The notes beneath the pieces are model-generated. The model had not been told where the DNA came from. It saw nothing but the letters and a program-made list of their open reading frames with translations, and did no database searches. A program made the translations under genes and the position numbers. A DNA stretch of 54,545 nucleotides, taken from the NCBI GenBank assembly GCA_016934215.1, contig JAFGTE010000020.1, positions 1 to 54,545 of the forward strand. Direction: 5' to 3'. The stretch comes from Candidatus Peregrinibacteria bacterium (GTDB lineage: Bacteria; Patescibacteriota; Gracilibacteria; UM-FILTER-43-11). The stretch's first letter is position 1; every line of letters starts with the position of its first letter. Below are positions 1-54,545 of this stretch, piece by piece.

Positions 1-107
1 TCTCCGATACGATCCGCAAATTTACTCAATTTCTGAAATTTTTTCCGTACTGCCTGTTCCTGCTTTTCCCCCAGATGAACATCGCGAGTGTGAATCCTGA
101 GTATCAT
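1..107 (-). CDS. Ribosome hibernation promoting factor-like protein (N-terminal fragment, cut by window edge)
   Basis: A minus-strand reading frame starts with ATG at 105-107 and runs off the left edge after 35 codons. The readable start is MILRIHTRDVHLGEKQEQAV followed by a Lys-rich helix containing FQKLSKFADRIG. The order of a short beta strand, a turn and a helix with the pattern K(F/L)xKLxKF resembles the beginning of HPF/RaiA (sigma-54 modulation) proteins, which bind the 30S decoding region and silence ribosomes. Only the first strand and helix are visible, so the family is a guess. It diverges from the gene at 201, and the AT-rich gap of 93 bases would hold both promoters. Confidence 0.45.
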   Translation of the reverse strand, partial: MILRIHTRDVHLGEKQEQAVRKKFQKLSKFADRIG

Positions 108-200
108 AATTTTTTTAATTTAATTTCGGTCTCATTATACTGAAAAACATTTTAATGGGAAATGCTTGAAAAATAAGCTGAGGAAGTGCTAAATTAAAAG

Positions 201-2078
201 GTGCAATCTAAAACAAAGAAAATGTCATTCAAAATACTTGCAGATACCTTTTCAGTCGCCCGTGATTCAAGTCATTTTGTTCAGCTCAAGACCTTAAAAA
301 GTCCGCGTACCGAGGATCAGCTCTGGGTAGCCTTTAAGATTGAGGGGGATACCAAATACGCACGTTCCACTATGCAGGACATCATCGACACACTCGATGA
401 GGTCTTTTTTGACCACCTGGATGTGGAAGTCTATGAACGCTTCGAACATGCTTTAAAAGAGGTCAATCTGACTTATAAAACCCTTAAGGAAAAACGCGGG
501 ATAAGGTCTGTGGGAAATATCAGTGCCATTATTGCCGTCTTTTCCGGCAATGAACTTCATCTTACCCAAACGGCCGACGCCGAAGCCTATCTGGTCCGTA
601 AGGGTAAATTATCACTCATCAGTGAAGGCTTATCCGGAAAATCGGATGACCTTTTTACCAATATCGCCAGTGGTGAACTGCTCCCCGAAGATAAGATCAT
701 CTTCTCAACGTCCAGATTGCTCCGCATGGCCACGCACTCGCAACTCGCCCAGATGTGTTCAGAAGGAGTAACAGAAGCACTGGATGCCATTCGGGAGCTG
801 GTGCTTTCAGATAATGAACTCAGTATCGGTGTCACCTGTCTCAGCACCAAACTTCCCCACCGCGGAGGAACAGCCGTTAGCAAAGGAGACGGAGGCGGAA
901 AAGCCTTAGCCGTTCTCGGAGATTATCTGACTAAAACAGCTCATTTCATACAAAGTAAATTTAAACTCGGAGGACGAAAACTCCCCATGGAGAAAAATAA
1001 CATTTTGATAGCGATCGGTATTATCGCCATCGTCCTGATTCTCAGCATCAGCTTCTTGCTCAACAGCCGCCACGATTCACAACTGCGTGACGAATACCGG
1101 CTCCGTATCGAAGCCATGAATCAGGATCTGCATGTCGCGAATACAAAAGGATACGCCAATGATAAAGAAACTGCGAACGCTATTTTAAATAAGGTCGAAA
1201 CGGATGCTAAAGCCATCTTAGACAGCAAGTACTTCAGAGCGGAAGCCCTGGCTTTACTGGATAAAGTGCAAGCCACCCGGGATAGCATCAACAACACAAA
1301 ACGCATCACAGACATCACTCCTTATGTGAATCTTTCCACTAAACGGGAAAATGTGGAAGCAACCGGTTTTGTAAATCTGGATGACAATTTCTTCGTTTAT
1401 GAGTACAACGCCCTCTATGAAGTGATCCTCGATCAGGTGCTCGACCCCAAAACAATCGATCAGACCGAAGTCGTAGTCAACGCCACCGCCATGGAAGACC
1501 AGGGGCTCATCACTATGATGACTCAATCCGGCCGAATCATCGAGTACTTTGACGGACAGTTTGAGTTTGTGGGTACCGATGACGAAACCTGGAAATCCGG
1601 TGTCGACATGGCTGCCTACGGAAGAAATCTCTATATTTTAAATCCCACGGACAATCAAATTTATAAATACAGCCGGGCCCGGGCCAAATACGGAAATGCA
1701 ACGGAATACAGTCTGGATGCCAATTTGAGCGGTGCCCTTTCACTCGCCATAGACGGTAATATCTATGTACTAAAAGAAGACGGCAGTATCCTCAAAATAT
1801 TCAAAGGGGAACAGCAGAGTTTTGAAATTGATGATCTGGCAACCGATATTTCATCCGCGACCGAAATCCTCACCCTTCCGGAACATCGTAATCTTTACGT
1901 GCTCGATCTTGAAAACCGGCGGGTGATCATTCTGGAAAAAGAGGTGGGTACGGGGGCCCGCTACACGGGTCAGGTCTATTTTGAAGAACTGGACGACGTA
2001 CAGGACTTTTACGTAGACAAAAAGGAAGACAAGCTCTATTTGCTGACTAAAAAAGCCATCTATCAGGTGGAAATTTAA
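201..2078 (+). CDS. Membrane protein with degenerate PP2C-like N-domain and beta-propeller-like C-domain
   Basis: No family name is certain. Residues about 1-215 look like a PP2C-type phosphatase fold: there is a strand pattern around AIIAVFSGNELHL followed by TADAEAYLVRKGKLSLIS, which resembles the GDSraYl..g.l..lt segment of PP2C enzymes. The metal-binding aspartates are not where an active enzyme would have them, so it may be a pseudophosphatase. Residues about 268-287 form one hydrophobic membrane segment, followed by a helical, charged linker. The rest, about 375-625, is strand-rich with repeated YVLxxDG/LYVLDLENRRV-like blades suggesting a propeller outside the membrane. The start is GTG at 201; an in-frame ATG at 222 is an alternative. 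A cytoplasmic sensor joined to an outer propeller suggests an envelope signalling role (inference). Confidence 0.7.
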   Translation: MQSKTKKMSFKILADTFSVARDSSHFVQLKTLKSPRTEDQLWVAFKIEGDTKYARSTMQDIIDTLDEVFFDHLDVEVYERFEHALKEVNLTYKTLKEKRGIRSVGNISAIIAVFSGNELHLTQTADAEAYLVRKGKLSLISEGLSGKSDDLFTNIASGELLPEDKIIFSTSRLLRMATHSQLAQMCSEGVTEALDAIRELVLSDNELSIGVTCLSTKLPHRGGTAVSKGDGGGKALAVLGDYLTKTAHFIQSKFKLGGRKLPMEKNNILIAIGIIAIVLILSISFLLNSRHDSQLRDEYRLRIEAMNQDLHVANTKGYANDKETANAILNKVETDAKAILDSKYFRAEALALLDKVQATRDSINNTKRITDITPYVNLSTKRENVEATGFVNLDDNFFVYEYNALYEVILDQVLDPKTIDQTEVVVNATAMEDQGLITMMTQSGRIIEYFDGQFEFVGTDDETWKSGVDMAAYGRNLYILNPTDNQIYKYSRARAKYGNATEYSLDANLSGALSLAIDGNIYVLKEDGSILKIFKGEQQSFEIDDLATDISSATEILTLPEHRNLYVLDLENRRVIILEKEVGTGARYTGQVYFEELDDVQDFYVDKKEDKLYLLTKKAIYQVEI

Positions 2079-2105
2079 AAGGGAAGGTGTATACTTAGCT
2101 TCACG

Positions 2106-3335
2106 ATGTTAAATAGCATTGCTGAAGCACTGGCCGACCTGAAAAAGGGAAAAATGATCATCGCCATCGATGACGAAGACCGCGAAAATGAGGGCGATTT
2201 GATGATGGCTGCCGAATTTATTGATGCCAAAGCGATCAATTTTATGAGTAAAGAAGGCCGCGGCCTGATCTGCGTGCCGATGGAAGAAGAGCTAGCCTAC
2301 CGGCTGAACTTTCATCCCATGGTAGAAAAAGCCAGCGGAAGCTGTAATTTTACCGTATCCGTCGATGCGAGAGAAGGGGTTAGCACCGGTATTTCCGCCA
2401 CCGACAGAGCGCTGACCATAAAAAAAATGACCGATCCAAACGCCACAGCCCAGGATTTTCTTCGTCCGGGCCACATGTTCCCGCTCATAGCCAAACGGGG
2501 CGGTGTGTTGGTACGCGCAGGACACACAGAAGCGACAACCGACTTGATGAAGCTGGCAGGATTAAGCCCCATTGGCGTTATCTGTGAAATCCTGAAAGAC
2601 GACGGCAGCATGGCCCGACTAACCGATTTAAAAACTTTTGCAAAAAAACACAAACTCAGGATCATCACCATTCAGGATTTGATTGAATACCGGAACAGGC
2701 ACGAAACGCTGATCCGCAAAGACGCTGAAAGTAAACTGGAAACAAATTACGGCTCTTTTATGGTTCATGTGTATACGAGTCTCATCGACCTTAAAGAACA
2801 CATTGCTTTGACCAAAGGAAATATCAAAAGCCGGAAGGTGAACATGGTGCGCGTGCACTCTGAATGTATGACAGGTGAAATTTTTGCCTCCAAGCATTGC
2901 GATTGTGGAGAACAGCTGGACAAAGCCTTTCAAATGATTAATGAAAACGGCAGTGGCGTGCTTCTTTACATGCGGCAGGAAGGCCGGGGAATCGGGTTGG
3001 TCAGCAAAATCAAAGCTTACAGTCTGCAGGAAAAGGGATTGGACACCGTGGAAGCCAACCATAAACTGGGTTTTAAAACAGATATAAGGAATTATGGCAT
3101 CGGTGCTCAGATTTTAGCGGATCTGGGAGTGAAAGAAATAGATCTCCTCACGAATAATCCGACCAAACTGGTCGGCCTGGAAGGCTATGGTCTGAAAATT
3201 CGCAAAAGAATTCCCATCGAAATTAAACCGAACGAAATCAATTTAAAGTACCTTCAGACGAAAAAAAGAAAAATGGGGCATTTACTAACGCAGCTCAAAA
3301 ATGAAAATGTTCGCGAACCGCAAAGAGGCAGCTGA
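2106..3335 (+). CDS. ribBA: Bifunctional 3,4-dihydroxy-2-butanone-4-phosphate synthase / GTP cyclohydrolase II
   Basis: This makes both riboflavin precursors: the RibB half converts ribulose 5-phosphate to the four-carbon unit, and the RibA half opens GTP. The N-terminal half shows the RibB acidic motif DDEDRENEGDLMMAAE and the RAGHTEATTDL motif. The C-terminal half shows the GTP cyclohydrolase II zinc site VHSECMTGEIFASKHCDCG with three cysteines, the catalytic RQEGRGIGL segment and the LLTNNPTK end motif. At 409 residues it has the normal RibBA length. No ribD, ribE or ribH is in the window, so the pathway must be completed elsewhere or the organism uses only part of it. It ends with TGA, and its last 35 bases overlap the next gene in another frame. 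Confidence 0.96.
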   Translation: MLNSIAEALADLKKGKMIIAIDDEDRENEGDLMMAAEFIDAKAINFMSKEGRGLICVPMEEELAYRLNFHPMVEKASGSCNFTVSVDAREGVSTGISATDRALTIKKMTDPNATAQDFLRPGHMFPLIAKRGGVLVRAGHTEATTDLMKLAGLSPIGVICEILKDDGSMARLTDLKTFAKKHKLRIITIQDLIEYRNRHETLIRKDAESKLETNYGSFMVHVYTSLIDLKEHIALTKGNIKSRKVNMVRVHSECMTGEIFASKHCDCGEQLDKAFQMINENGSGVLLYMRQEGRGIGLVSKIKAYSLQEKGLDTVEANHKLGFKTDIRNYGIGAQILADLGVKEIDLLTNNPTKLVGLEGYGLKIRKRIPIEIKPNEINLKYLQTKKRKMGHLLTQLKNENVREPQRGS

Positions 3336-3942
3336 ACTACTGAGTAAAGAGCTAAAAGCATATGAAGGCCATAAGGAGGCCATCATTTTGGCTATCCCGC
3401 GCGGCGCCCTGAAAATCGGCGAAGTGCTCAGGGAAAAGCTTAAACTCCCTCTTGACATCGTCGTGACAAAAAAAATCGGCGCCCCCGGAAACGAAGAATT
3501 TGCCGTGGGTGTCGTAGATCCGGAGGGAAACGGCATCTACAACAAAAACAATCTGGCTTCCTATGGCATTCCCATGTCGTATATTCAGGAAGAAGCCCAG
3601 CGATTGAAACATGTGATTAAAAGGCGCTATGAAGACTATCGGGGATCAGCTGACCCTCCTGAAATCAAAGGAAAAATTTGTATTGTCGTTGATGATGGCA
3701 TTGCCACCGGCCACACTACCGAAGCAGCCGTTCAGTATCTGAAACATCAAAAAGCCAAAAAAGTGGTGCTGGCCGTGCCGGTTTCGGCGGCAGATTCAGC
3801 TGCCAGACTGGAAAAAGAAGTGGATGAGTTCATCTGTTTAGCCCGACCCATGGATTTTTATGCTGTAGGCCAGTTTTACGCCGATTTTCCCCAGGTTTCG
3901 GACGAAGAAGCCATCAGAATTCTGGGTTTAAGAAAAACTTAA
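3301..3942 (+). CDS. Phosphoribosyltransferase family protein (COG1926-like)
   Basis: A type I phosphoribosyltransferase fold is shown by the PRPP-binding loop IVVDDGIATGHT in the middle of the protein, preceded by IVVTKKIGAPGNEEFAVGVV and the early basic FANRKEAAELLSKEL helix. The combination matches the stand-alone predicted phosphoribosyltransferases of COG1926, whose substrates are not established. Length (213 residues) is normal for the group. The start lies inside the 3' end of ribBA (35-base overlap, different frame), so translation is probably coupled. A second ATG two codons later is equally possible. A terminator-like hairpin follows. Confidence 0.85.
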   Translation: MKMFANRKEAAELLSKELKAYEGHKEAIILAIPRGALKIGEVLREKLKLPLDIVVTKKIGAPGNEEFAVGVVDPEGNGIYNKNNLASYGIPMSYIQEEAQRLKHVIKRRYEDYRGSADPPEIKGKICIVVDDGIATGHTTEAAVQYLKHQKAKKVVLAVPVSAADSAARLEKEVDEFICLARPMDFYAVGQFYADFPQVSDEEAIRILGLRKT

Positions 3943-3980
3943 AAAATCAAAAACCGGGAATAATGCTGAAATACCGCATA

Positions 3981-4006
3981 AAGCCTTGCAAATCGGGGCT
4001 TTTTTT
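3981..4006 (+). terminator. Intrinsic terminator-like hairpin after the phosphoribosyltransferase
   Basis: AAGCC pairs with GGCTT around an 11-base loop and runs straight into a T tract. The stem is short (5 bp), so strength is uncertain. It physically overlaps the promoter of the next operon. Confidence 0.5.
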
Positions 4007-4014
4007 GCTATAAT
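3986..4014 (+). promoter_or_regulatory. Promoter of the ten-gene operon (TTGCAA-17-TATAAT, extended -10)
   Basis: TTGCAA at 3986-3991 and TATAAT at 4009-4014 are separated by exactly 17 bases, and the -10 box is preceded by TGC, making an extended -10 element. The predicted RNA start, near 4021, is about 18 bases before the ATG at 4039. The spacer contains the loop and the right arm of the upstream terminator. Confidence 0.7.
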
Positions 4015-4038
4015 ATTTAGATTTAATAATTTAATTCC

Positions 4039-4425
4039 ATGGAAGACGTCTTAAAGAAATATGAGAGCTATCAGGTGGATGATAAAACCCAGCAGAAATT
4101 AAACCAGCCACTGAAAGACAAAACAGGCTTCAACGAAGGCCATGAAGAGTTTTTAAAGACACTGATACAGAAACTGGAAAAAGGAGATCTGGACTCGCAC
4201 AAGCCAGCTACACTCTACAATCGTGCCATTTATGACAAACTGCCCGAAGAAGAACAGGAAAAAGCCGATTTAACGGCGATCAACCTGATGAGTATGATCC
4301 GCCAGATTGAATCCCTGTGGAAAATAGATCAGTCGGCCACCTTCCAGATTCAGAATCTGGTGGAATCTGTTTTTCAGATGAAGTCTAAGTTTGAGCAGCA
4401 GTATGGCGATGTCTATATTATTTAG
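4039..4425 (+). CDS. Unrecognised small helical protein, first gene of the operon
   Basis: I do not recognise a family. The 128-residue product is predicted helical and charged, with an amphipathic C-terminal half (LTAINLMSMIRQIESLWKI and the QNLVESVFQMKSKFEQQYG helix). There is no signal peptide, membrane segment or cysteine pattern. It sits immediately behind a strong-looking promoter and heads a run of same-strand genes reaching 15660. Codon use and spacing look like a real gene. A structural or chaperone-like role for the following large proteins is possible but unsupported. Confidence 0.75.
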   Translation: MEDVLKKYESYQVDDKTQQKLNQPLKDKTGFNEGHEEFLKTLIQKLEKGDLDSHKPATLYNRAIYDKLPEEEQEKADLTAINLMSMIRQIESLWKIDQSATFQIQNLVESVFQMKSKFEQQYGDVYII

Positions 4426-4432
4426 CTTTACT

Positions 4433-4460
4433 TACTACTTAGTCCTTACTATTTAGTCCT
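4433..4460 (+). repeat. Two tandem copies of a 14-base TACTAYTTAGTCCT unit
   Basis: TACTACTTAGTCCT is followed directly by TACTATTTAGTCCT, differing at one base. It lies between the first two genes of the operon. TAGTCC/TTAGT-rich spacer DNA also occurs near 18843-18908, and a TAG-rich hairpin occurs at 32483-32502. Confidence 0.6.
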
Positions 4461-4466
4461 AACATT

Positions 4467-4679
4467 ATGAACGGTGACTTAATGCCTATCGGCGGACACA
4501 AAAGAAAAGCAGATCCGGCACACGCCAAAGCCATCAAAGAAGGCGGTAAAAAAGCTCAGGAAATTGCCAGAAAAACAACGAAAGAGCACAAACAGGTTGA
4601 AGTGCCTAAAGCGGAAGAAGAATTATTAAAAGATCTGCAGGCCGTAAACAATCCTGATCTTAACAAAATAAAAAAATAA
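4467..4679 (+). CDS. Unrecognised 70-residue basic protein
   Basis: A short, very hydrophilic product starts MNGDLMPIGGHKRKADPAHA and is rich in Lys, Ala and Glu, with no hydrophobic segment. It looks like a mostly helical or disordered basic peptide. It lies between two genes of the same operon with ordinary short gaps. No family is recognised. Coding status rests on length, position and the absence of a better frame, so confidence is moderate. Confidence 0.55.
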   Translation: MNGDLMPIGGHKRKADPAHAKAIKEGGKKAQEIARKTTKEHKQVEVPKAEEELLKDLQAVNNPDLNKIKK

Positions 4680-4697
4680 ACCAATAAATAAAAAATC

Positions 4698-4970
4698 ATG
4701 ACTGATATCGAGAGAAAAATTATCGATCTGATCGAAGGAAACCAGCATCTTTCGACAGACCTCAAAAAGCGTTACATTCTGGCGCTCTTTCTGATGGGAA
4801 CTCATGAACAGGAAGAATACCTGAAGCTGATTGAAGCTTTCACTTATCGCTGTAATGCGGTGGAACGGGGTATTTATATCGTCAAAGCCGATGAAAAGGA
4901 AAAAGTCATGAAAACCCTGAACGAAGTCAAAGAAGACATTCTTAAAAAAATCAAATCAAACAACGAATAA
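4698..4970 (+). CDS. Unrecognised 90-residue helical protein
   Basis: The product is all-helical by pattern: an N-terminal MTDIERKIIDLIEGNQHLS helix, a central LKKRYILALFLMGTHEQEEYLKLIEAF helical hairpin and a C-terminal Lys/Glu helix. There is no export signal. Its TAA stop shares one base with the ATG of the next gene (TAATG), so the two are almost certainly co-translated, and it may be a partner of the 544-residue protein that follows. The overall size and helical-hairpin character resemble the 115-residue protein at 7950, but I see no clear sequence match. Confidence 0.75.
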   Translation: MTDIERKIIDLIEGNQHLSTDLKKRYILALFLMGTHEQEEYLKLIEAFTYRCNAVERGIYIVKADEKEKVMKTLNEVKEDILKKIKSNNE

Positions 4971-6604
4971 TGGCCGTAAAATTTAAAAAATTCACGGACA
5001 GGATCAGCGACGCCTGGGACAACCCTGAACTTGACGAAACGAAGGCCGCGCTAGCTAAAGCAATCCTCGAAAGCGGAACAACTGCCATTGATTTACAAAG
5101 AGCACTTGCCGTACTGGATGAAGAAATGACCAAGCTGGGAAAATCAGACGAGGAACGAAGTCAGCTAAAAAAAGATTTTGAAAGACGTTTCAGGGTATTT
5201 ACCGGTAATAACGAAAGAGAAGCTGTATTAAAAAGCCCGGAAGCTATTCACATTGACGCCTTTGTAGACGATTTTGCCGTTTATTCAAGGCTGAACGAAG
5301 CCATCGAACGAAGCAGAAAAGAAAAATCAAAAGATCCTCTTTTCAGGATCATCCAGACAGCCAGAGCCAGTACTCCTTTGCTTGCCGGTCTGGGTGCCGG
5401 TCTGATGAAATTTCTGGCCGAAGGGCAAGCGGAAGAAAAGAAGAAAGGAAAAAAGGGAAATCCTTCCAAGCTTGAGGCTGCCGCTACCAGAGCCGATGCA
5501 GCCCTGGAAGAGGCAAAAACCAAAACCAAGAAAAAGAAAGACGATAAAAAAGAAGACCGGAAAGAAGCCGATACAACACTAAAAGCATCCGCCAGCAGCC
5601 CCCGTACAGCAGGACCTTCCGCTGAAATGGTCAGCAGTGCTGCAGAACCGGATGTGAATGTTGACAGACCTCGCAGGGGCCCTATCAAGTACGAACCAAA
5701 TCCTGAATACTCAAAAAGGAAACTGTCCGGAAAAGAGTTTTTAGCCAAATACAAAACGATCAAAGACCGGCATGAAAGACATATGTTTGCCCTGCAGCAG
5801 ATTGCCCTGGGTAACGTGCCAGCTCATTTCAATCAGTTTGAACACATGAGGATAACGGGCAGAAAGGGCACCAAAATAGAATTTGAAGTCGCCAGACATA
5901 ATCAGCGCATCGGCACAGACAGCGACTATGTGGAAGTTCCTTTTGACGGACCAACTGCTTCAGCCGCAGCAAAGATACAAGACTGCCACCTGGCAAACCC
6001 CTGGATTGTGGAGCAGGTGTATGAAAAAGCTAAAAGGGATGGAGGCGTCATCACTTTCTATGGCGGTCAGGATCTGGCAAGAAAAGCCGGTAAAAAAGAC
6101 TGGGATAACTGGATGCTGAGCGCGGAAGGAATGGCTCAGGCCTTCGAACTGCGCCGGGAAGAATTCAGAGGCAGGGAAGGACAGATCACCGCTGGCCATT
6201 TCAAGGCTGTCAATCCGCCAAATGCCAATGACATTGAACATCAGTGGTTAAACGCACAAGGTGGTCATTTTGAAACAGGAAAAAAAGTTCAAGGGTACAT
6301 GGGCGGTTTTCACGATGATACGTACTCAGACGCCTCTCACGGAATCAGATTAGTAAGAAATGGCAGCCTGTACGTGAATGGCGAACCGATGAGCTGGGAT
6401 GACTTTTACGCCGATCCGGATTTAGCCAGGGAACTCGGTTTTGATGTTATTCCCAAAGGCGCTAAATACGCCGGCACACCCGCACTGAACCAATTTATCG
6501 CCGAAAACAGCCCGGAAGAAGATAAACAAAAAAATGAAAAAAGGCCCGAAGCTGTTGCCATGACAGAAGAGCCCAAAGACAAACCAAAAGAAAAATTACT
6601 TTAA
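4970..6604 (+). CDS. Large operon protein with C-terminal domain resembling uncharacterised secreted proteins
   Basis: The 544 residues fall in three parts. Residues 1-150 are helical and end in a weakly hydrophobic stretch (TPLLAGLGAGLMKFL). Residues about 155-235 are a Lys/Glu/Ala-rich linker. Residues about 255-520 form a globular domain. That domain contains IGTDSDYVEVPF (about residue 313), a later DCHLANPWIVEQVYEKA helix, and SHGIRLV (about 455) followed by NGEPMSWDDFYADPDLA. From memory this pattern recurs in uncharacterised secreted proteins of Bacteroidota and other phyla; I know of no assigned function. No classical signal peptide is present. The start is fixed by the TAATG overlap with the upstream gene. 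The three-part plan (helices, charged linker, globular end) recurs in several neighbours. Confidence 0.85.
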   Translation: MAVKFKKFTDRISDAWDNPELDETKAALAKAILESGTTAIDLQRALAVLDEEMTKLGKSDEERSQLKKDFERRFRVFTGNNEREAVLKSPEAIHIDAFVDDFAVYSRLNEAIERSRKEKSKDPLFRIIQTARASTPLLAGLGAGLMKFLAEGQAEEKKKGKKGNPSKLEAAATRADAALEEAKTKTKKKKDDKKEDRKEADTTLKASASSPRTAGPSAEMVSSAAEPDVNVDRPRRGPIKYEPNPEYSKRKLSGKEFLAKYKTIKDRHERHMFALQQIALGNVPAHFNQFEHMRITGRKGTKIEFEVARHNQRIGTDSDYVEVPFDGPTASAAAKIQDCHLANPWIVEQVYEKAKRDGGVITFYGGQDLARKAGKKDWDNWMLSAEGMAQAFELRREEFRGREGQITAGHFKAVNPPNANDIEHQWLNAQGGHFETGKKVQGYMGGFHDDTYSDASHGIRLVRNGSLYVNGEPMSWDDFYADPDLARELGFDVIPKGAKYAGTPALNQFIAENSPEEDKQKNEKRPEAVAMTEEPKDKPKEKLL

Positions 6605-6618
6605 GTTAAATCAAGCTA

Positions 6619-7944
6619 ATGCAAAAACAAAAACTAACACCAAAGGCAGCTGACGACTTTCTGTCACAACTCGGCGACCTGTTTGGCCCCGTAGATACAG
6701 GACTCGATCAGGCCAAAAAAAATCTCGAAGCACATCGGGAGGAACTGGAAAAACTTCGGAAAGCAGGACAGTTGGACAAACTAGCTATAAACTTCTGGCT
6801 GACTTACGCTGAGGGGATCAGAGCTGACCTCCGGGAAAACGGTGTCACCAGTGAAGCCGCTCAGCAGCCTGTTATTGAAGAGATTAAAGCAGCATGGGAG
6901 CAGAAGCAAATGGGAAAAAAGGCTGAAGTTATTCTAAGTTGTCCGGAACTTAAAGCTATCGACGAATTCAATAGCATAGCTGAAAATCTGCCTAAAGCAC
7001 GAGAAATCATTGAAAGCGCTGAGCCGCAGCAAAAATGGCAGGCTATGCTCACCAACTGGGCTTCCGGCATTCCCGGTTTAGGTAAATTACTGGAAGGCAG
7101 TCAGTTCAGTTCTTTCTTATCTTCTATCGGCCTTGGCTTCCTTTTACCTGCCAGTAAAAAAGAACAAAAACAAAAGGAAGAAGGCAAAGAAAAAAAGGGG
7201 GCCGAAGAACAGGTCGCAGAAAAGAAAGACAAGGAAAAAGAGAAAGGGAGACAGGAAGGGGCCGAAACAGTTAAACTCGATAGTCCTCTGGACGACCACG
7301 AAGTGATACCGGAAGATTTCAAGCCGGGCAAGACTCTGGTAATGGGTGACTCCAACTATGAAATTCTGAGACTGCTCCAGCAAAAAGAGTTAAAAGAAAG
7401 AGTCAACGCAACTGTGCTCGCCAAAGGCAGTGAGCAAACGCACTGGGGCATCATGCAAATCAAAGGAAAACCAAAATCTTATTTTGCAGATTTTGAAAAT
7501 GTCGTGATCAGTTTTGGCACCAACGACATGGGCGGCAATGAAACAGGCCCCGATGTATGGAGCCGGTTTGAAAAAATCATCGCCCTGCTGAAAGAAAAAA
7601 ATCCGAATATGAGAATTCTGATGGCTACCATTCCGCCAGGCAAAGGAAACAAAGCTGGCGCATGGGGATCCAATTTTGACAAAGGTGAACCGACTTCAGT
7701 TGAAACCAAACGGGCATACGTCAACGAACAAATCCGAAAAGCAAAAAACAAAGGGGTGGTTCATGGTCTCATTGATTTAGCGGCCAAACGAAGCAAAGGC
7801 GGCGTGGCCGACGACCAGGACCCCGCCGCGCTTCACGCAGAATATAGCCGGACCAAAGGTGACCCGATTCACATCAAAGCCGACGTTCTTGCCGAAGCTG
7901 TTTTAAGAGCTCAATACGAAGCTCGCGATATAGAAGTAGCCTAA
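6619..7944 (+). CDS. SGNH/GDSL-hydrolase-like protein with N-terminal helical region
   Basis: The C-terminal third is an SGNH (GDSL-like) esterase fold: block I GDS with the nucleophile Ser245, block III GTND (residues 300-303) and the terminal D-x-x-H dyad at Asp415/His418 in GDPIH. These are the expected catalytic positions, so the domain is probably active. SGNH enzymes remove acyl groups, for example acetyl groups from sugars or peptidoglycan; the substrate here is unknown. Residues 1-150 are helical, about 155-175 is a short hydrophobic patch (SFLSSIGLGFLLPA), and about 176-220 is a Lys/Glu linker. There is no signal peptide. The same architecture as the preceding gene suggests parallel roles in one assembly or at one surface (inference). 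Confidence 0.85.
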   Translation: MQKQKLTPKAADDFLSQLGDLFGPVDTGLDQAKKNLEAHREELEKLRKAGQLDKLAINFWLTYAEGIRADLRENGVTSEAAQQPVIEEIKAAWEQKQMGKKAEVILSCPELKAIDEFNSIAENLPKAREIIESAEPQQKWQAMLTNWASGIPGLGKLLEGSQFSSFLSSIGLGFLLPASKKEQKQKEEGKEKKGAEEQVAEKKDKEKEKGRQEGAETVKLDSPLDDHEVIPEDFKPGKTLVMGDSNYEILRLLQQKELKERVNATVLAKGSEQTHWGIMQIKGKPKSYFADFENVVISFGTNDMGGNETGPDVWSRFEKIIALLKEKNPNMRILMATIPPGKGNKAGAWGSNFDKGEPTSVETKRAYVNEQIRKAKNKGVVHGLIDLAAKRSKGGVADDQDPAALHAEYSRTKGDPIHIKADVLAEAVLRAQYEARDIEVA

Positions 7945-7949
7945 AAAAT

Positions 7950-8297
7950 ATGACTGATACCAAAACCACCATCACCACTGACCAGCTCAGAAAAATGCTG
8001 AACGAAAGCATTCTTTCGGAGGAGCTGAAAACAAATTTCAACGAGATACTGGAAGTCATGGATAACGAAGGAAAAGCCCAGTTGCTTAAAATCATCGAAG
8101 AAAGTAATGCCGCTAGAGCCACTTATGAAAAAGAACACGATGAAAAAATGGTAAAACTAAATACCGCCCTCGAAAAACACCTTAAAAACAATATCCGCGA
8201 AGAAGAAAAATATATCCGGGAAGAATTTGAAGCTTATGGAAAAGAATTGGAAGAAAAAGAAATGCAGGATGTTGAACAAACAATTAACAACATATAA
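7950..8297 (+). CDS. Unrecognised 115-residue coiled-coil protein
   Basis: The product is highly charged and helical, with heptad-like repeats from about residue 45 onward (EHDEKMVKLNTALEKHLKNN and the Glu-rich tail). No export signal, membrane segment or known motif is seen. It begins 5 bases after the SGNH gene and ends directly against the start of the 1307-residue gene, so it sits between two large proteins of the operon. A small partner or adaptor role is plausible but not shown. Confidence 0.75.
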   Translation: MTDTKTTITTDQLRKMLNESILSEELKTNFNEILEVMDNEGKAQLLKIIEESNAARATYEKEHDEKMVKLNTALEKHLKNNIREEEKYIREEFEAYGKELEEKEMQDVEQTINNI

Positions 8298-11200
8298 ATG
8301 CTGATCAAGAAAGAAAATTACAGGGAGTTTGATGGCAACCGTTTCATTTTTGCCGGTTTTGAAAAACCTGATGCTGCCGAAGCCGCTAAAAAGAAACCCG
8401 AAGAAAAGAAAGGTCCCAAAGAAGGAGGAGTTGAAGATAAGAATGCCGTTATTAAACAATACCGGGAAGACACTGTAGATTACATCGGCGCAACCATGGC
8501 CGCCGTTCGCACCGAATACAAAGAAGCATACAGAAAAATTGCAGAAAAATTAACAGCTCATGCTCATGACCGCTTCGATACCATATCAAGACAGTACAAC
8601 GGGCAATTAGCAACAATCGGCCCTCGGGATTTTGAAGGAAGTGAAGCGGCACAGCAATATGAAAAACAAGCTAAGAAAGTATTTACTGACATCACGGAAA
8701 AACTTGATAAAGGCCGCATCGAATATTCTAAACATCAGTATCGGCAAGACCGCATGGACACTGCCAGAGAGGATATGAAAAAAGCCAAGACCCCCAAAGA
8801 AAAAGAAGCTGCCAGGGCAGATCTGAGAAAAGTGCAGGAGGATATTATCGTTGACTATCTAAGCCAATCCGAAGATACCAAGGGAATGTCACCTGCCATG
8901 AGAAAAAATCTGGCCCGTTTTATCGTCCGGGCCGGTCTGGTAAAACTGGATTACGCCGACATCGACGCAAAACATTACAACAACAATGTAAATACATTCT
9001 TTAAGCATGTTGAAGGTTTCCAGGCGCATATCGAAACAACTTTAAAAGGCAAGGTAGGCAAAGTGGTCGATATGTTTCTGGCAACCCTGCCCAACCCTGA
9101 AGCCACTCCAAAAGAAACCGAGCTTTTCAAAACCTGGATAAAAGAAGCAGGTCTGGAGGGCGAGGGTGGTATGGGAGATTTGGATAAGAAAGGCACATTA
9201 GGTTATAACGCGGCTATCGTACTGGCTAAAAGATTCCATGTTCATTTTGAAGGTAAGGAAGTTATCTGTGCCACTGATCTTTTGGCCAAACCGCAATTAG
9301 TGGTCGACGGAGCCGACGCTTTCAAAGCGAAAGTAATGGTGGAACTCAGAGACATTCTCACTAGTTCCGAACAACTGGCAAAATATTCCGAACAAGTGGA
9401 AACCGGTACCGAGTGGCTTAGGGACAAACGGGATGAAATCAAAAAAGGCCTGACCTGGGTATTTCAGGGCGGTAAAGTTACCGAATGGGGCGACTGGCCC
9501 GGCCATGAAGCCGCCGATGATCTGATGCTCATTGGTGACCGCGTTCAGGGCCACGTTGATAAACACCGGGAAAAACTTACTGAAAAAAAGCGTGAAGCAG
9601 AAACTGCTGACAGACAAAAAGAAGCCAGAGATGAATATTGGAACTACATCACAAGTTCCGGCTTAGATACAGCCGTAAATAAAGCCCTTACACAAGATGG
9701 CTATACATCTGTTTATGAAAACGTGAAACCAAAAGGCGATCCGCCTTACTCGGGTGAACAGGTGTTAAAAGGTAAAGAGGGACAGGAAATAAAAATCAAT
9801 GTGGCAAGCGATGGTGTTATTACCGTCACGGTGTCATCAGGAGACGCTAAAGGCATGTCTTATTCGGTAGAGCACCGTTACAGCAGCCCCCAAAAGTTCA
9901 AAGCGGCAAAAGTTGATTTACATAAACTCGCTGTCGAAACCCATGACAACCTGAAAAAAAGTCAGGACCAAATTAATTATGTTAGTAAGGCGCTTGAAGC
10001 GGCCCGAACAGCCAAAGGCGGCCCCGAAATTGAATTTAACTTTGAGCCCAATTTCAGTAAATTCATTGCTGAAGGTTCTCATATCCCCGACCCTGTTTTA
10101 AAAGTCGACGGTTACCAGGTCGGTTCACTTGCTTTTGGCCCCATGCCCGCAGAGGGAAAAGAAGGAACCGTGGTCATAAGAATCAGAGGTCAAAAAGACT
10201 CGGCACCTATCAAGGTCAGTGAACTCGGAAAGGCTCTGCCGAAACAAATGAAAGCGCTCAAAGAGGTTGCTGAAAAAGCTAAAAAGAATGAAGAAGCTGT
10301 CAACAAACAAGTGGAAGCCGATATGAAAGGATTCAAGGTTCCGAAAAGCCTGGCATTTACTAAAGTCGATAAACTCACGGGTGACTTTGCCAACGCAAAA
10401 GACAAAATTAAAATCGGAGATCTGGCAACCGTCAAAGGAAAAGATCATGTAGCCACCCTTTCTGTGATGGTGGGCACCGAAGGCGACAAACCAAGGAAGT
10501 ACGTCCTGACAGTCAACGGGGAAGACCTGACTTTTGACTCCATGAAGAAAGTCAACGAGCATTTGGCGAAACATGCTGAAGTCATGGCTGAAGCGGTAAA
10601 AAAAATGAAACCTCAGGAACTTAAAGGGAATCCTGAAGCCATCAAACTCAGGGAAAGAGTCAGGGAAAAAATGATTGCCTATATGAAAAAGTACTTACCT
10701 CACCTGAAACCGCCTTTTTCAATGGACCGGGCAACCGATCAGGATTTCATCAACCGATGCATGAACAAAATAAGCATTCCGATTCTTCAGAAAATCGACA
10801 AATCAAAAGAAAACAGCCCTATTACTCTAACTCCGGATGAACAAAACCAGGTAATCAAAGCATTTAATGATACGATGCTGGAAATGACAGGGGCATCTGA
10901 AATCAATGAAGTTGATCCTAAAGAGGTCGAAGCCATCAACAGCCTTAAAATCAAAATCGGCGACGGCCCGGAAAAACCGTTTAATGAAGTATTTGGTGAC
11001 GACTTAGTGCAAATTCTTTCCAGAACCCATGAAATAAAACCCGGCAAAGAACCTAACACGCTCCTTATTAAACAAGGTGAAGAATTTGTGCAAGTGGATG
11101 CCAAAGGACTGGTGGAGTTCCTGCCGCCGTTAATGCGACAGGATTACATCAAAATACTCAACGGTGACAAAGTGGACATGAAAGTTTTCCGTGAAAAAGG

Positions 11201-12221
11201 CGAAATGCTGCGAAAAGGCTTAAGTGATTACGGAGACCTGATGAAAGTAATGGAAAGCCCCGAAGCCAAAAAGACCTTCGAAAAAATGACCACCACGGAG
11301 ATGCTGGCCAGCCTGGCTAAACTGTGGCAGCTCTTACAGAAGGCGCTTCAAAGTGGTGACTGGCAGTCATTGCAGGATGCTCTGGATGACTTTCAGAAAG
11401 GAATCAATCCGACAGAACATATGGAACATTCCAGAAAGGTCTACGAAACAAAAATCAACGGAACAGGTAAGTCTAAGGGGGTCGAAGATACCGGAAGACT
11501 CATTGAACTTTATAACGACCCGTATGGCCCTGCCGCACAGGAACTTTTCAAGGGCGAAGAACAATTAGCATATCGTATCCAGCTAAAAGAAGTGATTGAG
11601 GAAAGATTTGCCCGGGATCTTGAAGTGACAATCAGTGAAATGAAAAAAATATCTCCCCATCACACCCAGATTACGTGCAGTCGGGGAGCTGACAGATTCG
11701 TCATTCATCTGGAACGCAGAGACGGAAAAACTTACGCGAGAAAAGAACAGATCAAAACCAAAGAAGACGGCACCGACTACAATGAAACCGTTATGAGTGA
11801 CCAGGAAGTCAGAAACACTGATAGCGGCGATAAAAGTCTGGCTTTTATACTTTTCAAAAAGAAGCCAGCCACATCGAATGAAGGCCCCGGCAAGCCCGAA
11901 AAAAAAGAGGAAACTGAAACAAAAAAGAAAGCTCCGCAGGGAATTAAAGAGGGGTTCGCTACCATTAATAAAGAGGGTCAAACCGTCCTGACAGAAAAAG
12001 CCGCCCAACCTAAAATCGGCGAAATTCTTGAAGAGAATGTAGCTGAAATTACCATCACTGTTTCCAGCGACAGGATCGGAAGCGTAAAAAAAGGTGAAAC
12101 AGTTACGGTTAAACGGGAAAATGGTTTCGCTGTAACAAGCGGTGAAAGACTCAGAATCGCCGAAGGCGACATTGTTGTAAGTACCAAACTGCAACAGGAA
12201 AAACCCCAAAAAGAAGCCTAA
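8298..12221 (+). CDS. Giant unrecognised operon protein (1307 residues) with repeated beta-alpha modules
   Basis: No family is recognised, and no signal peptide or membrane helix is visible. Residues 1-480 are mostly helical and charged. Between about 490 and 770 I see three units of similar plan, each a few beta strands followed by a long helix: strands EIKINVASDGVITVTV with a helix from VDLHKL; strands VGSLAFG/GTVVIRIRG with a helix from VSELGK; and strands IGDLATV/ATLSVMVG with a helix from MKKVNEHL. Residues 770-1130 are helical again. Residues about 1130-1190 carry a strand-rich segment, and a Lys/Pro linker leads to a final small beta domain (EITITVSSDRIGSVKKGETV). It is the largest gene of the operon and directly abuts its upstream neighbour. 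Confidence 0.85.
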   Translation: MLIKKENYREFDGNRFIFAGFEKPDAAEAAKKKPEEKKGPKEGGVEDKNAVIKQYREDTVDYIGATMAAVRTEYKEAYRKIAEKLTAHAHDRFDTISRQYNGQLATIGPRDFEGSEAAQQYEKQAKKVFTDITEKLDKGRIEYSKHQYRQDRMDTAREDMKKAKTPKEKEAARADLRKVQEDIIVDYLSQSEDTKGMSPAMRKNLARFIVRAGLVKLDYADIDAKHYNNNVNTFFKHVEGFQAHIETTLKGKVGKVVDMFLATLPNPEATPKETELFKTWIKEAGLEGEGGMGDLDKKGTLGYNAAIVLAKRFHVHFEGKEVICATDLLAKPQLVVDGADAFKAKVMVELRDILTSSEQLAKYSEQVETGTEWLRDKRDEIKKGLTWVFQGGKVTEWGDWPGHEAADDLMLIGDRVQGHVDKHREKLTEKKREAETADRQKEARDEYWNYITSSGLDTAVNKALTQDGYTSVYENVKPKGDPPYSGEQVLKGKEGQEIKINVASDGVITVTVSSGDAKGMSYSVEHRYSSPQKFKAAKVDLHKLAVETHDNLKKSQDQINYVSKALEAARTAKGGPEIEFNFEPNFSKFIAEGSHIPDPVLKVDGYQVGSLAFGPMPAEGKEGTVVIRIRGQKDSAPIKVSELGKALPKQMKALKEVAEKAKKNEEAVNKQVEADMKGFKVPKSLAFTKVDKLTGDFANAKDKIKIGDLATVKGKDHVATLSVMVGTEGDKPRKYVLTVNGEDLTFDSMKKVNEHLAKHAEVMAEAVKKMKPQELKGNPEAIKLRERVREKMIAYMKKYLPHLKPPFSMDRATDQDFINRCMNKISIPILQKIDKSKENSPITLTPDEQNQVIKAFNDTMLEMTGASEINEVDPKEVEAINSLKIKIGDGPEKPFNEVFGDDLVQILSRTHEIKPGKEPNTLLIKQGEEFVQVDAKGLVEFLPPLMRQDYIKILNGDKVDMKVFREKGEMLRKGLSDYGDLMKVMESPEAKKTFEKMTTTEMLASLAKLWQLLQKALQSGDWQSLQDALDDFQKGINPTEHMEHSRKVYETKINGTGKSKGVEDTGRLIELYNDPYGPAAQELFKGEEQLAYRIQLKEVIEERFARDLEVTISEMKKISPHHTQITCSRGADRFVIHLERRDGKTYARKEQIKTKEDGTDYNETVMSDQEVRNTDSGDKSLAFILFKKKPATSNEGPGKPEKKEETETKKKAPQGIKEGFATINKEGQTVLTEKAAQPKIGEILEENVAEITITVSSDRIGSVKKGETVTVKRENGFAVTSGERLRIAEGDIVVSTKLQQEKPQKEA

Positions 12222-12234
12222 AACGTCACAATGC

Positions 12235-13398
12235 ATGGCCACTCTCCCCAATCCAAAATTATCGGCTCCGTCAGAAAAACCGGAATCAAAACCAGAAACT
12301 TCCACCAAAGCCGGATTACAAAAACTGAAAGCAGAACTCCCTGAAAAACCAGGGCTTTTCCAGATGATTACCGATCTTCTGAAGGATTTTAAAAAACTCA
12401 GTAGTGAGGAACGTAAGAAGCGGATCACCACCATTCTCGGAACGGCTGCACTTGGCTGGCTTCTTGGAAAAGAAGTAAAAGAAAGTGAAGAAAATGAACA
12501 ACTGGTAGAAGATGAAGAAGGAGTTGTGACTGGAATCGAAGATGAGGAAACTCAAACCAGCTACGCTATAAATGAATCATCCGAAGAAAACGAAGAAAAA
12601 ATCCGCGAGAAAAGACGCGAGGTGGTATGTGATGATGCCCGGCTGATTGTCATCAACACAGATCCGGCCGGAAGTTTAAGACCTTCTCACCTGAAGGGCA
12701 GATCATTGTATCTTTGTGAATATGGCTTACCGAATTTTGAAACTTTCAAAGAAGAAATGATTTCAATTTTAGCACCCAATGAAACGGATGAAGAGGTAGC
12801 TTTGGATAAAGTCATTCAAGTATTACAGCGTTCCCCAATGGGCAAATATCAGTGTATGCCTCAGTACTTGTTTCAGTACGTAGACGCTTTTAAAGACCGC
12901 GGTTTTAACTTCAAAGAAAGCGGCATGAACGAAGAAAAACTACAGGCCATGTGGGAATTTCTGCAGGATGAATCCATGCAGCGTGAAGCCTGCAAAGGTT
13001 ATGTGCAAGCTTCCATCGCAGAACTCAGGGGGGTACCTGGCTTCAACAATGATCCGCGTTACGTGCGAGCTGCTTATTACGGAGGAGCTACGGCCGGAAA
13101 AGCACTGCTTGCCAGGGATTTGGGTACAGCCACAGAAAAACAAAAACATCGCGTTGAAAGGGAACAAGGGGTTTATCGTTCCATTGCATCCTACGCAGGC
13201 AAAGTGAAGAAAGAAAAATTAAAACAATTCCCACCGGTCGATGTTGAAGCGGTGGTTGATAGTATCGCCGTCAGAGAAAGCGCTACTTTTGAAGGCAAAA
13301 CCACCCGTCCCCGCGACGAACAATGGGAACAGGATCAGCGTTTTGCCTATAACCGGGAAGTGCAGGAAGGAGAAAATAACGAATCAATAGCCGCCTAA
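12235..13398 (+). CDS. Membrane-anchored lysozyme-like protein, paralogue 1
   Basis: The 387-residue protein has a basic helical N-terminus, one hydrophobic segment at about 64-78 (TTILGTAALGWLLG) flanked by positive residues before it and acidic residues after it, a Glu-rich linker and a C-terminal domain. The charge pattern predicts N-inside, C-outside. The C-terminal domain shares a layout with the protein at 14245: an FxxFKE helix, a SPMGKYQCMP segment (200-209) resembling the G.MQ.MP loop of transglycosylase/lysozyme folds, a helix of AM..F type, RAAYYGGATA (about 278) resembling the A.YN.G motif, and SIASYAGK. The usual catalytic Glu before the loop is not evident, so activity is uncertain. 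Its TAA shares a base with the next ATG. Confidence 0.8.
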   Translation: MATLPNPKLSAPSEKPESKPETSTKAGLQKLKAELPEKPGLFQMITDLLKDFKKLSSEERKKRITTILGTAALGWLLGKEVKESEENEQLVEDEEGVVTGIEDEETQTSYAINESSEENEEKIREKRREVVCDDARLIVINTDPAGSLRPSHLKGRSLYLCEYGLPNFETFKEEMISILAPNETDEEVALDKVIQVLQRSPMGKYQCMPQYLFQYVDAFKDRGFNFKESGMNEEKLQAMWEFLQDESMQREACKGYVQASIAELRGVPGFNNDPRYVRAAYYGGATAGKALLARDLGTATEKQKHRVEREQGVYRSIASYAGKVKKEKLKQFPPVDVEAVVDSIAVRESATFEGKTTRPRDEQWEQDQRFAYNREVQEGENNESIAA

Positions 13399-14240
13399 TG
13401 TTAAAAAAACCTGACCAAATCGAAGGCACCAAAGAAGCGGGCGAGCAAATCGCAGAAGAGGCAAAGAAACAATTAAAAGATGCTGAAGGTAAGCTGAACT
13501 TCGGCGTGCTTTTTCAGGAACTCAAAATAGTGTTTGACGCTTTAAGAAAAGGAGAAGGTAAGGAAGCTTTTAAAAAAGCCACTGAAATCATCACAGCCAT
13601 CTTTTCGACAAAACTCAGCAACCTGAAAGCCGATGTGGAAAAGACCCGGCAAGAAAAAAAGAGAGAAAAAAAGGAAGAAAATGATACGACAGAAAAATCT
13701 GACGAAGAAAAAGAAGAAGTCACCAAGCAGTCAGAAGAAGCCCCTGAATCTGAAACACCGCAGGAAATAAAACCAAGCACTCCCGCTGCCAAAATCGACA
13801 TGAGTGAATTTGCACAAGGAAGTCTCACTGCGGCCCTTTCCAAATATGCAGAAGTTCTGGGGGGACTCAAACCCCTGCAAACAGTTATCAGTAAACCGCG
13901 AAAAGGCAAATCAAACTGGCCGAAAACAAAAACGGACAACTGGGATTATGAGAAAGCCGGAAACACAGATGAAGATATGGCAAAAGGCCTCTACCGGATT
14001 GAAAGTGTGAGCGCTCCGGCAGGCTACACCAGACAGGTAGCAGGAAAAGTGCCTAATGAATCCACACGTAAAAAACTAACTCAAATCGCCGTCGCTCTCA
14101 GAACAGACAACCGTATGCCTCTGTTTAAGGGGATTACTTTAAAAGTGGACGGCATTGAAGTCATGATGGTTAAAGAAATCCACATGACTGATGAATATCC
14201 CCTGCCCCACACAGGAATCAGTTATATAGTAAAAGCCTAA
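13398..14240 (+). CDS. Unrecognised operon protein with charged linker and C-terminal domain
   Basis: The 280-residue product has an N-terminal helical region (1-90), a Lys/Glu/Ser-rich linker (about 90-135) and a C-terminal alpha/beta domain (about 145-280) with the segments NWDYEKAGNTDEDMAKGLYR and GITLKVDGIEVMMVKEIHMT. I do not recognise the domain. No signal peptide or clear membrane segment is present, unlike its two neighbours. It is locked between the two lysozyme-like paralogues: a 1-base overlap upstream and a 4-base gap downstream. This suggests the three are made together and may act together. Confidence 0.8.
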   Translation: MLKKPDQIEGTKEAGEQIAEEAKKQLKDAEGKLNFGVLFQELKIVFDALRKGEGKEAFKKATEIITAIFSTKLSNLKADVEKTRQEKKREKKEENDTTEKSDEEKEEVTKQSEEAPESETPQEIKPSTPAAKIDMSEFAQGSLTAALSKYAEVLGGLKPLQTVISKPRKGKSNWPKTKTDNWDYEKAGNTDEDMAKGLYRIESVSAPAGYTRQVAGKVPNESTRKKLTQIAVALRTDNRMPLFKGITLKVDGIEVMMVKEIHMTDEYPLPHTGISYIVKA

Positions 14241-14244
14241 TCAA

Positions 14245-15660
14245 ATGGCAACAGGAAAGGACGCAGCACAGGAAGCCATTAAAAAAATTATCGCAGAAAA
14301 AGCGGGAGGAATGGTCGATTTTCAGAAAAAACTCAAAGAGTTCAAAAGAAAAGCAGGGGTTCTTTCCACCGCCGGCCAGGAACTTGTCAGACTAAAGGAA
14401 GAATTCAATACCCTGACAGCCAAAGAAAGACTCATAAAAGTCTGCGGCTTAGCGGCCCTGGTAACTATAGGATGGATGATGAAACCGGAAGAAGCTGAGC
14501 ATTATATGAAAGGACACGAAGACATTGCTGAAAATGAAACTCATGAAGGTTCCAAAGCGGAAGAGGAACAAAAGGAGGCTAAAGAAGAAGCTGAAGAAGC
14601 AGTCGCTAACGGCGAAATGACTCAGGAAGAATATGAGCTGAACTTTGACCCCAATGCTGATGAAGTGGTGACCCGTCAGATGTCTTCCGCCAATATGTAT
14701 GCCATCAGGTACTACAATGAAGACAAAACGGTTCATGCATCTCCTAATGGACTGGGGCAAGTCTGTATTGCAGAAAACGCCATTCCTTCAACATTCATTC
14801 TTGAAAGATCCCGAGCCCTATTTAAGGAAGGGGTAGGCACTTTTGAATTTTTCAAAGAAAATGTCACCAAAAAACTGGTGCCAAAAAATGTGAAAGACCC
14901 CGAAGAAAGAATTCGTCAGGCGGCTGTGATTTTGTCGTGCTGCGCGATTGGCCGTTTTCAGATCGTGCCCCACTTTCATTTTAAAAGACTGGGCTGGCCC
15001 ACCCGCGGTGAAGAGGGCTTAAAAGCCATGTACAACTTCATTCGCTCTACAGATCGTCAGATTGCCGTATTCAAAGATATTATCGAAGGACAATGGAATA
15101 GATACAAAGACATAGGCCTAGTCGCCGTCGCTTATTATGCCGGAGAGGAAACGGCAGATGCTTACAAAAAAAATCCTAAAGCTTCCCGATTTCATCACAA
15201 ACAACATGGCGGTCATATGTCCATTCATGACTATGCAACAAAAGCCAGAAATAACTTTGCCAAATATAAAAAAGACTTGCCCGGGCTCAATAGTTTAGAC
15301 TACGCAGCCATCGTCATGGAATCCAATGAAACCGGAAAGGGAGTTATTTTTGACCGGGCGAAAGAAGGTCATGGTATCAGCAGTATGCGTATCCCCGAAG
15401 CCTATGCCGGCAACGAACCAAAAAAAAAGAAAAAAACTCTTCCTAAACCCGAAGGAACCAGGGCCTTAACCAATGCTGACGTCACTCCCGACATTGAAAA
15501 GGCAGCTCAACTCGCTCACGCCCAAATGGAAGGAAAACCGGACGGCACGGAAGTAAGGAGAAAAATCAACGGTAAAGAATATGTCTTTCAAAGGCAGACG
15601 CACTACAACAGGAACCCTAGCGGCGCTCCCGGTGTTAGTGCATTTGAAGTAGAAGCCTAA
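14245..15660 (+). CDS. Membrane-anchored lysozyme-like protein, paralogue 2
   Basis: This is a paralogue of the protein at 12235. It has a basic N-terminal helix (1-60), one hydrophobic segment at about 63-79 (LIKVCGLAALVTIGWMM), an acidic linker, then the C-terminal domain with FEFFKEN, CAIGRFQIVP (234-242), MYNFIRS, VAVAYYAGEETA (294 on) and SIHDYATKAR. The order of motifs and the G.FQI.P and AYYAG elements suggest a divergent transglycosylase/lysozyme fold facing the cell wall. Charge distribution again predicts C-outside. The standard catalytic Glu is not evident. It is the last gene of the operon. Its TAA overlaps the stop codon of the convergent tyrS by 4 bases, so no terminator fits between them. 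Confidence 0.82.
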   Translation: MATGKDAAQEAIKKIIAEKAGGMVDFQKKLKEFKRKAGVLSTAGQELVRLKEEFNTLTAKERLIKVCGLAALVTIGWMMKPEEAEHYMKGHEDIAENETHEGSKAEEEQKEAKEEAEEAVANGEMTQEEYELNFDPNADEVVTRQMSSANMYAIRYYNEDKTVHASPNGLGQVCIAENAIPSTFILERSRALFKEGVGTFEFFKENVTKKLVPKNVKDPEERIRQAAVILSCCAIGRFQIVPHFHFKRLGWPTRGEEGLKAMYNFIRSTDRQIAVFKDIIEGQWNRYKDIGLVAVAYYAGEETADAYKKNPKASRFHHKQHGGHMSIHDYATKARNNFAKYKKDLPGLNSLDYAAIVMESNETGKGVIFDRAKEGHGISSMRIPEAYAGNEPKKKKKTLPKPEGTRALTNADVTPDIEKAAQLAHAQMEGKPDGTEVRRKINGKEYVFQRQTHYNRNPSGAPGVSAFEVEA

Positions 15661-16829
15661 ATAATTTTAGCAAAACGTCTTTTGCCCACCTGAATGACCA
15701 TACCTTTTTTAAGACGGATCACTTCATCAACAGATTTTACTTTTTTATCATTTACCTTAACACCCCCCTGCTCCACGGCACGGCGCCCTTCGGACTTTGA
15801 ACTGATGAGTTTACAGAGCTCCAGTAAATCAATGATATTGCGATCACCGCTCAGTTTGAATTCCGGCATGTCTTCAGGCGTACCACCTTTTTTAAACACG
15901 TTCACAAAATCCTGTTCAGCAGCCAAAGCCGCTTTGTGGCTATGATACAAAGTGACAATTTCACGCGCCAGTTTCATCTTCGCATCACGTGGATTCATGC
16001 CGTCTTTAAGGGCTTTGTCTACCTCATCCACTTCTTCCATCGACAAATCCGTACAAAGCAAAAAGTATTTAGTAATCAGTTCATCCGACATCGACATAAT
16101 CTTGCCGTACATGTCACCGGGCTCATCGGTAATATTGATCACATTGCCATAACTTTTACTCATCTTTCTTCCATCCGTCCCTTCAATGAGGGGAGTGGTG
16201 AGGACAAATTTTTCTTTTCCTTTATAGTCTTGTAACAAAGTGCGCCCGGCCAGCATATTAAAGAGCTGATCATTGCCACCGATCTCCAGATCGACTTCCA
16301 TATGCACGGAATCGTACCCCTGCATGAGCGGATAGAAAAATTCGTGAAGACCGATGGGCTTTCTTTCCTGAATGCGCTTCTGGTACATATCACGCTCAAT
16401 CATCTGCTGAACCGTAAAGTGCTGAGCCAGTTCAACCACATTTTTGAAACTGAGATTGGAAAGCCAGTCGCCGTTATAAACAATTTCCGCCTTCTTAAAA
16501 TCAAGAATTTTGGAGGCCTGTTCTTTATAAGTATGAAAATTTGCTTCCACCTGCTCGGGCGTCAGCGGCTGACGCATAGCGTCTTTGTCGGAGGTGTCAC
16601 CAATCAGGGCTGTAAAACTGCCCACCAGAAAGATCACATGATGCCCCGCCTGCTGAAAATCCCTGAGTTTTCGAAGCGGTACAGCATTGCCCAGGTGGAT
16701 CCGAGTCGAAGTCGGATCCATCCCCAAATACACTTTGAGTTTTTTGCCGGACTGCATTTTTTCCTTGAGTCCTTTTTTGGGAACAATCGCTTCGACCCCC
16801 CTGCTTAAGATTTCTTCATTAAAGTTCAT
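15657..16829 (-). CDS. tyrS: Tyrosyl-tRNA synthetase
   Basis: This class Ic synthetase charges tRNA-Tyr. The HIGH-type motif is HLGN (45-48) after YLGMDPT, the KMSKS loop is exact (222-226) in DGRKMSKSYGN, and the tyrosine-pocket region GGNDQLFN is present. Residues about 330-390 form an S4 RNA-binding domain with RRAVEQGGVKVNDKKV. The 390-residue length and C-terminal S4 domain match the TyrZ-like bacterial form. It is the last gene of a minus-strand unit after nadK (18-base gap) and a glycosyltransferase. Its stop codon interlocks with the end of the plus-strand operon. Confidence 0.96.
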   Translation of the reverse strand: MNFNEEILSRGVEAIVPKKGLKEKMQSGKKLKVYLGMDPTSTRIHLGNAVPLRKLRDFQQAGHHVIFLVGSFTALIGDTSDKDAMRQPLTPEQVEANFHTYKEQASKILDFKKAEIVYNGDWLSNLSFKNVVELAQHFTVQQMIERDMYQKRIQERKPIGLHEFFYPLMQGYDSVHMEVDLEIGGNDQLFNMLAGRTLLQDYKGKEKFVLTTPLIEGTDGRKMSKSYGNVINITDEPGDMYGKIMSMSDELITKYFLLCTDLSMEEVDEVDKALKDGMNPRDAKMKLAREIVTLYHSHKAALAAEQDFVNVFKKGGTPEDMPEFKLSGDRNIIDLLELCKLISSKSEGRRAVEQGGVKVNDKKVKSVDEVIRLKKGMVIQVGKRRFAKII

Positions 16830-16847
16830 GCGTTTATTTTAAAATTT

Positions 16848-17717
16848 TTAATAACATTTTTCAACGCGTTCACCCCATCCAAGTTTGTTACGCAGGTTCA
16901 TAAAATAATGTTCACTCGGAAGTCTGATAAATTCAACATAACCGTTTTTTCTCACTTTGATTACATCACCATTCCGCACTTTTACATTCTTCTGACCATC
17001 GACGGTCATATTCATCGATTCATAATCACTGGCCACGATGATTTCAATTTTTTTATTGTCCGGCAGAACCAGAGGTTTTTGATTAAAACTGTGGGGGCAA
17101 ATAGGGGTGATAATAATCGCTGAAAGATAAGGATGTACGATGGGTCCACCGCAGGAAAGCGAATAAGCTGTCGAACCCGTCGGCGTAGCTACCAAAAGTC
17201 CATCAGCATTAAAATTGGCCAGTTTAGCTCCATCCACTTTTGTTTTTAAAACAATCAAACGGCTCAAGGTAGCCTGAGAAACAACCACCTCATTGAGAGC
17301 ATTAAATTCCTTTAACTTCTTACCTTTTCGATAAAGCTCTGCATGAAGCATCATGCGAGAATCAATGGTATATTTGCCGCTAAAAATTTTATCAAAGGTT
17401 TTTTTAATCTGTACGGGGGGGATTTCAGAAAGAAATCCAAGATGCCCCATATTGATTCCAAAAAACCGGGTTCGATCACTATCGAGCTGAGAAAGCACCC
17501 GTAAAATAGTTCCGTCACCCCCCATCACCAGAATCAAATCGACATCAGTAACACCAGCTTTGAATTTATCGTATTTTTTCAGCCCCAGCATGATACTTAC
17601 CCGTTCCTCCAAATAGACTTTTTTCTTCTTGCTTTTCAGATATTTGATAATTTTCTCAAAAACAGCTTTATGATTGTCCAGATTCCTGCGGGATACAATA
17701 GCAATGGATTCAATCAT
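16848..17717 (-). CDS. nadK: NAD kinase
   Basis: The enzyme phosphorylates NAD to NADP. The signature GGDGT is at residues 66-70 (LILVMGGDGTILR), followed by NMGHLGFLSEI and the conserved NADGLLVATPTGSTAYSLS segment and PHSFNQKPLVLP. At 289 residues it is complete. The ATG overlaps the TGA of the upstream glycosyltransferase gene (ATGA), so translation is coupled; that TGA is also evidence that UGA is a stop in this genome. Confidence 0.96.
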   Translation of the reverse strand: MIESIAIVSRRNLDNHKAVFEKIIKYLKSKKKKVYLEERVSIMLGLKKYDKFKAGVTDVDLILVMGGDGTILRVLSQLDSDRTRFFGINMGHLGFLSEIPPVQIKKTFDKIFSGKYTIDSRMMLHAELYRKGKKLKEFNALNEVVVSQATLSRLIVLKTKVDGAKLANFNADGLLVATPTGSTAYSLSCGGPIVHPYLSAIIITPICPHSFNQKPLVLPDNKKIEIIVASDYESMNMTVDGQKNVKVRNGDVIKVRKNGYVEFIRLPSEHYFMNLRNKLGWGERVEKCY

Positions 17718-18838
17718 GCATTAATCGCATTAATAATATATTGAGCCGTCTGGCCCCAGCTGAATTTTTTCACCTGTTCATAGCCTTTGTCGACTAAATG
17801 TTTGCAGTATTCCTGATTATCAAGGAGCTGGGTAATTCCATCGGCCATATCTACTGTATCATACGGATCCGCATAGTGGATGGCATCTACGCCAAGTTCC
17901 GGAATAGAACTGACGCGGGATGCCAGCACCGGCACTCCATTGGCCATGGCTTCGAGTATTGGTAAACCGAAGCCTTCGTAAAAAGAAGGGAACAAAAAGA
18001 GACGAGCCCCCTGCATAATGGTTACCAGATCTTCATCGGGAATATATTCCAGAAACTTCACCCGCCCCACCAGCTTAAGCTCTTTTACCTTCTGGAAGAT
18101 TTTTTTGTAGTACCAGCCTTTCTTGCCCGCAATCACAAAACGGTAACGCTGCTGGTTAAAAGGGCTGATCAGGCTGTAAGCCTCGAGAGCACCGATAACA
18201 TTTTTCCGTGGTTCCAGGGTTCCCGCCATCAAAATGTAGTCAGGGTCTAAGTTATAACGGCGCTGCGTTTCGATAATGCGATTGGCATCACGTCTTTTAA
18301 AGAAGGCGTCGCGCACCCCCGCATAAACGACAGTCACCTTTTCGGATAGTCTTAAATGCGGATAGCGCTCCACCAAATCCTTTTTAGTGTATTGACTGAC
18401 CGTAAAAATCCAGTAACTTTTCTGGACGGCTTTTCCAAGCGTAATTCGCTCAATCCAGGTCGCCTTTTTTTGATGCTTCGCCGGAGATTTAAACGCCACC
18501 AGATCGTGTACGACTAGCCCCACCTTGAGCTTCTTCGGATCATGTAAAAAGGGAACGATATAACTTTCTGTGGCAATAAAAGCATCGATTTTGTTTCTGA
18601 GCATTGATTGATAAAACCTCCAGTGCCAAAAAATTCCGCGAAGTAGTCCTTTGCCCCAGATATTCACCACATGTACGTTGGGCAGATGCTTGTAGGCATT
18701 CGGCCAGTCTTTATTGGTGTAAAGATAATATTCGTTCTCCCGATCGTTATTCAGAATGCTTTTAAGAACATTGGCGGTCCAGATGCCTTTTCCGCCCCGG
18801 TCACCATCAATCCCTCTGATGTCAAAAGCAATTTTCAT
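17714..18838 (-). CDS. Glycosyltransferase, GT4-like (GT-B fold)
   Basis: A retaining GT-B glycosyltransferase that moves a sugar from a nucleotide-sugar donor, probably in surface polysaccharide or glycolipid synthesis. The N-terminal acceptor domain starts MKIAFDIRGIDGDRGGKGIW. The C-terminal donor domain shows MAGTLEPRKNVIGALEAY and the E-x7-E region FPSFYEGFGLPILEAMANGV, followed by PVLASRVSSIPELG. Length (374) is typical. It is the first gene of the nadK-tyrS unit. No other sugar-pathway gene is nearby, so the product cannot be named. Confidence 0.93.
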   Translation of the reverse strand: MKIAFDIRGIDGDRGGKGIWTANVLKSILNNDRENEYYLYTNKDWPNAYKHLPNVHVVNIWGKGLLRGIFWHWRFYQSMLRNKIDAFIATESYIVPFLHDPKKLKVGLVVHDLVAFKSPAKHQKKATWIERITLGKAVQKSYWIFTVSQYTKKDLVERYPHLRLSEKVTVVYAGVRDAFFKRRDANRIIETQRRYNLDPDYILMAGTLEPRKNVIGALEAYSLISPFNQQRYRFVIAGKKGWYYKKIFQKVKELKLVGRVKFLEYIPDEDLVTIMQGARLFLFPSFYEGFGLPILEAMANGVPVLASRVSSIPELGVDAIHYADPYDTVDMADGITQLLDNQEYCKHLVDKGYEQVKKFSWGQTAQYIINAINA

Positions 18839-18842
18839 TTTC

Positions 18843-18908
18843 TCGCTAGTCCTAATCGTTAGTAGTTAGTCGTTAGTTCTTTAATTAATTAGGATTAGCA
18901 ACTAGCGA
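18843..18908. repeat. Imperfect inverted repeat between divergent genes
   Basis: TCGCTAGT followed by CCTAAT on the left is mirrored by ATTAGG and ACTAGCGA on the right, with TTAGT-rich DNA between. The arms could form a two-part stem in RNA from either strand, or the sequence could simply be repetitive spacer. It lies just upstream of the glycosyltransferase start. Confidence 0.5.
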
Positions 18909-18983
18909 CTAATTACTAAGAAATGATAGATAATGAATCACGATTGTGCTACAGTAGCTTACAGTAAAAACTAATAAAAAGCT

Positions 18984-19790
18984 ATGAATCTGCGTCGCAT
19001 AAAACACACCGTCTTGCGGCTCACCGCAGAAGAAAAAGTGATCGGAGTCGGAGCCTTAATGATGCTTATTGGAACCTTTATGCCCTGGTACAGCGTGGTC
19101 ATGAACTTCGATAATAAAAGCCTTTCTGAAACCGGCTTTTCAGGGGATCTGGGAGTTATCGGTTTTGTCATCTTTATCATGAGTTTAATCAGCTTACTCG
19201 TGCTGGTAGCCGAGAACATGCATTTACCCCTCCCTCAATTTGGTTATAAACGGGAACAAATTCTATTTCTCTTCCTGGGAGAAGCCTTCTTTCTGACCTT
19301 ACTGACCATGGCTATCTACACCAAGCGTTCCCTGGAATTTACGGAAGCAGGACTGCGTTTTGGCATCTATATAGTACTTTTAGGAGCCTTTTTTGGAGCC
19401 CTTTCCGCCTTCGCTTTGATTCAGAAGAAAAAGAAGAAAGAAGTGCAGGAATTCTTTGCTCACGAGCAGGAAGAGGAGGAGGCCGAGGAAGTATCTGAAC
19501 CCTCGGATGAAGAAATGCCGGAGCAAAAGCCGGAAGCTGAAATGATACAGACAGAACCGGAACCAATGTATTTTGAAGAAGACGCCGCCGTTATGGATGC
19601 CGTGGAAGAATCCGTCGAGACCCGGGTATCTGGTGAAATACCTGAAGAAGATACCATTGAAAATATAAGAGAAGACATAAAAGAAGAAAAAGGTCAAGGC
19701 GACTACTTTGCCCGTGAAGCCGGCGTGGAAAAGAAGGGGAAGCCAAAATCCAAGGGTTCCCTGTCTATGGGCTTTTATGATGATAAGTAA
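18984..19790 (+). CDS. Four-helix membrane protein with long acidic tail
   Basis: I do not recognise the family. About four hydrophobic segments occupy residues 20-150 (VIGVGALMMLIGTFMPWYSV; LGVIGFVIFIMSLISLLVLV; ILFLFLGEAFFLTLLTMAIY; FGIYIVLLGAFFGALSAFAL). They are followed by a Lys cluster (KKKKKE) and an acidic tail of more than 100 residues rich in Glu, Pro and Asp. The tail is expected in the cytoplasm after the positive cluster. The first helix with a PWY motif resembles small inner-membrane proteins of unknown function. It stands alone after a divergent gap and is followed by a zinc-ribbon gene. Confidence 0.85.
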   Translation: MNLRRIKHTVLRLTAEEKVIGVGALMMLIGTFMPWYSVVMNFDNKSLSETGFSGDLGVIGFVIFIMSLISLLVLVAENMHLPLPQFGYKREQILFLFLGEAFFLTLLTMAIYTKRSLEFTEAGLRFGIYIVLLGAFFGALSAFALIQKKKKKEVQEFFAHEQEEEEAEEVSEPSDEEMPEQKPEAEMIQTEPEPMYFEEDAAVMDAVEESVETRVSGEIPEEDTIENIREDIKEEKGQGDYFAREAGVEKKGKPKSKGSLSMGFYDDK

Positions 19791-19839
19791 GCTAAACCAC
19801 ATTTTCTATTTCAGCGAAACTCAAAAACAGTCCTATACC

Positions 19840-19867
19840 TTGCCAAGGCATAGTTTTCTAATAAAAT
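19840..19867 (+). promoter_or_regulatory. Candidate promoter of the zinc-ribbon gene
   Basis: TTGCCA at 19840-19845 and TAAAAT at 19862-19867 are 16 bases apart. RNA would start only a few bases before the ATG at 19877, giving a nearly leaderless message. The -35 box sits in a small palindrome, CCTTGCCAAGG. Confidence 0.4.
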
Positions 19868-19876
19868 AAACCTCCT

Positions 19877-20152
19877 ATGAACGAAAGGGAAGAACGTACC
19901 AAAGTTGAGCCGCATTGTCCCACGGATCGGGAATATGTAGATATCATTAAGGCAGACAGCAAGATTGATCCAAGCTTTATAACCGAAACGGGGCAACCTG
20001 CAAAAATTGTTTATTACTGCCGCGAATGTAAGAAAATTGTGGCACCGAAACGCATAGGAAAAAAACTCAGTTTCAAATGCGGTGAATGCAATAAAGAAAG
20101 TATCTCCTTTGGCACTGAAAATTCAATTGCCAGTTACTACAACATCAAATAA
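19877..20152 (+). CDS. Small zinc-ribbon protein
   Basis: The 91-residue protein has two Cys pairs spaced as C-x2-C (Cys48/Cys51 and Cys68/Cys71) in YYCRECKKIV and FKCGECNKES, separated by a basic strand region. This is a classic zinc ribbon. The N-terminal 45 residues are polar. It is probably a nucleic-acid or protein-binding accessory protein in the cytoplasm; the target is unknown. It has its own candidate promoter and no Shine-Dalgarno; the six bases before ATG read CCTCCT, the reverse of one. Confidence 0.75.
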   Translation: MNEREERTKVEPHCPTDREYVDIIKADSKIDPSFITETGQPAKIVYYCRECKKIVAPKRIGKKLSFKCGECNKESISFGTENSIASYYNIK

Positions 20153-20191
20153 AAAAATAAAAAAGCTTAATTTCCTTAACCTATATATAAA

Positions 20192-20788
20192 ATGAAAAAG
20201 CTTATTTTTGTTTTTGTTGCGCTATTTATGTTAGTTTTAGTCAGTGGCTGCGGTGCGCACCAAAACACCATTCGTTATGACAACGCAGATGATGGCACCG
20301 AAACAGAAGCGGCTGATGAAGAAATCGCTGAAACAGGAGAAGCAGATGAAACGTCAGAAGCCGGAACAAAATCCGAAGACAAAAAGACCGTCACTCCGAC
20401 CGGAAAGCTGGCTGTGACTTCTTTTGACGGAGCTTTCTTAAAAACGAATCTAAGTTACAATGTCGTGAAAGGTACCGTTTCATCCGATACCAGTAAAATC
20501 ACGATCAATAATTACAAACTGACCAAATATGTGCCGGGACAGACACAGTGGGACTATATCGCATCCACCAGGTTTAATACCCTAAAAGATGGCCTGAATA
20601 GCTATGTCCTTAAAACCTATAACAATGAAGGCGTTCAGACAGACTCCCTGATATTTTCTATCGACTATGAAGCACCTGTGATTCCTGAAGCGCTTCCCGG
20701 AGTCGGGGCCAGCCACTGGCTTGCTCTGATAGTCTCCCTGATGCTGACAGGAAGTTACGTCATATTCAGAAAGTATAAATGGTTATAA
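20192..20788 (+). CDS. Predicted lipoprotein with C-terminal membrane anchor and LPGVG motif
   Basis: The N-terminus is a lipoprotein signal: basic start, hydrophobic core and lipobox ending LVSGC with Cys20. A Glu/Thr-rich low-complexity region (about 28-65) follows, then a strand-rich domain (about 68-165). The C-terminus has LPGVG at 168-172, a hydrophobic helix at about 174-192 and a basic tail (RKYKWL), a layout like a sortase or other cell-wall sorting signal. Having both a lipid anchor and a C-terminal sorting-like anchor is unusual. A terminator hairpin follows, so it ends its transcription unit. Confidence 0.85.
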   Translation: MKKLIFVFVALFMLVLVSGCGAHQNTIRYDNADDGTETEAADEEIAETGEADETSEAGTKSEDKKTVTPTGKLAVTSFDGAFLKTNLSYNVVKGTVSSDTSKITINNYKLTKYVPGQTQWDYIASTRFNTLKDGLNSYVLKTYNNEGVQTDSLIFSIDYEAPVIPEALPGVGASHWLALIVSLMLTGSYVIFRKYKWL

Positions 20789-20826
20789 AAGACAATAAAA
20801 ATTTGTCTATAAAAGAATTTTGGCTT

Positions 20827-20861
20827 AAAAAAGGGACAAACTTAATGTATGTCCTTTTTTT
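20827..20861 (+). terminator. Intrinsic terminator after the lipoprotein gene
   Basis: An A-rich GGGACA arm pairs with TGTCC around an 11-base loop and is followed by seven Ts. The stem extends into A:T pairs. It separates the lipoprotein gene from the recA promoter. Confidence 0.75.
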
Positions 20862-20873
20862 CAAAGAATTGAA

Positions 20874-20902
20874 TTGACTGGTAAACATTTGTTCACTAGT
20901 AT
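20874..20902 (+). promoter_or_regulatory. recA promoter (TTGACT-17-TAGTAT)
   Basis: TTGACT at 20874-20879 and TAGTAT at 20897-20902 are 17 bases apart, about 33 bases before the recA ATG. A possible LexA operator fills the spacer. Confidence 0.6.
20883..20894 (+). promoter_or_regulatory. Candidate LexA (SOS) operator in the recA promoter
   Basis: AAACATTTGTTC matches the Gram-positive-type LexA half-site arrangement GAAC-N4-GTTC at seven of eight fixed bases. It lies between the -35 and -10 boxes of recA, where a repressor would block RNA polymerase. No lexA gene is in the window. Confidence 0.45.
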
Positions 20903-20934
20903 AGTGCTGTCTTTAAAAATTAAGTGAAAAAATC

Positions 20935-21963
20935 ATGGATAAAAAGAGTGATGCTATCAAAAATGCCCTGGCTCAGATTGAAAAGAATTTTGGTCAGGGA
21001 ACCATTATGAAACTTGGTGAACGGGCAAAAGTAAAAGTGGAAACTATTTCCACCGGTTCCATTTCACTCGACCGCGCTCTGGGCGGCGGCGTGCCTAAAG
21101 GGCGAATTATCGAAATTTATGGACCGGAAAGCTCCGGCAAAACCACTTTGGCCCTGCATGTCATCGCAGAAGCCCAGAAAAAAGGCGGAACCGCTGCTTT
21201 TATCGATGCTGAACACGCGCTGGATCCCGAATACGCTAAAAGAATCGGCGTAAGTACTGAAGAATTGCTCATTTCCCAGCCTGACAACGGAGAACAGGCA
21301 CTTGAAATCGTTGAAACACTAACCCGCTCCGGGGGAATTGACGTTATTGTGATCGATTCCGTTGCCGCCCTCACGCCCAAAGCGGAAATCGAAGGAATGA
21401 TGGGTGATTCTCACATGGGTCTTCAGGCCAGACTGATGAGTCAGGCACTCCGAAAACTCACTTCCATCATCAGTAAGACGGGAACCACCGTAATTTTCCT
21501 CAATCAGCTCCGTATGAAGATCGGCGTGATGTTCGGCAACCCTGAAACCACGACCGGAGGGAACGCTCTCAAATTCTATTCTTCAGTCCGTATGGATATT
21601 CGCGCCATCGACAAGATAAATGGCACCACGGATGATGGAAAAGAGATCACCGGACGCCGGGTACGTGTTAAAGTCATCAAAAATAAAATTGCTCCGCCTT
21701 TTAAACAAGCCGAATTCGATATTATGTTTAACGAAGGCATTTCGTCTGCCGGCGACCTGCTGGATACCGCTGTGGAACAGCAAATTGTAAACAAATCCGG
21801 CGCTTTCTACACCTTTAAAAATACCAAAATCGGTCAGGGACGTGAAAATGCCAAGGCTTTTTTGGCCCAGAATGAAAAAGTGATGAACGACATAAAATCA
21901 AGTCTGACCGTAAGAGATGTAAAAGTTGTAGAAGCCAAGAAGAAAGCTGAAATTTCAAGTTGA
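20935..21963 (+). CDS. recA: Recombinase RecA
   Basis: DNA strand-exchange ATPase for recombination and SOS signalling. Walker A is GPESSGKTT (63-71), with the Walker B region [11 protein letters not shown], and the DNA-binding loops [19 protein letters not shown] and [19 protein letters not shown] are intact. At 342 residues it is full length with a short C-terminus and no intein. It ends with TGA. It has its own promoter with a possible SOS box and is followed by dnaB after 33 bases. Confidence 0.98.
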
Positions 21964-21988
21964 TCGACCTTTTCAAACGCGCTAGAAT
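21960..21988 (+). promoter_or_regulatory. Candidate dnaB promoter overlapping the recA stop
   Basis: TTGATC at 21960-21965 and TAGAAT at 21983-21988 are 17 bases apart. RNA would begin within a couple of bases of the dnaB ATG at 21997, implying a leaderless message. The -35 box overlaps the recA stop codon. Confidence 0.4.
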
Positions 21989-21996
21989 TAAGCCCC

Positions 21997-23367
21997 ATGA
22001 ATCAAATACCTAGCGCCATTCCGCCTCATAACAAAGAAGCAGAGCAGTCTGTTTTGGGTTCCGTGCTGATTGAAAAAGAAGCCATGATCAAAATTGTGGA
22101 TCTGCTGGAACCGGCGGATTTTTATCATGATACCCACAAACTGATTTATGAGGCTATGGTGGATCTCTATTCGCGTCATGACCCCATTGATCTGCTGACT
22201 CTGGCCAACCTGCTGGAAGAACGAAAGATACTGGATAAAGTGGGAGGACCGGCCTATTTAGCGGAACTCACTTCCAGTGTACCGACTGCCACCCATGTCT
22301 TTAAATATGCCCAAATCGTTAAGCACAAAGCTACCCTTCGGAAAATGATCCGCGTGGGGAATGTGATTACGGGTTGCGGTTACAACGAAGACGAAAGAAT
22401 CGAAAATCTGCTGGAAACCGCTGAAAAAGAGGTTTTTGGCATCACTCAGACCTTCTTGAAAGACCGTTTTATTCACATTCGTGAAATCCTGAACAAACGC
22501 TTTGAGGAATTTTCAGCTCTGCACATAGCAGATGAAAAAGACAAGGTAAAAGGTATTTCTACCGGCTACAAATCTCTCGACAATATATTGTCGGGTCTGC
22601 AGCCATCAGATCTTGTGATTGTGGCGGCCCGTCCCAGCATGGGAAAAACAGCGCTTTCTCTTTCAATGGTTCAAAAAATCGCCATCGAGGCCAGTAAAAA
22701 GTATACGGTAGGTATTTTTTCGCTGGAAATGTCCAAAGAACAGCTTGTCGACCGTATGTTCTGCAGCATTCTTGGCGTGGATTCCTGGAAGCTCCAGCAT
22801 GGTCGGCTAGACGATAAGGATTTTCAGAATATGGGCGCCGCCATGGACCTTCTGAATAACGCGCCGATCTATATCGATGATTCCGTAGGCATGTCCATTG
22901 CAGAACTGAAAGCCAAAGCCAGAAGGCTCCAGATGGAACACGGCCTGGATCTGATCATTGTTGACTACCTGCAGCTTATGTCTTCAGGAACAAACGCTTA
23001 TTCGGGCAACCGCGTTCAGGAAATATCGGAGATTTCAAGATCACTCAAATCCCTGGGGCGTGAACTTCATATTCCGATTGTGGCTCTTTCTCAACTATCC
23101 CGTGCCGTGGAAATGCGAAATCCCAAAATCCCTCAGCTTTCCGATCTGCGTGAATCCGGTTCTATTGAGCAAGACGCTGATGTTGTATTAATGCTTTACA
23201 GAAAAGACTATTACGAGGAAAATCTGACTGAAGATGAAATCGGAATCACTGAAGTTTACATACGCAAACACCGAAACGGTCCGGTTGGCAAGATTTCATT
23301 ACGCTTCGATAAGAGCCAAATGAGGTTCTACGATATCGACAAAAAGCACGCTTATCATGGCGAATAA
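21997..23367 (+). CDS. dnaB: Replicative DNA helicase DnaB
   Basis: Hexameric helicase that unwinds DNA at the replication fork. The N-terminal primase-interacting domain starts IPPHNKEAEQSVLGSVLIE. The C-terminal RecA-like motor has Walker A AARPSMGKTA (210-219), Walker B LDLIIVDYLQLM, and the RKHRNGPVGKISLRF end motif. Length 456 is normal and there is no intein. It lies between recA and mraY on the same strand. Confidence 0.97.
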   Translation: MNQIPSAIPPHNKEAEQSVLGSVLIEKEAMIKIVDLLEPADFYHDTHKLIYEAMVDLYSRHDPIDLLTLANLLEERKILDKVGGPAYLAELTSSVPTATHVFKYAQIVKHKATLRKMIRVGNVITGCGYNEDERIENLLETAEKEVFGITQTFLKDRFIHIREILNKRFEEFSALHIADEKDKVKGISTGYKSLDNILSGLQPSDLVIVAARPSMGKTALSLSMVQKIAIEASKKYTVGIFSLEMSKEQLVDRMFCSILGVDSWKLQHGRLDDKDFQNMGAAMDLLNNAPIYIDDSVGMSIAELKAKARRLQMEHGLDLIIVDYLQLMSSGTNAYSGNRVQEISEISRSLKSLGRELHIPIVALSQLSRAVEMRNPKIPQLSDLRESGSIEQDADVVLMLYRKDYYEENLTEDEIGITEVYIRKHRNGPVGKISLRFDKSQMRFYDIDKKHAYHGE

Positions 23368-23388
23368 AAGAAATTAATATCATTATAA

Positions 23389-24438
23389 GTGGAAATAGCC
23401 CCCGAACTCATACAAGTATTTGGCTGGTCAGCACTTACTTTTATACTGACCCTTCTGCTGACTCCGGTTTATTTGAAAGTGGCCAGAAAATTACATCTCG
23501 GCAAACAGATCAGGGAAAATGCCATGAGTGGTGAAAAAGCATTAATTTTTAATGAAATGCACGCCAAAAAAACAGGAACTCCCACCATGGGCGGCATTAT
23601 TATGTGGGGATCCGTACTGCTCATCATCCTCTTTTCCAGATTTCTTGCGCTCATTGGCATTATGGAACACTCGCTTTTGCAAAGAGGGCTGGTGTATCTG
23701 CCTCTTTTTACTTTGGTGGCTGTTGGACTGCTTGGTGCGGTCGATGATTGGTTCAATATCAAGGGGGTCGGTGCTCACAAAGGCATTAAAGCCCGCCCTA
23801 AAATGTTTTTTCTGTTACTTTTTGCCCTGGTCGGAGCCTGGTGGTTCTACTACAAACTGGGTTTTTCTCATATTCATATTCCTCGTATCGGAGATTTTCA
23901 GATTGGACTTTGGTACATCCCCCTTTTCATGCTGGTGATTGTCGCCACTGCCAACGCGGTGAATATCACAGATGGTTTAGACGGCCTGGCAGGCGGACTT
24001 TTAATCCTGGCATTTGCCGCTTTTGGGGTCATTGCCTTCGTCAAAGGACAGCTGATGCTGGCCATTTTCTGCGGTCTGATGATTGGCAGTCTGATGGCTT
24101 TTTTGTGGCACAACGTACCCCCGGCCCTATACTATATGGGTGATACGGGGTCACTGGCTTTTGGAGCCACTTTAGGGGTGATCGCCATGATGACCGATTC
24201 CATGGTCGTCCTGATCATCGTCGGCGCCATGTTTGTCATCGAAACGCTTTCGGTCATCATTCAGCTCACCAGTAAGAAATTCCTCAAAAGAAAGGTCTTT
24301 TTAGTGGCTCCCCTGCACCACCATTACGAGAAAAAAGGCTGGGGTGAAGCCAAAATCACCATGCGCTTCTGGATTCTGGGCGCCATGTGCGGAATCATCG
24401 GACTGATTGTAGGCCTGCTGGGAATGGGAATTAACTAG
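23389..24438 (+). CDS. mraY: Phospho-N-acetylmuramoyl-pentapeptide transferase
   Basis: An integral membrane enzyme that attaches the peptidoglycan precursor to undecaprenyl phosphate, forming lipid I. About ten hydrophobic segments are visible. Family motifs are GTPTMGGI, the catalytic Asp pair in AVDDWFNIKG (about 118), NITDGLDGLAGG (about 191-202) and the triple-His PLHHHYEKKGWGE (310-312). The start is GTG at 23389; no later Met precedes the conserved LGKQIRENA region, so GTG is well supported. It shows that the organism makes lipid-linked peptidoglycan. It is separated from the usual mur/fts cluster. Confidence 0.97.
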   Translation: MEIAPELIQVFGWSALTFILTLLLTPVYLKVARKLHLGKQIRENAMSGEKALIFNEMHAKKTGTPTMGGIIMWGSVLLIILFSRFLALIGIMEHSLLQRGLVYLPLFTLVAVGLLGAVDDWFNIKGVGAHKGIKARPKMFFLLLFALVGAWWFYYKLGFSHIHIPRIGDFQIGLWYIPLFMLVIVATANAVNITDGLDGLAGGLLILAFAAFGVIAFVKGQLMLAIFCGLMIGSLMAFLWHNVPPALYYMGDTGSLAFGATLGVIAMMTDSMVVLIIVGAMFVIETLSVIIQLTSKKFLKRKVFLVAPLHHHYEKKGWGEAKITMRFWILGAMCGIIGLIVGLLGMGIN

Positions 24439-24464
24439 AAATCTTTATTTTAAGCCATAAACCC

Positions 24465-24493
24465 TTGTTTTTAGGTTCATTTTTTGGTATAAT
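24465..24493 (+). promoter_or_regulatory. Promoter of the VirB4-like gene (TTGTTT-17-TATAAT, extended -10)
   Basis: TTGTTT at 24465-24470 and TATAAT at 24488-24493 are 17 bases apart, with TGG before the -10 box. The expected leader is about 14 bases. Confidence 0.65.
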
Positions 24494-24513
24494 ATAAGGA
24501 TTAAATAGTACCT

Positions 24514-26667
24514 ATGGCTGTATCAAATCCTGCAAACACGGAAGCCCAGGCCGCAAATACTGCTATGCCGGCACCTCCCGGCATACCTGAATCGCTGAAA
24601 AAGAAAGCAGAAGAAAAACGAGCTGTTGTTTTTGATGCAAAAGAAAGAACTCATGATCCAGGCAAACTCAGTTTTTTCCAGAAACTTAAATTTACTCTCT
24701 TCCCGCCGAAAAAACCAAAAACCGAAATAGCAGGTTTGGCGACGGCAAGTGAAGCTGCAAAAAAAACGGCCGAAGCGACCGCACAGCAAATCGATAAATC
24801 GGAGGCCATCGAAGGTGAAAAAGTAACTAGCGAAGAAATCAAAGAAGCTGAAAGAATTTACAAGCAGGGTCTGTCCACCATCAAAGATCTGATTGCTCCT
24901 TCTTCGATGGAAATCATGTTCGATAAAATTCGCATCAGCGGCCTGACCGCCAAGAGTTTCTTTGTGTATGCTTATCCGCGTTACACCGAAGCCAACTGGC
25001 TCTCCCCGGTCATCAATTTTGATGTCAGTATGGACATTTCTATGTTCATCTATCCGAGCTCCAGCACCAAAATGATGAAATTTTTAAAGAACAAAGTGGC
25101 TCAGATTCAATCCACCATGCGTATTGAACAGGAAAAAGGAATGGTCAGTGATCCGGCCCTGGAAACGGCGTTGCAGGATGCCGAAGAACTGCGTCGAAAC
25201 ATTCAGCGTGGTGAAGAGAAATTTTTTCAGTTCGGACTCTATTTCACCATTTACGGAGAAGACGACGATAAGGTCAAAAAAATTCAGACAAAACTCGAAA
25301 CGGCCCTGGGCGGGAAACTCGTCCTCACAAAACCCGCCGACCTCCAGATGGAACATGGATTCAATTCATGCATCCCGCTTGCCCAAGACCAACTGGAGAT
25401 CAGCCACAATATGAATACGAATCCCCTCTCGACCACCTTTCCATTCAGTTCTTCTGACATGACATCCAGTGAAGGAATTCTGTACGGAATCAACAGGCAT
25501 AACGACAGTCTGATCATTTTTGACCGCTTTAATCTGGAGAATGCCAATTCTGTTGTATTCGCTAAATCCGGTGCAGGTAAATCTTACGCGGTAAAACTGG
25601 AAGTGCTTCGCTCTCTCATGATGGGAACGGATGTGATCATCATCGACCCTGAAAACGAATACGAAGAACTGGCCAACACCGTCAATGGAACCTATCTGCG
25701 GGTGTCGCTCAATTCACCCCAACGCATCAACCCCTTCGATCTTCCTGCTCCAATCAGTAATGAGGCAGATGCAAGTTCCGGAGAACTTCTCCGGGCGAAC
25801 ATCATCACATTGCACGGCTTACTTAACCTGATGCTGGGAAAACTGACTCCTGAGGAAGAAGGGCTGATGGATAAGGCGTTGCTCGATACCTATGCTCTGA
25901 AAGGAATCACCATGGAAACATCGAATCCGGCCAAGATGGAACCGCCTACCATGGAAGACCTTTATGACATTCTGAGCAATATGAAAGGAGCCGATAATCT
26001 GGCGCAAAGATTACAGAAATATACCGTGGGCACCTTTTCCGGTCTTTTCAATAAACCCACCAACGTTGATCTGAATGCCAGCAACCTGATGGTTTTTTGT
26101 ATTCGGGATCTGGAAGATGCTTTAAGACCGATCGCCATGTACATTATTCTGAACTACATCTGGAACCAAGTGCGTTCCGAGTTAAAACGAAGACTTCTGG
26201 TAGTGGATGAAGCCTGGTCGCTCATGCAATACGAAGATTCCGCACGTTTTCTGTATGGCCTGGTTAAAAGGGCCCGTAAGTATTATTTAGGAATCACCAC
26301 TATCACCCAGGATGTGGAAGATTTTGTAAAAAGTAGTTACGGAAAACCGATTATTACAAACTCCTCGATGCAGCTGCTCCTGAAACAATCCACCGGTGCT
26401 ATCGACAAGCTCACTGAGATTTTCAATCTGACGGAAGGAGAAAAATATCTGCTTTTAAACGCCCAAGTGGGCCAGGGTTTGTTCTTCGCGGGATTAAAAC
26501 ACGTCGCCATTCAGATTATTGCCAGCTACAACGAAGATAAGATTATCACGACCAATCCCGAAGAAATGCTTTCCAGAAAAGCAGCAGAATCAGCCGCAAG
26601 GAATTACAATGCCCCAAGTGAAGCACCTGTCGAACCTGTACCGGCTGAAACTCCGGCTGCACCTTAA
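24514..26667 (+). CDS. VirB4/TraC-type secretion ATPase
   Basis: An ATPase of the type IV secretion/conjugation superfamily, acting on the cytoplasmic side of the membrane. Walker A is AKSGAGKSY (350-358), followed by DVIIIDPENEYEEL and INPFDLP. Walker B is RRLLVVDEAWSLM (Asp565/Glu566). The ITTITQDVEDF and SSMQLLLKQ motifs of VirB4 are present. The N-terminal 110 residues are Ala/Lys-rich and the C-terminus is Pro/Ala-rich. At 717 residues it is a normal size. No other secretion-system gene is in the window, so it is an orphan here. It could drive pili or DNA transfer together with genes elsewhere. Confidence 0.93.
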   Translation: MAVSNPANTEAQAANTAMPAPPGIPESLKKKAEEKRAVVFDAKERTHDPGKLSFFQKLKFTLFPPKKPKTEIAGLATASEAAKKTAEATAQQIDKSEAIEGEKVTSEEIKEAERIYKQGLSTIKDLIAPSSMEIMFDKIRISGLTAKSFFVYAYPRYTEANWLSPVINFDVSMDISMFIYPSSSTKMMKFLKNKVAQIQSTMRIEQEKGMVSDPALETALQDAEELRRNIQRGEEKFFQFGLYFTIYGEDDDKVKKIQTKLETALGGKLVLTKPADLQMEHGFNSCIPLAQDQLEISHNMNTNPLSTTFPFSSSDMTSSEGILYGINRHNDSLIIFDRFNLENANSVVFAKSGAGKSYAVKLEVLRSLMMGTDVIIIDPENEYEELANTVNGTYLRVSLNSPQRINPFDLPAPISNEADASSGELLRANIITLHGLLNLMLGKLTPEEEGLMDKALLDTYALKGITMETSNPAKMEPPTMEDLYDILSNMKGADNLAQRLQKYTVGTFSGLFNKPTNVDLNASNLMVFCIRDLEDALRPIAMYIILNYIWNQVRSELKRRLLVVDEAWSLMQYEDSARFLYGLVKRARKYYLGITTITQDVEDFVKSSYGKPIITNSSMQLLLKQSTGAIDKLTEIFNLTEGEKYLLLNAQVGQGLFFAGLKHVAIQIIASYNEDKIITTNPEEMLSRKAAESAARNYNAPSEAPVEPVPAETPAAP

Positions 26668-26691
26668 ACCTAAACGTGCTTCTGTTTCGCA

Positions 26692-26700
26692 TGCTATAAT
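26692..26700 (+). promoter_or_regulatory. Extended -10 promoter of the RNA-repair genes
   Basis: TGCTATAAT ends 18 bases before the archease ATG. No convincing -35 box lies 16-18 bases upstream, which is typical of promoters relying on the TGn extension. It implies a leader of about 12 bases for archease, rtcB and thpR. Confidence 0.5.
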
Positions 26701-26718
26701 CGGAATGAATTTTTGCAT

Positions 26719-27153
26719 ATGAAAAAATTTGAATTCCGATCTGATATTGCCATCTCCGATTGCGCTTTTTATGCCTATGGCAAAGATCTGGCAGAACTGA
26801 TCATAAACGCCTGTCAGGCCGTCACCGAAGCCATGGTGAGCCGCAAAAAAATTGAAGCCAGAGAAGAAAAAACCTTTGAAATAAAAACCGATTCCTTAGA
26901 AAGCCTGCTGTATTTGGTTTTGGAAGAAATCATTTATCTGAAAGATGCTAAGCAACTTGTTTTCCGGGATTTTGAAATCGAAGAACTCGAGGAAAAACCG
27001 CACTCTTTTTCATTAAAAATGAAAATCAAAGGTGAAAAAATTAAGCATGAAAAACATGAATCCCATTCAGATGTCAAAGCTGTGACCTACCATCAGTTTG
27101 AAGTTAAAAAGACAGCTACCGGATATCGTGCTTCCGTCATTTTAGACATTTAA
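26719..27153 (+). CDS. Archease (RtcB activator)
   Basis: Archease helps RtcB RNA ligase turn over by promoting guanylylation. The 144-residue product shows the compact archease pattern: an early DIAISDCAFYAYGKDLAELI segment, SLESLLYLVLEEIIYL in the middle and VKAVTYHQFEVKKTATGY near the end. I chose ATG at 26719 rather than TTG at 26713 because the ATG gives the normal family start. The gene is directly followed, in the same frame, by rtcB, which confirms the function by context. Confidence 0.9.
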   Translation: MKKFEFRSDIAISDCAFYAYGKDLAELIINACQAVTEAMVSRKKIEAREEKTFEIKTDSLESLLYLVLEEIIYLKDAKQLVFRDFEIEELEEKPHSFSLKMKIKGEKIKHEKHESHSDVKAVTYHQFEVKKTATGYRASVILDI

Positions 27154-27225
27154 CCAAATATTATCGCTACTATAAAAGAAATCGGACCGGGCCTCTATGA
27201 AATCCCCACAAGTTACAAAAAGGGA

Positions 27226-28614
27226 ATGCGCGTGCCTGCCCGGATTTTTGCTTCCCCCAAACTTCTTGAAACGATGGATGAGGGTGTGTATGACCAGATC
27301 ACCAATGTCGCCACGCTTCCGGGTATTGTGGAAGCTGCTTATTGCATGCCCGATGGTCATTGGGGCTATGGGTTTCCGATTGGCGGAGTCGCCGCTTTTG
27401 ATCCAGGTGAAGGCGGCGTGATTTCACCCGGCGGCATTGGTTTTGACATCAACTGCGGTATGCGGCTCATTGCTACCAATCTGACGGAAAAGGAGGTGTT
27501 ACCCAGACTTCATGACCTGATCACTCATCTTTATGCCAAAATCCCCGTGGGTGCCGGACAACACGGATTTGTCCGAATGGACCAGGGTGAATTTAAGCAA
27601 GTTTTAAAAAAGGGGTCAAAATGGTGCCTGGAAAACGGTTATGCAGAAGACCTGGACTTAGAAAACACAGAAGATTATGGCCGGTTTGACTGGGCTGACC
27701 CTTCTCAGGTATCACAACGGGCCATCACTCGTGGCTACAATCAAATCGGTACACTGGGAAGCGGAAATCACTATCTGGAAATTCAAGTTGTGCGGGATAA
27801 AAATGTTTTCGACAAACAGCTGGCCAATGCTTTGGGTATTTTCGGCCAGGACCAAATTGTAATTATGTTCCATTGCGGCAGTCGCGGCTTTGGGCACCAG
27901 GTCGCTACCGATTATCTGCAGACTTTCTTACGGATCATGCCTAAATACGGTATCCCGATTGTCGACAAGCAGCTGGCTTGTGCCCCCTTTAATAGCCCCG
28001 AAGGCCAGGATTACTTTGCTGCCATGGCTTGCGCCGCCAATATGGCCTTTGCCAACCGCCAGGTTATTTACCATCAGATTAAGAAATGTTTTTCCCATAT
28101 TTTCGGAAAAACGCCTCAGGATTTAGGCATGGAACAAGTCTACGATATCAGCCATAACACCGCGAAACCGGAAAAATACAAGGTAAAAGGCAAAGAAAAA
28201 GAGCTTCTGATTCACCGCAAAGGAGCCACTCGTTCTTTTCCGCCCCATCATCCTCAATTAGAAGAAAATTTTCAGGAAACCGGCCAACCTATTATTATAG
28301 GAGGCTCTATGGAAACCGGTTCTTATTTGCTCGTGGGAACGAAAGAAGCCATCGAAAAGAGCTGGGGCTCCACCGCCCACGGCTCCGGCCGCCTGCTTTC
28401 CCGTCACGCCGCTAAAAAGAAGGTAAGCGGCAAGGATTTGCAGGAGGACATGGAAAAAAAAGGAATCTATGTAAAAGCTGCTTCTTATTCAGGCCTGGCG
28501 GAAGAAGCTGGCTTTGCCTACAAAAACATTCACGACGTCGTGGAAGCGGTGGAGCTTTCCGGCATCTCCAAAAAAGTAGCCGCTTTTGAACCAATCGGTA
28601 ACATAAAAGGATAA
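27226..28614 (+). CDS. rtcB: RNA-splicing ligase RtcB (archaeal-like)
   Basis: A GTP- and Mn2+-dependent ligase joining RNA 2',3'-cyclic phosphate or 3'-phosphate ends to 5'-OH ends, used in tRNA splicing or RNA repair. Metal and catalytic motifs are all present: DINCGMRLI, GSGNHYLEIQ, HCGSRGFGHQ, SHNTAKPEKY and the guanylylated-His region STAHGSGRLLSR. The sequence is closer to archaeal RtcB than to E. coli RtcB. The coordinates use the first ATG, but conserved N-terminal family sequence (EIGPGLYEIPTSYKKG) is encoded upstream from about 27160, with no ATG, GTG or TTG there. The true start may be AUU or AUC at 27160-27165, giving about 484 residues. Confidence 0.95.
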   Translation: MRVPARIFASPKLLETMDEGVYDQITNVATLPGIVEAAYCMPDGHWGYGFPIGGVAAFDPGEGGVISPGGIGFDINCGMRLIATNLTEKEVLPRLHDLITHLYAKIPVGAGQHGFVRMDQGEFKQVLKKGSKWCLENGYAEDLDLENTEDYGRFDWADPSQVSQRAITRGYNQIGTLGSGNHYLEIQVVRDKNVFDKQLANALGIFGQDQIVIMFHCGSRGFGHQVATDYLQTFLRIMPKYGIPIVDKQLACAPFNSPEGQDYFAAMACAANMAFANRQVIYHQIKKCFSHIFGKTPQDLGMEQVYDISHNTAKPEKYKVKGKEKELLIHRKGATRSFPPHHPQLEENFQETGQPIIIGGSMETGSYLLVGTKEAIEKSWGSTAHGSGRLLSRHAAKKKVSGKDLQEDMEKKGIYVKAASYSGLAEEAGFAYKNIHDVVEAVELSGISKKVAAFEPIGNIKG

Positions 28615-28616
28615 TT

Positions 28617-29129
28617 ATGAGACTTTTTATCGCCATCCCCGTTCCTCAGAACCTGCATCGCTACTGCAGGCAACTGCAAAGTCAGTTTGAAGGACTTAAG
28701 AAAACGGAAGAATTTCATATCACGCTTCAGTTTCTGGGCGACGATACGGAAGAACCTGATAAGATTATCGCAGCGCTAAGCCAGATTGAGCTTGCCCCCT
28801 TTGAAATAGAAATGGGTGACGCTGTTCCCTTCGGTCCCAAACATGAACCGCGAGGCGCCTGGATCAAATGTAAAGAAAATAAGTTCCTCCAGAGCCTTGC
28901 TGAAAATATTCGGAAAAAACTGACACCGCTTGGATATACTTCTGATAAACCGTTTCGCGCCCATATTACGTTAGGCAGATACAAATCCTCCCCCGGGCAC
29001 ATACCAAAAACGGTGGAGGGCATGCCCCACCGCTTTAAAGTCAATCACTTTGAACTCATTCAGAGTCATCTGGGAGATAAAGGACCAGCTTATAAAACGT
29101 TGGCCATTTTCAGCATTCAGACCGGTTAA
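28617..29129 (+). CDS. thpR: RNA 2',3'-cyclic phosphodiesterase (LigT/ThpR family)
   Basis: A 2H phosphoesterase that opens 2',3'-cyclic phosphates on RNA ends. The two catalytic H-x-T motifs are HITLQFLG (His34/Thr36) and HITLGRYK (His116/Thr118), and the protein starts MRLFIAIPVP as usual for the family. Length (170) is normal. It starts 2 bases after the rtcB stop, completing an archease-rtcB-thpR unit that can both make and open cyclic-phosphate RNA ends. Its TAA overlaps the stop of the convergent gene at 29126-29365. Confidence 0.93.
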   Translation: MRLFIAIPVPQNLHRYCRQLQSQFEGLKKTEEFHITLQFLGDDTEEPDKIIAALSQIELAPFEIEMGDAVPFGPKHEPRGAWIKCKENKFLQSLAENIRKKLTPLGYTSDKPFRAHITLGRYKSSPGHIPKTVEGMPHRFKVNHFELIQSHLGDKGPAYKTLAIFSIQTG

Positions 29130-29365
29130 CCTGCCTGCTGCTCACGACAGAATAATTCCTGGATAGCCCCCCTGATTTTAGAAGGAAAACGGAGTACAAA
29201 ACCTTTTGCCGTTGGCTCTATACAAACCCCCTGAATATTTTCATCAGAAAGTTTAAAGACAATATCAATGAGTTCGAAATCGCTTACTTCTAAGCTTTCC
29301 GTAGGATATGCCCGCATATAAGCTCTTCCGCTTCGACCATTGTTTTCAGATAATGAACGTAACAT
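29126..29365 (-). CDS. Unrecognised 79-residue protein with its own promoter and a Shine-Dalgarno site
   Basis: The family is unknown. The product is short, with an alpha/beta look (FELIDIVFKLSDENIQGVCI, then GFVLRFPSKIRGAIQELF) and two cysteines. Support for a real gene is strong for its size: GGAG lies 6 bases before the ATG (one of the few clear Shine-Dalgarno sites in the window) and a TTGCAT-16-TATAAT promoter with TGC extension lies upstream at 29397-29424. The stop interlocks with that of thpR. It diverges from the tRNA-Asp gene. Confidence 0.7.
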   Translation of the reverse strand: MLRSLSENNGRSGRAYMRAYPTESLEVSDFELIDIVFKLSDENIQGVCIEPTAKGFVLRFPSKIRGAIQELFCREQQAG

Positions 29366-29396
29366 CTTTCTCCAAAATTAAGAAATATTGGAGTAT

Positions 29397-29424
29397 ATTA
29401 TAGCACATTTTTAAAATAATGCAA
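29397..29424 (-). promoter_or_regulatory. Promoter of the 79-residue gene
   Basis: On the minus strand, TTGCAT (29419-29424) and TATAAT (29397-29402) are 16 bases apart, with TGC directly before the -10 box. Confidence 0.6.
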
Positions 29425-29469
29425 GTGTTTTATTCCCCACATAATTTATTTACAAACATGGGCATATCC

Positions 29470-29475
29470 TATAAT
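29470..29475 (+). promoter_or_regulatory. -10 box of tRNA-Asp
   Basis: TATAAT ends 17 bases before the tRNA 5' end. TTTACA at 29449-29454 is a possible -35 box, but at a short 15-base spacing. Confidence 0.5.
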
Positions 29476-29492
29476 ATGTCCACGCTTTACAC

Positions 29493-29569
29493 GGAGCGGT
29501 AGTTCAGCTGGTTAGAACGCCACACTGTCACTGTGGAGGTCGCGGGTTCGAGTCCCGTCCGTTCCGCCA
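29493..29569 (+). tRNA. tRNA-Asp (GTC), CCA encoded
   Basis: A 77-base cloverleaf can be folded by eye: acceptor GGAGCGG/CCGTTCC with one G:U pair, D-loop AGTTCAGCTGGTTAG, anticodon stem CCACA/TGTGG with loop CTGTCAC (anticodon GTC), and T-arm CGGGTTCGAGTCCCG. The 3' CCA is encoded. The last ten bases are duplicated at 31299-31308, on the far side of the RHS cassette. Confidence 0.97.
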
Positions 29570-29576
29570 TTCATTT

Positions 29577-29600
29577 AATGGCTTATTTAAGTTATTTTTG
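29577..29600. repeat. Left copy of 24-base direct repeat (attL-like)
   Basis: Identical over 24 bases to 31315-31338. It begins 7 bases after the encoded CCA of tRNA-Asp. Confidence 0.85.
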
Positions 29601-29655
29601 TAATGGACGAACGAAACGTTCTGAACCTGAATAACTATGCTCATACCGCAAGCAC

Positions 29656-29684
29656 TTGACAGGAAGTGAATATCAAACTAAAAT
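29656..29684 (+). promoter_or_regulatory. Promoter of the RHS-core gene (TTGACA-17-TAAAAT)
   Basis: A perfect -35 box TTGACA (29656-29661) is 17 bases from TAAAAT (29679-29684). The expected leader is about 15 bases before ATG 29706. The same pair of boxes and spacing occurs at 31345-31373. Confidence 0.75.
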
Positions 29685-29705
29685 CACAATACTGTAACCT
29701 TTGTT

Positions 29706-30734
29706 ATGACTTTCAAATTCTTCAGCAAAAAGGTTGCCACCCTGCTCATCACCATCATATATCTGTCCACCGTCCTTTTGAACGGTGTTCCTTTCGCGTA
29801 TGCGCAGGAAGAAAAAGTATATTACTTTCTGACAGACCACCTTGGGAGCGTAGATAAAGTGCTGGATGAAGACAGCAATGTGGTTTGCGATAAAGACTAT
29901 CTGCCTTACGGGGATACAAGAATTGAGGATTGCACAGGGGAAGATGAAGATTACGGTTTCACAGGTAAAGAGAAAGATGATGAAACCGGCCTTCACTATT
30001 ACGGAGCCAGATACTATGATTCAACGACTGGAAGATTTGTTAGTCCTGATCCGCTACTTCTTCGTATAGATCAGATGTCACCAGAAGAAAGGAATCAATT
30101 TTTGAGTGATCCTCAGGCACTTAATGCTTATGCTTACGCAAGGAACAATCCGGTTCGTTATATTGATCCTGATGGTGAATCCTTTACGGAATGGGCGTTA
30201 TGGCAGGCAGGGTCAGCCTACCTGATGACACAGGGTAATTATACAGCGGCTTACTTTTTAAACCATTCCATTAACAATGTGCCATTTTTTGGAGATTATA
30301 GGAGTTCCCAGCCAACGCTTAATTTCTCAGATTCAAACAACGATAAAATGTCACAGAGGATTACAACGCAGATAAGGGGAAGTGAGGCTTATTCAAGGAA
30401 TATTGATCACATCAAAGCTAAATTATTAAACGGAAACCTTACTGGTGATGGAAGCGATACATTCTATTCTTCAGATAATGAAGATTTGTTTTTAGCCATT
30501 AAATCATATAGTTATACCTATCAAGCTAACCAAAATGATGACGGTAGTTATAATGTTAATATAAGGATCGAAGACAATTACGATTTTAAGCGGGAGGATT
30601 ATGATAGCTTTCTGAATACAGTGAATAATGCCGCTGAAATGAGCCAGAAAACCAAAGCCCTACTTCCTTACCACATTTCAATTGAAATGAAGGAAACAAT
30701 AAAAATTGATGATAAGGACGAGGAAAATAACTAA
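29706..30734 (+). CDS. Minimal secreted RHS-core protein with C-terminal toxin-like domain
   Basis: The 342-residue protein has a type I signal peptide (about 1-36: basic start, hydrophobic LLITIIYLSTVLLNGV, cleavage after AYA). It is joined directly to an RHS-associated core: FLTDHLGSVDKVLDEDSNVV, YLPYGDTR, GFTGKEKDDETGLHYYGARYYD, TGRFVSPDP and YARNNPVRYIDPDG. Large RHS proteins have thousands of residues of YD repeats before this core; here they are absent. After IDPDG comes a variable C-terminal region of about 180 residues. It has the pattern NEDLFLAIKSYSY, IRIEDNYDF, NNAAEMSQKTKALLPYHISIE, which from memory recurs at the ends of some RHS-type polymorphic-toxin proteins. Its activity is unknown. 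The small membrane protein 8 bases downstream fits an immunity role (inference). Confidence 0.85.
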   Translation: MTFKFFSKKVATLLITIIYLSTVLLNGVPFAYAQEEKVYYFLTDHLGSVDKVLDEDSNVVCDKDYLPYGDTRIEDCTGEDEDYGFTGKEKDDETGLHYYGARYYDSTTGRFVSPDPLLLRIDQMSPEERNQFLSDPQALNAYAYARNNPVRYIDPDGESFTEWALWQAGSAYLMTQGNYTAAYFLNHSINNVPFFGDYRSSQPTLNFSDSNNDKMSQRITTQIRGSEAYSRNIDHIKAKLLNGNLTGDGSDTFYSSDNEDLFLAIKSYSYTYQANQNDDGSYNVNIRIEDNYDFKREDYDSFLNTVNNAAEMSQKTKALLPYHISIEMKETIKIDDKDEENN

Positions 30735-30742
30735 TAAGTCTT

Positions 30743-31279
30743 ATGAAAAAGAAAATAATCAATCTGCTGAAATGGTGTTTCCTGATAGGAGTACTTGTTA
30801 TACCTGTTTTCATTATTTTCTATGGAGGAAGCTCAATTGAAAAAATCCTTGAGAACAAAGATTCAATCACTGTTTTAGGTAATGGAAAATATGAGATTGG
30901 AATTTTCCCTAAGATCGGAGATTCTATTGATAACAGGATCGCACTGGAAGATCTGAGATCTGGAATAATGAAAGTTCTTGTTGGAGAAATCGAACGCTAT
31001 ACTATTAAAGATAGCTCAATATACATGATTGGAGATTATGGTGATGGGTCTGCAACTAATATGGAAGGTATACAAATCGACCCATCTGATTATTATGACT
31101 TTGAAACCGGCGAATTAAAATTCTACCGGCCTAATGACCCGGTAGCACATTACATAATCCTGAATTTTGAAACCGATGAGCTGAAAAAATATGTCGATTG
31201 GGAAGATGTACCGGAAGAAGATCAGGAGATTTTCCAACAAGCCAAAGTGCAAGAAGAAGGCTTAAATGTCATGAAGTAA
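30743..31279 (+). CDS. Single-pass membrane protein, candidate immunity partner of the RHS protein
   Basis: The 178-residue product starts with a basic segment and one hydrophobic helix (about 11-30, WCFLIGVLVIPVFIIFYGG), followed by an acidic extracytoplasmic domain of strands and short helices (GNGKYEIGIFPKIGD, ALEDLRSGIMKVLVGEIE, SDYYDFETGELKFY, then a Glu/Gln-rich end). I recognise no family. It follows the RHS gene by 8 bases, inside the repeat-bounded cassette. By analogy with toxin-immunity pairs it is the likely immunity protein, anchored where an exported toxin would arrive. It could instead be an unrelated membrane partner. Confidence 0.75.
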   Translation: MKKKIINLLKWCFLIGVLVIPVFIIFYGGSSIEKILENKDSITVLGNGKYEIGIFPKIGDSIDNRIALEDLRSGIMKVLVGEIERYTIKDSSIYMIGDYGDGSATNMEGIQIDPSDYYDFETGELKFYRPNDPVAHYIILNFETDELKKYVDWEDVPEEDQEIFQQAKVQEEGLNVMK

Positions 31280-31298
31280 GTTCGGAAAGCGCCTACTA

Positions 31299-31308
31299 CG
31301 TTCCGCCA
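31299..31308. repeat. Duplicate of the tRNA-Asp 3' end
   Basis: CGTTCCGCCA repeats the last ten bases of tRNA-Asp, including CCA, 20 bases after the immunity-candidate stop codon. The rest of the T-arm is not duplicated. Confidence 0.65.
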
Positions 31309-31314
31309 GAATTA

Positions 31315-31338
31315 AATGGCTTATTTAAGTTATTTTTG
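31315..31338. repeat. Right copy of 24-base direct repeat (attR-like)
   Basis: Identical to 29577-29600. A new TTGACA promoter begins seven bases further on. Confidence 0.85.
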
Positions 31339-31344
31339 GGTATA

Positions 31345-31373
31345 TTGACAAATAATTAATATTATAGTAAAAT
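31345..31373 (+). promoter_or_regulatory. Promoter of the first small paralogue (TTGACA-17-TAAAAT)
   Basis: TTGACA (31345-31350) and TAAAAT (31368-31373) are 17 bases apart. The leader before ATG 31395 is about 15 bases. It matches the RHS promoter in both boxes and spacing. Confidence 0.75.
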
Positions 31374-31394
31374 AACATACTAATTTACTATAAT

Positions 31395-31709
31395 ATGAGA
31401 ATAAATACCGCTAAATCATTTGAAACAAGAGATGAATACGATGTTACTCCCGAATTTGGTGCAAGTTTCACCAGAATTGAGGAATTAACCAGGGGTAACG
31501 AAAGTTTGACATTCCGTTCACTCCAATTCGCTTCAAAACGCGCTCAGCAGAGAGTAGCAACTTTTAAACACAATCTCAGCGGAATGGCTCCAAGAGACTT
31601 CGCCATCTACATCGCAGACCTGATCGACAGAGCCAAGGAAGGCGAAATGAGTATCGAACTGCTTCAGGAAAGGGATGTTCTGAAAAAATTACTTCTGGCC
31701 ATTGATTAG
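31395..31709 (+). CDS. Small helical protein, tandem paralogue A
   Basis: The family is unknown. The 104-residue product is mostly helical, and its body matches the protein encoded at 31837: FTRIEELTRGNE, QFASKRAQQRV, GMAPRDFAIYIADLIDRA and an ER..LKKLL end. The shared core reads F-x-RIE-x-LT-x-G, then a basic helix, then GM(A/S)P-x-DFA. There is no export signal. It has its own promoter just outside the RHS cassette. Confidence 0.75.
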   Translation: MRINTAKSFETRDEYDVTPEFGASFTRIEELTRGNESLTFRSLQFASKRAQQRVATFKHNLSGMAPRDFAIYIADLIDRAKEGEMSIELLQERDVLKKLLLAID

Positions 31710-31776
31710 CCAGATAAGAATTAACACTGCTGAAAACTTCTTAAAACTGCTAGGTGGTTGAAAAAAAATTATAAAC

Positions 31777-31805
31777 TTGACAGCATATTTATTTGCATGC
31801 ATAAT
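31777..31805 (+). promoter_or_regulatory. Promoter of the second small paralogue (TTGACA-17-CATAAT)
   Basis: TTGACA (31777-31782) and CATAAT (31800-31805) are 17 bases apart. The expected leader is about 25 bases. Confidence 0.65.
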
Positions 31806-31836
31806 ATTTACCTAATTTAACCCGTTTCCATCAATA

Positions 31837-32136
31837 ATGAGTAGGACAGATGAGGCCTATATCAATTCAAAACTGGATGAATCGTTCGCCAGAATTGAAA
31901 GGCTTACAAAGGGAGAGAAAGAAAGACAACTAAACGCCCTCTACAACATAGCAAAACGTGGCAGAAAGAGAATTCAGGATATTAATGCAGAAGGTATGTC
32001 ACCAGTTGATTTTGCCAGATCAGTGATAATGGCTATTGATTATGCTGTCGGAAATAAATTGAATGGTACGCTCACCCGGGAAAGAGAAACCATAAGCAGG
32101 CTTTTGAAAGAAGCTGAACAAGCAGACCACCAATAA
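31837..32136 (+). CDS. Small helical protein, tandem paralogue B
   Basis: The 99-residue product is paralogous to the protein at 31395: FARIERLTKGEK, YNIAKRGRKRI, GMSPVDFARSVIMAIDYA and a final TRERETISRLLKEAE helix. It is basic in the middle and has no membrane or export signal. It has a separate promoter although it follows its paralogue by only 127 bases, so the two may be expressed differently. A DNA- or RNA-binding role would fit the basic helix, but nothing proves it. Confidence 0.75.
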   Translation: MSRTDEAYINSKLDESFARIERLTKGEKERQLNALYNIAKRGRKRIQDINAEGMSPVDFARSVIMAIDYAVGNKLNGTLTRERETISRLLKEAEQADHQ

Positions 32137-32152
32137 AAATTGCCCTTCAATC

Positions 32153-32464
32153 ATGTTTAAAAAACTTTTTTACAGGTTAACCGGACGCACCGAAATCCCC
32201 TCCGATGTTCGCAATAAAAATCTTCTTTACGTTCAATTGCATCATCAAAATGTAGATGAATGCAGAAGGGCATTGATCGGACTTGCTTACAGCTGTCCGC
32301 ACAATGATGACCGGACCTGCAAAAATCAAATACTGAGAACATTAAGAACTGTGCCGAAAGATCAACTCCTGGAAGCTGTTCAAATTTTAACCTCTGAAGA
32401 AGTCCTCGATGCTTACCGTGAACATATTGTCTGCAGCTGGAAAAGAGAGGTGGGTCATAAGTAG
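32153..32464 (+). CDS. Unrecognised 103-residue protein with several cysteines
   Basis: A basic N-terminus (MFKKLFYRLTGRTEIP) leads to a helical domain with Cys in DECRRALIGLAYSCPHNDDRTC and a late HIVCSW. The Cys spacing could bind a metal but is not a standard zinc finger. It is 16 bases after paralogue B and probably in the same transcript. No family is recognised. Confidence 0.65.
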   Translation: MFKKLFYRLTGRTEIPSDVRNKNLLYVQLHHQNVDECRRALIGLAYSCPHNDDRTCKNQILRTLRTVPKDQLLEAVQILTSEEVLDAYREHIVCSWKREVGHK

Positions 32465-32482
32465 TTGTCTTTTTTGAGCGCT

Positions 32483-32502
32483 TAGTAGTATTATTGCTAC
32501 TA
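32483..32502. repeat. Small hairpin before the radical SAM gene
   Basis: TAGTAG and CTACTA form a 6-base stem with an 8-base loop. It has no T tract, so it is not a clear terminator. Confidence 0.35.
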
Positions 32503-32624
32503 GTTGCCATAACCCTATGAGACAACAAAACGAACATGCCGAATTTCAAAGAGCTCCTGATACCTCGGAGTGCAGAGAAGAATGCGCAAATTCAAGAATT
32601 GTTGTTAATGAAAACAGAAAACGG

Positions 32625-34148
32625 ATGAGAATTTTGATGGTGGAACCGAAAACACCTTCAACGTACTGGTCCTACGATTACACCATGCCGCTCATTGGAA
32701 AAAAGTCAGCCCACACCCCTTTGGGTATATTGACGGTAGCGGGAATGCTGCCCAAAGAATGGGAGGTCGACATGGCAGATTTGAATACAGGAAAACTTTC
32801 AGAAGCTCAACTGCAAAAAGCTGACGCGGTCTTTATCGGAGGCATGCATATTCAGGCTCAGTCATTCCATGAATTGGTGGAGCGAGCCAAAAAGGCAAAA
32901 AAAGAAGTGGTCGGCGGAGGCCCTTACGTGACTTCCAGTCCTGAAGAATGCCAGGATCTGGATCACCTTGTGATCGGTGAAGTGGAAGAGGGAATCGATG
33001 TCTGGTGCCAGGAATTTGAACAAGGCAAAGCTGACCACATTACTGAAATGCCTCGACCAAAAAATTTAAACCGGACTAACATAGCACGTTATGATCTTAT
33101 CAACCCACGTGATTATTTCAGTATGAATGTTCAAATGAGCCGTGGCTGTCCGCACAACTGTGAATTTTGTTCTGTTACCAAACTGAATGGCCGCAATCCG
33201 CGCCTCAAATCACCTGAACAGCTCGTTGCAGAGCTTGAAACCATCCGGTCTACCGGATTCCGGGGGTCAACCTTTATTGTGGACGATAATTTCATAGGAA
33301 ATTACAGAGAAGTTCAGGCAGCGCTCCCGGCAATCATCGACTGGCAAAGACAGCATGGCTATCCTCTGGACCTCTTTACACAAACAAGTATGAAACTTGC
33401 CGAACATGAGGACCTGATGGCTCAAATGGTAGAGGCGGGCGTCAGCGGTGTCTTTTTAGGAATCGAAACACCTTCTAAAAAAGCCCTCGAAAAGGCAAGA
33501 AAACATCATAATGCCAGAATGGATCTGGATGAGGGAGTAAGAAAGATTGCCCGGGCGGGACTGGAACCGATGGCGGGTTTTATTATGGGGCTGGATGGCG
33601 ATGACGCAGAAGATCTGGATGAAATCGGCAGATTCATCAACCGGAATCCCATTCCAAGCGCTATGGTCGGACTGCCACAGGCTATTCCCCAAACAGATAT
33701 GTATGCACGCATGAAAAGAGAAGGCAGATTATTAAGTGCTTACAATGGTGACCTGCAAGGTTATAGTGGGGATCAATTCGAAGGAGCTAATTTTCAAACG
33801 GAAATTGACCCCACAATACTTAGAGAAAAATACGCTCAGGTACTGACCGATATATATGACCCCGGAAATTATTTCAGACGTTGTCTTCATTTCATGCGGA
33901 TACGGGGACAAAGCCCGAAATACTCGCTCCTCAGACACCGACTGACTTTTGGATTGAATGCTCTGAAGAATTCGATTTATCAGCAGGGTATTATCGCGGA
34001 ATATCGGGCGGAATATTGGAAATTTCTGAGCCGGGTCGCTACGGAAATGACCAGCAAACTGCAATCAGCCGTAACACATGCCGCAAAACTTCATCACTAC
34101 TATACTTATACCTATCAAAACGTTCTTCCCCGATTTGCGGAAACTTAA
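32625..34148 (+). CDS. B12-binding-type radical SAM protein
   Basis: N-terminal cobalamin-binding-like Rossmann domain (MRILMVEPKTPSTYWSYDY, GILTVAGMLP, ADAVFIGGMH) followed by a radical SAM barrel with the cluster motif C-x3-C-x2-C in RGCPHNCEFC (Cys175, Cys179, Cys182). It continues with FIVDDNFIGNY and a C-terminal helical region of the type often found in this subgroup. Such enzymes methylate or rearrange unactivated carbons; the substrate is unknown. An upstream in-frame ATG at 32517 would add 36 polar residues not expected in the family, so I use ATG 32625. A cobalamin adenosyltransferase and B12-dependent reductase elsewhere in the window show that B12 is used. Confidence 0.9.
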   Translation: MRILMVEPKTPSTYWSYDYTMPLIGKKSAHTPLGILTVAGMLPKEWEVDMADLNTGKLSEAQLQKADAVFIGGMHIQAQSFHELVERAKKAKKEVVGGGPYVTSSPEECQDLDHLVIGEVEEGIDVWCQEFEQGKADHITEMPRPKNLNRTNIARYDLINPRDYFSMNVQMSRGCPHNCEFCSVTKLNGRNPRLKSPEQLVAELETIRSTGFRGSTFIVDDNFIGNYREVQAALPAIIDWQRQHGYPLDLFTQTSMKLAEHEDLMAQMVEAGVSGVFLGIETPSKKALEKARKHHNARMDLDEGVRKIARAGLEPMAGFIMGLDGDDAEDLDEIGRFINRNPIPSAMVGLPQAIPQTDMYARMKREGRLLSAYNGDLQGYSGDQFEGANFQTEIDPTILREKYAQVLTDIYDPGNYFRRCLHFMRIRGQSPKYSLLRHRLTFGLNALKNSIYQQGIIAEYRAEYWKFLSRVATEMTSKLQSAVTHAAKLHHYYTYTYQNVLPRFAET

Positions 34149-34168
34149 ATGCCTGCTACCATAATGGC

Positions 34169-36760
34169 ATGAAAATAGGCAAACAATTTCAAGGCATCTC
34201 AGAATCAGAAGCAGTTAGAGCGCTTAAGAAATATGGCTTCAATGAACTCGAAAAAAAGAGTCAATGGACGGCGCTCACTGTCTTTTTCAGGCAACTGGCC
34301 AATGTCATTGTCTGGATTCTGATCGTAGCCTCCATCATTTCTTTTTCGATCGGTGAAGAACTTAACTTTTGGGTTATTAATTTCATTATCGGTTTTGTCA
34401 TTATTATGGGCTTCGTTCAGGAATATAAGGCTGAACGTATCATGGAAGCCCTCAAAAAAATCATGAAACCCCTAACGACTGTGATTCGGGATGGCAATCT
34501 GATGTCGATTGAAGTCCGGGAAGTCGTACCAGGCGATATACTTTCACTGGAGATGGGTGATCAGGTACCTGCCGATGCAGAAATCGTCGATGTGAATAAT
34601 CTGGAAATCGATGAATCCCAACTAACGGGGGAATCCGTTTCAGTTCATAAGCACGAAAAAGAAATGATTTTCGCCGGCACTCAAGTGGTTTATGGCCGAT
34701 GTCTGGCCAAAGTCATCCATACCGGAATGAAAACCAAACTGGGAGGCATCGCTAGTATGGTTCAGGAAAAAGCGGAAGTCACCCCTTTACAACGACGAAT
34801 GGACCGGCTGGGTAAAATTTTAGCAGTGATCGCCCTTTCGGTCACTGCGATCATCCTGATTATTGGTGTTTTTAAAGGTGTATCAACCACTCAAATGCTG
34901 ATTGTGGCACTAGCGCTGGCCGTAGCCGCCGTACCCGAAGGCCTGCCCCTTACCATGACTTTAGCCCTCAGTTTTGGCATGAGTAAAATGGCCAAACAAA
35001 ATGCGGTGATTCGCCGGATGATGGCTGTAGAAACACTGGGTAGCACTACCATTATCTGCACTGACAAAACCGGCACACTGACACAAAATGAAATGACCGT
35101 GCAAAGATTATTTATAGATAATAAAATCATTTCGGTAAGCGGCCTCGGTTACAAACCGGAAGGTGAATTTAAAAATGGCAGACAAAAAATCAGCACATCC
35201 AAATGGAAAGAATTCTTTCAGGCAGCCCTGCTTTGTAACAACGGCAACTTAAGAGAAATAGAAGACGAAAGTTTTATACCCGTAGGTGATCCCACGGAAG
35301 TGGCCCTGATCACCATGGGCGAAAAGGCGGGTCTCCTTAAAGCGGCATTAGAAGATAAATACAAACGAGTGGAAGAAATCTTCTTTACCGCCAACCGGAA
35401 GATGATGACCACGATTCATAAAATGGCTGGCGGTTATAAGATTTACAGCAAGGGCGCTCCTGAAATTGTCTTAGAAAAATGCGGTCACCAGTTGATCAAC
35501 GGCCGGCGAAAAAAGCTCACCCAAAAAGATCGTGAAATAATCCTGAATCAAAATAAAAAATTCGCACAAAATGCACTCCGAGTCCTGGCCATCGCCATGA
35601 AAGAAGAAGAGCGTAAATCCATTCCGGGCAAAGACACCGAAAAAGAACTGACCTTTTTGGGTCTGGTCGCCATGCGTGATCCAGCCAGAAGCGAAGTTCC
35701 TGAAGCAATCAGAGTCGCCAGAAATGCAGGTATAAAAGTACTCATGATTACCGGGGATAATAAAGAAACGGCCCTCTCTATTGCCCAGCAAATAGGCCTG
35801 GTACATGCTAAGGCCAGAGCGCTCACGGGAGAAGAATTAGAAGAAATGAATGATAAAGAGCTTGCCCGTGAACTCAAACATGTTCGTGTATTTGCCCGCA
35901 CCCAACCGGAACACAAACTCAGAATTGTCAAACTACTTCGGGAGGCAGGTGAAATTGTTGCCATGACCGGGGACGGAGTCAACGACGCTCCCGCCCTCAA
36001 AAAAGCCGACATTGGTGTGGCCATGGGAATCAAAGGGACCGATGTGAGCAGGCAGGCCGCCGACATGATTCTGCAGGATGATAACTTTGCTACCATCATT
36101 GTAGCGGTGGAAGAAGGACGGCGTATTTATCAGAACATCGAAAAATTTACCGGCTACCTGATCTCCAGAAACTTTACAGAAGTCATTCTGATCTTACTCG
36201 GCATCATCTTTTTTGATTTTGAATTCCTGCCCTTACTCGCCATTCAGATTCTCTTTATCAATGCTTTTGATGAAGAAATGCCGGCTATCGGGCTGGGGCT
36301 GGATAAAGCCCACGGAAATCTGATGCAAAGTCCGCCAAGACCTTCGGGTGAATCACTTCTGAATCGCGGTAATGCCATGATTATTTTCGGAGTCGCCATA
36401 TTTATGGGGCTGATTACCTTTATCATTTATATCAGTCAGAACCCCTGGCTCAATGTGGAAAAAGCCAGAACGATGGTATTTGCCACCATTGTTGTCATGG
36501 TAATTTTCGGCACCTACAATTTCAGATCCATGCGTGAGTCTATTTTGGTTACCCGGGTTTTTAACAATTTGTTTCTTTTTATCGGTGTTTCAATCATTGC
36601 CCTGATAACCCTGCTGGTCATGTATCTTCCCAGCACTCAGAAGATTTTCTCGCTGACACCATTAAGCATATACGACTGGCTCATTTGTATCACCGTCGCT
36701 CTGATTAATGTGGCTTATGTGGAAGGACTCAAATTCTTCCGAAGAAATCTGGGAAAATAA
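34169..36760 (+). CDS. Ca2+-type P-type ATPase (P2 cation pump)
   Basis: An 863-residue membrane pump. The actuator loop TGES lies in SQLTGESVSVHK, the phosphorylation motif DKTGTLTQNEMT has Asp299, the nucleotide domain has KGAPEIVLEKC, and the hinge is MTGDGVNDAPALKKADIG. The TM4 ion-site motif PEGLP and a TM5 Asn/Glu pair (RNFTE) match Ca2+ pumps. TM6 reads NAFDEEMPA where SERCA has NLVTDGLPA, so the ion preference is uncertain. The long frame continues upstream into the radical SAM gene, but the family start MKIGKQFQGISESEA identifies ATG 34169. Its stop directly abuts the stop of pyrF on the other strand. Confidence 0.94.
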   Translation: MKIGKQFQGISESEAVRALKKYGFNELEKKSQWTALTVFFRQLANVIVWILIVASIISFSIGEELNFWVINFIIGFVIIMGFVQEYKAERIMEALKKIMKPLTTVIRDGNLMSIEVREVVPGDILSLEMGDQVPADAEIVDVNNLEIDESQLTGESVSVHKHEKEMIFAGTQVVYGRCLAKVIHTGMKTKLGGIASMVQEKAEVTPLQRRMDRLGKILAVIALSVTAIILIIGVFKGVSTTQMLIVALALAVAAVPEGLPLTMTLALSFGMSKMAKQNAVIRRMMAVETLGSTTIICTDKTGTLTQNEMTVQRLFIDNKIISVSGLGYKPEGEFKNGRQKISTSKWKEFFQAALLCNNGNLREIEDESFIPVGDPTEVALITMGEKAGLLKAALEDKYKRVEEIFFTANRKMMTTIHKMAGGYKIYSKGAPEIVLEKCGHQLINGRRKKLTQKDREIILNQNKKFAQNALRVLAIAMKEEERKSIPGKDTEKELTFLGLVAMRDPARSEVPEAIRVARNAGIKVLMITGDNKETALSIAQQIGLVHAKARALTGEELEEMNDKELARELKHVRVFARTQPEHKLRIVKLLREAGEIVAMTGDGVNDAPALKKADIGVAMGIKGTDVSRQAADMILQDDNFATIIVAVEEGRRIYQNIEKFTGYLISRNFTEVILILLGIIFFDFEFLPLLAIQILFINAFDEEMPAIGLGLDKAHGNLMQSPPRPSGESLLNRGNAMIIFGVAIFMGLITFIIYISQNPWLNVEKARTMVFATIVVMVIFGTYNFRSMRESILVTRVFNNLFLFIGVSIIALITLLVMYLPSTQKIFSLTPLSIYDWLICITVALINVAYVEGLKFFRRNLGK

Positions 36761-37681
36761 CTAGAACAGCCGTCCCAAATCTTCTTTCATTTCAAGGGCT
36801 GCTTCTCTGGCTGCTTCCGCATAAGCTTCTCCGGGTTTTTCCTTTTTTTTGTAAGCAAAAATAATGCCACGGGAGGAATTGACGATGGCACCTGTACCGT
36901 TCTTGTAAAATGAAGCCTTCACATCTTCAGCTCCCGCCCCCTGAGCCCCATAACCGGGAACCAGAAAAATCTGATTTGGCATGATATTGCGAAGGACTTT
37001 TGCCTCCTCCGGATAAGTGGCACCCACCACCGCCCCAACGGCAGAAAAACCGCTTTCACCGATCAGGTCACGGCCCCAGCCTTCCACCAGCGTTGCCACA
37101 CGCTCATCCATCAGTTCATCACCCACGGTCTGCCCCTGAATTTCATCCGCAGAAGGATTAGAAGTGCGGACGAGCACAAAAATCCCCTTTCCTTCTTCCT
37201 TGCATACTTTCGTAAAAGGAACGATGCCATCCGTTCCCAGATAAGGCGTAACCGTAAGCGCATCTGTATCAATGATCTTCTGGAGTTCTCCAAACACATC
37301 CACCTTTCCCAGGTGTCCTTCTGCATAAGCTTCAGCCGTAGAACCAATATCATTCCGTTTCGCATCCCCGATCACGATAAGACCCTTTTCCTGAGCGTAA
37401 CGAACCGTCTCTTCATAAACCCGAAATCCGTGATGACCGTAACACTCATAAAAAGCAATCTGAGGTTTCACCGCCGGCACGATATCGTAAATGGCATCAA
37501 TGATCCCCCTATTGAAGTCCAGAATCGCTTCGGCAGCCCCTTCTGCGGTATTACCATATTCATCCCTGGCATTTGACAGAAGATGTTCAGGGATCTGACT
37601 CAAACGCGGATCCAGTCCTACCACGGTTGGGTTATTCAGCTCGCTGATCCGGTGGGTCAGCCGGTCTCCAAAATGCTGCAT
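36761..37681 (-). CDS. pyrF: Orotidine 5'-phosphate decarboxylase
   Basis: Last step of UMP synthesis. The active site D-x-K-x2-D is seen in GDAKRNDIGS (Asp106, Lys108, Asp111), with VGLDPRLSQIP near the start, VKPQIAFYECYG and the phosphate-binding LVPGYGAQGAG. The length of 306 residues fits the longer (type 2) bacterial enzyme. It is the last gene of the holB-TPR-pyrF minus-strand run, 9 bases after the TPR gene. No other pyrimidine gene is in the window. Confidence 0.96.
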   Translation of the reverse strand: MQHFGDRLTHRISELNNPTVVGLDPRLSQIPEHLLSNARDEYGNTAEGAAEAILDFNRGIIDAIYDIVPAVKPQIAFYECYGHHGFRVYEETVRYAQEKGLIVIGDAKRNDIGSTAEAYAEGHLGKVDVFGELQKIIDTDALTVTPYLGTDGIVPFTKVCKEEGKGIFVLVRTSNPSADEIQGQTVGDELMDERVATLVEGWGRDLIGESGFSAVGAVVGATYPEEAKVLRNIMPNQIFLVPGYGAQGAGAEDVKASFYKNGTGAIVNSSRGIIFAYKKKEKPGEAYAEAAREAALEMKEDLGRLF

Positions 37682-37690
37682 ACTAAAAAT

Positions 37691-38491
37691 TTATGAATTA
37701 AATAAAGCTTCCTGTTCCTTGATTTGCAGACGGATATCCTGTGTGGCAGTCTTAGCACGTTCATTATAAGGTTCAATCGTCAGGATTCTCTCATAAGTGA
37801 ATAAGGCATTTTCATAATCATCATCACTGACGCAGGAATCTGCCAGTAAAAAAAGGTAATTCACATCGCGGGGCTTTAATTCCGCAGCCCGCTTAAAACA
37901 TTCAGCCGCCACGGAATAACGCATCATCAGATGATAGAGTTTACCCAGAGCCAGAAATTTCTGATCATCTTTGTCATCCAGTTCCACGGCTCGTACATAA
38001 GCCTGAATCGCTTCTTTGTAAGCTTTTCTTTTCAGCATGATCTTTCCGAGACTCTCATACACTTCCGCATCATCCCTGTTTTCCTCAAGTAATTTTCGGT
38101 ATAAAGTTTCCGCCCGCCTGACATCGCCGCATTCCAAATAAACATTTGCCAGCTTAATAGCGACTGGGTACTCGTCATCCGTCATAGACATTGCCTGAAT
38201 CAGATATTTCTTTGCTTCAGTGAATTGCTTCCTGGCAATGGCCATCTCCGCATGCCTCATTTCCTCCTTATATCTGGCTAAATCATGCTTTTTACCTTTT
38301 TTTTCTTTAATATGTTCCTCCCTAAAACGTACTGTTTTTTCCGTTTGCTCAATTTTACGATTTTCTTCCACTTTGGCCGCTACATGCTCTGCAAACATTT
38401 TCTTCTCAGTCCTATAAAGAATAAAGGCGCGTCTGGAAAGTAAGACAGTAATAGCAACAAAAGCAAAGATGAAGAAATAAAGCTGCAACAT
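37691..38491 (-). CDS. Membrane-anchored TPR protein
   Basis: One N-terminal membrane helix (about 1-19, LQLYFFIFAFVAITVLLS) and a charged linker (about 20-75) precede about five tetratricopeptide repeats (75-260), with repeats such as AIKLANVYLECGDVRRAETL and AAECFKRAAELKPRDVNYLF. TPRs are protein-interaction scaffolds, here facing the cytoplasm if the N-terminus is outside, or the envelope if reversed; the charges do not settle it. It lies between holB and pyrF with gaps of 6 and 9 bases. Confidence 0.88.
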   Translation of the reverse strand: MLQLYFFIFAFVAITVLLSRRAFILYRTEKKMFAEHVAAKVEENRKIEQTEKTVRFREEHIKEKKGKKHDLARYKEEMRHAEMAIARKQFTEAKKYLIQAMSMTDDEYPVAIKLANVYLECGDVRRAETLYRKLLEENRDDAEVYESLGKIMLKRKAYKEAIQAYVRAVELDDKDDQKFLALGKLYHLMMRYSVAAECFKRAAELKPRDVNYLFLLADSCVSDDDYENALFTYERILTIEPYNERAKTATQDIRLQIKEQEALFNS

Positions 38492-38497
38492 TAAGGA

Positions 38498-39433
38498 TTA
38501 TTTTTCAGTAGACAAAAGAAAGTTTTCTAAGGCTAATTTCTTATTCGCATTCCGATCAATAAGATAACGTGTTTTGATCAATTGTTCAAACAGTTGAGTT
38601 ACTGAAACAAGATTATAACGGGGGCTGAGCTGAGACTTGCCAGTCATCAAAAAATCATGGGCCGATTTACGTAAAATCTGGCAGAAGATATCAAAAAAGA
38701 GATCCAGCTGCTCAGCGTCCCCTTCCAGATCTTCTACATAGGAAAATTTACCCGTCAGATCATTCTGCTTAAGCATCAGATCAATCTGATTATAAATCCT
38801 TTTATAAGCCGCTAAAGCTGGCGGCTCCGAAAGTAACCGGATCGCCAGACCCGGACGCCCCTGAGCCATCTGCAGGACTTCCTCAAAATCAGTATGATCT
38901 TTAAAGCGTCCCCTGAGCTCTTTTCTCATTAAATCGTCAGGAACCAAAGAAAATTCCATCTGACGAACACGCGAAAGAATGGTGGGAACAATCTTTTTCA
39001 GCTGTGTGGAAGTCATCAGGAAAATAGTCTCACCGGCGGGCTCTTCAAGGGTTTTTAAAAAAGAATTCTGAGCTTCCAACGGCATACGTTCAAGGTTTTC
39101 AATCAGTACAATACGCCGTTTGCCTTGCGAGGTCAGATTCGTCTTTTTGACAAGCGCTCTGACATCATCAATCTTAATGGACTCCCCCTTATCAAGCATC
39201 TGAATAAGGTCAGGATGGGAACCTGCTTTGACCAGCCGGCAATCTCTACACTGATGACAGAGATTATTGGGACAAAGCAGAATTTTAGCCAAAACTGACG
39301 CCACCGTAAATTTTCCGGTATCTTTCGGTCCGTGAAAAAGGTAAGCATGGGTGAGTTTATCTTCAGCAATCTCTTTCTCAAGCACAAGAAGCTGCCGGTC
39401 ATGACCGATGATGTCCCAAGGGTATTTGAGCAT
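38498..39433 (-). CDS. holB: DNA polymerase III delta' subunit
   Basis: Part of the clamp loader. It starts YPWDIIGHDRQL, has a P-loop-like GPKDTGKFT (35-43), a four-Cys zinc module with Cys54, Cys59, Cys62 and Cys65 (CPNNLCHQCRDC), the sensor region RRIVLIENLERMPLEAQNSF and LKTLEEP. The usual SRC motif reads SRV. Length 311 is typical. A TGGACA-17-TATAAT promoter lies about 20 bases upstream on the minus strand. Confidence 0.92.
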   Translation of the reverse strand: MLKYPWDIIGHDRQLLVLEKEIAEDKLTHAYLFHGPKDTGKFTVASVLAKILLCPNNLCHQCRDCRLVKAGSHPDLIQMLDKGESIKIDDVRALVKKTNLTSQGKRRIVLIENLERMPLEAQNSFLKTLEEPAGETIFLMTSTQLKKIVPTILSRVRQMEFSLVPDDLMRKELRGRFKDHTDFEEVLQMAQGRPGLAIRLLSEPPALAAYKRIYNQIDLMLKQNDLTGKFSYVEDLEGDAEQLDLFFDIFCQILRKSAHDFLMTGKSQLSPRYNLVSVTQLFEQLIKTRYLIDRNANKKLALENFLLSTEK

Positions 39434-39449
39434 GGTTTATAGAGGCCTA

Positions 39450-39478
39450 ATTATATAACCAGTTTGGTAATCTGTCCA
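39450..39478 (-). promoter_or_regulatory. holB promoter (TGGACA-17-TATAAT)
   Basis: On the minus strand, TGGACA (39473-39478) and TATAAT (39450-39455) are 17 bases apart. The leader before the holB ATG is about 10 bases. Confidence 0.6.
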
Positions 39479-39506
39479 ATATCATCAATAGGATTTGTAA
39501 GTTAAG

Positions 39507-39527
39507 AGCGGTTAGGGAAACACCGCT
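39507..39527. repeat. Hairpin in the holB / tRNA-Leu spacer
   Basis: AGCGGT and ACCGCT are perfect complements around a 9-base loop. There is no T tract on either side. Confidence 0.4.
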
Positions 39528-39715
39528 AGCATTCTACAGAGAGTGACATTGGAGATAAAACATTGCTTTCATCCCCGAAATTCACTAAAATACTCGGGCT
39601 TAACCGCTTGGGTAACCATTAACAGCAACCAGCGGGGCCCCCGCAAAATGCGAGGCAGGGGGCGAAGACGGAGGGGTATGTTGTGGGGAGAGGAGGAATT
39701 TACGCAAGTTGAAGC

Positions 39716-39735
39716 CTTTAATGTTTACATTAAAG
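39716..39735. repeat. Perfect palindrome over the tRNA-Leu -35 region
   Basis: CTTTAATG and CATTAAAG are exact 8-base inverted repeats around TTTA. They overlap the TTTACA -35 box, so this may be an operator, but chance in AT-rich DNA is possible. Confidence 0.4.
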
Positions 39736-39753
39736 CGTAAACTGGAGTACAAT
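39724..39753 (+). promoter_or_regulatory. tRNA-Leu promoter (TTTACA-18-TACAAT)
   Basis: TTTACA (39724-39729) and TACAAT (39748-39753) are 18 bases apart. The tRNA begins ten bases after the -10 box. Confidence 0.55.
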
Positions 39754-39762
39754 TCCGACGAA

Positions 39763-39847
39763 GCCTGGGTGGTGGAATTGGTAGACACGAGAGACTTAAA
39801 ATCTCTTTCCTTCGGGAGTGAGGGTTCGAGTCCCTCCCTAGGCACCA
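39763..39847 (+). tRNA. tRNA-Leu (TAA), CCA encoded
   Basis: An 85-base class II tRNA with acceptor GCCTGGG/CCTAGGC (one G:U pair), anticodon stem AGAGA/TCTCT with loop CTTAAAA (anticodon TAA), a variable arm built around CCTTCGGGAG, and a T-arm with GGTTCGAGTCC. The 3' CCA is encoded. Confidence 0.97.
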
Positions 39848-39908
39848 TATACCTCTGGATAGACTAATTCAATCGGGCGAAGCCGGAAAAAGTGACGCCA
39901 ACTAAAAA

Positions 39909-40388
39909 ATGGAACAATTAATGCTAAAACTCGTTTCCGAATTTATGACCAAGAAGGTCATTTCGGTTAAAGAAAATGACTCCATCAAGAAAGTCTTCAA
40001 ATTGATGGATGAACATGGTATTCTTGGCATCCCTGTTCTGAATGAGGAAGGCGCCGTCATTGGAATGGTAACTGAAACAGACCTGATCGATCACTTCACC
40101 ACGCTTAAAACCCCTCGCGGAATCAGTATTCTGGGAAGTATTGTCTTTCTGGACAATATTACTGACTTCAACAAGCATCTGAAAGATCATTGTGCTGAGC
40201 TTGTAAAGGATGTTATGAGCAAAGAGGTAGCGACAATCATGCACAATAAAACGCTTTCTGACGCCATCAACTCAATGAGTGAAAAAGAGGTAAGCCGTCT
40301 GCCGGTGGTGGGTGATAAAGGAGAATTAGTCGGAATCATCACCCGCAAAGATATTGTTCATCAAATCGCCAAATTAAAAAGTATTTAA
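39909..40388 (+). CDS. Two-CBS-domain protein
   Basis: A pair of CBS domains makes up almost the whole 159-residue protein: the first is FMTKKVISVKENDSIKKVFK to GMVTETDLIDHF, the second VKDVMSKEVATIMHNKTLSD to GIITRKDIVHQI. Such stand-alone pairs bind adenine nucleotides and regulate a partner. No enzyme is fused. It is 18 bases before rplY and probably in the same transcript. The start could also be the ATG four codons later. Confidence 0.92.
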   Translation: MEQLMLKLVSEFMTKKVISVKENDSIKKVFKLMDEHGILGIPVLNEEGAVIGMVTETDLIDHFTTLKTPRGISILGSIVFLDNITDFNKHLKDHCAELVKDVMSKEVATIMHNKTLSDAINSMSEKEVSRLPVVGDKGELVGIITRKDIVHQIAKLKSI

Positions 40389-40406
40389 TTATAAAATCTA
40401 ACCACA

Positions 40407-41090
40407 ATGGAACCGATCATCATTGAAGTCACCCGAAGTAAGTACGGAACGAGTAAAGAAGCTCGCAAAGCCGGCCGTATTCCTATTATTTATTACTCAA
40501 AAGACGTAAAACCCACCAGTTTTTCAGCGGATTATCAGGACTTCCGCAAAGCTTACAGCAAAGCCGGAAAAAGTGCCATCATTACTCTCATTGACGAAAA
40601 CAAGAAAGAATACGCCGCCCTGGCCCATGAACTTCAATATCACCCAGTGACTGACGCAATCATACACGTGGACCTGATGGCCATCCGGAAAGACCAGAAA
40701 ATCAATACAGAAGTACCTATTAAATACGTTGGCGAAGCACCCGCTGTACGTGAACTGGGCGGTATCTTTGTCAGCAACAAAAAAGTCGTTCATATCGAAT
40801 GTCTGCCCCAGGCTCTTCCTCATGAAATTGAAGTGGATATCAGCGGACTGACTGATTTTCATTCGTCGCTGACTGTCGCTGACATAAAAGTGCCTGACAC
40901 AATCACTATTCTTGATGCTGAAGACATCAGCATTGCCACCGTTGCTGCTCCACGGCTTGAGGAAGAACCCGTTACCACTGCAGGCGTAAGTGAAGGTGAA
41001 GAAGGTGCCGCCGAAGAAGAAGGAAAGGGAGAGGGCGATGAAAAATCCGAAGAAGGAAAGAAGGAAGAAAGGGGCAAGAAATCTGAATAA
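40407..41090 (+). CDS. rplY: Ribosomal protein bL25, long (CTC/TL5) form
   Basis: Binds 5S rRNA in the large ribosomal subunit. The N-terminal L25 domain starts IIIEVTRSKYGTSKEARKAG, followed by YHPVTDAIIHVDLMAI. The C-terminal CTC/TL5 domain contains INTEVPIKYVGEAPAVRELGG and DISGLTDFHSSLTVADIKVP. It ends in a Glu/Gly/Lys-rich tail of about 40 residues. At 227 residues it is the long form. It is followed by queA after 8 bases. Confidence 0.95.
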   Translation: MEPIIIEVTRSKYGTSKEARKAGRIPIIYYSKDVKPTSFSADYQDFRKAYSKAGKSAIITLIDENKKEYAALAHELQYHPVTDAIIHVDLMAIRKDQKINTEVPIKYVGEAPAVRELGGIFVSNKKVVHIECLPQALPHEIEVDISGLTDFHSSLTVADIKVPDTITILDAEDISIATVAAPRLEEEPVTTAGVSEGEEGAAEEEGKGEGDEKSEEGKKEERGKKSE

Positions 41091-41098
41091 TATCGTTC

Positions 41099-42112
41099 AT
41101 GAATTTAGCGGATTTTGATTACCATCTGCCCAAAGCGTTTATCGCTCAAAAACCGCTACCCGAAAGGGACCAATCAAAACTGATGGTACTCGACCGAAAA
41201 ACCAGGTCAATTTCCCATCATCAGTTTTTTGAGTTACCGAAAATTCTGGATAAAGACTCAGTGCTTGTTTTCAATCAGTCCCGAGTGATTCCCGCACGCC
41301 TCCAATTTCCTCTCGGCAATGGAAAAGCTGAAATTCTCTTAATCAAACCCCAAGCAGACAATATCTGGGAATGCATGGTCCGGCCTGGCCCGAAATTTAG
41401 TCCGGATGCCGAAATAAAAGTAGATGATGATCTGAGCTTATTCATTAAAGACATCACACCGTATGGTTTGCGTACTATTGAATTCAAATGTAAGAACTTT
41501 AATGACTATTTAAAATCTCACGGTCAGACTCCTCTGCCACCTTATATAAAGTCACCAATCGACGATCCGGAACGCTATCAGACCATTTACGCCAAAGAAG
41601 AAGGTTCAGTAGCAGCCCCCACCGCCGGCTTTCATTTTACAGAAAAAGTATTTGAAGAATTAAACAAAAAAGGTATACAAACCGAGTTTCTTACCCTGCA
41701 TGTGGGCCTGGGTACTTTTCAGCCAGTTAAAACTGAAAAAATTGAGGAGCACAAAATGCACAGTGAATGGTTCGAATTAAGTCAGAAAGTGGCTGACTGC
41801 CTTAATCAAGCCAAAGAAAACGGTAAAAAAATCATTGCCGTTGGCACCACAGCAGTCCGGGTTCTTGAGAGTTGCTGTAACGAGAACGGAAAACTAATTC
41901 CTCAAATCAGTGAAACGGACATATTCATCTACCCCGGATACCGATGGAAATTCGTGGATGAACTTATTACCAATTTTCACGTGCCTAAAAGCACTTTGAT
42001 CATGCTTGTCAGCTCTTTTGCCGGAAGAGAGTTTATCTTAAAATCCTACGAAGAGGCCAAGGTGAAAGATTATCGGTTCTTCAGTTTTGGCGATTCGATG
42101 TATATCAGATAA
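41099..42112 (+). CDS. queA: S-adenosylmethionine:tRNA ribosyltransferase-isomerase
   Basis: Transfers the ribosyl part of SAM to preQ1 in tRNA, making epoxyqueuosine at position 34 of tRNAs with GUN anticodons such as the tRNA-Asp in this window. Motifs are FDYHLPKAFIAQKPLPERDQ, VLVFNQSRVIPARL, SVAAPTAGFHFTEKVFEEL, LHVGLGTFQPV and LITNFHVPKSTLIMLVSSFAG. Length (337) is normal. No tgt or queG is in the window. It converges with the ATP-grasp gene, leaving only 27 bases. Confidence 0.96.
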   Translation: MNLADFDYHLPKAFIAQKPLPERDQSKLMVLDRKTRSISHHQFFELPKILDKDSVLVFNQSRVIPARLQFPLGNGKAEILLIKPQADNIWECMVRPGPKFSPDAEIKVDDDLSLFIKDITPYGLRTIEFKCKNFNDYLKSHGQTPLPPYIKSPIDDPERYQTIYAKEEGSVAAPTAGFHFTEKVFEELNKKGIQTEFLTLHVGLGTFQPVKTEKIEEHKMHSEWFELSQKVADCLNQAKENGKKIIAVGTTAVRVLESCCNENGKLIPQISETDIFIYPGYRWKFVDELITNFHVPKSTLIMLVSSFAGREFILKSYEEAKVKDYRFFSFGDSMYIR

Positions 42113-42139
42113 TTAATTTTTAAGTATCTTCGTGCCCGC

Positions 42140-44524
42140 TTAATCTTTCCGCAAGTAAGAAGGAAGATAAATGGGGGATTTTAATCCTTTTACCTTTTTT
42201 ACTATTTCCAAATCCTCCAAATTAGTTTTTCCGTAATAAAGATCTTTCAGATTACCACCTTTCGTAACAAACTCCTTGATCATCTTGTATCCTTTGTAAT
42301 ACACAAAGTCTTTGGTAAAAGCGCCAGGCTTACCTGTATCACCAATGCCCCGCTTCGCCTTCAGTGCCACACGCCAGGCGCGCTCTGAGCCAAAACCAAG
42401 TTCCACAATTCTATGATAAACATCCGTAAAACTACCTCGCATTGCTTCATAAATACCCACGACTGATGAAGCAGGCCAGTACTTCTTAATGGTTTCACTG
42501 GATTCAGTGAGTTCCTGATTATAGACTGCCAGGCCTTCTTCGGTCGTCAGGTAGTCGGCCAGTCCCCGCTGAAAAATTCTGTAAGGCTGGAGTGCTCCAT
42601 TCATAGCCGTAAAAGAATGTGTTTCAATCTCATGGGCAATAGTACCTTTCAGCCGGTCTTCAGAAAAAGTAGCTCCCGCACGAATTAAAATTGTATTTTC
42701 CTTACCGGCAATCGCGTCAGAAACCAGATCTTCTTTCAGGCTGACCCGCCACCCTTTCAAACCATAATCCTGAATCGCTTTTTCAAAAACTTTTTTCGCT
42801 TCTTTAGCAGTAAAAATCTTACCTTTGTCTTTAAATTCCGTCGGCATTGAACTAATTTCTTCAAGCGCTTCCTTCAGCAATTCTTCACTCGGAGCCCCAT
42901 ACAAAGCAATGGATCTTTCCGTGAATTCAGGTAAATCCCGTGCCTCAAGCAACTGAATCTTCCGTGTTATTTCATTGGCTTTCTTCTGCCAGAGAATCCC
43001 AATAGGAGAATCCGGAAATTCAAGACGTTTCAAACGGGAATAAAAATTATTGGGATCAAAAGAAAGAATTTTATATTCAAACTGCGGATTATAAGCAGGA
43101 TCCAATAAAAATTTCGTATTTTCTTCTTTAAGATTGATAGGTTTCAGATGGGAAAGAAGTTTGAGCTGACTATCGATATCAGAAAGTTCAATATCAATCT
43201 TTTGTAGTTCTTTTTCAGTAAAAACACGCACGATTGCCGGTGCCTCTTTTTGCCTTTCTTCAGTCCCGACAGGCACATTCTTGCTGGGATCAATAAGAAA
43301 ATCACGCAGATCCCGTTGGCCGATCAGCATATCATAAGGTTCCCCGGAAAAATCTTTAGTATCGACCACTGTCATCACCTTTTTTCCAACGATACTAAAC
43401 TTACATTTACCAAGCTTATCCAGGCCGATTTGATTTGCAATCTTTTCATCCAGCAGGGATTTTTCGATTTCAGGTTCCGCCTGAGCAATGATTTTAGCCG
43501 TACTTTTTTTACCAATCACTTCTACCCGTTCCATGGTTCCGATCACCGTTTTTTCAACGCCCTTTTCCGTTTTCACTTCAATCTTATGACCGAAAATATC
43601 CTGGGCAATACGTACGCCCTTTTCCGGCGAATTCACTTTGATCCCCTGAACACGCTCCAGCCTTCGGCGCAATGGCGCCATATTGGCCACCTGTACCTGA
43701 AGACCGGCCCGAGCATTGATTTCGAGAAGGACCGGACCCATATGCTTATCGAGTACCATATCGACCGCGGCAAATCCTAAGTTGGTGATGTACTGTACCC
43801 GGGAGGCAATGAGCAAAAAATCTTCCCACTGAGGAATCTTGAGTCCCCGGTGATCCCCAAAGCCCGGAATTCCATCGATCACTTTGTCAAACTGTGTCGC
43901 AAAAGTCAGTTCTCCTTTAGCGATATCGATACCGACCCCAATCCCTCCCATATGAATATTGGCTTTCCCCTGAGAGCTCTCAGTAGGCAGCCGAAGCATG
44001 GCCATCACCGGAATAAGGTTGTGAACCACAACACGAATATCCGGTAATCCTTTATAGGACATCTTTTTCAGAAAATCCGGCGCTTCTAAAAGCTGTTCAA
44101 ATAAAGCCACATCGGAAATGTCCGCAATAGAATAACGACCATCAATAATATCATTGATGTGATTTTCCAGTTCTTCGTATGAAATGACTTCCCCGCTTCC
44201 TTTGATAAAATTCCTCCCTTTTCTTCCATGGATCACTAAAATCCCCTCTCCGCCATAACCCGCATTGGGTTTAACCACAAAACTGTTGGGCAGAGAATTG
44301 AAATCAAAATTAGCAAGTTCTTTTTTACTGTGAATCACACTATAAAGTCTGGCCACCGGTATGCCACGGGCCGCCAGAAAGTTTTTTGTTTTAATTTTAC
44401 TGTCAGCCAGCATAACCGCCTTCTTGGGATTGTAGGCCCTGATATAGATGAGATTCCTGGCATTTATTCCGAGTAAACCCGGATTATGAAAAAACCACAT
44501 AAAAAGTTTTTTATTCTTCAGCAT
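42140..44524 (-). CDS. Triple fusion: RimK-related ATP-grasp ligase, degenerate retropepsin-like domain, DUF1704 metallopeptidase
   Basis: Residues about 1-305 are an ATP-grasp domain of the alpha-L-glutamate-ligase-like group (LGINARNLIYIRAYNPKK, FVVKPNAGYGGEGILVI, LPDIRVVVHNLIPVMAMLRL, GPVLLEINARAGLQVQ), expected to join an amino acid to a peptide or protein using ATP. Residues about 322-415 resemble the RimB/DUF785 retropepsin fold (GTMERVEVIG, YDMLIGQRDLRDFLIDP), but the expected DTGA triad is missing (AKIIAQAEPE). Residues about 425-794 are a DUF1704 domain of the tyrosine-carboxypeptidase (MATCAP) type with the zinc motif HEIETH (His631, Glu632, His636) and TTEEG (Glu662/663). A ligase and a peptidase in one chain suggest adding and removing C-terminal residues (inference). 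It overlaps the upstream PKD-7TM gene by 14 bases. Confidence 0.9.
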   Translation of the reverse strand: MLKNKKLFMWFFHNPGLLGINARNLIYIRAYNPKKAVMLADSKIKTKNFLAARGIPVARLYSVIHSKKELANFDFNSLPNSFVVKPNAGYGGEGILVIHGRKGRNFIKGSGEVISYEELENHINDIIDGRYSIADISDVALFEQLLEAPDFLKKMSYKGLPDIRVVVHNLIPVMAMLRLPTESSQGKANIHMGGIGVGIDIAKGELTFATQFDKVIDGIPGFGDHRGLKIPQWEDFLLIASRVQYITNLGFAAVDMVLDKHMGPVLLEINARAGLQVQVANMAPLRRRLERVQGIKVNSPEKGVRIAQDIFGHKIEVKTEKGVEKTVIGTMERVEVIGKKSTAKIIAQAEPEIEKSLLDEKIANQIGLDKLGKCKFSIVGKKVMTVVDTKDFSGEPYDMLIGQRDLRDFLIDPSKNVPVGTEERQKEAPAIVRVFTEKELQKIDIELSDIDSQLKLLSHLKPINLKEENTKFLLDPAYNPQFEYKILSFDPNNFYSRLKRLEFPDSPIGILWQKKANEITRKIQLLEARDLPEFTERSIALYGAPSEELLKEALEEISSMPTEFKDKGKIFTAKEAKKVFEKAIQDYGLKGWRVSLKEDLVSDAIAGKENTILIRAGATFSEDRLKGTIAHEIETHSFTAMNGALQPYRIFQRGLADYLTTEEGLAVYNQELTESSETIKKYWPASSVVGIYEAMRGSFTDVYHRIVELGFGSERAWRVALKAKRGIGDTGKPGAFTKDFVYYKGYKMIKEFVTKGGNLKDLYYGKTNLEDLEIVKKVKGLKSPIYLPSYLRKD

Positions 44525-46016
44525 GTTTCATGACTTCACGGAAGCGAACGTATTCCATCAGCCTTAAACCGGTCCACCGACCTAGTCCATAGTTAAATAT
44601 AATAAGCAGTAAAATGATTTCCGGATGTCCCAAAATAAGATTCTGAAGATAATGCCATTCCACTACCCAATAACAAATAAGTGATACAACGGTCGTTTCA
44701 AGCATCAGCAGAAAAGCGGCATAAAATCCTTTGCCCCCAAGGGCGCTCACAAATTTTTCCGCCAGTGTCGTCATGATCAGCATCGGGAATACCGCGATAG
44801 AAGCGATAGCTGTAACACCTAAGTAAGTGCCAAGGGCCAAAGTCAGCAAAATGATCAGCGTTGAAAAGGTGAGTACAATCGCAATACGGGGAATATGCAA
44901 CAGGTGAAAACGGTCGAGCAAGGTTCTGACAAAAGCGCCTGAAATGATAATAATGAATAAAATGGCCAGCCCGAATTTAAGACCAAGCGCCAAAAAAGAA
45001 AGCGTGATAATCGAAGGTGTATAGAGGCCAAAAGTAGTAATTCCCACCACCTGCTTCAAAAAAGCAATGATCGTCGCAATAATGGGGAGCATCAGCAAAA
45101 GGACGATGGTGTTACTGGGAATGCCCTTAGAAATCATAAAACTGACCAGATAGGAAATGGAGTTCCATACACTGATCCGGCCCGTCTCCGCATTGATCAG
45201 GCTGTAATCTGAAACACTTTTCTCTAAATCTTCCACAAATTTTGCATCCGTTGCCGCAATAATGAAATTTTTCAGTTCATACTGACGTGTGATAATGATC
45301 TGTTTAGGTTTAATGATGTTGAAATTACCCTGCATAATGCGGCCGAGTGTGCCGATATTTTCTTCCGTGATGACCAAAATGGTTTTGTTGCTCAGAGCAT
45401 CTTGTAGGCTGCTTTCGTCTTTTCCGCTTTCCTGCTGGACCAAACGTGTCATGGCATTGATCCCGCTGCCACGAGTGGTCCAGATAGCCACCGCATCCGC
45501 ATTGATCAAACCGGATAAATTGTCATTGAGTTGTTTATAAAGTGTCTCTTCAGACATGAATGCTGTGGTCGTCTCATAACTCTGGATAACAAAAACAAAA
45601 ATCCCCTCCTCCGCGGCATCCTGTTTGAGATTCTCAACATTTTCCTTTCGCTCGGCAACATCGGTTAAAAGAAAAATCAATTTGTTATAAGCAAAAACTT
45701 CCCGGGCAATGGATTCTTTTTGATTGCCCTGAGTAATGGATAAAGTCACCGTATAACTACCCGCTTTAGCATAAGTATGCACTGCCTCTTCTCCATAAAT
45801 CGTTGTTCCGTCCCCCATTTTCCATTCATAAGTTACAGACTCGCCAGTATCTAAAAGGAAGGAAGATGAGGCGTCAAAGATAATATTTCGATTCACCCGC
45901 ACAATGCTGTCTCCTGCAATGGCGGGACGTATTTTATTGACATCAAATTCCACTGCTTTCGCAACATTTGGAAGGAAAATAAATGCTAATAATAAAGCTA
46001 AAAATAATTTTCTCAT
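44511..46016 (-). CDS. PKD-domain protein with seven C-terminal membrane helices (7TM-transglutaminase-like)
   Basis: Signal peptide (1-21, ending VAKA), a PKD domain (about 28-108, with FDASSS, YEWKMGDGT and VHTYAKAGSYTVTLSI), and a Rossmann-like extracytoplasmic region (about 110-280, with KLIFLLTDVAERKENVENLK and NKTILVITEENIG). About seven membrane helices follow from 300 to 495. The first helices (GITTFGLYTPSIITLSFLAL, then LLHIPRIAIVLTF) match the pattern of the seven-helix module usually attached to inactive transglutaminases. In those systems the membrane protein is found next to RimK-like ATP-grasp genes, as here. The 14-base overlap with the downstream ligase gene suggests fixed stoichiometry. 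It starts 4 bases after ilvE. Confidence 0.85.
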   Translation of the reverse strand: MRKLFLALLLAFIFLPNVAKAVEFDVNKIRPAIAGDSIVRVNRNIIFDASSSFLLDTGESVTYEWKMGDGTTIYGEEAVHTYAKAGSYTVTLSITQGNQKESIAREVFAYNKLIFLLTDVAERKENVENLKQDAAEEGIFVFVIQSYETTTAFMSEETLYKQLNDNLSGLINADAVAIWTTRGSGINAMTRLVQQESGKDESSLQDALSNKTILVITEENIGTLGRIMQGNFNIIKPKQIIITRQYELKNFIIAATDAKFVEDLEKSVSDYSLINAETGRISVWNSISYLVSFMISKGIPSNTIVLLLMLPIIATIIAFLKQVVGITTFGLYTPSIITLSFLALGLKFGLAILFIIIISGAFVRTLLDRFHLLHIPRIAIVLTFSTLIILLTLALGTYLGVTAIASIAVFPMLIMTTLAEKFVSALGGKGFYAAFLLMLETTVVSLICYWVVEWHYLQNLILGHPEIILLLIIFNYGLGRWTGLRLMEYVRFREVMKHAEE

Positions 46017-46020
46017 CGTA

Positions 46021-46929
46021 TTAATTTACATAAGTAAGCCACTTTTTATATTTTGAATGGTTTCCGTTGACCACCTCCATAAAAGCTTTGTAAAGCACCT
46101 GAGTGATCGGCCCCACCTTACCGTTACCGATCTTTTTCTTATCGACTTCACGCACCGGCACCACTTCGGCCGCCGTGCCGGTCAGAAAAACTTCATCGGC
46201 CGCATACAGGTCTTTCAGTTTAAAGGATTTTTCCATTACCTGATACCCCATATCTTTTGCCAGCTTCATAATGGAATCACGGGTGAAGCCCGGCAGAATA
46301 GAACCTTTAGCCGGTGTAATCAATACATGATTTTTCACCATAAAAATATTCTCTCCGGGTCCTTCAGCTACATGGCCTTTATAATCCAGAAAGAGCGCTT
46401 CATCATAACCCGCCTTTTTGACTTCCAGCACGGCCTGAATGGAATTGGCATAGTGTCCGCTGATCTTGGCATCGTGAACTGTGCTTTTAGGGTGAATGCG
46501 CATAAAGGAGGAAGTTTTTACTCTAATACTCTCCGCTTTCAGATAAAGTCCCCAGGGCCAGCAGGCAATAGCTATGTTAACAGGTGCGCCGATAGGATTG
46601 ATGCCCATATGCCCCTCTCCGTACCAGATAAGAGGCCTGATATAACCGCTTTTAATCTCATTCTTTTTCACAAGCCGGATCACTGCATCATGGACTTCTT
46701 TCTCCGAAAAAGGAACTTTGACACCGATAGCCCCCGCGGAATAAAAAAGGCGTTTAATATGATCGGTCAGACGGAAAATAACGGTTCCCTTGGGCGTTTT
46801 ATAAAACCGGATGCCTTCAAACACTCCTGCTCCGTAATGCAGGGTATGGGTAATCAGATGAACCGTGGCTTTTTTCCACGATATAAACTTTCCGTCCATC
46901 CAGACGTATTTCGTGGACTTGAGTTTCAT
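46021..46929 (-). CDS. ilvE: Branched-chain amino acid aminotransferase
   Basis: A fold-type IV PLP enzyme moving amino groups between branched-chain amino acids or keto acids and glutamate. Motifs are HTLHYGAGVFEGIRFY, YIRPLIWYGEGHMGI, the PLP lysine in KISGHYANS (Lys155), EALFLDYKGHVAEGPGENIF and EVFLTGTAAEVVPV. Length (302) is normal. No other valine or leucine genes are in the window, so it may act in catabolism or supply amino acids for the neighbouring ligase; the latter is speculation. It lies between cobO and the PKD-7TM gene. Confidence 0.95.
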   Translation of the reverse strand: MKLKSTKYVWMDGKFISWKKATVHLITHTLHYGAGVFEGIRFYKTPKGTVIFRLTDHIKRLFYSAGAIGVKVPFSEKEVHDAVIRLVKKNEIKSGYIRPLIWYGEGHMGINPIGAPVNIAIACWPWGLYLKAESIRVKTSSFMRIHPKSTVHDAKISGHYANSIQAVLEVKKAGYDEALFLDYKGHVAEGPGENIFMVKNHVLITPAKGSILPGFTRDSIMKLAKDMGYQVMEKSFKLKDLYAADEVFLTGTAAEVVPVREVDKKKIGNGKVGPITQVLYKAFMEVVNGNHSKYKKWLTYVN

Positions 46930-46969
46930 AAAAAGAGCTGTTTAGACCTATGCATTTTAACAAAAAAAC

Positions 46970-47494
46970 TCAATAATCTAAACCCTTTATGGCGTCCTTC
47001 CCGTCACGATAATAATGTTTGGTGTCCTGCACTTCCGACACCAGATCCGCTTCCTGCCGGAGCCAGTCAGGACAATGCCGGCCGGTCAGCATAAGATGAG
47101 TCGAAGCCGGACAATCATTCACCAGCTTTCTGACAGCGTCCTCTTCCAGCAAGCCCAGGTTCATGCAGTTGATGAGCTCATCACATATAATAAGGAAATA
47201 ATCCTTATCAAATAACTTCCTTGTTGCTTCCAAAGCTTCTTCAGCCTGCTTCTTGTCGTCACAGCTATTCTCAAAACGAAAAGTTTTGGATTTTTCATCA
47301 AAACGCTCACAGCCAAAACGCAGGATATGGATTTTTTCTTGCAATAATTTTAAAGTATTTTCTTCTCCATAATGGCTTCCACCCTTGTCAAAGAAGGTAA
47401 TAGCTACCTTCTTTTCCCAGCCACTAGCCCGTAATGCTGTACCAAGCGCGCTCGTGGTCTTTCCCTTGCCGTTTCCGGTTATCACTAGAATCAT
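46970..47494 (-). CDS. cobO: Cob(I)alamin adenosyltransferase (CobA/CobO type)
   Basis: Makes adenosylcobalamin from reduced B12 and ATP. The P-loop is GNGKGKTTSALG right at the N-terminus, followed by ITFFDKGGSHYGE, DYFLIICDELINCMNLGLL and the LMLTGRHCPDWLRQEADLVSEV segment. An upstream ATG at 47557 would add 21 residues that do not fit the family, so I use ATG 47494, giving 174 residues. It diverges from the B12-dependent ribonucleotide reductase gene, whose cofactor it would supply. No cobalamin biosynthesis genes are present, so salvaged B12 is the likely substrate. Confidence 0.93.
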   Translation of the reverse strand: MILVITGNGKGKTTSALGTALRASGWEKKVAITFFDKGGSHYGEENTLKLLQEKIHILRFGCERFDEKSKTFRFENSCDDKKQAEEALEATRKLFDKDYFLIICDELINCMNLGLLEEDAVRKLVNDCPASTHLMLTGRHCPDWLRQEADLVSEVQDTKHYYRDGKDAIKGLDY

Positions 47495-47610
47495 AAAATT
47501 ACTATATCTTGTGTCTGCAAAATAATCTTTATACAAGATATGGTAAATCGTCAACAAATTTTGTTTGACACTTAGTCATTCATTTTTTAATCTGAACCCA
47601 GCATCAAAAA

Positions 47611-47622
47611 CAAAATATTTTG
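47611..47622. promoter_or_regulatory. Perfect palindrome in the cobO-nrdJ divergent region
   Basis: CAAAATATTTTG is a perfect 12-base palindrome located between the two divergent genes. NrdR boxes have a comparable AT-rich palindromic shape, but the match is not strong and no second box is obvious. Confidence 0.35.
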
Positions 47623-47644
47623 AACAATTAAAAAGTAGTATATC

Positions 47645-47664
47645 AGGGTGAAAGCCCTTTTTTT
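47645..47664 (+). terminator. Terminator-like hairpin in the nrdJ leader
   Basis: AGGGT pairs with GCCCT (one G:U) around a GAAA tetraloop, followed by a run of Ts, about 65 bases before nrdJ. It could end RNA from upstream or act as an attenuator. The stem is only 5 bp. Confidence 0.4.
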
Positions 47665-47728
47665 GCCCCCCTTAATTTTCCCGTCTTGTTTGATGTCCTC
47701 CAAAAATACTTATTAACTGCCCACAAAA

Positions 47729-50700
47729 ATGAAAAAAGAAGGAGCGACAAAGGCTCTTGCCATCAGCCGTTTTTTTACTAGCCAGGGAAAGAATCCGCTC
47801 AAAGAAATAGAATATGTAACCCGCGACTGCCGCATCATCAAACAGGACGGCTCAGTCGTATTCGAAATGAAAGGATTCCGCACGCCCAAGAGCTGGTCTC
47901 AAAACGCGAGCGATATCATCGCGTCAAAATACGCGCGTAAAGCGGGAGTGCCTCAGCTGGATGCCAATGGCAATCCCATGAAAGATGAAAAAGGCGAAAT
48001 TGTGACCGGCTCCGAAAAAGGGGCGGATCAGGTGGTTAGCCGAATGAGCGGCTGTTGGCGAAAGTGGGGGGAGAAACATGGATATTTTGCTTCCAAAGCC
48101 GATGCGGATGCTTATGAAGCCGAAATGAACTATATGCTGATCAACCAAATGGCCGCTCCGAATTCACCTCAATGGTTTAATACAGGCCTTAATTCAGCTT
48201 ATGGTATCAATGGACCCGCGCAGGGTCATTTTTATGCCGATCCAAAAACCGGTGAAATCAAAAAATCCGAAGATTCTTATACCCACCCTCAGCCTCACGC
48301 CTGCTTTATTCAGTCCGTTAAAGATGACCTGGTGAACGAAGGTGGAATCATGGACCTCTGGACCCGCGAAGCCCGCCTGTTCAAATACGGCTCAGGAACC
48401 GGTACGAACTTTTCCGCCATCCGCGGTGAAGGCGAAAGACTTTCCGGCGGAGGCATCTCTTCCGGTCTGATGTCTTTCCTTAAAATCGGAGACCGTGCCG
48501 CCGGCGCCATCAAATCGGGCGGCACCACAAGGCGTGCCGCTAAAATGGTTTGTCTAAACATCGACCACCCTGAAATTGAATCGTTCATCAACTGGAAAGT
48601 GGAAGAAGAAAAGAAAGTTGCCGCCCTCATTGCTGCGGGTTATTCCAGTGACTTTAATGGAGACGCTTACGCGACTGTTTCCGGTCAGAATTCCAACAAC
48701 TCGGTCCGCATTTCGAATAAATTCATGCGGGCTGTCGAAAACAATGAAGACTTTGAGCTCTTGGCTCGCACCGACTGGAAGCCCTTTAAAAAGATAAACG
48801 CCCGCAAAATGTGGGATCAGATCGGTTTTGCCGCCTGGGCTTGCGCCGATCCCGGTCTGCAGTTCGACACCACCATCAACGAATGGCACACCTGCCCCAA
48901 AGACGGACGTATCAACGCCTCCAACCCCTGCAGTGAATACATGTTCCTCGACGATACCGCGTGCAATCTGGCCTCTCTCAACCTATTAAAGTTCTACAAG
49001 GTCGAAAAAAATGAGTTCGACCTCCCCGCCATGCTCCACGCCATCCGGCTCTGGACGATCACCCTCGAAATCAGCGTGCTCATGGCTCAGTTCCCCAGCT
49101 ACGAAATTGCCAAAAATAGTTTTGATTTTCGAACTCTCGGCCTGGGTTACGCCAATATCGGCACCGTTCTCATGCTCATGGGAATCCCTTACGACAGCGA
49201 CAAAGGCCGCGCCATCGCCGGTGCTCTAACCGCCATTCTTACCGGAAAAAGTTATGAAACATCTGCTGAAATGGCTAAAGCCTTTGGCCCTTTTGTTCGC
49301 TATGAGCACAACAAAGAAGACATGCTTCGCGTGATCCGCAATCACCGCCGGGCTACCTATGATACGCCCGCCGAAGATTACGAAAAACTGGAAATCACCC
49401 CAATGGGCCTCAAGAAAGAATACTGTCCGAAAAACCTTCATGACATGGCTCTGAAAATTTGGGACGACGCCCTTAAAATGGGTGAGAAATACGGCTACCG
49501 GAATGCTCAGGTCAGTGTCATTGCTCCCACCGGCACCATCGGTCTCGTTATGGACTGCGATACCACCGGTGTGGAACCGGACTTTGCTTTGGTGAAGTTC
49601 AAAAAACTGGCCGGCGGAGGTTATATGAAGATCATCAACCAGTCTGTTCCGGTCGCCCTTAAAAAACTGGGCTATAAAAAAGAAGAAATTCAGGATATAA
49701 CCAATTATATTATTGGCCACAGCTCCTTTGTTGATGCCCCCTTCATCAACTGGAAAAGTCTGAAAGAAAAAGGGGTAACTGAAGAAAAACTGATCGCCAT
49801 TGAAAAAACATTAGGCAATCTTTTTTCTATCGATATGGCTTTCAATAAGTATAGCCTGAGTGAAGAGCTTCTGGAGAGTATGGGAATCAAAAAAGCTATC
49901 TACGATGATCCTGAATTTAGTTTCCTTAAGGAAATTGGCTACACCTCTGAAGAAATTGAAGCCGCCAATGAATATGTGTGCGGTACCATGACGATCGAAG
50001 AAGCACCCCATATCAAAGAAGAACATTTGCCTATTTTCGATTGCGCCAATAAATGCGGCAAGAAAGGAAAACGTTTCATTCATCATGTCGGCCATATTAA
50101 AATGCTTGGAGCAGTTCAGCCTTTCGTTTCCGGTTCTATCTCCAAAACCATCAACATGCCCAACGAAACCACCGTGGAAGAAGTCAAAGAAGCGTATAAA
50201 CTGAGCTGGAAACTTGCACTGAAAGCCAATGCCATTTACCGTGACGGTTCTAAGCTTTCTCAGCCACTCAATACCTCCAGCAAAGACAAAAAAAGAAAGA
50301 AAGTGGAAGAAATGTCTGAAGTAGAGATCACTAAAAAACCACTCAGACGCCGTTTACCCAATGAACGGCAATCCATCACCCATAAATTCTCGATTGCCGG
50401 CCACGAAGGCTACTTTACGGTAGGACTTTACGAAGACGGCACTCCCGGTGAGTTCTTTATTAAAATGAGTAAAGAAGGCTCTACACTGTCCGGCATCATG
50501 GACAGCCTGGCACTTTCCATTTCCCTCAATCTTCAATACGGCGTACCACTGGAAGTCCTGATTTCCAAATTCACTCATGCCCGCTTTGAGCCGGCCGGTA
50601 TGACCATCAACAAAGAAATCCCCATTGCCAAATCTCTAATGGACTACATCGGACGCTGGCTCGCCATTAAATTTCTCCCTAAAGAAGAGGCTAAAAAATA

Positions 50701-51007
50701 TCATAACAGCGAACTAATTGACCGCGCCTACAATGAAGGCACGATGGCCAACCGGACTACCATCACCTTGAGTGCCATGAAACCAAAAGAAGTGACTTAT
50801 GAGAGTAAATTAATTGAAGTATTGGAAAAAACGAAAGTAAAATCTGTTAAAAAAGCGGTTGCCGTGGGCGCCGAAAGTATTTTTACCACCCCCACCGCTT
50901 TCCAAACCGAAGATGCTCCCATGTGCCACAACTGCGGCTCAGTCATGATCCGGAACGGAAGCTGTTACAAATGTCTGGACTGCGGCGAAACGAGCGGATG
51001 CAGTTAA
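47729..51007 (+). CDS. nrdJ: Vitamin B12-dependent (class II) ribonucleotide reductase
   Basis: Reduces ribonucleotides to deoxyribonucleotides with adenosylcobalamin, without oxygen. Signs are the N-terminal SPQWFNTGLNSAYG, HACFIQSVKDDL, YGSGTGTNFSAIRGEGERLSGGG, the active-site region NPCSEYMFLDDTACNLASLNL (from about residue 400), and VSVIAPTGTIGLVMDCDTTG. A TSCPD domain follows (about 870-980). The C-terminal zinc ribbon CHNCGSVMIRNGSCYKCLDCG supplies redox or metal-binding cysteines. At 1092 residues it is the long form and has no intein. A cobalamin adenosyltransferase gene diverges from it, and a terminator follows. Confidence 0.97.
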   Translation: MKKEGATKALAISRFFTSQGKNPLKEIEYVTRDCRIIKQDGSVVFEMKGFRTPKSWSQNASDIIASKYARKAGVPQLDANGNPMKDEKGEIVTGSEKGADQVVSRMSGCWRKWGEKHGYFASKADADAYEAEMNYMLINQMAAPNSPQWFNTGLNSAYGINGPAQGHFYADPKTGEIKKSEDSYTHPQPHACFIQSVKDDLVNEGGIMDLWTREARLFKYGSGTGTNFSAIRGEGERLSGGGISSGLMSFLKIGDRAAGAIKSGGTTRRAAKMVCLNIDHPEIESFINWKVEEEKKVAALIAAGYSSDFNGDAYATVSGQNSNNSVRISNKFMRAVENNEDFELLARTDWKPFKKINARKMWDQIGFAAWACADPGLQFDTTINEWHTCPKDGRINASNPCSEYMFLDDTACNLASLNLLKFYKVEKNEFDLPAMLHAIRLWTITLEISVLMAQFPSYEIAKNSFDFRTLGLGYANIGTVLMLMGIPYDSDKGRAIAGALTAILTGKSYETSAEMAKAFGPFVRYEHNKEDMLRVIRNHRRATYDTPAEDYEKLEITPMGLKKEYCPKNLHDMALKIWDDALKMGEKYGYRNAQVSVIAPTGTIGLVMDCDTTGVEPDFALVKFKKLAGGGYMKIINQSVPVALKKLGYKKEEIQDITNYIIGHSSFVDAPFINWKSLKEKGVTEEKLIAIEKTLGNLFSIDMAFNKYSLSEELLESMGIKKAIYDDPEFSFLKEIGYTSEEIEAANEYVCGTMTIEEAPHIKEEHLPIFDCANKCGKKGKRFIHHVGHIKMLGAVQPFVSGSISKTINMPNETTVEEVKEAYKLSWKLALKANAIYRDGSKLSQPLNTSSKDKKRKKVEEMSEVEITKKPLRRRLPNERQSITHKFSIAGHEGYFTVGLYEDGTPGEFFIKMSKEGSTLSGIMDSLALSISLNLQYGVPLEVLISKFTHARFEPAGMTINKEIPIAKSLMDYIGRWLAIKFLPKEEAKKYHNSELIDRAYNEGTMANRTTITLSAMKPKEVTYESKLIEVLEKTKVKSVKKAVAVGAESIFTTPTAFQTEDAPMCHNCGSVMIRNGSCYKCLDCGETSGCS

Positions 51008-51030
51008 AAAATCGGACAAAATAAAATCTT

Positions 51031-51069
51031 AAAAAGCCTCTTCTGCAGATCCCGGGGAGAGGTTTTTTT
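51031..51069 (+). terminator. Intrinsic terminator after nrdJ
   Basis: AAAAGCCTCT pairs with AGAGGTTTTTT (about 10 bp including one G:U) around a 15-base loop, and the right arm runs into seven Ts. Confidence 0.8.
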
Positions 51070-51075
51070 ATTATG

Positions 51076-51084
51076 TGATAAAAT
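51076..51084 (+). promoter_or_regulatory. Extended -10 promoter of the BT1-type transporter gene
   Basis: TGATAAAAT, a TGn-TAAAAT element, ends 21 bases before the ATG. No clear -35 box is seen, because the T tract of the terminator occupies that position. Confidence 0.45.
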
Positions 51085-51105
51085 CAGACAAATAAGACAC
51101 ACGTT

Positions 51106-52632
51106 ATGAGACTTCGAATTCCTTTCATTTATAAACCGAAACCTTTCGTTACCAAAAACGAGATATTTTTTGCCGCGGTTTATTTTGTGCAGGCCGCCGT
51201 GGGTATTTCAGCTTTGGCGGAGTTCCTTTTTACCCGCAATGAACTCGGAATGAGTTTTGTGGAACTCGGCATCCTTTCGGCTCTGCCAACCATCAGCTGG
51301 AGTATCAAACCGATTTACGGTTTTATTACGGATCTGATTCCAATCAGGGGTTATCGGCGAAGACCTTACCTGCATATAATGCCGCTTATCACGATGTTCA
51401 GCTGGCTCTACATCTGGCAGTTCGCGGATTCTTTTATCAGTTTTGCGATTCCACTGATGATTGCCAATATTGGCCTAGGTTTTACTGATGTAATCTGTGA
51501 CGGCCTGGTCGTTCAGCAATCCGATAAAAAAACAACGGGCCGCTACCAATCCATCTGCTGGGGATCGCTCACGGTCGGAGCGATCATCACCACTTTTCTT
51601 TCGGGAATGCTGTTGGGCCGGGAAATTGTCGATATTCGCGATATGTTCCTGATCACCGCCCTGATCCCGCTAATCACCTTCGGCCTTTCCTTTCTGATTA
51701 AAGAAAAGAAAATCACCGACAGAAAGGAAATTAAAATTCATAAAGCGATCAGCCCCATATATATAGTAGGTGCTGTCATCGCTTTTGTCGCCACCGCCTA
51801 TCTTATCTCTCCAAGAATCGGCACTAATATGGCTGCCAACGGAATGTATGTGATTTTGATTTGGTTTGTTTGGTTCGCCCTTTACTTCAGACATCTCATT
51901 AATCTGAAAGTCATCGGCAAAAGTATTTTTATTGCCGCTATTTTTACCTTTTTATGGCGTTTCACTCCCAGCTTCGGCGCACCCTGGTCAGATTATTTCA
52001 TCAATCAGGTTCGGATTGATCAGGAAACTTACCAGTACTTCGGAGTGGTGGCTTATGTCGGCTGGCTCATCGGAGCGATCATCTTTGCCAAATGGCTGGA
52101 CAAGCTGAATTTAAAAAAAGTTTTGTTTTGGACAATTGTAGCCAACGCTATATTGACTCTCTCACAGCTCGGACTAACTCAATTAGAATTCGCCAACCAT
52201 ATCGGAAATTTTGCCGCAATTAAATATTTAGGTGCTATTATTGCCTCACCCGTTTACCTGATTGGCAAAGGAGCCGATTTCTGGACCCAGATAATGAGCG
52301 TGCAGGGAATCATATACCTTGAATTCACTCTGGAATTTTTCCTGGGTGTTTTATATATGATGTCCTTTCTGGCTTTGCTCAAATTCGTGGCCTTGAGCAC
52401 CCCGAAGAATCTGGAAGGAACGAACTTTGCCGTTTTCGCTTCCATCATGAACTTCGGACTGGTTTTCGGTTCCATCAGCGGAGGGATGATTTATGAAAAC
52501 ATACAGATTGGCATGCTGGGCTTTAACGGCCTGCAGATTACCGTATTACTAGGCAGCATTACCTCCCTGGCCGCCCTGATTGTTTTACCCTGGATCAACG
52601 TGAAACACTTGGCTCACGAAGAGCACTTTTAA
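51106..52632 (+). CDS. BT1/folate-biopterin-type MFS transporter
   Basis: A 508-residue protein with about 12 membrane helices. The first loop SWSIKPIYGFITDLIPIRGYRRRPYL carries the signature of the BT1 family (folate/biopterin transporters of the major facilitator superfamily), and GLGFTDVICDGLVVQQS matches its second conserved helix. Family members carry folate, pterins or related compounds; the substrate here is unproved. Import of folates would suit a reduced genome. Its stop overlaps that of the slipin gene by 4 bases. Confidence 0.85.
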   Translation: MRLRIPFIYKPKPFVTKNEIFFAAVYFVQAAVGISALAEFLFTRNELGMSFVELGILSALPTISWSIKPIYGFITDLIPIRGYRRRPYLHIMPLITMFSWLYIWQFADSFISFAIPLMIANIGLGFTDVICDGLVVQQSDKKTTGRYQSICWGSLTVGAIITTFLSGMLLGREIVDIRDMFLITALIPLITFGLSFLIKEKKITDRKEIKIHKAISPIYIVGAVIAFVATAYLISPRIGTNMAANGMYVILIWFVWFALYFRHLINLKVIGKSIFIAAIFTFLWRFTPSFGAPWSDYFINQVRIDQETYQYFGVVAYVGWLIGAIIFAKWLDKLNLKKVLFWTIVANAILTLSQLGLTQLEFANHIGNFAAIKYLGAIIASPVYLIGKGADFWTQIMSVQGIIYLEFTLEFFLGVLYMMSFLALLKFVALSTPKNLEGTNFAVFASIMNFGLVFGSISGGMIYENIQIGMLGFNGLQITVLLGSITSLAALIVLPWINVKHLAHEEHF

Positions 52633-53396
52633 TCTTTCTTTAGCTTCCCGGCTACTGCCTCAAGTGCTCTGAGCGCCTCAATCGGAATCATCCAGACCGT
52701 GGTATTAGACTGATCGGAAGAAAGATCGTTGATGGACTGTAAAGTACGCAAATGGAGCGCACCGGGTGCCTGAGAAAGCATCTCGGCGGCCTTTTTCACG
52801 TTCACGGCCGCTGCCACCTCCCCTTCGGAATTGATAATGATGGCTTTCTTTTCTCTTTCCGCTTCAGCCGCCTTGGCCATGGTACGTTTCATATCATCGG
52901 GAAGGCCGATATCTTTGAGCTCCACTGCTTCCACCAAAATACCCCAGGGATCGCTGGCCTTATCGACGATTACCTTGATATTAGCGGCGATATCGTCGCG
53001 ATTCTTCAGAAGTTCATCCAGATCCACTTCACCTACCGCATTACGCATGGTCGTCTGAGCCAGCTGAGAAACGGCAAAGTAAAAATTCTCAACTTCAATA
53101 ATGGACTTCGCCGCATCGGATACCTTGTAATAGATAACCGCGTTGATACGGACCGAAATATTATCCTTGGTAATCGCTTCCTGATCAGGCACATCCACCA
53201 CTTTGGTACGAAGGTCCACGCGGATCATCCTCTGAAAAACGGGAATAACGATTCTCCAGCCCGGTTTCTTGATACCTGTAAACCTACCAAGGGTGAACAT
53301 GACACCACGCTGGTACTCATTGACCTGCCTGATAATGACCACCAGAATCACGATAAGAATCGGCAGAAAACCCGTTAAAGCGACAAAAGCTTCCAT
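52629..53396 (-). CDS. Slipin (SPFH/Band 7, stomatin-like protein)
   Basis: One N-terminal membrane helix (about 8-22, TGFLPILIVILVVII), then the SPFH domain with YQRGVMFTLGRFTGIKKPGW, RVDLRTKVVDVPDQEAITKD and YYKVSDAAKSIIEVENF. A helical region rich in Ala/Glu follows (MAKAAEAEREKKAIIINSEG). Slipins form membrane-associated rings or scaffolds. In other genomes they often sit beside NfeD; none is visible here. Length (255) is normal. Confidence 0.94.
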   Translation of the reverse strand: MEAFVALTGFLPILIVILVVIIRQVNEYQRGVMFTLGRFTGIKKPGWRIVIPVFQRMIRVDLRTKVVDVPDQEAITKDNISVRINAVIYYKVSDAAKSIIEVENFYFAVSQLAQTTMRNAVGEVDLDELLKNRDDIAANIKVIVDKASDPWGILVEAVELKDIGLPDDMKRTMAKAAEAEREKKAIIINSEGEVAAAVNVKKAAEMLSQAPGALHLRTLQSINDLSSDQSNTTVWMIPIEALRALEAVAGKLKKD

Positions 53397-53484
53397 AATA
53401 TTGATTGATTAGTTGTAAAAGCACCCCAAGTATAACTATCTTGAAGAATTTTTTCTATGTTATGATAAGCCAAAGAAAAAAATA

Positions 53485-54545
53485 ATGGATTTCAGTCCCA
53501 TTCCAAAACAAAACGGTCCCGTAGATTTACTTCTGATCAACCCGGACTTTTCCAAAAACGAACTGGGGATGGACAGTCCGCCCGAAAACCATTTAGGGCT
53601 GAACCGCATCGCGGGCTATTTGGATAAAAAAGGTTATACCTGCTCCGTCATCGACACGACCGGACGAAAAAGCGGCACCACCGGACCGGAAGAACTGGGT
53701 GACTGGCTCAAAAAAAACGCCCAGCAGTACCATACAATCGGCTTCCATAGTAATTCCTGGAACATCAATCACATTTTAAGGGCACTCGAAAGAGCGAAGA
53801 AAGAATTGAAAGACAAAAAACTGCTTTTTGGCGGCCCCCTGGCCAACTCAGAACCTAAAAAGATGCTGGAACTGCTGATCAAAAACGGCCTTCAGCGCAT
53901 CGGCGTGGTACAGGGTCTCGGTGAAAAGATCACCGATGAGATTTTGCAGAAGGAAAAACTCACCGATGTAAACAGTCTCTGGGCTTTTGATGCCGGTCAC
54001 CGGAAAGACGGTGAAAAAGTCGCCCTCACTCAGGAAGAATATGAAACCACCCCTTTCTTGAATCTCAAATATAACACCTTTTATCAGCAGTACTATAAGC
54101 CAGTCCTCGAAGCCGGCGAACTTGGAAAATACAGCATGGAGATTATCTTCGTTTCGCAGGGGCTGGACGTAAATCGTGGCTGCCCGTTTAATTGTACTTA
54201 CTGCAGTGTGCCTCAGTATGAACGACGCCTCATCACATACTCTCCCAAAAGAGTTGTGGATGAACTGGAGCATCTGGCCAAGGAAGCAGGTTTTTTTATG
54301 TTCACCTTCACCAACTCGAACATCATGTTTTACGATGAGCGCTGGATTACCGAATTTTGCCGCGAAGTCATCGGACGGGGCATGAACCATTACCTGAACT
54401 GGACCGCCTACCACCACCCGATTACTTTGGCCCAGCTTCCGGTTTCAGTTTATCACCTGATGCGCAAAGCCGGCAGTGACACGATTGTTATCGGCGTACA
54501 GAGCTTTGAGGAAAAAATCCTCAAAACCTTCCTGCGGCCACTCAA
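53485..54545 (+). CDS. B12-binding-type radical SAM protein (3' end beyond window)
   Basis: The reading frame opens at ATG 53485 and has no stop before the window ends (about 353 codons visible). The N-terminal domain (PVDLLLINPDFSKNELGMD, HLGLNRIAGYLDKKGYTC, TIGFHSNSWN) is a cobalamin-binding-like Rossmann fold. The radical SAM cluster motif is C-x3-C-x2-C in RGCPFNCTYC (Cys233, Cys237, Cys240), followed by MFTFTNSNIMFYDERW and VIGVQSFEEKILKTF. It is a different subgroup from the protein at 32625. The substrate is unknown. Confidence 0.9.
   Translation, partial: MDFSPIPKQNGPVDLLLINPDFSKNELGMDSPPENHLGLNRIAGYLDKKGYTCSVIDTTGRKSGTTGPEELGDWLKKNAQQYHTIGFHSNSWNINHILRALERAKKELKDKKLLFGGPLANSEPKKMLELLIKNGLQRIGVVQGLGEKITDEILQKEKLTDVNSLWAFDAGHRKDGEKVALTQEEYETTPFLNLKYNTFYQQYYKPVLEAGELGKYSMEIIFVSQGLDVNRGCPFNCTYCSVPQYERRLITYSPKRVVDELEHLAKEAGFFMFTFTNSNIMFYDERWITEFCREVIGRGMNHYLNWTAYHHPITLAQLPVSVYHLMRKAGSDTIVIGVQSFEEKILKTFLRPL

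Follow-up and report, generated by a model that had tools for sequence, protein, structure and literature searches.

What would a single bacterial protein that joins a RimK-like ligase to a MATCAP-type zinc peptidase write and erase, and what part does the membrane protein encoded beside it play? The question is raised by two genes on the reverse strand of the window, the whole 54,545-nucleotide stretch of Candidatus Peregrinibacteria DNA analysed here (contig JAFGTE010000020.1); all features described below lie on that strand. One gene (42140–44524) is an open reading frame of 794 amino acids whose domain and profile matches make it a ligase/pseudo-retropepsin/MATCAP fusion, and the other (44511–46016) encodes a 501 amino acid RloB-like membrane partner. 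The original prediction had described a 794-residue protein with RimK-related ATP-grasp motifs, a RimB/DUF785-like segment and an HEIETH site, and all of these are indeed present. It had also described a 14-base overlap with the PKD-7TM gene; this holds if the ATG at 44524 is taken as the start, but relatives begin at the equivalent of an in-frame ATG at 44500 instead, which would leave a 10-base gap between the two genes. The true start is probably at 44500, giving a predicted protein of 786 amino acids. The same architecture is found in more than 70 independent genomes, which excludes a chance origin, and its carriers are tiny uncultured bacteria.

Ligase and peptidase domains of the fusion protein

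The N-terminal RimK/RloC-like ATP-grasp ligase domain (43646–44458, residues 23–293) matches ATPgrasp_ST with an E value of 6e-62 and is assigned to PF14397 by Pfam search. TIGR02291 is matched over nearly the full length of the model (residues 14–313) at 277.9 bits, under its equivalog cut-off of 314.2. K85, E268 and N270 are invariant in an alignment of 28 sequences, and the ATP and Mg residues of the ligase are intact. No second RimK was found in the genome.

The C-terminal MATCAP (DUF1704) zinc-peptidase domain (42155–43096, residues 477–790; E 1.5e-55) scores 189 bits against PF08014, well over the curated cut-off of 27, and residues 444–793 match TIGR02421/QEGLA at 200.7 bits, where the equivalog cut-off of 338.65 is not reached. 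The HExxxH zinc motif is HEIETH (42617–42634, residues 631–636), and the third metal ligand, E663 of the EEG motif, lies in TEEGLA (42527–42544, from residue 661). H631, E632, H636, E663 and G664 are invariant in an alignment of 28 relatives reaching down to 32% identity, and HExxxH and xEG are present in 67 of 67 MATCAP domains. E632 corresponds to E281 of human TMCP1, whose E281A mutant is catalytically dead. The human MATCAP structure 7z5g is matched both by sequence (E 1e-26) and, with the whole chain as Foldseek query, by fold (E 1e-13); the same query matches RimK 5zct (E 1e-9). The motifs of the peptidase site are thus intact, and carboxypeptidase activity on a C-terminal tail is predicted. 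No hydrophobic segment was found in the fusion chain, which is not a secreted form with a signal peptide of the RloA type.

The degenerate retropepsin domain

Between these two domains lies a degenerate RimB/RloA-like retropepsin with its flap deleted (43265–43585, approximately residues 314–420), recognised by profile-profile comparison and alignment. The segment alone has no Pfam match; aligned to its counterpart in unfused relatives it gives a profile-profile probability of 99.9 (E 6.5e-33), and ten of 14 such relatives match PF05618 and aspartyl-protease families. Homology to the RimB/RloA retropepsins (PF05618) is thereby established through the unfused relatives. The active-site triplet is lost: residues 349–352 (43469–43480) are AEPE where relatives have IDTG, the whole stretch reading AEPEI against the retropepsin IDTGA, and the protein has neither the DTG motif (EPE stands at the site) nor the flap of RimB and RloA.

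In relatives that are not fused the retropepsin is usually intact, with IDTGA and flap. The flap is lost in 39 of 39 MATCAP-fused chains versus none of 68 unfused ones, and D[TS]G is lost in 35 of 39 versus 5 of 69, all five of the unfused losses having an abutting MATCAP gene; D[TS]G is kept in five of 75 fused chains. On the tree, changes in fusion and in flap loss coincide on three occasions. The main fused clade has an unfused sister, L061, in which DTG is intact and a MATCAP gene lies adjacent. Such decay of the retropepsin wherever MATCAP is fused shows that one eraser was swapped for another, a replacement that arose about three times. The catalytic residues of the outer domains are invariant while the retropepsin between them decays, which points to selection on both outer activities.

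The membrane partner and its C-terminal tail

The partner consists of an N-terminal signal/anchor, a PKD domain (45717–45920, residues 33–100; Foldseek PKD domains, E 3e-7), an alpha/beta domain and a 7TM_transglut membrane domain (44532–45104, residues 305–495; PF14402, 112 bits against a cut-off of 25). PKD occupies the place of the inactive transglutaminase (PF14400) of classical RloB; PF14400 is not matched by the partner, although the control RloB proteins of Aeromonas and Legionella do match it. When the 7TM protein was searched against PDB folds only the PKD matches were clear, those of the alpha/beta segment (120–280) being weak and scattered. Profile and fold matches thus bear out the predicted domains of both proteins: RimK-related ligase, degenerate retropepsin, MATCAP peptidase and PKD-7TM partner.

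The predicted pairing with 7TM proteins is conserved: of 108 related loci, 105 have the 7TM gene just upstream of the ligase gene. No gene other than the RloB-like one is conserved next to the fusion on the same strand, and the genomes that lack an adjacent 7TM copy encode one elsewhere (14 of 14 genomes searched). Among the fused loci no further conserved operon gene was found as a possible substrate. A branched-chain aminotransferase gene is present upstream of RloB only in the window's close relatives, and several unfused loci hold two to four additional ATP-grasp genes. A haloarchaeal protein joins the 7TM C-terminus directly to an ATP-grasp domain, which places that C-terminus in the cytoplasm beside the ligase.

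The partner's encoded C-terminal end is Glu-Glu (44514–44519), the tail reading ...REVMKHAEE. Among 77 fused genomes, 74 have a partner with this -EE end, including 11 of the 12 in which the genes are unlinked or rearranged, this subset and one of 26 of 26 tails having been collected after the pattern had been noticed. The same end is found in 12 of 16 unfused loci with an inactive retropepsin and an adjacent MATCAP gene, in three of 72 loci with an intact retropepsin, and in eight of 1137 other ORFs, so general Glu-rich C-termini in these genomes do not account for it. Some partners have tails extended to EEE or EEEE. Of the 16 NTG-type loci that have a MATCAP gene nearby, four (L202, L205, L206 and L208) lack -EE; one locus (L210) combines -EEE with an intact retropepsin, no MATCAP having been found there; and -EE was not found among classical RloB tails. 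A phylogenetic sign test on independent pairs is not significant for the tail association, as the number of independent transitions is only about four to five. Gene overlap or a ribosome-binding site was rejected as the cause, because linkers that differ in length and sequence share the -EE end, because tails retain it where the genes are separated by gaps of 77–434 bases, and because partners encoded apart from the fusion in the genome have it too. Ribosomal protein S6 of this genome gives no sign of being the substrate; its long charged tail ends in -DDLNI, with no Glu end.

A possible writer and eraser of the tail

We give roughly even odds to the reading that the two genes form an RloBC-like module by which the C-terminus of a membrane protein is reversibly modified. 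Its ATP-grasp domain would add one or more amino acids, most likely Glu, to the partner's cytoplasmic -Glu-Glu tail, and the MATCAP domain of the same chain would trim the added residues; RimK lengthens a C-terminal Glu tail. The retropepsin, a polyglutamate eraser in relatives, would remain as a structural or regulatory spacer after losing its site and flap, and the PKD-alpha/beta ectodomain and 7TM core may report or perform a cell-envelope function set by the tail. The addition and removal of C-terminal amino acids that was originally proposed is thus still the best-supported mechanism, as a prediction from domains. The membrane protein had been taken for a sensor or exporter; it looks more like the target, because its encoded cytoplasmic -EE end goes in step with the MATCAP eraser. 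Against the tail as substrate, the 7TM C-terminus is not free in the haloarchaeal fusion, and -EE is mostly absent in systems with an intact retropepsin. The ancestral substrate must therefore differ, or else the tail was a later addition. The loci that depart from the tail pattern, the small number of transitions and the fused chains that keep D[TS]G also count against this reading.

That the tail follows MATCAP and not the ligase alone would also suit a different role, in which -EE docks in the MATCAP cleft as a product peptide would, anchoring the fusion at the membrane and keeping the peptidase inactive until a signal is sensed by the partner; another protein or peptide would then be the true substrate. 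Human MATCAP recognises -EE-type ends, and a short unmodified tail would fit such a ligand; but an acceptor-like end that evolved beside a C-terminal amino-acid ligase is more simply a substrate, and tails of EEE or EEEE are more in keeping with an acceptor than with a fixed ligand, so we regard docking as unlikely.

The module might instead make and recycle a free acidic peptide or small amide, polyglutamate or glutathione-like, in osmotic or envelope stress, with the 7TM protein handling transport and -EE serving as a gate or peptide mimic. RimK does make free polyglutamate, stimulated by RimB (PMC11957791), Rlo mutants show hypo-osmotic phenotypes (PMC12239564), and proteobacterial MATCAP genes that adjoin genes for a glutathione-synthetase-like ATP-grasp protein and an N-formylglutamate amidohydrolase are induced at low salt in Photobacterium (PMC10308900). 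The additional ATP-grasp genes of several unfused loci would fit as well. This reading seems rather improbable, however, since no additional biosynthetic gene is conserved among fused loci and a free peptide alone does not account for the conserved -EE of the partner, which is retained where the genes are unlinked. Lastly, the TIGR02291 and TIGR02421 scores under the equivalog cut-offs are what might be expected of a processing relic, with MATCAP or ligase inactive or acting on unrelated substrates and the chain held by gene order only, but the catalytic residues of both domains, invariant as described above, make this very improbable.

The tail-modifying module proposed here resembles four known systems. 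The RloABC operon of Pseudomonas aeruginosa (PMC12239564), whose classical form is also seen in Legionella and Aeromonas, has a 7TM protein beside a RimK-like ATP-grasp ligase and a RimB-like retropepsin, and the same pairing of RloB-type 7TM and ATP-grasp genes is found here. It differs in that its retropepsin is active and secreted with a signal peptide, whereas here it forms a degenerate, cytoplasmic part of the ligase chain, MATCAP is added, the inactive transglutaminase (PF14400) of RloB gives way to PKD plus an alpha/beta domain, and the 7TM tail ends in -EE. The RimBK hybrid and RimABK (Pseudomonas, Desulfotalea; PMC11957791) combine an ATP-grasp glutamate ligase and an eraser in one chain, so a writer and eraser in one polypeptide is not the new arrangement that it was first thought to be. 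That eraser is an active N-terminal retropepsin with no membrane partner and no MATCAP, while the RimB-like part of the fusion is degenerate and C-terminal to the ligase. The purified RimBK hybrid had protease activity, and ligase activity on RpsF, the known substrate modified at its C-terminus, was not seen (PMC11957791).

The tubulin carboxypeptidases MATCAP/TMCP (KIAA0895L/KIAA0895; PMC10499314) belong to the same peptidase family, with HExxxH and EEG, and act on -EE(Y) tails and polyglutamate in opposition to the ATP-grasp ligases TTL/TTLL; the human TMCPs strip off C-terminal residues as well as polyglutamate and require a penultimate Glu (PMC10499314). They are, however, separate eukaryotic proteins with tubulin as substrate, where here the peptidase is fused to a ligase and the 7TM partner is the proposed substrate. 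Proteobacterial QEGLA (TIGR02421) operons also encode MATCAP beside an ATP-grasp (glutathione-synthetase-like) gene, but MATCAP follows a long N-terminal region there (in Photobacterium, an N-formylglutamate amidohydrolase domain), the ATP-grasp protein belongs to another family and no 7TM partner was seen. A literature search for DUF1704 together with ATP-grasp found nothing. As far as we found, MATCAP as the eraser, the retropepsin-to-MATCAP swap and the -EE tail are new.

The partner nearly always ends in the two Glu residues on which such enzymes act, and the target of this enzyme class therefore becomes testable: an -EE end co-evolving with MATCAP is a substrate candidate for both the RloC-type ligases and the bacterial MATCAP/QEGLA peptidases. 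The repeated exchange of retropepsin for MATCAP amounts to a natural experiment and suggests that both peptidases serve the same role. Tentatively, one bacterial polypeptide could write and erase amino acids on the -Glu-Glu tail of a 7TM protein as a bacterial counterpart of the eukaryotic tubulin-tail cycle, which likewise relies on an ATP-grasp ligase and a MATCAP peptidase, enzymes of the same two superfamilies; it would have arisen by about three retropepsin-to-MATCAP replacements. If so, reversible C-terminal modification of a membrane protein would be a new regulatory layer in bacteria, and the fusion a prokaryotic parallel to the tubulin-tail enzymes with ligase and peptidase as one protein.

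Domain structure of the fusion chain and its membrane partner

The 794-residue ORF at 42140-44524 (minus strand) and its neighbour at 44511-46016 (minus strand) are both present as first described, but their 14-base overlap probably reflects which start codon is chosen, since relatives begin at the equivalent of ATG 44500. Pfam and NCBIfam place ATPgrasp_ST/TIGR02291 at residues 14-313 of the first product and MATCAP/TIGR02421 at residues 444-793; its middle, searched alone against these two libraries, gave no match. The three-part reading of the chain (ligase, retropepsin-like middle, peptidase) is nevertheless right, because the middle segments of unfused relatives, in which MATCAP is not part of the ligase chain, match PF05618 and aspartyl-protease families (10 of 14 members) and align with the fused ones (probability 99.9). 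By sequence comparison, then, the middle domain is a retropepsin homologue. The chain lacks any membrane or signal segment. The AlphaFold models of both proteins are confident (mean pLDDT 86 for the fusion chain and 83 for the partner), and the low pTM of the former means well-folded domains in a loose mutual arrangement. Foldseek matched the fusion chain to human MATCAP (E 1e-13) and RimK (E 1e-9) and the partner to PKD domains. A family-profile sequence search reached human MATCAP (7z5g) at E 1e-26, and that alignment pairs the zinc motif, the EEG motif and the KRG...DT..PG.F.KD block.

The partner (44511-46016) carries PKD at residues 33-100 and 7TM_transglut at residues 305-495 (Pfam/NCBIfam). 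Between them, at residues 120-280, lies an alpha/beta domain with no clear Pfam or PDB match, which stands where RloB has its inactive transglutaminase. The C-terminal segment of the 7TM part is rich in Arg and Lys as far as the terminal -EE, a composition consistent with a cytoplasmic location. The 7TM C-terminus of a Halobacterium protein continues straight into an ATP-grasp domain, which must lie on the ATP side. This natural RloB-RloC fusion in an archaeal host is a single 584-aa ORF on a Halobacterium sp. DL1 plasmid (L152:3839-5593) that is missing from the PLSDB gene table. A branched-chain aminotransferase gene (46021-46929, minus strand) ends 4 bases upstream of the 7TM gene; such a gene also adjoins the 7TM gene in several close relatives and, as read by eye, the unlinked 7TM gene of L216.

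Distribution and gene pairing

The ligase or the peptidase is found in about one third of 287 genomes sampled throughout the phylum and in 177 of 242 genomes of the same class, where the one-chain form predominates; it recurs in a few other families. Neighbourhoods were read at 44 loci, then at 70 more, and at 60 as a fresh check from which four repeats of earlier contigs were excluded. Of 108 loci, 105 have a 7TM_transglut gene immediately upstream of the ligase gene, and in the fused loci no other same-strand neighbour is conserved; where not adjacent, the 7TM gene is encoded elsewhere in the genome (14 of 14 genomes searched).

Five loci of the class (L188-L192; families f156, f160 and f164) read TGA as an amino acid, with up to 55 in-frame TGA codons per match, and retain the fusion together with the -EE tail. 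The fusion at L058:5761-8155 and the ligase at L062:4120-5505 are each split by breaks in the reading frame, which either sequencing error or decay could explain. One to four further ATP-grasp genes follow the ligase gene in a row at unfused loci L060, L062, L063, L065, L070, L074, L075, L077-L084, L098, L100, L101, L109 and L116, as if a peptide or tail were built in several steps.

The gene pair is of the Rlo kind, known from the RloABC system of Pseudomonas aeruginosa, but two defining Rlo features, the PF14400 domain and a secreted active retropepsin, are absent here. A ligase and an eraser in one chain have a precedent in RimBK (PMC11957791). MATCAP also stands beside an ATP-grasp ligase of another kind in alpha- and gammaproteobacterial operons, so the coupling of the two extends past these bacteria. 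Proteobacterial MATCAP (QEGLA) genes at L146:3415-7309, L147:4119-7113 and L148:3463-7207 are accompanied by an N-formylglutamate amidohydrolase, as a separate gene or a fused domain, and by a glutathione-synthetase-like ATP-grasp gene.

Retropepsin loss, MATCAP gain and the partner's tail

The unfused middle domain has IDTGA and a flap sequence SxxG...RP. The flap is absent from 39 of 39 fused chains and from none of 68 unfused ones. D[TS]G has disappeared from 35/39 fused chains versus 5/69 unfused ones, and all five cases among the latter, which read NTG or NTS, come from loci where a MATCAP gene abuts that of the ligase. A tree of the ligases requires three changes for fusion and three for flap loss, and these fall together. 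L061, the closest unfused sister to the main fused clade, keeps its retropepsin intact and has a separate MATCAP gene adjoining. HExxxH and EG are kept in all 67 MATCAP domains. RimB and RloA cleave polyglutamate (PMC11957791, PMC12239564), and human TMCPs take off both polyglutamate and C-terminal Glu in a manner dependent on the penultimate Glu (PMC10499314); by analogy, MATCAP in place of retropepsin reads as one polyglutamate eraser taking over from another.

The C-termini of the 7TM proteins were compared in a search for the substrate. In the first set -EE ends 41 of 42 partners of inactive-retropepsin chains versus 1 of 63 with intact retropepsin; two fused loci outside that table end -QE (L055) and -EE (L066). 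All 26 partners of fused chains in the fresh set end -EE, as do 11 from 12 genomes with an unlinked or rearranged partner gene. The twelfth, L220 (G382:C51:15495-17000), is the only unlinked partner without this end and has -DDEEV, a hydrophobic residue after two Glu. The totals, which are not independent across loci, are 74/77 for fused chains, 12/16 for unfused chains with inactive retropepsin and a nearby MATCAP gene, and 3/72 with intact retropepsin; two of these last three genomes carry a MATCAP gene, which is uncommon in the rest of the intact-retropepsin genomes searched. Other ORFs of the loci end -EE in 8 of 1137 cases. Tails differing in length and composition converge on this end (for example FREVMKHAEE, DNLSNTEE, NNSQEEE and IKKHFQEEE). 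In Legionella and Aeromonas the classical RloB proteins, which have an inactive transglutaminase and stand with a separate, intact retropepsin, end -KARS and -GKDK. Parsimony requires four retropepsin-state changes and five tail-state changes, in the same direction wherever they can be paired, and too few for a sign test on paired transitions to reach significance. The literature searched, mostly open papers, gave no account of either the MATCAP replacement or the tail pattern; comparative-genomic notes on the families may have been published before.

A possible tail-modifying cycle

We suggest that the -EE end of the membrane partner would be extended by the ligase domain with at least one residue, most likely Glu, and trimmed back by the MATCAP domain. 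In this scheme the domain content, intact motifs, gene pairing, change from retropepsin to MATCAP and tail pattern are observations, and the substrate, the amino acid and the physiological role are inferred. RimB stimulates RimK through binding (PMC11957791), so the dead retropepsin may have a regulatory role or serve as a spacer. Genetics of rloB and rloC in P. aeruginosa point to envelope and hypo-osmotic physiology (PMC12239564), and in Photobacterium a MATCAP gene whose locus number adjoins that of gshB is strongly induced at low salt (PMC10308900); the modified tail may have a physiological role of this kind.
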